Virus record (IMG/VR): IMGVR_UViG_3300033153_001688
Location: 1-25,513 of that record
Length of the DNA: 25,513 bases
Reading direction: 5' to 3' (one strand)
Source of the DNA: a virus
Below are positions 1 to 25,513 of this stretch, one piece after another; position 1 is the first letter of the stretch, and the number at the start of each line of letters is the position of its first letter. The notes under the pieces are model-generated. The model worked only from the letters and a program-made list of their open reading frames with translations. It had not been told where the DNA came from and did not search any database. A program made the position numbers and the translations under genes.

Positions 1-1
1 A

Positions 2-217
2 GCAAAACCAATACCACTAACAGAAGAATGGCTTATAAAGTTTGGGTTTAAAAGGATTAACGGTTATGGTTATAGAAAGCCAAATTTCAAAGGTTCAATT
101 TGGAGTAATCCAGCAACATGGAAGTATAATGATTTCATGGTTGAGGTTAAACACGTCCATCAACTCCAAAACCTTTACTTTGCATTAACAGGAGAAGAAC
201 TAACAATAAAAGAATAA
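2..217 (+). CDS. Conserved hypothetical protein, C-terminal part (5' end outside window)
   Basis: The frame is open from the first bases and stops with TAA at 215-217, giving the last 71 residues of a protein whose start lies upstream. It begins around PLTEEWLIKFGF and ends with VHQLQNLYFALTGEEL. I recognise that C-terminal signature from many short hypothetical proteins of Bacteroidota genomes and their phages, but no function is known to me. No membrane segment or catalytic motif is visible. It is followed directly by the promoter of the terminase operon, so it probably closes an upstream transcription unit. The reading frame is certain; the family match is from memory and not searched. Confidence 0.8.
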   Translation, partial: AKPIPLTEEWLIKFGFKRINGYGYRKPNFKGSIWSNPATWKYNDFMVEVKHVHQLQNLYFALTGEELTIKE

Positions 218-228
218 ATAATTATTTG

Positions 229-238
229 TATATTTGTA
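229..238 (+). promoter_or_regulatory. Putative Bacteroidota-type promoter (-7 box TATATTTGTA)
   Basis: TATATTTG matches the TAnnTTTG -7 element used by the primary sigma factor of Bacteroidota. It lies in the gap between two genes, 26 bases before the ATG at 264. No convincing -33 TTTG box is seen at the expected distance. Transcription should start near 240-243. The same 10-mer recurs in four other gene-start regions of this window (2002, 3671, 17401, 20161). Confidence 0.65.
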
Positions 239-264
239 GTCTACTAATAGATAAAAATAGACTA
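237..264 (+). repeat. Inverted repeat at the mRNA 5' end, abutting the start codon
   Basis: TAGTCTA (237-243) and TAGACTA (258-264) are perfect 7-base reverse complements separated by 14 bases. The 3' arm includes the A of the ATG at 264. If transcription starts near 240, part of the 5' arm may sit at the very end of the RNA. The hairpin could protect the 5' end or restrict access to the start codon. The repeat is seen directly; its function is inferred. Confidence 0.45.
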
Positions 265-521
265 TGGCAAATTCAGACGGTAGTAAAAGTGGGGGTAGAA
301 CAAAGGGAACACCTAATAAAGTAGACTCTGCTACTAAGCAGTTTTTAAAAGACATTATAGAGAATAATCAGGATAAGATCAAAAAAGAACTAGCCACACT
401 TAAAGGTAAGCCCTTTTTAGACGCTATGTTTAGCTTTATGGAGTATGTTCAACCCAAATTAAACAGAACAGAGATAAAAGGAGAGGTTGATAATAACTTA
501 AATATCACTATAGGAGAATAG
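264..521 (+). CDS. Candidate terminase small subunit
   Basis: This 85-residue, lysine-rich protein opens with a GGRTKGTPNK motif (residues 10-19) followed by a predicted helical region. GGR-KGTPNK-type N-termini are common in small proteins encoded next to large terminases and are thought to contact DNA. The gene lies immediately upstream of an unmistakable large terminase subunit with a 58-base gap, the canonical position for the small subunit that recognises the packaging site. It is shorter than classical small terminases (about 140-180 aa) and no clear helix-turn-helix is visible, so assignment rests mainly on position and the N-terminal motif. It is the first gene after a promoter. A 5-base inverted repeat (GGAGA 513-517, TCTCC 525-529) spans its stop codon. 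Confidence 0.55.
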   Translation: MANSDGSKSGGRTKGTPNKVDSATKQFLKDIIENNQDKIKKELATLKGKPFLDAMFSFMEYVQPKLNRTEIKGEVDNNLNITIGE

Positions 522-579
522 TTGTCTCCACCGTGTGTAACATCCTAATAAACCCTTTATAAACATTGAGAAGTTAAAA

Positions 580-1920
580 ATGGACATAACCTTTAAAAAG
601 AGCCTATTTTCAGATAAATTTTATGCTCTTTTAAGTTGTACTTTAAGATATATTCTTTTATGGGGTGGAAGAGATAGTGGAAAGAGTTATTTTGCAGCTC
701 AAAAACTCATTATAGAGTGTTTAAGACTTCCTTACTTTAGATGTATAATGGTTAAAAAGACCTATGAAAGCATTAAAGACAGTCAATTTCAAACGATTAA
801 AGATATAATATACGAATGGAACTTAGATCATCTATTTAGATTCAGTAAAAGCCCATTAGAGATAGAATGTAAGATAAACGGTAATAAGTTTATAGCTAGA
901 GGGTGTGATAAGCCCGAAAAACTTAAATCTATTAAAGATCCTAGCCACGTATGGTATGAAGAAGGGAATCAATTATCTTATGAGGACTTTATTACAATAA
1001 CATCAACAGTAAGAAGTACACAAGCAGAATACTTACAGGAGATATTTAGCTTTAACCCTGAACATCCTGGAGAGTTGGATGACTTTTGGATATATAAGCA
1101 CTTTTTCTCTAAGAATAAGAATGAGAAATCATTTGAAAGTTCTATAAGTTTAGAATTAGAAGGTGAGATTGTGGAGATACCGTATATTGTAGTACACTCA
1201 ACTTATAAAGATAATACATATTGCCCTCCTGAGCGTAAAGTTGTATTAGAAGGGCTTAAATTAACTAATCCTTACTACTATTCTGTATTTACTGAGGGTG
1301 AATGGGGTGTTAAAGAAGTAGAATCTCCATATATAACGGCTTTTGATGAATCTAAGCATATAAGCGAAGATGCTATATTTGTAGAAAACAGACCATTTGT
1401 AATGAGTTTTGATTTCAATGTTGATAATACTACTGTTTTATTTAGTCATATAGGGAATGATTACATACATTTCTTTGATGAAATGACTGCAAAGGATTTA
1501 CCTAGTTTACTAGAGATGATTAAGTTTAAATATGGTAGATGGTTGCCTATTTGTAAGGTTACTGGAGATAGAAGTGGACAGAATAGAACTCATTTAATTG
1601 GAGATGCTATGAATAGTTATAGAATGATTAGAAATAGTCTAAAGTTAACTATGAGACAGTTGAATATTATTGTTAATCCATCACATAAAGAGAATAGACT
1701 TACTTGTAATACTATTTTAGCGTTTCATCCTAATGTTTATTTTAATCCTAGATGTAAATTAACTATCTTTGATCTCAAGTATGTAGAATGTGACCAAGAA
1801 CAGAGAATAATTAAGAAGGATCGAGCAGTAGCTAATCAAAAAGGGGATTTCTTAGACGACTTTAGATATACATTGAACACGTATAAAAAGAAATGGATTA
1901 AAAACTATAGACCTAAGTAA
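580..1920 (+). CDS. terL: Terminase large subunit (packaging ATPase/nuclease)
   Basis: This 446-residue protein is the motor that translocates phage DNA into the prohead and cuts the concatemer. The N-terminal ATPase domain has a Walker A loop GGRDSGKS at residues 29-36, after a hydrophobic strand (YILLW). A Walker B-like strand VWYEEG lies at 124-129, where the Glu pair supplies metal binding and the catalytic base. The C-terminal RNase H-like nuclease shows its acidic residues at D278 (SFDFN), D330 (KVTGDRSG) and D426/D427 (GDFLDDFRY). The length is normal for the Terminase_3/PBSX-type family. It follows the candidate small subunit, and its TAA overlaps the ATG of the next short ORF (TAATG). 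The gene looks intact. Confidence 0.96.
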   Translation: MDITFKKSLFSDKFYALLSCTLRYILLWGGRDSGKSYFAAQKLIIECLRLPYFRCIMVKKTYESIKDSQFQTIKDIIYEWNLDHLFRFSKSPLEIECKINGNKFIARGCDKPEKLKSIKDPSHVWYEEGNQLSYEDFITITSTVRSTQAEYLQEIFSFNPEHPGELDDFWIYKHFFSKNKNEKSFESSISLELEGEIVEIPYIVVHSTYKDNTYCPPERKVVLEGLKLTNPYYYSVFTEGEWGVKEVESPYITAFDESKHISEDAIFVENRPFVMSFDFNVDNTTVLFSHIGNDYIHFFDEMTAKDLPSLLEMIKFKYGRWLPICKVTGDRSGQNRTHLIGDAMNSYRMIRNSLKLTMRQLNIIVNPSHKENRLTCNTILAFHPNVYFNPRCKLTIFDLKYVECDQEQRIIKKDRAVANQKGDFLDDFRYTLNTYKKKWIKNYRPK

Positions 1921-2018
1921 TGCTAGAAGAAAAAGAATATAACCAAAATCACAATAAGATTATGAGAATATCAAAAGCAATACACTTAATAAATAAATTA
2001 TTATATTTGTACCTATGA
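1920..2018 (+). CDS. Short coupled ORF, 32 aa, unknown
   Basis: The ATG at 1920 shares its A with the TAA stop of the large terminase, and its TGA (2016-2018) overlaps the ATG at 2015 of the next gene. Overlaps on both sides suggest a translated ORF rather than spacer. The product is a 32-residue peptide starting MLEEKEYNQNH and ending in a hydrophobic stretch (INKLLYLYL). I do not recognise it. An internal ATG at 1962 in the same frame gives an 18-residue alternative. Its 3' part contains the promoter-like 10-mer at 2002-2011, so it could exist mainly to couple terminase translation to the next gene. Confidence 0.45.
   Translation: MLEEKEYNQNHNKIMRISKAIHLINKLLYLYL
2002..2011 (+). promoter_or_regulatory. 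Putative promoter 3 bases before a start codon
   Basis: TATATTTGTA matches the TAnnTTTG -7 box. Its G (2009) is only 5 bases from the ATG at 2015, so a transcript from here would begin almost at the start codon and be leaderless or nearly so. It also lies inside the short ORF 1920-2018. The match is seen directly; activity is inferred. Confidence 0.5.
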
Positions 2019-2377
2019 ACTGCGATAATTTTGTAAAAACTAAAAAGGTTGGTAAGTGTGGAGCTAAAATATGGCTTGGTACTGCAACAACTACAGGAAC
2101 AGAACAACTATTAGTAACTTATTTCATCAATGGAGATGAAGTATCCGTATTATCAACACCTATTATAGAGGGTAACGATGTATTCTTAGACCTTACAGAC
2201 CCTTATATTGATTATTATAGCCAATACTACACTTATTACATTAGTCTAACAGATGCTAATGCTTATTATAGCGATGGTATAGCTATTGATAATGATGGAT
2301 TAAGAGATGGGTTTATAGTAACCTTTGGAAATGTGTCTAATACTCACGATAGATTAGTTGTTACTGAGGACTGCTAA
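2015..2377 (+). CDS. Hypothetical protein, possible virion component (120 aa)
   Basis: This 120-residue protein appears beta-rich and acidic. It has Cys at residues 3 and 15 near the N-terminus and ends in Cys (TEDC), a feature shared with the two large tail proteins downstream. A repeated aromatic stretch (YYSQYYTYY) lies in the middle. No catalytic motif, signal peptide or membrane segment is visible. I do not recognise the family. It has its own promoter-like box immediately upstream and starts the block of small genes leading to the tape measure, so a tail or head-tail structural role is plausible but unproven. There is no other Met in the protein, which supports the ATG at 2015 as the start. 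Confidence 0.6.
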   Translation: MNCDNFVKTKKVGKCGAKIWLGTATTTGTEQLLVTYFINGDEVSVLSTPIIEGNDVFLDLTDPYIDYYSQYYTYYISLTDANAYYSDGIAIDNDGLRDGFIVTFGNVSNTHDRLVVTEDC

Positions 2378-2387
2378 AACAAAAGAT

Positions 2388-2555
2388 ATGATTATATATG
2401 AGGAAAAATTAAAAGAAGATGACTCTCTTATAATAATAAAATCAACAGATATTAGTGGAGATATAGATTATAGGGTTTATTATAAACCTAGATGGGAAAT
2501 ACCAATATATCCATTTATGAGAGATAATATTAACTGTTACGCTTTAGCACAATGA
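2388..2555 (+). CDS. Hypothetical protein (55 aa)
   Basis: I place the start at the ATG at 2388, 10 bases after the previous stop, rather than at an in-frame TTG at 2358 that would lie inside the upstream gene. The 55-residue product begins MIIYEEKLKEDD and contains YRVYYKPRWEIPIYPF, suggesting a small mixed alpha/beta protein. No family is recognised. Its TGA overlaps the ATG of the next gene (ATGA at 2552-2555), so the two are probably translationally coupled. Confidence 0.55.
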   Translation: MIIYEEKLKEDDSLIIIKSTDISGDIDYRVYYKPRWEIPIYPFMRDNINCYALAQ

Positions 2556-2875
2556 TAGACATCTTAATACTTATTTTAATCAACTCAGCCGTATGCTTTG
2601 GATTTTGGAACGCTTGTTTGTATGTTAAGTTAGATGAACTTAATGGTTTAGAAGAACAAAAGGGTGCTTTATGGTTTATAGAGAAATACTCTAATGGTAA
2701 ATGGTTTTATAAGCCTTTATGCGGATGTTTACCTTGTATGGCTAGTTTACACTCAATATATCCTTATTGGACTTATATGTTGTTTACAGATAACTTAACT
2801 ATAGGAGCTTTAATATTTTACCCTGTATATGTATTAGCATTATCAGGATTTAACTACTTAATAGATAGAATATGA
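2552..2875 (+). CDS. Small membrane protein with CGCLPC motif (107 aa)
   Basis: The 107-residue product starts with a hydrophobic segment (MIDILILILINSAVCFGFW) and has two further hydrophobic stretches toward the C-terminus (YWTYMLF and ALIFYPVYVLALSGFNYLI), so it is predicted to be an inner membrane protein with about three spans. Between them lies KPLCGCLPCMASLHS, a cysteine cluster. I recall comparable CGCLPCMAS proteins from other Bacteroidota phages, always uncharacterised. It overlaps both neighbours by ATGA, in a run of small genes before the tail chaperone. A membrane protein in the middle of tail genes might take part in lysis or superinfection control, but nothing in the sequence decides this. 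Confidence 0.65.
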   Translation: MIDILILILINSAVCFGFWNACLYVKLDELNGLEEQKGALWFIEKYSNGKWFYKPLCGCLPCMASLHSIYPYWTYMLFTDNLTIGALIFYPVYVLALSGFNYLIDRI

Positions 2876-2949
2876 TTTGTTGGTGGGTATTTCTAGCGGT
2901 ATGCTTCTTTTTTTTAGCGTGTACTATACATCAATCTAAAGAGGAATGA
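2872..2949 (+). CDS. 25-aa hydrophobic microprotein with possible lipobox
   Basis: The ATG at 2872 overlaps the upstream TGA (2873-2875), and its own TGA (2947-2949) overlaps the ATG at 2946, so ATGA junctions exist at both ends. The 25-residue peptide MICWWVFLAVCFFFLACTIH... is a single hydrophobic helix with FLAC that could act as a lipobox, followed by a short polar tail ending KEE. It may be a single-span peptide or a very small lipoprotein. The double overlap is the main evidence that it is real. An outer-membrane spanin-like role is conceivable, but the tail after the Cys is only about nine residues, too short for a normal spanin. Confidence 0.5.
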   Translation: MICWWVFLAVCFFFLACTIHQSKEE

Positions 2950-3569
2950 AACATATATATAATACATACTATTGGCTATTATTCAAGATTAAAGACCCTA
3001 AGAAGGTAATAAGACATCCTAGATTTGATAAGCCTATTAAATATGGATTTACTACTGGAGGAAAACACTACTATAGACTTACTAATGACTATGATATTTA
3101 TGAGAATAGGTTTAGATACTTAAAAACATTCTATCAAGAGGTACAAAATAAGCTAACATCTAATGATATTAATGAGTTTTGTCAAGCGGCTAAGAACTAT
3201 ATTAATGATGGTAAACATATACAAGCAGGGGAGTTATTGAGTGAGATGGAATATAGGAGTACTTGGTTATTTGAGCCTACAAGCCTATATAAATATGCTA
3301 GTGTTATCTATTTTGATCTCCAGGAGGATATAAGAGACTATGATATGACTTATTGCCATAAAAAGATAGAGTTTTGGTCTAAAAAAAAAGAATTGTTGAG
3401 AATGCTATTAAAGGAGTTAATGGAGAATGTGGAAAACTTATTGAGTTTATCCAAAGAAGATTTCACGGACTATATCTCGGCTCTCCAAAAAAGCAAAGAC
3501 AAACAACAGAAATTAATGTCCGATTCAGGGCTATGCAACAACAACAAATCGACAGAGCTAACGATTTAA
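2946..3569 (+). CDS. Putative tail assembly chaperone, unshifted product (207 aa)
   Basis: This 207-residue, charged and mostly helical protein ends 160 bases before the tape measure gene, where long-tailed phages encode the G/GT-type tail assembly chaperones that coat the tape measure before tube polymerisation. I do not recognise the sequence family, so the call rests on position and the frameshift architecture. At 3381-3389 the gene reads three AAA codons (a run of nine A, residues 146-148). The -1 frame is blocked by TAA at 3380-3382 but is open from 3383 to 3670, so a -1 slip would give a longer fusion. After the A9 run the unshifted product has a 59-residue C-terminal tail. ATGA overlap with the upstream microprotein supports the start. 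Confidence 0.55.
   Translation: MKHIYNTYYWLLFKIKDPKKVIRHPRFDKPIKYGFTTGGKHYYRLTNDYDIYENRFRYLKTFYQEVQNKLTSNDINEFCQAAKNYINDGKHIQAGELLSEMEYRSTWLFEPTSLYKYASVIYFDLQEDIRDYDMTYCHKKIEFWSKKKELLRMLLKELMENVENLLSLSKEDFTDYISALQKSKDKQQKLMSDSGLCNNNKSTELTI
3381..3389 (+). promoter_or_regulatory. Candidate -1 slippery site (A9)
   Basis: Nine consecutive A bases are read in the zero frame as AAA-AAA-AAA before GAA. Tandem Lys-tRNAs can re-pair perfectly after a -1 slip, and such runs can also cause polymerase slippage. The -1 frame opens exactly here, after its stop at 3380-3382. An AU-rich stem with one G-U pair (3405-3411 with 3417-3423, loop AGGAG) follows 15 bases downstream; this is farther and weaker than typical stimulatory structures. 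Confidence 0.6.
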
Positions 3570-3670
3570 AAATAGTTGGAGGAGATATAATCAAGTTAAA
3601 AGAGCTTAAAGATTTAACAGTATATGAATATCACGAATATTTAGAGTACTTACAATCAAAAAATAATTAG
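3383..3670 (+). CDS. -1 frame extension of the tail chaperone (GT-like)
   Basis: From 3383 to TAG at 3668-3670 the -1 frame is open for 95 codons without a stop, overlapping the zero frame for 187 bases and continuing 101 bases past its stop. Joined to the first 148 residues of the 2946 gene it would give a fusion of about 241 residues. The extension reads ...RIVENAIKGVNGECGK... and ends LEYLQSKNN. In AT-rich DNA such a long stop-free frame beginning at the A9 run is unlikely to be chance. Alternatively only the end is translated, from the ATG at 3533, as a separate 45-residue protein (MQQQQIDRAND...). Both readings fit the tail assembly chaperone arrangement before a tape measure. Confidence 0.55.
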   Translation, partial: KKRIVENAIKGVNGECGKLIEFIQRRFHGLYLGSPKKQRQTTEINVRFRAMQQQQIDRANDLKIVGGDIIKLKELKDLTVYEYHEYLEYLQSKNN

Positions 3671-3680
3671 TATATTTGTA
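3671..3680 (+). promoter_or_regulatory. Putative promoter of the tape measure operon
   Basis: TATATTTGTA begins directly after the stop codon at 3668-3670 and matches the TAnnTTTG -7 box. The predicted transcript has a leader of about 45 bases before the ATG at 3730, containing a small hairpin. A clear -33 box is not seen. Confidence 0.6.
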
Positions 3681-3692
3681 ACTAATTACCCG

Positions 3693-3706
3693 AAGGAAGT
3701 TCCCTT
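3693..3706 (+). promoter_or_regulatory. Leader hairpin, member of recurring AGG...CCT family
   Basis: AAGG (3693-3696) and CCTT (3703-3706) form a 4-base stem around the six-base loop AAGTTC, followed by AAAA. The same design, a 4-base stem of AGG/CCT type, a six-base loop starting AA, and then an A-rich stretch, is found in the leaders at 20181 and 20616, with a variant at 21530. Confidence 0.4.
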
Positions 3707-3729
3707 AAAAGAGCCATAAAAAACCTATT

Positions 3730-6177
3730 ATGGCAGAAGTTAAAGATGTAACCATACGTATTAACGTAGATGATGGAGACGTTAAAAACACTAAAAAAGA
3801 CTTTGATAGTCTAAATAAATCCGTTACAGACGGCTCTAAGCAAATGACAGGCTCATTAAATACAATGAGTGGTTCTTTGTTAAAGGTAGGGGCTGCTCTA
3901 GGTGGTGCTTTTGCTTTTAAAGCAGTTATTGGAGATGCAGTTAAAAGGATAAGAGAGTTTGATCAGTCAATGGCTAATCTAGGAGCTATTACAGGTAAGA
4001 CGGGTAAAGAATTAGAGGAGTTTCAGAAAGGAGTATTACAAGTAAGTAAAAATACGGGCAAAGGTGCTGCTGATGTAGCAAAAGCCTTTCAAATAGTAGG
4101 CTCTGCAACTCCTGAGTTATTAAAGAGTGCTGAGGCATTAGGAGCAGTAACAGAACAGGCTATTATATTATCTAAAGCAGGAGGATTAGAAGTACCTGAA
4201 GCAGCGGATGCCCTGACTAAGGCGATGAATCAGTTTGGAGCAAGTGCTGAAGATGCGGCTTTATTTACAGATATATTAGCTACCTCTCAACAAAAAGGAA
4301 CAGCTACAATAGCTCAATTAAGCGAATCATTAAAGAATGTAGGGGCAGTAGCAAATGCTGCTGGATTAAGTTTTGAGGAAACAAACGTAGCATTACAATC
4401 ATTAGCAAAAGGCGGCTTAACTGGAGCAGAAGCAGGAACGGGACTAAGAGGTGTTTTAACTAAATTATCTGCTCAAGCGGATAGTAGTATTAACCCATCA
4501 ATGACTTCGTTAACAGATGTTATAGAAAACTTATCTAAAAAGAATCTTGATCTAAAAAGTGCTACAGAATTAGTAGGATTAGAATCTGCTAAGACATTAT
4601 TAACATTAACATCACAAAAAGATGTAATAAATACATTAACAGGAGAATTAAATGAGGTTGGAAATGCTTCAGAACAAGCAGCTCAAAGATTTGAGACTAT
4701 AGACGGTCAACTAGAGAAGTTGGATAGCTCTTATGAAAGGTTTATATTAAGCCTAGAGGATGGTGATGGTGTTATATCACAAGTAGGATCCAGTTTAATA
4801 GGCACATTTGATGATTTACTAAACAGCTTTACAGAGTTAAATAACTTTGACTTTAACTCATTATTTGGAGCAGAATCATTTGTTGCTGCTGATAAGGCTG
4901 CTTTTGATTTGTCAGCTACTATGTTTGATTTAATTGGTACTTGGACTGTTGGCGCTGATAAAATGGGAGATAGTATTAGGCAAATGGGTGAAGAGGCTAC
5001 CAAGTCCACAACTTCTGTTGATGAGTCATTTTCTAGGTTATCATCTTCAATGTTGGCTAATAAAGATACAGCCCAAACTATAGTTAATACATATATCAAG
5101 TTAGGATTTAGTGCTAATGAGGCTAGAGATAAATATATTGATTTAGTTAAGGCACAAACAAAATCTACAGAGGCTACAATGGGTAATACAGAAGCCTTAG
5201 AAGAAGATACTCAGGCAACAAATGATAATACTAAGTCTAAAGAAAAACAATTAGACTTCTTTGATAAATTAGCATTAAAAATAAAAGAAACTAAAGAAGC
5301 TATTGAAAAAGAGGATATACTAGGTACTATATTCGATGATAGTTTTGATGAAGAAGAAGACCCTGCATTCTTAAAGGCGGTTGGATTAGATGATGAGGGA
5401 TTAGAAAAAATGAAAGAGGGTCAAGAGAAAAAGAGAGAGTTAGTAGCTGAGAACGCTTCATTAGAATTAGAAGAAGATTTACTAAGACAAGAGGCACAAT
5501 TAGAGCAAGACCAGTTATTTGCACAAGCGAAACAAGATATAAACGAACAATTAGGGTTTAGTGCATTAGCATTAGCAGGAGCTATAGCTTCAGCAGCAGG
5601 AGATAGTCAAGCAGCACAAGCAGCAGCTTTAGCATTTGATAAGATTGCAGCTATAGCAAGTATTATTATTAATACACAAAGAGCAAACGCTTTAATATCA
5701 GCTACAATACCAGCTCCTGCGAGTTTACCATTAATAGCTAAGAACAATATATCAGGAGCTTTAGGTGTTGCTACAGTTGTCGCTACTGCAATACCACAAG
5801 CAAAGGCAATAACAGAGTCTAAAAAGTTAAAAGATGGAGAGATTAGAATACAAGGACCAGGAACTACAACAAGTGACTCAATACCTGCTATGTTATCAAG
5901 GGAGGAAAGTGTTATTAATGCGAAAAGTTCAATAAAGCACGAAGGGGCATTAAAAGCTATTAATGATGATAGGTTTGATGATTACTTAAATAAAGTATTG
6001 ATTAAGCAGCTCTATATGGGTAAGGTTAAAGAGAATAAAGCATCTAAAAAGGCACTACAAAATAGTATAAACTTTCCTAAAGCCTTTAGAATGTCTAATG
6101 CTAAAGAAATTAGTAAGGATATAGCAAAAGTAATGGATGAGCATAACTTCTTAAACCAAAATGGAAAATGGGAGTAA
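3730..6177 (+). CDS. Tail tape measure protein
   Basis: This 815-residue protein sets tail length and is ejected with the DNA. Residues about 70-325 match the TP901-type tape measure core: helical, Ala/Gly-rich, with the recognisable stretch TIAQLSESLKNVGAVANAAG (193-212) and GLTGAEAGTGLRGVL (229-243). A charged coiled-coil region follows (about 500-610), then an Ala-rich hydrophobic segment (about 610-690). The C-terminal motif GPGTTTSDSIPAMLSREE near residue 708 is typical of Bacteroidota phage tape measures. At roughly 1.5 angstrom per residue the length suggests a tail of about 120 nm, consistent with a siphovirus. The chaperone-like gene lies upstream, and it overlaps the next tail gene by 10 bases. 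Confidence 0.93.
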   Translation: MAEVKDVTIRINVDDGDVKNTKKDFDSLNKSVTDGSKQMTGSLNTMSGSLLKVGAALGGAFAFKAVIGDAVKRIREFDQSMANLGAITGKTGKELEEFQKGVLQVSKNTGKGAADVAKAFQIVGSATPELLKSAEALGAVTEQAIILSKAGGLEVPEAADALTKAMNQFGASAEDAALFTDILATSQQKGTATIAQLSESLKNVGAVANAAGLSFEETNVALQSLAKGGLTGAEAGTGLRGVLTKLSAQADSSINPSMTSLTDVIENLSKKNLDLKSATELVGLESAKTLLTLTSQKDVINTLTGELNEVGNASEQAAQRFETIDGQLEKLDSSYERFILSLEDGDGVISQVGSSLIGTFDDLLNSFTELNNFDFNSLFGAESFVAADKAAFDLSATMFDLIGTWTVGADKMGDSIRQMGEEATKSTTSVDESFSRLSSSMLANKDTAQTIVNTYIKLGFSANEARDKYIDLVKAQTKSTEATMGNTEALEEDTQATNDNTKSKEKQLDFFDKLALKIKETKEAIEKEDILGTIFDDSFDEEEDPAFLKAVGLDDEGLEKMKEGQEKKRELVAENASLELEEDLLRQEAQLEQDQLFAQAKQDINEQLGFSALALAGAIASAAGDSQAAQAAALAFDKIAAIASIIINTQRANALISATIPAPASLPLIAKNNISGALGVATVVATAIPQAKAITESKKLKDGEIRIQGPGTTTSDSIPAMLSREESVINAKSSIKHEGALKAINDDRFDDYLNKVLIKQLYMGKVKENKASKKALQNSINFPKAFRMSNAKEISKDIAKVMDEHNFLNQNGKWE

Positions 6178-8702
6178 GAATTACTTTAAATAGCATATTA
6201 TTAAGTGATACTCCTAGAGGATGGGATGATGCTGAGATAACTTCTAAGAGAGATGAAACTGTAAAAGGATTATTTACTACATACACAACAGATTTAGAGT
6301 TTTGGGGTGATGGTTTTACTTTATTAGATGACCTATTAAATGGAGATTATTGTCAAACAGTAGATGTACTTATAGAAACGGATGATTGTCAATCAGGAAG
6401 TTGGGAGGAGGAGTTTGTAGGTATTATACAACTTACTCAAATAAGTAAATACGATGTAGACCAAAGAATTATATCAACTAAGATATTAGATGCTTCATTT
6501 GAAGCTAAAATAGATAATAATAAGAGTATTAAGGCTTTTGTAGATGTTGGACTATCTAAGAATGCTGAGAATATAGAGGCTGTTAGCCCCGTAACAGTAA
6601 GATTATTTGATCCTAATGATGCTTTTAATATATATGCTGGTAGTGCCGCTGAAGGATGGAGGATATTTGATTGTTTTAGGTTTATAATTGACTATATGAC
6701 TGATGGACAAGTTGGATTCAAGTCGGACTTGTTATCAGGAACTTATTATAATTGGGTTTTGCTTAATGGTAAAGAGTTAAGAGTTGGAGCAGGAAATGGT
6801 AATCAATTAGAGGTTAGTTTTAAAGAATTATTCTTAGAGGTATATAAAAAACTTAATATATCATTTGCTATAGAGCCTACCCCTTCAGGATATGATAATC
6901 AATACCAATTAAGACTAGAAGAAACATCTTTTTTTGAAAAAGACGATGCTATATTAACCCTATCAGATATAAGAGGGATAGATATGGACTTCAATAAGAA
7001 TGAGTTATATTCTAATGTTGAAATAGGATCTGATAACTTTGATGATGATGTTGTTTTATCTTATCCTCCACTTAATTTTAAGGCTTTTAAAGAAGAAGAC
7101 TACACTATACTAGGTCAATGTAATATAGATAAGACACTTAATTTAGTTTCTAAGTACATTATAGACACCAATGTAATAGAAGATGTTAGGGTTAATGGAG
7201 CTACTAAGTATGATGATAAAACATTTATAATTGTAATAGATGATAGTGGAAATGCTATAAAATATAAGGAATATGATGAGCCTGTTGCATCAGGAATAGA
7301 TGATGCAGGAACGGCTAATAGATTAACCGATTCAACTGCTGATTTTAACGCTGATGGAGTTGTTTCTGGTGATATGGCAGTAAATATGCTTACAGGATTA
7401 ACGGCTAATATCAACTCAGTAGATGCAGGAGGTACTTTTTGTTTATTAGATGCGGATATTTATAATAATGGAGATGGCTATCAAATAAGAGATAGACCAT
7501 TTAATTATAATGATCCACTAACTAATATTAATGTAATAGGTAGATTCTTAGGAGGATTGCCTAACTCAGTAATAAAACATATATCAGGATCAGAATCAGC
7601 TAGTTTTAGAGCAGGGATTACCACTCAAGTAAAAGACATATCATACCCAGTAGTTATTAATCCAGTAGAATATGATGATGATAGTACATTTCCCTTCTTT
7701 GATAAAGGTAGTAACTATGATAATACTACTTTTGAATATACAGTTCCTAGTTCTGGTTTATATGGTTTAGAAGCAAAGGCTTTAATAGTATTAAGAGGAA
7801 TAATAGGAGTTGATGAGATGAGTAATGGAGATTTCTCATCTGGAGCTACAGATTGGTTTTTAACAGTTGGGAATATAGGTGGAGGACAATTTACAATAAG
7901 TGCTACAAGCTCATTAGCTAATATAGCATATTTAAAACAAGCAGTATTAACATCTAACTTTATATATGAGCTAGAATTTACTTGCTCTATAACATCAGGA
8001 TCCATAAGCGTTATTGATGGTTCTACTGTAACTACTTCAGGAACTCATAAAATGATATTAGACTTCTCTACTCAAGCTCCATCTTCGGGATATTTGGAAT
8101 TTAAGTTTGGAGTAGGATCAGATGGAAATGCTATAAGCTCTATAAGTGAGGTTATAATAAAGAAAACGCCTAGATTTACGGTTACACAAACAATACAGAG
8201 GTCTAGTACTGGAGGGACTCTATTACAATCATTTCCTCAAACATTTGATATAATATTTCCTTCAGGAGTATTCCAAATACAAGAAACATTAATAGCTCAA
8301 AAGACTTTTTCAACATTCTCAGGGGAAAAGATAGATGTAAGGATAGATATAGTTAATAATTCAGGTTTATCCCCTAGCAGCTCAATATTAACTGATTATC
8401 TAAATCAAGATACATTTGAAACGGAATATACTGAATTTAAAACTGTTTTAGTAGATGATGGAGGAGGGGATATATTACCCGTTGAGCCTACAACATTTCC
8501 TATATATAAATACAGCTTTGATAAGGGGATGACATTCTCAGACTTTAAATTACTAGTAAACAACCCTGCAAAAGCGTTATTATTCTCTAAAAACAAGTTA
8601 AATCATATATTTTCTTGGAGAAATACTATAAAGTATAAGAGAAAAACGGGGGAAACAGAGTTTAATGTAAGAAGTAAAACTAAAATAAATGGAGATTGTT
8701 AA
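6168..8702 (+). CDS. Distal tail/baseplate-type structural protein with inserted beta modules (844 aa)
   Basis: The gene follows the tape measure with a 10-base overlap, the position of distal tail and tail-tip hub proteins. The N-terminus (TPRGWDDAEITSKRDETVKG, residues 15-34, then TDLEFWG at 41-47) resembles the N-termini I recall from tail proteins of Bacteroidota phages and prophages. A short module at about 385-440 (RLTDSTADFNADGV...GDGYQI) and a jelly-roll-like module at about 551-665, opening MSNGDFSSGATDW, look like insertions. The second resembles carbohydrate-binding modules of the CBM4/9 type, suggesting contact with host glycans. The protein ends in Cys (NGDC). The structural role is well supported; the exact tail position is inferred. 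Confidence 0.7.
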   Translation: MGVRITLNSILLSDTPRGWDDAEITSKRDETVKGLFTTYTTDLEFWGDGFTLLDDLLNGDYCQTVDVLIETDDCQSGSWEEEFVGIIQLTQISKYDVDQRIISTKILDASFEAKIDNNKSIKAFVDVGLSKNAENIEAVSPVTVRLFDPNDAFNIYAGSAAEGWRIFDCFRFIIDYMTDGQVGFKSDLLSGTYYNWVLLNGKELRVGAGNGNQLEVSFKELFLEVYKKLNISFAIEPTPSGYDNQYQLRLEETSFFEKDDAILTLSDIRGIDMDFNKNELYSNVEIGSDNFDDDVVLSYPPLNFKAFKEEDYTILGQCNIDKTLNLVSKYIIDTNVIEDVRVNGATKYDDKTFIIVIDDSGNAIKYKEYDEPVASGIDDAGTANRLTDSTADFNADGVVSGDMAVNMLTGLTANINSVDAGGTFCLLDADIYNNGDGYQIRDRPFNYNDPLTNINVIGRFLGGLPNSVIKHISGSESASFRAGITTQVKDISYPVVINPVEYDDDSTFPFFDKGSNYDNTTFEYTVPSSGLYGLEAKALIVLRGIIGVDEMSNGDFSSGATDWFLTVGNIGGGQFTISATSSLANIAYLKQAVLTSNFIYELEFTCSITSGSISVIDGSTVTTSGTHKMILDFSTQAPSSGYLEFKFGVGSDGNAISSISEVIIKKTPRFTVTQTIQRSSTGGTLLQSFPQTFDIIFPSGVFQIQETLIAQKTFSTFSGEKIDVRIDIVNNSGLSPSSSILTDYLNQDTFETEYTEFKTVLVDDGGGDILPVEPTTFPIYKYSFDKGMTFSDFKLLVNNPAKALLFSKNKLNHIFSWRNTIKYKRKTGETEFNVRSKTKINGDC

Positions 8703-8704
8703 TT

Positions 8705-10483
8705 ATGGCTACAGAAAGAGTAAATAATCAAGCAGTAAAGATATATAGTCCAACAGAGACAGTATTTAATGATGAGGATAGCGGATGTAAATGGCATTTA
8801 GACTATTTCCCGTTAGTTACTTGTGATGATACAAGTGAAATCATAATAAACACAACAATAGAGAATGAGGACGTAGAAAAAGATGGGGATATGTTATTTA
8901 ATGAGACTGGAACAAATACCTCAGTAGTTGTTGGTACATTAACCGATGCAGGAGCTTCATTTGTAGTTGCTGGAGTTGAAATAGGTATGGTTGTTAGGAA
9001 TATAACAGATGATACTACTGCTTTAGTAACTTCTGTAGCATCTACAGTATTAACTTTAGACTCAGATATATTTGGAGCATTAGCTAAAGATTACTCTATA
9101 AGTAATTATGAACTAAGCGGAAATATGACTTTTGGAACGGGTGAAATGATTAAAACTTCATCTAGTATAGGATCTTTTAAACAGCTTAATATACTAACTG
9201 AGGATGCCCTATATAAATTAGAGATAGATATAACTTCTTTTAGTACTACTTCTCCAGGAGATCAAATAAACATAAAAATAGGAGGTACTACTATATTAAC
9301 ATTAGACGAAACTGATAATGTAGTTGAGACTCAAACAGTATATGCTTATTCTAATGGTGGGACCCCTTTTGATGTAGAAATAGAGGCTGGAATTGGTATA
9401 AACGCAACATTTTCAACATTAAGAGTAGATCAAATGAGTAATGTAGTGTTTTTTGTATGTAAATGCGAAGATGATGAGGTTGTTTACACATCAGACCCTT
9501 CTAATGTAACAGCATCAAATACACAAGGACAGTTAAAAACTAGTTTTGATTGGAGTAATTTACAAGATGGTTATGATTGTCAAGGGTGCTATTACATAAA
9601 GATAATAGACGGTATTTCTGTAGCAGATGCCTTAAATTCTGATAGAATTGATAACGGAACTTTTTCTGGAGCAGCTACAGAGTGGAACTTTGGATCAGGA
9701 TGGTCTTTAAGTAGTAATAAAGCATCATTAAGTTCAGCAGGAGGAGCAGGAGACTTATCTCAAACCTCATTAGCTTATAATTTTAGTAAATCAATAAATT
9801 ATGATGTTACATTTACTATATCATCTTATTTAATAGGTAGTGTTGACGTAATATTAAAGAAGGGAGCATTAGAAATAGCTAATCTTGGAAACTTCTCAGC
9901 AAACGGAACCTATACTGTATCTACAGGCGTTTTAACTGATGGATGTGATATAATAGTCTTTGATCCAGGAACAGGAGCGCAAACTTATACTATAGATGAT
10001 GTATCTGCGGTAATAAATATAGAGAATACTGGATATACTTGGAGGAGTGATTGTTTTCAATTATCAAATAAACACGCTTGCACTACTAAGTTATCAGGGA
10101 CTAATTTAGATAACGCTTTTGGGATTGATTTCATAGGATTAGCATATAATCCTGTAATTAGAATATCAGGGGAATTAGAGACTCCTAGATATGGAGGAGA
10201 CAAAGAAAATGAAGAGGACTCGGCAGGAGTATCTAAAACACTATATTATAAGAGTGAAAAGAAGAGAAATTTATTAGTCTACTTGCAACCTGAGTGGATT
10301 CATGACTTTATAAGGCTTTTAATAGGTTATGATACATTGTTAATAGATGATGTAGCTTATGTATCAGATGATGCAAGTTATGAGCCAGAAGCAAGTAGAG
10401 AATTAGGTAGGTTGCCTGATTTATCTACTGCAAATACTGAATTAAGATTAAAAACAGATTTAAACGAAAATAGATTTTGTTAG
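8705..10483 (+). CDS. Tail-tip structural protein with jelly-roll modules (592 aa)
   Basis: I choose the ATG at 8705, two bases after the upstream stop, over an in-frame TTG at 8696 inside the previous gene. The N-terminal region holds a short module at about 75-135 (GTLTDAGASFVVAGVEIGMVV... to DYSI) that mirrors the one in the 6168 gene. Two jelly-roll-like modules follow, about 138-250 and 311-437; the second opens RIDNGTFSGAATEW, nearly the same signature as in the neighbour. The C-terminus is charged and ends NRFC. The pair is therefore built from shared modules grafted on different scaffolds. It is probably part of the tail tip or receptor-binding apparatus. No enzymatic motif is seen. 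Confidence 0.65.
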   Translation: MATERVNNQAVKIYSPTETVFNDEDSGCKWHLDYFPLVTCDDTSEIIINTTIENEDVEKDGDMLFNETGTNTSVVVGTLTDAGASFVVAGVEIGMVVRNITDDTTALVTSVASTVLTLDSDIFGALAKDYSISNYELSGNMTFGTGEMIKTSSSIGSFKQLNILTEDALYKLEIDITSFSTTSPGDQINIKIGGTTILTLDETDNVVETQTVYAYSNGGTPFDVEIEAGIGINATFSTLRVDQMSNVVFFVCKCEDDEVVYTSDPSNVTASNTQGQLKTSFDWSNLQDGYDCQGCYYIKIIDGISVADALNSDRIDNGTFSGAATEWNFGSGWSLSSNKASLSSAGGAGDLSQTSLAYNFSKSINYDVTFTISSYLIGSVDVILKKGALEIANLGNFSANGTYTVSTGVLTDGCDIIVFDPGTGAQTYTIDDVSAVINIENTGYTWRSDCFQLSNKHACTTKLSGTNLDNAFGIDFIGLAYNPVIRISGELETPRYGGDKENEEDSAGVSKTLYYKSEKKRNLLVYLQPEWIHDFIRLLIGYDTLLIDDVAYVSDDASYEPEASRELGRLPDLSTANTELRLKTDLNENRFC

Positions 10484-10538
10484 CCAAGAACTGGAGAGTT
10501 AGAACTCAAATAAATTAATAACTTAAAATGTGAACCTT

Positions 10539-11066
10539 ATGGCAAATTTATATTGCGATACTCCCGTTCCAGCATATCAAGAAGACTTGTGTGCAAATAC
10601 TGAAGGAAGAATATTAGCTATTGCTTATTTAAGAAGCGATCACGCTATTACAGACCCTACAGACTCAGGTCAATGGAATACTGGATTAGGAGATGGAACA
10701 GTAGTTATTATAAAGAATGTGAGAGGTGCAAAGCCGAAAGGCGCTCCTGTTCAAATCGATGGTTTTGGTCGTCAAAAAACTAGAACCGTAGGATATGAGA
10801 GGACAGCAACTTATGCTCATCCTGATGTTATAGATAACGTAGATTTCTACGATGTTTTAAACTTCGATAGCTCTCATTCTATTGCTTATTTTACTCAAAG
10901 TGGTCATATTTGGATGCCTCCTAGCGAGAATCCAGTAGCTAATATTGATGCTGATTACACTATTGAGGAAGGACTAGATACGTCTATTGTATGGGATGTA
11001 GCAGTTACTTGGGCAGCACAAACAATGAATGTGCCGTCTGTAGCTCCTGCTGATGTTTTTGAATAG
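10539..11066 (+). CDS. Probable virion protein, possible major tail protein (175 aa)
   Basis: The ATG at 10539 (MANLYCDTPVPAYQEDLC) is preferred over an in-frame GTG nine bases upstream. The 175-residue protein has no membrane or catalytic motif. It is preceded by a 55-base untranslated leader and followed by the strongest terminator in the window. Compared with its neighbours it uses more C-ending codons such as TTC, GAC and TAC in places, as highly expressed genes do. These features suggest an abundant structural protein, for example a tail tube subunit, although tube genes normally precede the tape measure. I recall similar CDTP...CG/CAN...GRI N-termini from Bacteroidota phage structural proteins but cannot name the role. 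Confidence 0.55.
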   Translation: MANLYCDTPVPAYQEDLCANTEGRILAIAYLRSDHAITDPTDSGQWNTGLGDGTVVIIKNVRGAKPKGAPVQIDGFGRQKTRTVGYERTATYAHPDVIDNVDFYDVLNFDSSHSIAYFTQSGHIWMPPSENPVANIDADYTIEEGLDTSIVWDVAVTWAAQTMNVPSVAPADVFE

Positions 11067-11086
11067 TAAGCAAACTACTAATTAAG

Positions 11087-11121
11087 CCTCCCTCCTCTTT
11101 ACAAATGAGGGGGGTTTTTTT
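11087..11121 (+). terminator. Strong intrinsic terminator ending the tail operon
   Basis: CCTCCCTC (11087-11094) pairs with GAGGGGGG (11107-11114) over eight bases with one G-U pair and a 12-base loop, followed by seven T (11115-11121). It lies 20 bases after the stop of the 10539 gene. This is the only canonical hairpin plus T-run that I find on the + strand here. Confidence 0.9.
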
Positions 11122-11137
11122 ATATCAAAAAGTTTAT

Positions 11138-11145
11138 TACATTTG
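11138..11145 (+). promoter_or_regulatory. Putative promoter of the glycosyltransferase island (first box)
   Basis: TACATTTG matches TAnnTTTG and lies 17 bases after the terminator T-run. A transcript from here would carry a leader of about 110 bases before the ATG at 11260, including the inverted repeat at 11174-11240. Confidence 0.5.
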
Positions 11146-11173
11146 TAACGAACAAAAGTTTTTAAGATATATT

Positions 11174-11240
11174 CCTCCCATTTTAAGGACTTCTTTTTAG
11201 TTTTTTTTCATATACTTTTGTTCACCCTTATTGTGGGAGG
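11174..11240 (+). repeat. Long-range inverted repeat CCTCCCA / TGGGAGG in the island leader
   Basis: CCTCCCA (11174-11180) and TGGGAGG (11234-11240) are perfect 7-base reverse complements about 53 bases apart. The right arm ends 19 bases before the ATG at 11260. GGGAGG could also pair with CCTCCC of the upstream terminator (11087-11092). The repeat flanks the second promoter-like box, so it could act at DNA or RNA level. Function is inferred only. Confidence 0.45.
11213..11220 (+). promoter_or_regulatory. Putative promoter of the glycosyltransferase island (second box)
   Basis: TACTTTTG matches TAnnTTTG and would start transcription near 11225, about 35 bases before the ATG at 11260. It lies between the arms of the inverted repeat 11174-11240, so a transcript from this box would contain only the right arm, whereas one from 11138 would contain both. 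Confidence 0.45.
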
Positions 11241-11259
11241 TTATATTTAAACAATTACA

Positions 11260-11394
11260 ATGATAGAAGAATACTTTCAAGAAAAAGAAGATCAAAAGAA
11301 AAAAGAGAAGTTAATAGCGTGGAAACAGTTTTATTTAGAAAATAACAACGGATTACAAGCTAAAAGAATTGGATATAAATTAGAAAAACTTTGA
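11260..11394 (+). CDS. Short charged protein (44 aa), first gene of the island
   Basis: The ATG at 11260 opens a 44-codon frame ending TGA at 11392-11394. The product starts MIEEYFQEKEDQKKKEK and is very rich in Lys and Glu, probably a helix. Its stop overlaps the TTG start of the next gene, so it could serve to bring ribosomes to that weak start codon. I do not recognise a family. It lies just after two promoter-like boxes and is the first translated ORF of the island. Confidence 0.55.
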   Translation: MIEEYFQEKEDQKKKEKLIAWKQFYLENNNGLQAKRIGYKLEKL

Positions 11395-12212
11395 GTAAGG
11401 GAATTTTACTAATAGCAATGGGTAAACACTATGCTTATTTAGCTGATAATATGGCTAAATCTATTAAGCGTTTTAGTGACATTCCTATATCTTGTGTAAC
11501 GGATGAAACTGAATCAGCTATATTAGGGGAATATGATAAGATCATAAGACCTGAATTAGCAGACACCTTAGAAGGTTATGCTTTTAATCCATTTAAGCTA
11601 AAGACTTACATATATGACTATACACCTTACGATCATACTATTTATTTAGATGTAGATGGTATAGCATTAAAAGATTTAGAGCCTTTATTTAAGTTTAAAT
11701 TTAAGATTCAAGAAGTATCTAAATATACTTATGAAACTGCTGATAATTGTGATATGGTATGGACTAATAAAGCAGGAAAATGTCTTAAAGATGTTTTTGA
11801 TGCTTGGAAATTACCACAAGATAGAGAATATCCTGAATACAATAGTAGTATTATAGTGTTTAACAAGAGTAAAAAGAATGAGAAATACTTTACTAGGGTT
11901 AAGAAGAACTATTTAGATAGAAGAATACCTCATAAAGCTATTGGAGGTCTATATCCCGATGAATTAGCTTGGAATTTAGCCTCAGCACAATTACAGCACT
12001 ATACAGAAACACCTCATAATAAGCCTATATTCTTTGATTGGGAAAATAGAAAGATGCCAATAGATGAAATGCAAAGAAAATACTTTATTTTAGGTATGGC
12101 AGGGGGTTATCATACGGGTAAATTAAAGGCTTTCTATGAGAATACTTGTAGACAGTTTAGTAAGAATTGGAGATTTGATTCAATGAAGAAAATATTTCAC
12201 AAAAACAAATAA
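11391..12212 (+). CDS. Glycosyltransferase, GT-A fold (GT8-like), 273 aa
   Basis: A TTG start at 11391 is chosen because it gives the N-terminal strand GILLIAMG needed for a nucleotide-sugar fold and overlaps the previous stop (TTGA). The next ATG would cut into that strand. HTIYLDVDGIAL (82-93) carries a DxD motif (D87-V-D89) that binds metal and the nucleotide sugar in GT-A enzymes. Further conserved-looking segments are YPEYNSSIIVFNKS and the late acidic patch YPDELAWNLA. The family resembles GT8 and related phage glycosyltransferases. Sugar and acceptor cannot be read from sequence. It is the first enzyme of an operon of transferases. Confidence 0.75.
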   Translation: MSKGILLIAMGKHYAYLADNMAKSIKRFSDIPISCVTDETESAILGEYDKIIRPELADTLEGYAFNPFKLKTYIYDYTPYDHTIYLDVDGIALKDLEPLFKFKFKIQEVSKYTYETADNCDMVWTNKAGKCLKDVFDAWKLPQDREYPEYNSSIIVFNKSKKNEKYFTRVKKNYLDRRIPHKAIGGLYPDELAWNLASAQLQHYTETPHNKPIFFDWENRKMPIDEMQRKYFILGMAGGYHTGKLKAFYENTCRQFSKNWRFDSMKKIFHKNK

Positions 12213-12215
12213 ATT

Positions 12216-12449
12216 ATGAGTAGCAGAACTAAAAAGATAACTAAGAACGCTCAAATAGAAGTTTTACACGAAAAGCTAGATGAATTTGGTCAAGCTATAT
12301 ACTATGTAAATATGTATATGGAGAAATATGGATTAGTAAAACACTATCATTCGTTTATACAAGCATCAGCAGAGGACAAGCCATTACCTAATAAGTTATT
12401 ATTTAGTGATGAAGAAATGCCTAGAGAAACTAAAGCAGAAGTAATATAG
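12216..12449 (+). CDS. Hypothetical protein (77 aa) in the island
   Basis: This 77-residue protein starts three bases after the previous stop and ends one base before the GTG start of the next gene. It is basic at the N-terminus (SSRTKKITKNA), has a central helical, aromatic part (YYVNMYMEKYGLVKHYHSF) and an acidic C-terminus. No motif or membrane segment is visible and no family is recognised. Its place between two transferases suggests it belongs to the same process. Confidence 0.6.
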   Translation: MSSRTKKITKNAQIEVLHEKLDEFGQAIYYVNMYMEKYGLVKHYHSFIQASAEDKPLPNKLLFSDEEMPRETKAEVI

Positions 12450-12450
12450 G

Positions 12451-13176
12451 GTGGAAAAAGTAAGTATAATAATACCTATACATCAAATCTTAAAAAGAGG
12501 ACTTAAAAGAGTACGTAATAGCGTTATATCTTTACAATCTCAATTAGATTATATTGAGGACATTATTATAGTTAATAGTTCTGATAAGATTCAGTATGAT
12601 ATGTTAGAGGCTTTATTAGAAGGTTTTAAAGTTAAACATATTCATTACCCATTACATTGTTTTAATAAGCCTAAACTACTTAATTATGGAGTAAGTCAAT
12701 CTAACTCTAAATATGTTATGTGTACTGATGGGGATTACTTATTTAAGGATGATTTCTTAGAGGCTTGTAATAGGCATAGAGGAGAAAAGGTAATGATGCA
12801 TAAACAAGTAAGGATGTTACCTAATATGAACTTAAATGAGTCTAAAATAGAGGCTTGGAAGTTTCCTAAGTGTGGATTTAATATATGGGGGACTTTAGCT
12901 AATGGAGCGTGTCAATATGCTACTAAAGAATGGTTTATTAATAATCCTTATCCTGAAGAAATGGATGGGTTTAGCGCTATGGATAATCTAATGACATATA
13001 TGGCTTATAATAACGGCTTAGAGATTAAATGGATCAATGAGAGTGAGATATTACATCAGAATCATCCAGTAGTTAATAAAATGGCTGGAAGTAATAGAGA
13101 GAAATTTGATAGAAACCAAGTAATGTTAAACGAATATATTAACGAACATAATTTACCTTGTTTATTACATAAATAA
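12451..13176 (+). CDS. Glycosyltransferase family 2-like, 241 aa
   Basis: GTG start at 12451. The N-terminus KVSIIIPIHQ is the first strand of a GT2 nucleotide-sugar domain, DIIIVNSSD (37-45) the second, and KYVMCTDGDYLF (87-98) carries the DxD motif (D93-G-D95). The segment GTLANGACQYATKEWFINN followed by FSAMDNLMTYMA and a later ILHQNHP fits the acceptor side and the catalytic and closing parts of GT2 enzymes. The length corresponds to a single catalytic domain without membrane anchor, so the enzyme is cytoplasmic. Its TAA overlaps the ATG of the RNA-ligase-like gene (TAATG). Substrate unknown. Confidence 0.8.
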   Translation: MEKVSIIIPIHQILKRGLKRVRNSVISLQSQLDYIEDIIIVNSSDKIQYDMLEALLEGFKVKHIHYPLHCFNKPKLLNYGVSQSNSKYVMCTDGDYLFKDDFLEACNRHRGEKVMMHKQVRMLPNMNLNESKIEAWKFPKCGFNIWGTLANGACQYATKEWFINNPYPEEMDGFSAMDNLMTYMAYNNGLEIKWINESEILHQNHPVVNKMAGSNREKFDRNQVMLNEYINEHNLPCLLHK

Positions 13177-13886
13177 TGAAACCATTAGGAAGAAAAAATT
13201 ACGGCTCAATACCTCATTTATCTAATAGCAAACTAGGTAAGGGTGATAGTTTCATACATATTGGTCAAGAGAAAATTCTAACAGAAAAGTTAAGAGATAA
13301 AAATGATGTTATATTTGTAACTGAAAAATATGATGGCTCTAATGTTGGTGTAGCAAAAAAAGATGGTAAAATATATGCGATAACTAGAAGTGGGTATGAA
13401 GCTAAAACAAGCCCATATAAACAACACCATTTATTTAATGATTGGGTGGTTGAAAATGAAAGTGTTTTTCAAATAATATTAAATGATGGGGATAGGATTT
13501 GTGGAGAATGGTTAGCCCAATCCCATTCATTAAAATACAAAATAAACAATACAGACCCTATAGTATTCTTTGACTTAATAGATAAGAATAATAACAGATT
13601 ATGTATGGAGGAGTTTTTATTTAGAACAACACATCAAGCCGACCTTAATGTAGCTAGAATAATATTTTGGGGAGGAGCTATTGGTGTGGATGAAATTAAG
13701 GAGAGACTTTTTAATGGCACAAAGGGATTTGAAGTAGTTAATGATTTGCCTGAAGGAATGGTTTACAGAGTAGAGAGAAATGGGAAAGTAGATTTTTTAG
13801 CTAAATGGGTTAGAGGAGACTTTAAGGCGGGTAAAAATATAATAAACAAGAAAGAAGAAGAATTAATTTGGAATTATGAAAGCTAA
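13176..13886 (+). CDS. RNA-ligase-like nucleotidyltransferase (Rnl2/RNA_ligase domain), 236 aa
   Basis: The protein shows the ordered motifs of the covalent nucleotidyltransferase superfamily: motif I EKYDGSN (50-56) with K51 as the AMP-accepting lysine; a TRSG segment (70-73); motif III around DRICGEWLA (106-114, E111); IIIa PIVFFDLID (128-136); motif IV EGMVYRVE (193-200); and motif V DFLAKWVR (206-213, K210). All expected catalytic residues are present. At 236 residues it is a catalytic domain only, lacking the C-terminal domain of T4 Rnl2 (about 330 aa). Such enzymes seal RNA nicks or repair tRNA. Its place, coupled by TAATG and an 11-base overlap between transferase genes, is unexpected, and no kinase/phosphatase partner is visible. 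A different nucleotidyl-transfer role is possible. Confidence 0.85.
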   Translation: MKPLGRKNYGSIPHLSNSKLGKGDSFIHIGQEKILTEKLRDKNDVIFVTEKYDGSNVGVAKKDGKIYAITRSGYEAKTSPYKQHHLFNDWVVENESVFQIILNDGDRICGEWLAQSHSLKYKINNTDPIVFFDLIDKNNNRLCMEEFLFRTTHQADLNVARIIFWGGAIGVDEIKERLFNGTKGFEVVNDLPEGMVYRVERNGKVDFLAKWVRGDFKAGKNIINKKEEELIWNYES

Positions 13887-14538
13887 TCTATATATAAACT
13901 TCTATAGGGATAAAAACCTTGATAGACAGAATGAAATAGACTCTTGTTTGCTTAAAAACTTAGAGAATCATTATATAGATAGATTTATAATAGTTATATC
14001 TGATAAGGATAGAGAATACTTAAAGGACTTAGTAAATGATAATAGGAGAGTTTTTGTAATAATCAAAGAAGATAGACCTACTTATAACTACTATTTTAAT
14101 GCTTCTTTTAATTACCCTGATGATATTAATATAATAGCTAATACTGATATAGTAATTGAAAATGATACAGTTAAGAGGTTAAAAGGATGGAATTGGAGGA
14201 ACTATTGTTTGGCTTTATCAAGATGGGACTATTTAGATGATAATATGAATAAAAACAACTCTAAACATTGGGCTAATAGAGATAGTCAAGATGTTTGGAT
14301 GGTTAAAGGTAGGTTTAAGAATATACCTCAAGCGGATTTTCCACTAGGAAAGAAAGGATGTGATAATAGAATAGCTTATTTATTAGCTAAATATTATGAT
14401 GTAATTAACCCTAGTAGAAGTATAAGGGTTTTTCACTATCATTTAACTAATATTAGAAACTATGCACCTCACGGGAATCCTAATGATTTAATTAAACCAC
14501 CATATAAATTAATATTTCCAACAAAACTACCACAATGA
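13876..14538 (+). CDS. Predicted glycosyltransferase (GT-A-like), 220 aa
   Basis: The start overlaps the previous gene by 11 bases. INIIANTDIVIEND (84-97) holds an N-T-D motif in the place of DxD. It is followed by ALSRWDYLDD, DSQDVWMVKG and the Gly/Asp-rich FPLGKKGCDNRIAYLL. That set is a pattern I recognise from a family of bacterial and phage nucleotide-sugar transferases that usually reads IANSDI...ALSRW...SQD.W...GCDN. The late IRVFHYHLTNIRNY could be the metal-binding histidine end of the domain. There is no membrane anchor. Its stop overlaps the next start (ATGA). Substrate and acceptor are unknown. Confidence 0.7.
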   Translation: MKANLYINFYRDKNLDRQNEIDSCLLKNLENHYIDRFIIVISDKDREYLKDLVNDNRRVFVIIKEDRPTYNYYFNASFNYPDDINIIANTDIVIENDTVKRLKGWNWRNYCLALSRWDYLDDNMNKNNSKHWANRDSQDVWMVKGRFKNIPQADFPLGKKGCDNRIAYLLAKYYDVINPSRSIRVFHYHLTNIRNYAPHGNPNDLIKPPYKLIFPTKLPQ

Positions 14539-15449
14539 AAGCATTATATTTAGGATTAATGACTACATCAGAAGGCTTTACTGGAGCTTTCAGAAGAAAT
14601 GTAGACCAATACAAGCAATTAGCTAGTAACACACCTAATTTTAATACTAGGGCTTGTGAATTAGCTACTAGTTTTAAACCTGATTTAATATTTATACAAA
14701 TACAAACTCCTGATATTATAACTGAGGACTGTGTTAAGTTTTTAAAAGAAACAGGGGCATTTGTCATTAATTGGACGGGAGATGTAAGACACCCTATCCC
14801 AAAATGGTATTATGATATAGGAAAACATATAGATTTAACTTGTTTTTCTAATATGACTGATGTAAGACAGTTTAGAAAAGATGGATTAAAAGCCGATTAC
14901 TTAGAGATAGGTTATGATGAGAACATATATAAGCCCGAAGGAAAGAAAACACCAACTAAAGAGATAGTTTTTATGGGTAATAATTATGGGGATGGCTTTT
15001 TCCCTGAAAGTACTTATAGGAGAGAAATGGTAGAGTTTTTAAGAGAGAATTATAAGGATAGATTTGCTTTTTATGGTAATGGATGGAATTTTAGCTTTGG
15101 TAATTTGAATGGTAGTCAGCCCGATGAAGCAGCAGTTTATAGAGCATCTAAAATAGCTATTAATTTAAGCCATTATAACTATGAGAGATATAATAGTGAT
15201 AGGATTTTAAGGATTATGGGAACGGGGGTTATGTGTTTAACTAGAAACTATGAAGGAATAAAAGAAGACTTTTCTCCTGGAGTTGATTTAGCAGTATGGG
15301 ATAACTTCGATGAATTAAAGACTAATATAGATCACTATTTAGAAAATGATGATGAGAGGCAAGAAATAGCTAGAAAGGGGAATGAGTTAATGTTAGAGTC
15401 TTTTACTTATGATAGTATGATTAAAAATATAATTAAATTAGCAAAATGA
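14535..15449 (+). CDS. Glycosyltransferase, GT-B fold (CgeB/GT4-like), 304 aa
   Basis: The N-terminal half (MKALYLGLMTTSEG..., FKPDLIFIQIQTPD, AFVINWTGDVRH) has the alternating strands of the acceptor-side Rossmann domain of GT-B enzymes. The C-terminal half has KEIVFMGNNYGDG, RFAFYGNGW, the KIAINLSHYNYERYNSDRIL segment and GTGVMCLTRNYEGIKEDFSPG. These are typical of the Glyco_trans_1_2/CgeB-like donor-binding domain, in which the last Glu and backbone contacts hold the nucleotide. It differs in fold from the GT-A enzymes around it, so the island combines both superfamilies. ATGA overlaps on both sides indicate coupled translation. Confidence 0.82.
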   Translation: MKALYLGLMTTSEGFTGAFRRNVDQYKQLASNTPNFNTRACELATSFKPDLIFIQIQTPDIITEDCVKFLKETGAFVINWTGDVRHPIPKWYYDIGKHIDLTCFSNMTDVRQFRKDGLKADYLEIGYDENIYKPEGKKTPTKEIVFMGNNYGDGFFPESTYRREMVEFLRENYKDRFAFYGNGWNFSFGNLNGSQPDEAAVYRASKIAINLSHYNYERYNSDRILRIMGTGVMCLTRNYEGIKEDFSPGVDLAVWDNFDELKTNIDHYLENDDERQEIARKGNELMLESFTYDSMIKNIIKLAK

Positions 15450-16168
15450 AAGTTATAGGATATACTCCTTTACATTACGGGAAAGAATATTTAAGAGAGT
15501 CTTTAATGTCTGTAATAGACGTAGTAGATAAATTTGTAGTATTATATAGTCCAACACCATCTCACGGATCTAATACAGAGGCTAAATGTCCCGACTCAGA
15601 AGAAGAACTAAGAGCAATAGCTGAAGATGTATGTGGAGATAAATTAGTTTGGCACAATAAAGGCTATCATAATGAGGGAAAACAAAGAGGGGAGATATTT
15701 AAGTTTGCTGATGGCTATGATTTATTAGTAACTGTAGATTCTGATGAAATAATGGACACTAATGATTTAAAAAAGGCTCTTGATATAGCTTATAAGGGTG
15801 TTCATAGAAATTATGGGATAAATGGATATATAAACCTTTGGAGAAACTTTAAAACACAATGTAAGGACGGTTTTCAACCAGTTAGAGTTATTAATCTAAA
15901 TAACCAACATAAAGAACAAAGCACTTTAAACATTAAGATATGGCATTTTGGTTGTTGTCAAGGTAGAGCAACAATGGACTATAAATATCTTATACACGGG
16001 CATAAAAACGAATTAAGAGCTAATTGGCTTAAAGACTTCTATTATAGTGATAGAATGAATGATTTACATCCAGTAGCTCACGATTTATGGAATGCAGTAG
16101 AATATGATAAGGACAAGATGCCATCCTATTTAAAAGAGCATCCTTATTTTAATTTAGATAGAGTATGA
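15446..16168 (+). CDS. Glycosyltransferase family 2-like, 240 aa
   Basis: The N-terminus MKVIGYTPLHYGKEYLRESL resembles the first strand and helix of GT2-type enzymes that begin with simple strands and an ELLR-like helix. VDKFVVLYSPT is the second strand. YDLLVTVDSDEIMD (91-104) carries D98-S-D100-E, the metal-binding motif. Downstream PVRVINLNN, KIWHFGCCQGRATM and HGHKNELRANW fit the acceptor region and closing His of this subfamily. Unlike the 12451 enzyme it has a longer acidic insert (residues about 50-65). It is cytoplasmic with no membrane segment, and its stop overlaps the next start (ATGA). Substrate unknown. Confidence 0.75.
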   Translation: MKVIGYTPLHYGKEYLRESLMSVIDVVDKFVVLYSPTPSHGSNTEAKCPDSEEELRAIAEDVCGDKLVWHNKGYHNEGKQRGEIFKFADGYDLLVTVDSDEIMDTNDLKKALDIAYKGVHRNYGINGYINLWRNFKTQCKDGFQPVRVINLNNQHKEQSTLNIKIWHFGCCQGRATMDYKYLIHGHKNELRANWLKDFYYSDRMNDLHPVAHDLWNAVEYDKDKMPSYLKEHPYFNLDRV

Positions 16169-16362
16169 ATGTTTTAGAAATAGATATAAGAGAAAAATTC
16201 GCTTTAACAATTAAAAACAATGGGAGGATATTATATAAAGGATATGTTTTTGCTGATAGTATCACAACAGAATTTAAACCATCAAGAGAAACAGAAATAA
16301 AATTAATAGAATCTATTCATTTTGGAACGACAGTTAGAAATTCTAAACTATTTGAAGAATGA
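16165..16362 (+). CDS. Hypothetical protein (65 aa) in the island
   Basis: The gene overlaps both neighbours by ATGA (16165-16168 and 16359-16362). The 65-residue product appears to be a small beta/alpha protein (LEIDIREKFALTIKNNGRILYKGYVF) without cysteines, motifs or membrane segments. I do not recognise it. Tight coupling to the transferases suggests it works in the same pathway. Confidence 0.6.
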   Translation: MNVLEIDIREKFALTIKNNGRILYKGYVFADSITTEFKPSRETEIKLIESIHFGTTVRNSKLFEE

Positions 16363-16979
16363 TTAAGTACGGAGCTTGTATAGTAGAAACTAGACCTTTT
16401 GCTAATTTAGATAGGCTAATAATAGACCATCATTTAAAGTATTTACCTGATGATTGGGGATTAACTATATATTGTTCAAGACAAAACATACATTTATTAA
16501 AAGATGTAGACTTTGGTAGAGATACAGATTTTATATTATTAGATCCTCATTTCAGTATAGACGACTATAATAACCTATTTAAGTCTTATGAATTTTGGGA
16601 CAATATGCCTTATGAGAAAGTATTAATATTTCAAGTAGATAGTAAGTTGCTTAGAGAGGGTATAGAAGAGTTCTTAGATTATGATTATGTTGGAGCAGCT
16701 TGGACATTTCAAGAACACGGAGGAAATGGAGGATTAAGTTTAAGAAGTCCAGAAATAATGAGAAAAATTTGTGCAATAGCTAGTTTTAGTAAAAGAAATG
16801 AAGACGTTTTATTCTGTAATTTTATGGCTCAAGAAAAATATGGAAATCTAGCACCTAGAGAAGTTTGTCAAAAATTTAGTACTGAGGCAGTATATGGATT
16901 AGGTAGTTTAGGAGTTCACGCTATAGAAAAATGGTTAACAGTAGAACAATGTAATAAAATATTAACTCAATATAAATAA
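16359..16979 (+). CDS. DUF5672-family protein, glycosyltransferase-like, 206 aa
   Basis: The sequence carries the marks of DUF5672: a strand ending VLIFQVDSKLL (88-98) with the FQ-D-S motif in the position of DxD, then DYDYVGAAW (107-115), GGNGGLSLRS (121-130) and RNEDVLFCNFM (146-156) with the conserved Glu-Asp. The family is regarded as a GT-A-type glycosyltransferase, often in polysaccharide loci, with mostly undefined substrates. The usual DYVGAPW is DYVGAAW here. It is the last transferase of the island, followed two bases later by the lipoprotein gene. The family call is firm; catalytic specificity is unknown. Confidence 0.82.
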   Translation: MIKYGACIVETRPFANLDRLIIDHHLKYLPDDWGLTIYCSRQNIHLLKDVDFGRDTDFILLDPHFSIDDYNNLFKSYEFWDNMPYEKVLIFQVDSKLLREGIEEFLDYDYVGAAWTFQEHGGNGGLSLRSPEIMRKICAIASFSKRNEDVLFCNFMAQEKYGNLAPREVCQKFSTEAVYGLGSLGVHAIEKWLTVEQCNKILTQYK

Positions 16980-16981
16980 TT

Positions 16982-17395
16982 ATGAAAAAGATAGTTTTAA
17001 TAGCATTAGTAATAATGTCTTTTGGATGTGGTAAAGAAGAAACTCCACAACCTACTCAAGCAACTCCAGTAGTAAGCAATACATTAACTCAAGTAGTAGA
17101 TGGTAATGTAACAACCTCTCATTCATTTGAATTAGATATATATGAGGAAATAAATGGAAGTTTCCAATTAACAAAAACGAATACTTATACGTTAAATAGT
17201 TTTCCTTATACCTTTATAGATAATATAACAAATAAGTTTTACTATGAGGTTATTTTGCATAATAATTCTACATTTACAAATACTGGTAATGGAGTGATAA
17301 ATGCTACCATAACTTATCAAGGAGATGTTATATTTTTAGAAGCTGATGAGAATACTTGGTCAGAAAATTATACTTCTAGTGTTTATAACAATTAA
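16982..17395 (+). CDS. Putative surface-exposed lipoprotein (137 aa)
   Basis: The N-terminus MKKIVLIALVIMSFGC is a lipoprotein signal peptide with Cys16 after Ser-Phe-Gly, so the mature protein would be lipid-modified at Cys16. It continues G-K-E-E, which fits the K-(D/E)2 type lipoprotein export signal described in Bacteroidota that sends lipoproteins to the outside of the outer membrane. A Pro/Thr/Gln linker follows, then a predicted beta-rich domain of about 100 residues with many Asn and Thr. No family is recognised. A phage lipoprotein on the cell surface could mask a receptor against superinfection. It is the last gene of the glycosyltransferase island. Confidence 0.72.
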   Translation: MKKIVLIALVIMSFGCGKEETPQPTQATPVVSNTLTQVVDGNVTTSHSFELDIYEEINGSFQLTKTNTYTLNSFPYTFIDNITNKFYYEVILHNNSTFTNTGNGVINATITYQGDVIFLEADENTWSENYTSSVYNN

Positions 17396-17400
17396 ATTAG

Positions 17401-17410
17401 TATATTTGTA
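17401..17410 (+). promoter_or_regulatory. Putative promoter of the head operon
   Basis: TATATTTGTA matches TAnnTTTG. It lies six bases after the lipoprotein gene and 50 bases before the ATG at 17461, giving a leader of about 45 bases with a hairpin. Confidence 0.6.
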
Positions 17411-17423
17411 TATTGTGAAGTTG

Positions 17424-17442
17424 TCAAATGCTTAAAATTTGA
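17424..17442 (+). promoter_or_regulatory. Leader hairpin before the portal gene
   Basis: TCAAAT (17424-17429) and ATTTGA (17437-17442) form a perfect 6-base stem with the seven-base loop GCTTAAA. It is AU-rich and therefore weak. It lies in the middle of the portal leader and may play the same role as the other leader hairpins, though its sequence differs from them. Confidence 0.35.
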
Positions 17443-17460
17443 GAAAAATAAACTCAGATT

Positions 17461-19242
17461 ATGCCTACAGTAAATAAGCTAAATTTTAATGATGATGTAG
17501 TTTTAAGTAGCTATATTAAAGGACTAGTAAACGACTCTATATTTCATCCTAATTACGAAGACAACGTAGACCAAGCAAGGCAAATGGGAGTCCACCTAAA
17601 GGGGGATATGCCCTTAGACTTACTAAACACCTATAGACCTAATGAGCCTCAAGCAATATATCAATATAGACAAGAGATATATGAGCCAACTACAGAAAGT
17701 GAAGGTAAAAGGATTATAAATGTATTATCTAAAATACAACAATCATCTAATTACTCAATAAGTTTTGAAGATCAAAAAAACGTACCTGAAACAGAGACAT
17801 TAAAACAATATACTACAAAAGACTATCCTCAATTCGGTAGTCTTACATCTTGGGCTTTTAATGTAGCTCTTAAATCAGATTTAATAGATGCTAATAGCTT
17901 AGTAGTTGTTAAGCCTTTAATTATACCTGATAATGAAACATCATATTTAAAGCCTTTTACATTTATATATAGGAGTGACCAATTACTAGATTATGGACAC
18001 AATTATTATACAATTTTATTAGATGAAAAGAATGTAGTAAAAGATGTTCCTTTAAAAATATGGGAGGTTGTTACAGATACAGAGATATTAAGAATAATGC
18101 AAACAAACCCATCTAATCCTGGAGTTGTTAGTATTGAAGTAGAATTTACTCATAATTTTGGAGAGCCTCCAGCTTATTTCTTAGGTGGAGATTATAGAGA
18201 GGAAACAGTTCCTTTTGCTTTTGACTCCTATGTAAGTGGTATTTTACCTTTTTGGAATAAGGCAGTAAGAATGGAGAGTGATTTAGATGCTCAATATGTA
18301 AATCATAATTATTTAGAAAGAGTTGAGGTAGAAGTTGAGTGTGATGCAGGATGTCAAAACATAGATGGTGTTTATGGAGAGATGAGAGAAAAAAACACTA
18401 GACTAAGCAATGGAGAAGAAATATTTGTTACTTGTAAGAGATGTGCTGGTAGTGGTTTTGTAAATGGTAGAAGTCCAATGGGAGTTACAACCGTTAGAAA
18501 GGATGCTTTTGAGGGTGCTAATGGTGGAATGGAGTTTCCTGGAGTTGCATATATTGAGAAACCTATTGACATAGTAGAATTACAAGAGAAAAAGATAGAT
18601 TTACTTATATCTAAAGGATTTTCTTCTATTAATATGGATATTATAGATAAGGTTGGAGAGAATCAATCAGGAAAGGCTAAAGATATAGATAGAACAGAAC
18701 TAAGTTCATTCTTAAATAAGGTAGCTGATAATATGTTTGATAACATACTTAAAAATGCCTTTAAATATATTGCTATGTGGAGGTTTTCAGTAATAAATGA
18801 TGTTGTACTTCCTATTATTAATAAGCCTACTACATTTAATGCTCTAAATGAGTCTTTACTAGTAGATGAAATTAAGACATTAAATGAGGCAGGAATAAAT
18901 ACTACTCAATTTGAACTAGATTTAATAGCTAAAAAGTTCCCTAATGATATGGCTAAACAAATGTTTATGAAAAACATTATAGAACTTGATCCATTATCTG
19001 GTAAAACAGAAGAAGAAAAGGCTAATATAGTACTAACTGGAGGAGCAACAAGAGAGCAATTTATAATAAGTTCAAACATTAGAGGATTTATATTAGATGC
19101 TATGGAAAAGAATGAAGGATTTTTAGAAGAGAGTAGGGAATCTAAGATGAAGAAACTTGTTGAACTAGCGAAAAAACAATTAGTTTTACCAATAGATTTA
19201 TCAAATGGCACTACCGAAGAAAACACGAAACCTACTGAATGA
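17461..19242 (+). CDS. Portal protein with a Cys4 (putative zinc) insertion, 593 aa
   Basis: Size, position (first gene of the head module, before the head-morphogenesis genes, scaffold and capsid) and the pattern of the C-terminal third support a portal, the dodecameric ring at the capsid vertex. That third contains EKPIDIVELQEKKIDLLISKGF and a helical segment ending WRFSVIND, a stem/wing-like region. Residues C294 and C298 (CDAGC) and C325 and C328 (CKRCAGSG) form a likely zinc-binding unit; CxxCxGxG is the DnaJ-type zinc motif. I recall similar cysteine-rich inserts in related Bacteroidota phage portals. The gene overlaps the next one by 38 bases. The portal call is strong by context but lacks a signature motif. 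Confidence 0.75.
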   Translation: MPTVNKLNFNDDVVLSSYIKGLVNDSIFHPNYEDNVDQARQMGVHLKGDMPLDLLNTYRPNEPQAIYQYRQEIYEPTTESEGKRIINVLSKIQQSSNYSISFEDQKNVPETETLKQYTTKDYPQFGSLTSWAFNVALKSDLIDANSLVVVKPLIIPDNETSYLKPFTFIYRSDQLLDYGHNYYTILLDEKNVVKDVPLKIWEVVTDTEILRIMQTNPSNPGVVSIEVEFTHNFGEPPAYFLGGDYREETVPFAFDSYVSGILPFWNKAVRMESDLDAQYVNHNYLERVEVEVECDAGCQNIDGVYGEMREKNTRLSNGEEIFVTCKRCAGSGFVNGRSPMGVTTVRKDAFEGANGGMEFPGVAYIEKPIDIVELQEKKIDLLISKGFSSINMDIIDKVGENQSGKAKDIDRTELSSFLNKVADNMFDNILKNAFKYIAMWRFSVINDVVLPIINKPTTFNALNESLLVDEIKTLNEAGINTTQFELDLIAKKFPNDMAKQMFMKNIIELDPLSGKTEEEKANIVLTGGATREQFIISSNIRGFILDAMEKNEGFLEESRESKMKKLVELAKKQLVLPIDLSNGTTEENTKPTE

Positions 19243-19522
19243 TAGATTGTCCGTAATGGATGATGAAGTTGATAGTTTTAGAGTAGAAGATATAGAGAAA
19301 GACATCTTTAAATCATTAAGCAGATTCTTAATCAAAGAATTAGACTTAGATAAAGACGGTAATATTAAAAAGACTGTAAAGAATCTAAAGGCTATGCAAA
19401 GGTCTAAATTAACTATAAGAAACATCTTATTAAGTGATGCTTATCAAGCTAAAGTAGGCAAGTATATAGCATCATTTAACACGGTTAAGACTCTATCAGA
19501 TGAATATATTAGAGAATTATAA
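19205..19522 (+). CDS. Head protein, small N-terminal half of a split MuF-like protein? (105 aa)
   Basis: The gene starts inside the portal gene and ends at TAA sharing its last A with the ATG at 19522 (TAATG). The 105-residue product is highly charged and helical (DEVDSFRVEDIEKDIFKSLS..., then KLTIRNILLSDAYQAKVG). No motif is recognised. In related phages one protein often follows the portal and combines a helical N-terminal region with the C-terminal part seen in the next gene. Here these may be two coupled polypeptides. The split could be real or could reflect an ancestral fusion being lost; no frameshift remnant is visible. Confidence 0.55.
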   Translation: MALPKKTRNLLNDRLSVMDDEVDSFRVEDIEKDIFKSLSRFLIKELDLDKDGNIKKTVKNLKAMQRSKLTIRNILLSDAYQAKVGKYIASFNTVKTLSDEYIREL

Positions 19523-20154
19523 TGCCAAAGTTTGAAGCTAAATCCATATATGATGAAATTTTAGAGTTTTCTAAACAAGGAGCTACATTAAACTTATTAG
19601 AGAGTGGAGTAGATGTTAACTTTATAGATCAGATTTTAAGTCAACTTAATTCTAATATAGCTAATGGAAGTAATATAGATGATGTCCTAGATGAATTAAA
19701 AGTATTTATTACTGGAGAAAAAGAAGGCGTTGGAGCTTTACAAAGATATGTAACACAAGTATCTAATGATAGTTTAACACAATTTAATGCTACTTATAAC
19801 CAAACTATAACACAAGACTTAGGAATAGAGTTTTATCAATATACGGGAACTATAATAGCAGGGACTAGACCTTTTTGTGATAAGTTTGTTAGAGATTATT
19901 TTCATAAAAAAGAAGTAGAGGAGTTGGGTGTGGGAATAGACCCATTAACAGGATCAGCTTTAACGGGTAATATGTTAAACGGTAGAATAAAAGGAACTAA
20001 TGCTAGTAATATATTTATCAATAGAGGAGGCTATAATTGTCGTCACTTCTTTAGCCCTATTTCAGCTAGATTTGTACCTAAAAAAGACTTACAAAGGAAT
20101 GTATCTAATGGAAACTGGAAACCTACAGAAAGAGAAAAACAGTTTTTAAAATAA
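19522..20154 (+). CDS. Head morphogenesis protein (MuF-like C-terminal region), 210 aa
   Basis: Residues about 113-135 read YQYTGTIIAGTRPFCDKFVR, followed by YFHKKEVEELG, then GRIKGTNASNIFINRGGYNCRHFFSP near 155-180. The order TRPFC...YFHKKEVE...GGYNCRH is characteristic of phage minor head proteins of the SPP1 gp7/Mu F type, usually encoded right after the portal and present in a few copies inside the head. The cysteine and histidine residues in these motifs are conserved in such proteins. The N-terminal half is helical. Its position between portal and scaffold agrees. There is no toxin or ADP-ribosyltransferase domain, as seen in some longer MuF proteins. Confidence 0.8.
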   Translation: MPKFEAKSIYDEILEFSKQGATLNLLESGVDVNFIDQILSQLNSNIANGSNIDDVLDELKVFITGEKEGVGALQRYVTQVSNDSLTQFNATYNQTITQDLGIEFYQYTGTIIAGTRPFCDKFVRDYFHKKEVEELGVGIDPLTGSALTGNMLNGRIKGTNASNIFINRGGYNCRHFFSPISARFVPKKDLQRNVSNGNWKPTEREKQFLK

Positions 20155-20160
20155 AAGTTG

Positions 20161-20170
20161 TATATTTGTA
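20161..20170 (+). promoter_or_regulatory. Putative promoter before the HeH-like/scaffold/capsid genes
   Basis: TATATTTGTA fits TAnnTTTG. It lies seven bases after the stop of the head-morphogenesis gene and 60 bases before the ATG at 20231, and is followed by a structured leader with two hairpins. It would provide extra transcription of the scaffold and capsid genes. Confidence 0.6.
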
Positions 20171-20180
20171 ATAATAAACG

Positions 20181-20216
20181 AGGAAATTAATCCTAAACAG
20201 ACCTAGATGATCTAGG
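20181..20216 (+). promoter_or_regulatory. Two-hairpin RNA leader element, copy A
   Basis: Hairpin 1 is AGGA (20181-20184), loop AATTAA, TCCT (20191-20194). After AAACAGA, hairpin 2 is CCTAGA (20202-20207), loop TGA, TCTAGG (20211-20216), followed by AAACATT and the ATG at 20231. Copy B before the scaffold gene has the same order and spacing with paired base changes, which argues for a conserved RNA fold. Confidence 0.65.
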
Positions 20217-20230
20217 AAACATTAAAAAAA

Positions 20231-20593
20231 ATGAGACCAACAATTAAACTAGTTGATACTAGTAGAAGTACGGAAGGTAAATTATTCGAGAGTGATATAT
20301 ACGTGCATATTTACGAGAAGCAAAAGGCTTTAGGTAAAATGCAAAATTGGATTCCAAAAGACAAGATTGATAGTATTAAAACTGAGATAGTAGAGGATAC
20401 TGTTGAGGATGAAATTGTTATAGAAGAGTTAACAACAGAAACAGAAGATGTAAACGTAGAAGGATCTACTGATTTTGAATTAATGTCTTTGGAAGAGTTG
20501 AAAGAATACGCTGATGAGAATGGTATAAAATATCACCCCAACACAAAGAGCGAAGAAAAAATGGTTAAAAAATTAAAAGATGCTGGACATTAA
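20231..20593 (+). CDS. Hypothetical head-module protein with HeH/SAP-like C-terminus (120 aa)
   Basis: The N-terminal half is a small mixed domain (IKLVDTSRSTEGKLFES, IYVHIYEKQKALGKMQNWIP), the middle is very acidic (residues about 55-85), and the C-terminal 35 residues (MSLEELKEYADENGIKYHPN, then KSEEKMVKKLKDAGH) resemble the HeH or SAP helix-extended-helix fold, a nucleic-acid-binding module found in several phage head and packaging proteins. It lies between the head-morphogenesis and scaffold genes and is preceded by its own promoter and leader element. A role in head assembly or packaging is likely. The HeH call is from pattern only. Confidence 0.6.
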   Translation: MRPTIKLVDTSRSTEGKLFESDIYVHIYEKQKALGKMQNWIPKDKIDSIKTEIVEDTVEDEIVIEELTTETEDVNVEGSTDFELMSLEELKEYADENGIKYHPNTKSEEKMVKKLKDAGH

Positions 20594-20615
20594 TTTGTTC
20601 GGCTATTTTTATATG

Positions 20616-20652
20616 AGGCAATTAAGCCTAAACTGTCCTGGCAGATTCTAGG
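20616..20652 (+). promoter_or_regulatory. Two-hairpin RNA leader element, copy B
   Basis: Hairpin 1 is AGGC (20616-20619), loop AATTAA, GCCT (20626-20629), in which the A-T pair of copy A has become C-G with an identical loop. Hairpin 2 is CCTGG (20637-20641), loop CAGATT, CTAGG (20648-20652), where one A-U pair of copy A is G-U. GGAAACA follows in both copies. A weak TTAATTTG box lies upstream (20590-20597). Downstream is the scaffold ATG at 20667. Confidence 0.65.
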
Positions 20653-20666
20653 AAACAATTTTTATT

Positions 20667-21527
20667 ATGGCTAATAAAAACTTACGTGAGATGTTCCAGG
20701 AAATCTCAGAAAATATTGAACTTGGAGAATTTAACATTGAGGACATTCCAAACGTGGAATTACCTGAAAACTTTAATACTGAATTTCATAACAAGTATTT
20801 AACATTTGTTGCGGCTAAAAACAATCCTGAATTAATGGGACACTTTAAGGGTAAATATTTATCTTCTAGTGATCTAAAGATTAAGAATGGTTTTATCGCT
20901 ATGGGAGGAAGTGAAGAAGTCTTTAATGAACTTAAAAAGCAAGAGCCAGACTCTTTAAAATTGGTCGATTTAGTTTTTGACAAGGTCAAAGAACTTAAAA
21001 TCCCTGTAAAGCCAGTTGATAATGATGAGGCAAATAAAGCTCATAAAAAGTACAAAGAAGAGACTGCTTTACAAATTGAGGGATTATTGAAAGAAAAAGA
21101 GAATTTTGAATCTAATACAGCTCAAGCTATTGCAGATAATAATTCTAATTGGAAAGCTAAATTTACTCAATCAAGAGTTAACGAGTTGTTAAGTGGTAAA
21201 TCATTTGATAGCACATTAGACCCTAAAGATGTTAAGTATTTAATAAATAGAAGAATAGAGGATAGTGATTATCTAGTTAAAATGCAAGATGATGGCTCTT
21301 TTAAAGTATTTGACAGAGAAAACCCTGAATCAGAAAAAATAAAGGACGGTAAAAATGTTTCTTTATCTGATATTATAACAGAGTTCTCAACACCGTATAT
21401 TAAAAAGAATGACCAACCTAATCCAGCTAATCCAACTCCAGTAAAACAAGTTGTAGTTGATACAGCAACAGGAGGAGATGGAGATGGTAGATATATAGTA
21501 GGACATGCTGATTACGGTAAAAAATAA
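20667..21527 (+). CDS. Capsid scaffolding protein (putative), 286 aa
   Basis: The protein is acidic, highly charged and predicted mostly helical, with a coiled-coil-like central part (about residues 113-165: NDEANKAHKKYKEETALQIE... and EKENFESNTAQAIADNN). The C-terminus is rich in Pro, Gly, Asp and Lys and ends GHADYGKK. These features, plus its place immediately before the major capsid gene, fit an internal scaffold that directs prohead assembly and is then expelled or cut. No serine protease motif is seen in it or nearby, so maturation by proteolysis is not evident. Leader copy B precedes it and leader copy C follows it. Confidence 0.72.
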   Translation: MANKNLREMFQEISENIELGEFNIEDIPNVELPENFNTEFHNKYLTFVAAKNNPELMGHFKGKYLSSSDLKIKNGFIAMGGSEEVFNELKKQEPDSLKLVDLVFDKVKELKIPVKPVDNDEANKAHKKYKEETALQIEGLLKEKENFESNTAQAIADNNSNWKAKFTQSRVNELLSGKSFDSTLDPKDVKYLINRRIEDSDYLVKMQDDGSFKVFDRENPESEKIKDGKNVSLSDIITEFSTPYIKKNDQPNPANPTPVKQVVVDTATGGDGDGRYIVGHADYGKK

Positions 21528-21529
21528 AG

Positions 21530-21580
21530 AGGTTTTAGAAGCCTAAAGTTCTAGGATAAATTATAAATATTAAAACCTAG
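21530..21580 (+). promoter_or_regulatory. Leader element, variant copy C before the capsid gene
   Basis: AGGTTT (21530-21535), loop TAG, AAGCCT (21539-21544) form a 6-base stem with one G-U pair, followed by AAA as in the other copies and then TTCTAGGA. AGGTTTTA (21530-21537) can instead pair perfectly with TAAAACCT (21571-21578), and CTAGG (21551-21555) with CCTAG (21576-21580), so alternative folds are possible just before the ATG at 21586. Confidence 0.5.
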
Positions 21581-21585
21581 AAAAA

Positions 21586-22632
21586 ATGGGATATAATAGT
21601 GATGGAGTCTTTACGGCAGGAAAATGTCTTAATGAACTCATAAACTTGAACGAAATTAAGGGTGGAATGTTTTCTGCTGCTAAGAAGAGGTCTAAATTAG
21701 GCTACTTAGAAGCAATAGCATCTCCTTTAAATATGTCAGGTCAAAGACAGATACCAACGCAACAAGGTACTAAAAAAAGAATTGTAGAAATCAGATGGAG
21801 ACAACGTGTAATCGTTGACCAAGTTGAAGAATCATTATCAGGAACTTGTACTAGTACGGATTTCCCTGATTTTAACTCTGAATTATTTGAAGTATCTAAA
21901 TATGCTGAGTATAAGTTTGCTTTAAATCAAACTGAATTTAATGCAGTATGTGAAGGTAGAAGTGAGTTTATTAACGAAAGTATTGAACTTGCTTATGATG
22001 CTTTAGCTAGACGTATTAATGGAGCTTTATTAACTGAGCAGTTAACTAACTTCGGTATTAATATTGCTAGTGGTTCTTCAGCAACTACTTCAGTAGATGT
22101 ATTTCCAGCAGCAACAGGAGCGCCTAATGCAGCAGCTTTACAAACTCTATTATTTGAGTATGATATGGAGAATGAGATGGTTGGAACTCCTATCTGGGTA
22201 GGTGGAGGAAACATCTACAAATATTGGAAAACACTAGAGCAAGCGTGTTGTAATGATGGTGGAATAAATATGTTAGATTTATCTAACTCTTTAGGTTATG
22301 CTCCATTTGCTGATACAATGGTTGATGGTATAATTGGTGCAAATCAATTTATCGTATTAGAGCCTCAATCAGTTCAATTCGTAACTTTTAATGACTACAC
22401 AGGAGAGAACGCTACATCTAGCGGAACTTCAGTAGCTAGAGGAACAATAACAGATTCTAAAACTGGTATCACTTATGATATTAAAGTTTTACAAGATGAT
22501 TGTTCTGATGACTGGGTAGTAATTATGAATATCAACTATGATATATTTTTCCAACCTGGAGAAGCATTTCAAGCTGATGATCCATTATTCGGTACTAACG
22601 GTACATTACGTTATACGGCAGCTACTACATAG
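21586..22632 (+). CDS. Major capsid protein
   Basis: This 348-residue protein follows the scaffold gene, is preceded by a structured leader and followed by a strong hairpin, as expected for the most abundant head protein. It begins MGYNSDGVFTAGKCLNELIN and has an extended N-terminal arm, then a region of helix and strand (ELAYDALARRINGALLTEQL, residues about 133-152) that fits the spine helix of the HK97 fold. The second half is beta-rich (FIVLEPQSVQFVTF, WVVIMNINYDIFF). The length is typical. Codons include more GTA, GCT, AAC and ATC forms than in the accessory genes, consistent with high expression. The call rests on context, length and fold pattern; no signature motif exists. Confidence 0.85.
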   Translation: MGYNSDGVFTAGKCLNELINLNEIKGGMFSAAKKRSKLGYLEAIASPLNMSGQRQIPTQQGTKKRIVEIRWRQRVIVDQVEESLSGTCTSTDFPDFNSELFEVSKYAEYKFALNQTEFNAVCEGRSEFINESIELAYDALARRINGALLTEQLTNFGINIASGSSATTSVDVFPAATGAPNAAALQTLLFEYDMENEMVGTPIWVGGGNIYKYWKTLEQACCNDGGINMLDLSNSLGYAPFADTMVDGIIGANQFIVLEPQSVQFVTFNDYTGENATSSGTSVARGTITDSKTGITYDIKVLQDDCSDDWVVIMNINYDIFFQPGEAFQADDPLFGTNGTLRYTAATT

Positions 22633-22645
22633 TAGTAAATTATAT

Positions 22646-22669
22646 AGAGGGAGATTCATTTCTCCCTCT
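22646..22669 (+). terminator. Strong hairpin after the capsid gene (attenuator or processing site)
   Basis: AGAGGGAGA (22646-22654) and TCTCCCTCT (22661-22669) form a perfect 9-base stem around the loop TTCATT. Only TTATT follows, not a T-run, so it may be a partial terminator that lowers expression of downstream genes, or a barrier that protects the capsid mRNA 3' end. Confidence 0.6.
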
Positions 22670-22687
22670 TATTAAAACCTCATTACA

Positions 22688-23674
22688 ATGGCATTATCAG
22701 ATTGTTTAGACAATTATATAGGATTAGATAAAGGATGTACTTCTGTAGCTTCAGAAAGTGGATTATTTGTTAATACTCTTCCAGGAATTAGCTTAAAAAT
22801 GTTAGCTAATATTGCTCAAGAGGAGCAAGAGAATTATATAGGAGTATTTAACGAAGTCTATTCAAGAGCATTGAATGAATTAGAAAGTGATGTATTAATT
22901 AAGGCTCAGAAGTATTTTAAGACTACTTTATTAGCTGATAATTCAAATACTGGTTATTATGCAGATCCTTATGTAACATCAACTTCAACAAACGAATTAA
23001 AAGGGACGACTATAGAGGTAGATGCAAGAAACTCAAGGTTTCTATCTATTATTGTTAATAGCGTTCAACTGTATTTACCCACTGCGGTAAATGACAATAT
23101 TTATATTTACAATCTAATGAACGGTAAGTTGTTAGATACAATAGCTTTTGAAGGATTAGAAGGAATAAACACTATAGAGGTAGGGAAAAGCTATATTACC
23201 TATGGTCAAGATACTAAGATATTTATATGTTATAACTCTAACGATGTTGGAGATTCAATAAATACTACTTCAGTAGATGATAGTCCGATAGCAATAACAA
23301 GAGGAGCTAAAATAAGCACTTTGTCAAGTGTTATAAAAGATAATCTTACTTATGATGGTAATAGCTATGGAATAGTAGCTAATTATAATCTTAAATGTGA
23401 TATAAGTGAATTTATATGTACTTCTAAAGAAGTGTTTAAATATGCTTTATGGTGGAAACTAGGAGCTAATATAATGCTTGAAAGAAGATTAAGCAACAGA
23501 TTAAATAAGTACACTTTAGATATGAGTGATTTACAAAAGAAACAGATTCACGAAGATTATATAGATAAGTATGATGAGATAATGGATTCTGTAATGGATA
23601 ACCTTGAAGTTAATAATGATAATGTTTGTTTTACGTGTAGAAAAGAAAGAAACTATAAATATTTAAGACCATAA
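22688..23674 (+). CDS. Putative head-tail connector/virion protein, 328 aa
   Basis: The protein follows the capsid gene, the usual place of connector proteins. The N-terminus (DCLDNYIGLDKGC, then SGLFVNTLPGISLKMLANIA, EEQENYIGVFNEVYSRALNE) is a pattern I recall from Bacteroidota phage proteins encoded after the capsid. A beta-rich middle (about 100-210) looks like an inserted domain, and the C-terminal helices (WWKLGANIMLERRLSNRLNK, about 254-273) end in a CFTCRKERN motif. The Cys pair at the C-terminus resembles the CRACSRK start of the tiny next gene. Its function is probably at the neck; no catalytic motif is seen. Confidence 0.6.
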   Translation: MALSDCLDNYIGLDKGCTSVASESGLFVNTLPGISLKMLANIAQEEQENYIGVFNEVYSRALNELESDVLIKAQKYFKTTLLADNSNTGYYADPYVTSTSTNELKGTTIEVDARNSRFLSIIVNSVQLYLPTAVNDNIYIYNLMNGKLLDTIAFEGLEGINTIEVGKSYITYGQDTKIFICYNSNDVGDSINTTSVDDSPIAITRGAKISTLSSVIKDNLTYDGNSYGIVANYNLKCDISEFICTSKEVFKYALWWKLGANIMLERRLSNRLNKYTLDMSDLQKKQIHEDYIDKYDEIMDSVMDNLEVNNDNVCFTCRKERNYKYLRP

Positions 23675-23676
23675 TT

Positions 23677-23787
23677 ATGGGGTGTAGAGCTTGTAGCAGA
23701 AAACGGTCAACTGCTAGTAAAAAAATGACTGCAAAGAAAACAACTATTAAATTAAAAGGACGTGGCAACCTTAGAAAGCGTAAGTAA
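23677..23787 (+). CDS. Tiny basic Cys-containing protein (36 aa)
   Basis: ATG at 23677, two bases after the previous stop; TAA at 23785-23787, overlapping the GTG start of the next gene by 26 bases. The product MGCRACSRKRSTASKKMTAK... has 16 Lys/Arg among 36 residues and a CRAC pair. Its size and charge suggest binding to nucleic acid or to an acidic surface, with the Cys pair as a metal or disulfide site. I recall similar GC..C-K/R-R peptides in Bacteroidota phage structural regions. The close spacing and composition argue for a real gene. Confidence 0.55.
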   Translation: MGCRACSRKRSTASKKMTAKKTTIKLKGRGNLRKRK

Positions 23788-24214
23788 AGACATACTAAAC
23801 GGATTAAACACTATTTCTAGTCAAATAGGAAGGGCGGTTGCATCTGATTTACATACTTTAACCCTTGTTAGAATATTTGATGATGGTATTGCTTCTGATG
23901 GATCAAAAATAGGAACTTATAGCCCCGTTACAGTAAGTATAAAGAAGTCTAAAGGTAGGTTTACTGGTAATGATGTTAATTTAACAGATACAGGAAAACT
24001 AAAAAATAGTTACTTGGTAAAGCCTAAAGGTAAAAAAGATTATGTATTAGGATTTGCTAACGTAAGTAGAGCAGATGGCAAAACTAATACTCAATTAGTA
24101 AATGAATTAGAGGGTGAAAAGTATAATAAAAATATATTTGCTTTAACGAGCAACGAGGCAAGAGAAATTAATAATATAATTGGGGATTTCCTCGATAGAA
24201 ACTTTTTCAAATGA
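23762..24214 (+). CDS. Tail completion / neck protein (gp10- or virion-morphogenesis-like), 150 aa
   Basis: A GTG start at 23762 gives a product MATLESVSKDILNGLNTISS. The order of a helical N-terminus, VRIFDDGIASDGSKIGTYSP, KGRFTGNDVNLTDTGKLKNS (about 64-83) and then short strands fits the phage tail-completion/virion-morphogenesis group, in which L-DTG-L-S is the recognisable motif (NLTDTGKLKNS here). Such proteins attach the tail to the connector. It overlaps the tiny basic gene by 26 bases and the fibre gene by 4 (ATGA). An alternative ATG start is not available before residue conservation begins. Confidence 0.68.
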   Translation: MATLESVSKDILNGLNTISSQIGRAVASDLHTLTLVRIFDDGIASDGSKIGTYSPVTVSIKKSKGRFTGNDVNLTDTGKLKNSYLVKPKGKKDYVLGFANVSRADGKTNTQLVNELEGEKYNKNIFALTSNEAREINNIIGDFLDRNFFK

Positions 24215-24885
24215 GTAGTTTTTTATGGAATTTAGGCATACCTAAGGGAGCTTTTTACGCTACTACTGACCCCACAACTAGTGATGATAAATCTAAGGGT
24301 TTTAGTAACGGCTCTTTATGGATTAATACGGTTACTGATACTGGATTCCTATTAGTAGATGAAGATACTGGATTATGGGAAGAGATAACTAGCGTTCCTG
24401 GATCTATTGTAACATCTTTTAACGGAAGAACGGGATCCGTAGTTCCTGTATCAGGAGATTATAATGCATCTCAAGTAACAAATGCTTTCGATAAAACTTC
24501 TGATAATTCTGATAACATTACAGAGGGTGCAGTTAATTTATTTTTAACAACTACAGAAAGGGGTTTAATTGCTAGTGCTTTACAAAGTGGAGATAATGTT
24601 AGCGAACTTACAAATGATGCAGGGTATATTACAGCATCAAGTTTACCACCTTCGTTTAATATAGATTTAGATAGTGCTGAAAGTTCAGTTACTAGAGTTT
24701 TTGCAGGAGGTAGAACAACATTTACAGTTACTCATAACTTAAATACTTTAGATTTAAAACCCGAAGTATTTAGGCTTTCAGATGGTAGAACTGTTGGATG
24801 GAGAGTAGAAAGAACAGGAGTTAATACAGTAGAAGTATCAAGAAATGGAAATGTTGCAGACGGTTTATTTAGAATATTAATATAA
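24211..24885 (+). CDS. Tail fibre/appendage protein with SFNGRTG repeat motif (224 aa)
   Basis: Near the N-terminus a segment (IPKGAFYATTDPTTSDDKSKG, then GSLWINTVTDTGFLL) resembles a short beta module for display of phage appendages. SFNGRTGSVVPVSGDYNAS (69-87) is the classic motif of phage tail fibre and collar repeats. NITEGAVNLFLTTTERG (102-118) and SELTNDAGYIT (131-141) are typical of trimeric fibre shafts. The C-terminal 75 residues form a distinct beta domain (GGRTTFTVTHNLNTLDLKPE...). The protein is short and may be an adaptor or a fibre made of several gene products together with the next gene. TAATG overlap couples it to that gene. Confidence 0.78.
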   Translation: MSSFLWNLGIPKGAFYATTDPTTSDDKSKGFSNGSLWINTVTDTGFLLVDEDTGLWEEITSVPGSIVTSFNGRTGSVVPVSGDYNASQVTNAFDKTSDNSDNITEGAVNLFLTTTERGLIASALQSGDNVSELTNDAGYITASSLPPSFNIDLDSAESSVTRVFAGGRTTFTVTHNLNTLDLKPEVFRLSDGRTVGWRVERTGVNTVEVSRNGNVADGLFRILI

Positions 24886-25513
24886 TGGAAATACAAGACA
24901 TCATACAAGGGCTAACGCAAACAGAAATAAACGCTATTACATCTCCTGATGAGCGTAGCTTAATTGTTAACACTACTTTAAATCAAGCCGTTATTTATGT
25001 TAATGGTACTTTTAAACAATCAAGCTTTGAAAATACCGATGATATTCCAGAAGGTACGAATAAGTTTGCTACAAGTGCTGATTTATCTGCAATAACTGCA
25101 AATACAGCAAAGGTATCATTTCCAGAAGCCCCTAACGATGGTAAACAGTACGCAAGAAAGGATTTAGGATGGGAAGAAGTAGCAGCAAGTGGAACCTCAG
25201 AACCTTTACCAATTATAGCTTTAACAAGCACGGATAACAGTAGCACATTTACAGAAGCAAGTCCATTAATCGTGCCTTGGGATGTTGAAAGCGAGAAAGA
25301 TACAGGATTCACTCATAGCAACTCAACTAATAATAGTAGAATAGTTGTATCTGACAATAGTACATATCAATTTGGAGGTGCTTTAAGAATTTTTAATAAT
25401 TCGGACCAAAGAATACAACCACTACCAAAGTTAAGAATAGATGGAGTAGTTCAAGATATTGCAGTTGATTCAGGATATATTAGAAATAGTGGTTCTTCTT
25501 CAGATTACTGGTC
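24885..25513 (+). CDS. Tail fibre-like protein with C1q/TNF-like domain (3' end outside window)
   Basis: The ATG at 24885 shares its A with the previous stop (TAATG); the frame remains open to the last base, giving 209 residues of an incomplete protein. TDDIPEGTNKFATSADLSAI parallels the ITEGAVNLFLTTTER segment of the gene upstream, so the two share a shaft module. From about residue 105 the sequence (ASPLIVPWDVESEKDTGFTH, then NNSRIVVSDNSTYQFGGALR) matches the pattern of jelly-roll domains of the C1q/TNF type, which form trimeric receptor-binding heads on phage fibres. A receptor-recognition role is likely. The remaining C-terminal sequence is outside the window. Confidence 0.72.
   Translation, partial: MEIQDIIQGLTQTEINAITSPDERSLIVNTTLNQAVIYVNGTFKQSSFENTDDIPEGTNKFATSADLSAITANTAKVSFPEAPNDGKQYARKDLGWEEVAASGTSEPLPIIALTSTDNSSTFTEASPLIVPWDVESEKDTGFTHSNSTNNSRIVVSDNSTYQFGGALRIFNNSDQRIQPLPKLRIDGVVQDIAVDSGYIRNSGSSSDYW

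Follow-up and report, generated by a model that had tools for sequence, protein, structure and literature searches.

The locus described here raises the question of what a tailed phage glycosylates with six glycosyltransferase (GT) genes placed between its tail and portal genes. Sugar genes of phages are usually interpreted as modifying DNA or LPS, and virion glycosylation has been proven in few phages. The window (the whole stretch of DNA analysed, a 25.5 kb record of 25,513 bases) belongs to a tailed phage and is known as a metagenomic fragment. Tail genes run up to position 11066 and are followed by the island (11260-17395), downstream of which lies the presumed portal gene. The landmarks of the window are the following:

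580-1920, terminase gene.
3730-6177, tape measure gene.
11093-11121, + strand, intrinsic terminator at the end of the tail transcription unit that lies upstream (stem at 11093-11114, then a T run to 11121).
11138-11145, + strand, Bacteroidota-type -7 box TACATTTG upstream of the island, a TANNTTTG box.
11213-11220, + strand, second -7 box TACTTTTG upstream of the island, also a TANNTTTG box.
17401-17408, + strand, -7 box TATATTTG upstream of the portal gene, again a TANNTTTG box.
17461-19242, presumed portal gene (weak PHROG match, with which gene order and relatives concur).
From 21586, presumed capsid gene, by size and gene order, without a family match.

The terminator and two -7 boxes fall inside the 193-base gap ahead of the first island ORF and a further box precedes the portal gene; judged by these signals, the island looks like a transcription unit of its own, which supports the separate promoter region proposed for it in the original prediction. 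TANNTTTG boxes are enriched intergenically, 7 of the 33 in the window lying within 1,273 of its 25,513 bases, and a sigma-70 promoter scan found 63 sites where 77 were expected. No Shine-Dalgarno sites were found ahead of the window genes. The -7 box consensus and the absence of Shine-Dalgarno sites are typical of Bacteroidota (PMC6847099), and from these expression signals we infer a phage of Bacteroidota type.

Besides the six GT genes, the island holds an RNA ligase gene, three small ORFs and a lipoprotein gene. Family calls were made with Pfam profiles against curated cut-offs. All genes lie on the + strand:

11260-11394, +, g0, 44-aa ORF with a TTGA overlap into g1.
11391-12212, +, g1, GT8-like glycosyltransferase, YLDVDG (PF01501 7.3e-5, just under cut-off).
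12216-12449, +, g2, 77-aa ORF, conserved in sister contig L111 by profile annotation.
12451-13176, +, g3, GT2 glycosyltransferase, CTDGD (PF00535 6e-7, over cut-off).
13176-13886, +, g4, RNA ligase with a KYDG motif, optional insertion (PF09414 3e-18, 66.8 bits against a cut-off of 27).
13876-14538, +, g5, GT-A glycosyltransferase with an NTDI motif, cassette core (family profile, AF2 model and PDB matches; no usable Pfam family).
14535-15449, +, g6, GT-B-type glycosyltransferase, cassette core (PF13524 Glyco_trans_1_2 2e-22, 80 bits against 25).
15446-16168, +, g7, GT2-type GT-A glycosyltransferase, DxDE, cassette core (Pfam GT2 0.005, below cut-off).
16165-16362, +, g8, 65-aa ORF, optional insertion, missing from contig G001.
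16359-16979, +, g9, DUF5672 putative glycosyltransferase, cassette core (PF18922 5e-25, 88.4 bits against 24.4).
16982-17395, +, g10, lipoprotein with lipobox SFGC by direct reading, outside the conserved cassette.

The GT families originally assigned to these genes stand, through Pfam matches (g1 and g7 being under cut-off) and GT-A models of g5 and g7. The RNA-ligase-like and DUF5672 enzymes were likewise recovered over their cut-offs, the KxDG nucleotidyl site of the ligase being read directly as KYDG within EKYDGS. The gene junctions agree with our ORF reading; the count of ten genes has to be corrected, as the list behind it totals eleven, the extra one being the 44-aa ORF at 11260-11394 that overlaps g1 by TTGA. 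The lipoprotein showed a weak NCBIfam match to Riean_0653, below cut-off.

To identify which of these genes belong together, we rely on their recurrence in other phages. Viral contigs were scanned with alignments of g7 and g5, which gave 112 and 120 relatives, respectively; dereplication left 80 loci, which we annotated using the profiles of the genes in the window. Family profiles detected g5 in 70 of these dereplicated loci, g6 in 57, g7 in 48 and g9 in 48. The complete set of four was present on one strand in 37 viral loci, in the order g6-g7-g9-g5 (20 loci), g5-g6-g7-g9 (16) or g5-g6-g9-g7 (1). This co-occurrence exceeds chance, since 25 of the 30 g7 loci having 3.5 kb on either side hold all four genes. 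Their pairwise divergences are correlated (Spearman 0.60-0.89, related loci not being independent). By these comparisons g5, g6, g7 and g9 are a conserved cassette. All phages carrying it are metagenomic fragments. Of the ten-gene island described originally, only these four core genes form a conserved unit, and g4 and g8 are optional.

The remaining genes of the island vary. Contig G001, 98% identical to the window, lacks exactly g4 and g8; its g3-g5 joint is a clean ATGA at the position of the missing g4, and an intact ATGA joint is kept where g8 is missing. On this comparison, the phage can dispense with the RNA ligase and with g8, which are passengers. The ligase gene is ~73% identical at the nucleotide level to a gene of Flavobacterium phages 2A and 6H, a clear homolog; no other window gene was detected in common with these phages. 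In L111 (29.7 kb) the order is tail-g1-g2-g3-g5-g6-g7-g9-portal, without g4, g8 and g10 and with extra genes including a methyltransferase-like one. The g1 ortholog of L111 keeps the same DVD, and among the dereplicated loci a g3 ortholog was found in L111 only. In the more distant L137 and L147, a larger g1-like protein also opens the island, and the same site has a distant relative of g7 together with methyltransferase-like genes. No relative of g0 was found among the dereplicated loci, and no g10 counterpart in the syntenic L111 or any other of them.

Purifying selection has kept g3, g5, g7 and g9, with dN/dS well below 1: 0.08-0.28 in the comparison with G001 and about 0.13-0.24 in that with L111, where dS is saturated. 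The comparison with G001 leaves out g6 and the capsid gene, for which the ungapped codon comparison lost frame. Between the window and G001, g6 has at least one one-base length difference.

The cassette nearly always adjoins genes for the virion shell or for packaging. The virion modules that harbour it are of four or more kinds, for which the lineage labels A-D were coined in this analysis. The order is portal-MuF-protease-MCP-[cassette]-head-tail connector in lineage A, ClpP-MCP-[cassette]-portal in lineage B (with capsid and putative tail genes on one side) and tail-[cassette]-portal in the window lineage. In lineage D, whose downstream context comes from contigs L113 and L128, the cassette precedes a terminase and a portal of crAss-like type in the former and a terminase in the latter. 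The window product of 10530-11066 was considered as a possible tail-tube protein; it matched no PHROG, and its profile did not resemble lineage B's putative tail protein.

With hhalign and BLAST, little or no relationship is seen among the MCPs or among the portal proteins of lineages A, B and C (portals of A and B, 48% probability over 107 columns), while g6 and g7 are about 46-62% identical across the three lineages. For this reason it seems that the cassette has moved from one virion module to another and has stayed adjacent to virion genes. In gene trees the cassette genes group largely by lineage, L032 being one of a few exceptions; g9 is more mixed. To avoid picking loci by their GT genes, we used lineage-A capsid genes as bait. 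In 63/63 contigs with enough sequence, g6 was the first gene to be recognised after the capsid gene, and all four enzymes were present in 31/31 contigs that were long enough. As the bait set is one clade with capsid identities of 66-100%, in which samples may repeat species, these counts show fixation and not 63 independent events. The cassette is always downstream of the capsid gene in sampled lineage A and is common to unrelated phages. Such linkage is supportive and alone not defining; the syntenic position indicates probable late co-expression, not the identity of the target.

Models of g5 and g7 were built with AlphaFold from alignments of relatives (mean pLDDT 95.4 and 94.2, respectively) and matched solved GT-A enzymes in a structure search of the PDB. 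Neither family varies at the acidic residues that a GT-A active site should have: N89, D91, D139, D163, H187 and H189 are invariant in g5, and D98, D100 and E101 in g7. In the g9 family, D94, NGG 123-125, R129 and E148-D149 are invariant. GT-A folds with a conserved acidic metal motif are therefore confidently predicted for g5 and g7, and for these two proteins the GT folds originally expected came out in structure prediction. The best PDB folds for g7 were the peptide S-glycosyltransferases SunS and ThuS (TM about 0.5), and its profile matched GmaR, a glycosyltransferase acting on flagellin, at 1.4e-7. In these searches g7 most resembles peptide and flagellin GTs, at the level of superfamily and fold only, and the acceptors of GT2 enzymes are diverse.

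The GT families and folds are directly supported, as are the conservation of the genes, the purifying selection on them and their position. With these in hand, we consider it reasonably probable that the core enzymes of this late operon (g5, g6, g7 and g9) work in the cytoplasm and add sugars to a structural protein of the virion, ahead of particle assembly or while it proceeds. The first sugar would be put by g7 (or g9) on one of the abundant coat or tail proteins, be it the major capsid protein or some other, with host nucleotide sugars as donors, and g5, g6 and g9 would lengthen it into a short common core. Lineage-specific enzymes would decorate the end of the glycan, here g1 and g3 and at other loci GT4, GT25, methyltransferase-like and acetyltransferase genes; such variable decoration would change what the particle shows. 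Acceptor, step order, sugars and benefit are what we infer here.

A cytoplasmic, late-made acceptor is the simplest reading given that no membrane segment was found in the GTs and, in the phage contigs searched, no flippase, no Wzy_C and no thymidylate-synthase-family match over cut-off. Among the three acceptors originally offered, virion proteins are clearly favoured, because phages unrelated to one another have the cassette next to a capsid, portal or terminase gene. The lipoprotein is an unlikely target, as no counterpart of g10 was found in L111 or other loci. The Bacteroidota-type glycosylation motif is D-S/T-aliphatic; by direct reading it is absent from g10, which was rejected as an acceptor on this ground and because the gene is not conserved.

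The third acceptor, host surface glycan, is unlikely but deserves weight. In that case the enzymes would alter LPS or a capsule precursor late in infection and block superinfection or re-adsorption of progeny. Phage GT clusters are usually interpreted in this way, for instance in pelagimyophages (PMC7029224). GT8, GT2 and GT25 relatives work in LPS synthesis, and the lipoprotein gene adjoins the cassette; superinfection-exclusion proteins are often lipoproteins. However, g10 is not conserved along with the cassette, which is fixed at capsid, portal or terminase genes of unrelated phages and not at tail fibres. Moreover, the lack of flippase, polymerase and membrane-anchored transferase noted in the original prediction was borne out: the flippase Wzx (PF01943) was found in 0/16 contigs (control matched in 13), the polymerase/ligase Wzy_C (PF04932) had no match in the phage contigs searched, and no membrane-anchored first-sugar transferase was found, g0-g9 being without transmembrane-type segments.

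It is rather improbable that the island is an insertion hot spot where sugar genes that are unrelated and share no pathway have piled up in the manner of morons. The variable end genes, the coming and going of g4 and g8 and the different sugar genes held by L137 and L147 at the same site would fit; the four genes nevertheless occur together in 37 loci with correlated divergence, and all four are in every lineage-A contig long enough. Glycosylation of modified bases in phage DNA, as in T4-like phages, is very improbable: phage GTs can hypermodify DNA (PMC12619734) and the lineage D cassette is near terminase and portal, but the position is late structural and no thymidylate-synthase-family (hydroxymethylase) match exceeded the cut-off in 16 contigs, several of them of 73-121 kb and possibly incomplete (control matched in 9 genomes). 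Tet_JBP (TET/JBP dioxygenase) matches were 0/18, with a control that also gave none. A role in defence was discarded, the GTs having no PADLOC match.

Glycosylation of the virion by phage-encoded GTs has precedents. According to PMC12363180, mycobacteriophage GTs glycosylate capsid and tail-tube proteins; virion glycosylation in Che8, Corndog and Myrna is attributed to Freeman et al. 2023 as cited there and in PMC12619734. The GTs are phage-encoded in these phages as in the cassette phages; in the mycobacteriophages, capsid and tail-tube proteins are proven acceptors. Maravista, which like Che8 belongs to cluster F1, has its GT genes close to the genome 3' end (PMC11256854), whereas the cassette is a conserved four-GT set fixed at capsid or portal genes; the hosts also differ. 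A tblastn search found no mycobacteriophage matches to g5, g7 or g1. Chlorovirus PBCV-1 encodes most or all of its capsid glycosylation machinery, which is cytoplasmic and has the major capsid protein as its substrate (PMC7019647); compared by description, it resembles the proposed role of the cassette in these respects and differs in being a eukaryotic large DNA virus. Pelagimyophage sugar clusters include several GT genes, GT8 among them, largely in the tail-fibre/host-recognition region and otherwise in scattered small clusters (PMC7029224). GmaR and SunS/ThuS, the closest to g7 by profile or structure, share its fold and superfamily, at low identity and a TM of about 0.5.

Both virion glycosylation by phage GTs and capsid self-glycosylation in chloroviruses are therefore known; what appears new is this cassette, of which we found no description in the literature searched, most subscription papers being outside its scope. 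Cassette phages probably decorate their own particles with a small glycan. We hold the chances even for a wider proposal, in which a four-enzyme glycan-core pathway moved between unrelated virion modules and became fixed next to the capsid, portal or packaging genes of uncultured phages of Bacteroidota, crAss-like ones included, giving structural proteins a shared oligosaccharide core with lineage-specific caps, a chlorovirus-like self-glycosylation. If the virion reading is true, the cassette is a sequence marker for self-glycosylating phages. Virion glycosylation would matter for the stability of the particle, for adsorption and for recognition by the immune system, and the cassette bears on the annotation of widespread environmental phages.

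Relatives were also sought outside these loci. In 50,697 phage records, tblastn, which can miss remote relatives, gave no match for g7 or g1, five for g5, one for g9 and one for g6. A genome-contig scan with a two-sequence g9 alignment gave no match, and one with the g7 alignment detected one phage-like lineage-D contig only, binned in a Methylococcaceae MAG; this origin was rejected as a probable binning error, as cassette relatives look Bacteroidota-type. Against the virion reading, some relatives hold g5-g6 only, or g5 or g9 alone, at other places, and in Synechococcus phage S-SKS1 a g5 relative lies near a sugar epimerase.

Different sugar genes occupy the site between the tail and portal genes in two distant relatives of the window phage:

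L137, 1752-6419: different sugar genes at the tail-portal site
L147, 8505-13181: different sugar genes at the tail-portal site

These genes include one for a GT8-like protein of 740 aa, methyltransferase-like genes and a remote relative of island gene g7. Because the sugar genes found there differ, the tail-portal site serves as an exchange point for such genes. On a 95.6 kb contig (L113, 9428-20600), the conserved four-gene cassette of the island (g5, g6, g7 and g9) precedes crAss-like genes for terminase and portal.

On an unrelated 60 kb viral contig, a large sugar cluster (L014, 7002-20000) directly adjoins the portal gene; judged by eye, it contains GT2, GT4-like, WecB-like, sulfatase-like and radical-SAM-like genes. 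Loci L172, L168, L173, L160, L146 and L169 form a separate group in which g5-g6 is the only part of the cassette present, with a terminase gene nearby in most. A metagenomic phage genome of 595 kb carries a gene of the DUF5672 family, to which g9 belongs (L016, 7959-8591), and the remaining cassette genes are not nearby.

Flavobacterium psychrophilum phages 2A and 6H carry a gene with ~73% nucleotide identity to the RNA ligase gene g4 (13176-13886). From contig G001, which is otherwise 98% identical to the window, g4 is precisely missing: a recent gain or loss at an ATGA junction. The presence of g8 (65 aa, 16165-16362) likewise varies among near-identical phages, and its joints too are ATGA.

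Intergenic promoter boxes of the Bacteroidota -7 type and an associated repeat were located in the window:

229, 2002, 3671, 11138, 11213, 17401 and 20161: intergenic TANNTTTG boxes (n=7)
11174-11240: inverted repeat CCTCCCA / TGGGAGG (7 bases), flanking the second -7 box (11213) upstream of the island

Five of the seven boxes are exactly TATATTTG, and together the seven provide a ready-made promoter map for this phage. The inverted repeat is a possible operator or leader structure.

Beyond the downstream end of the window, G001 has among its late genes one (L012, 5864-6919) whose product shows repeats that look BspA/DUF285-like by eye; this product is probably a fibre or adhesin.
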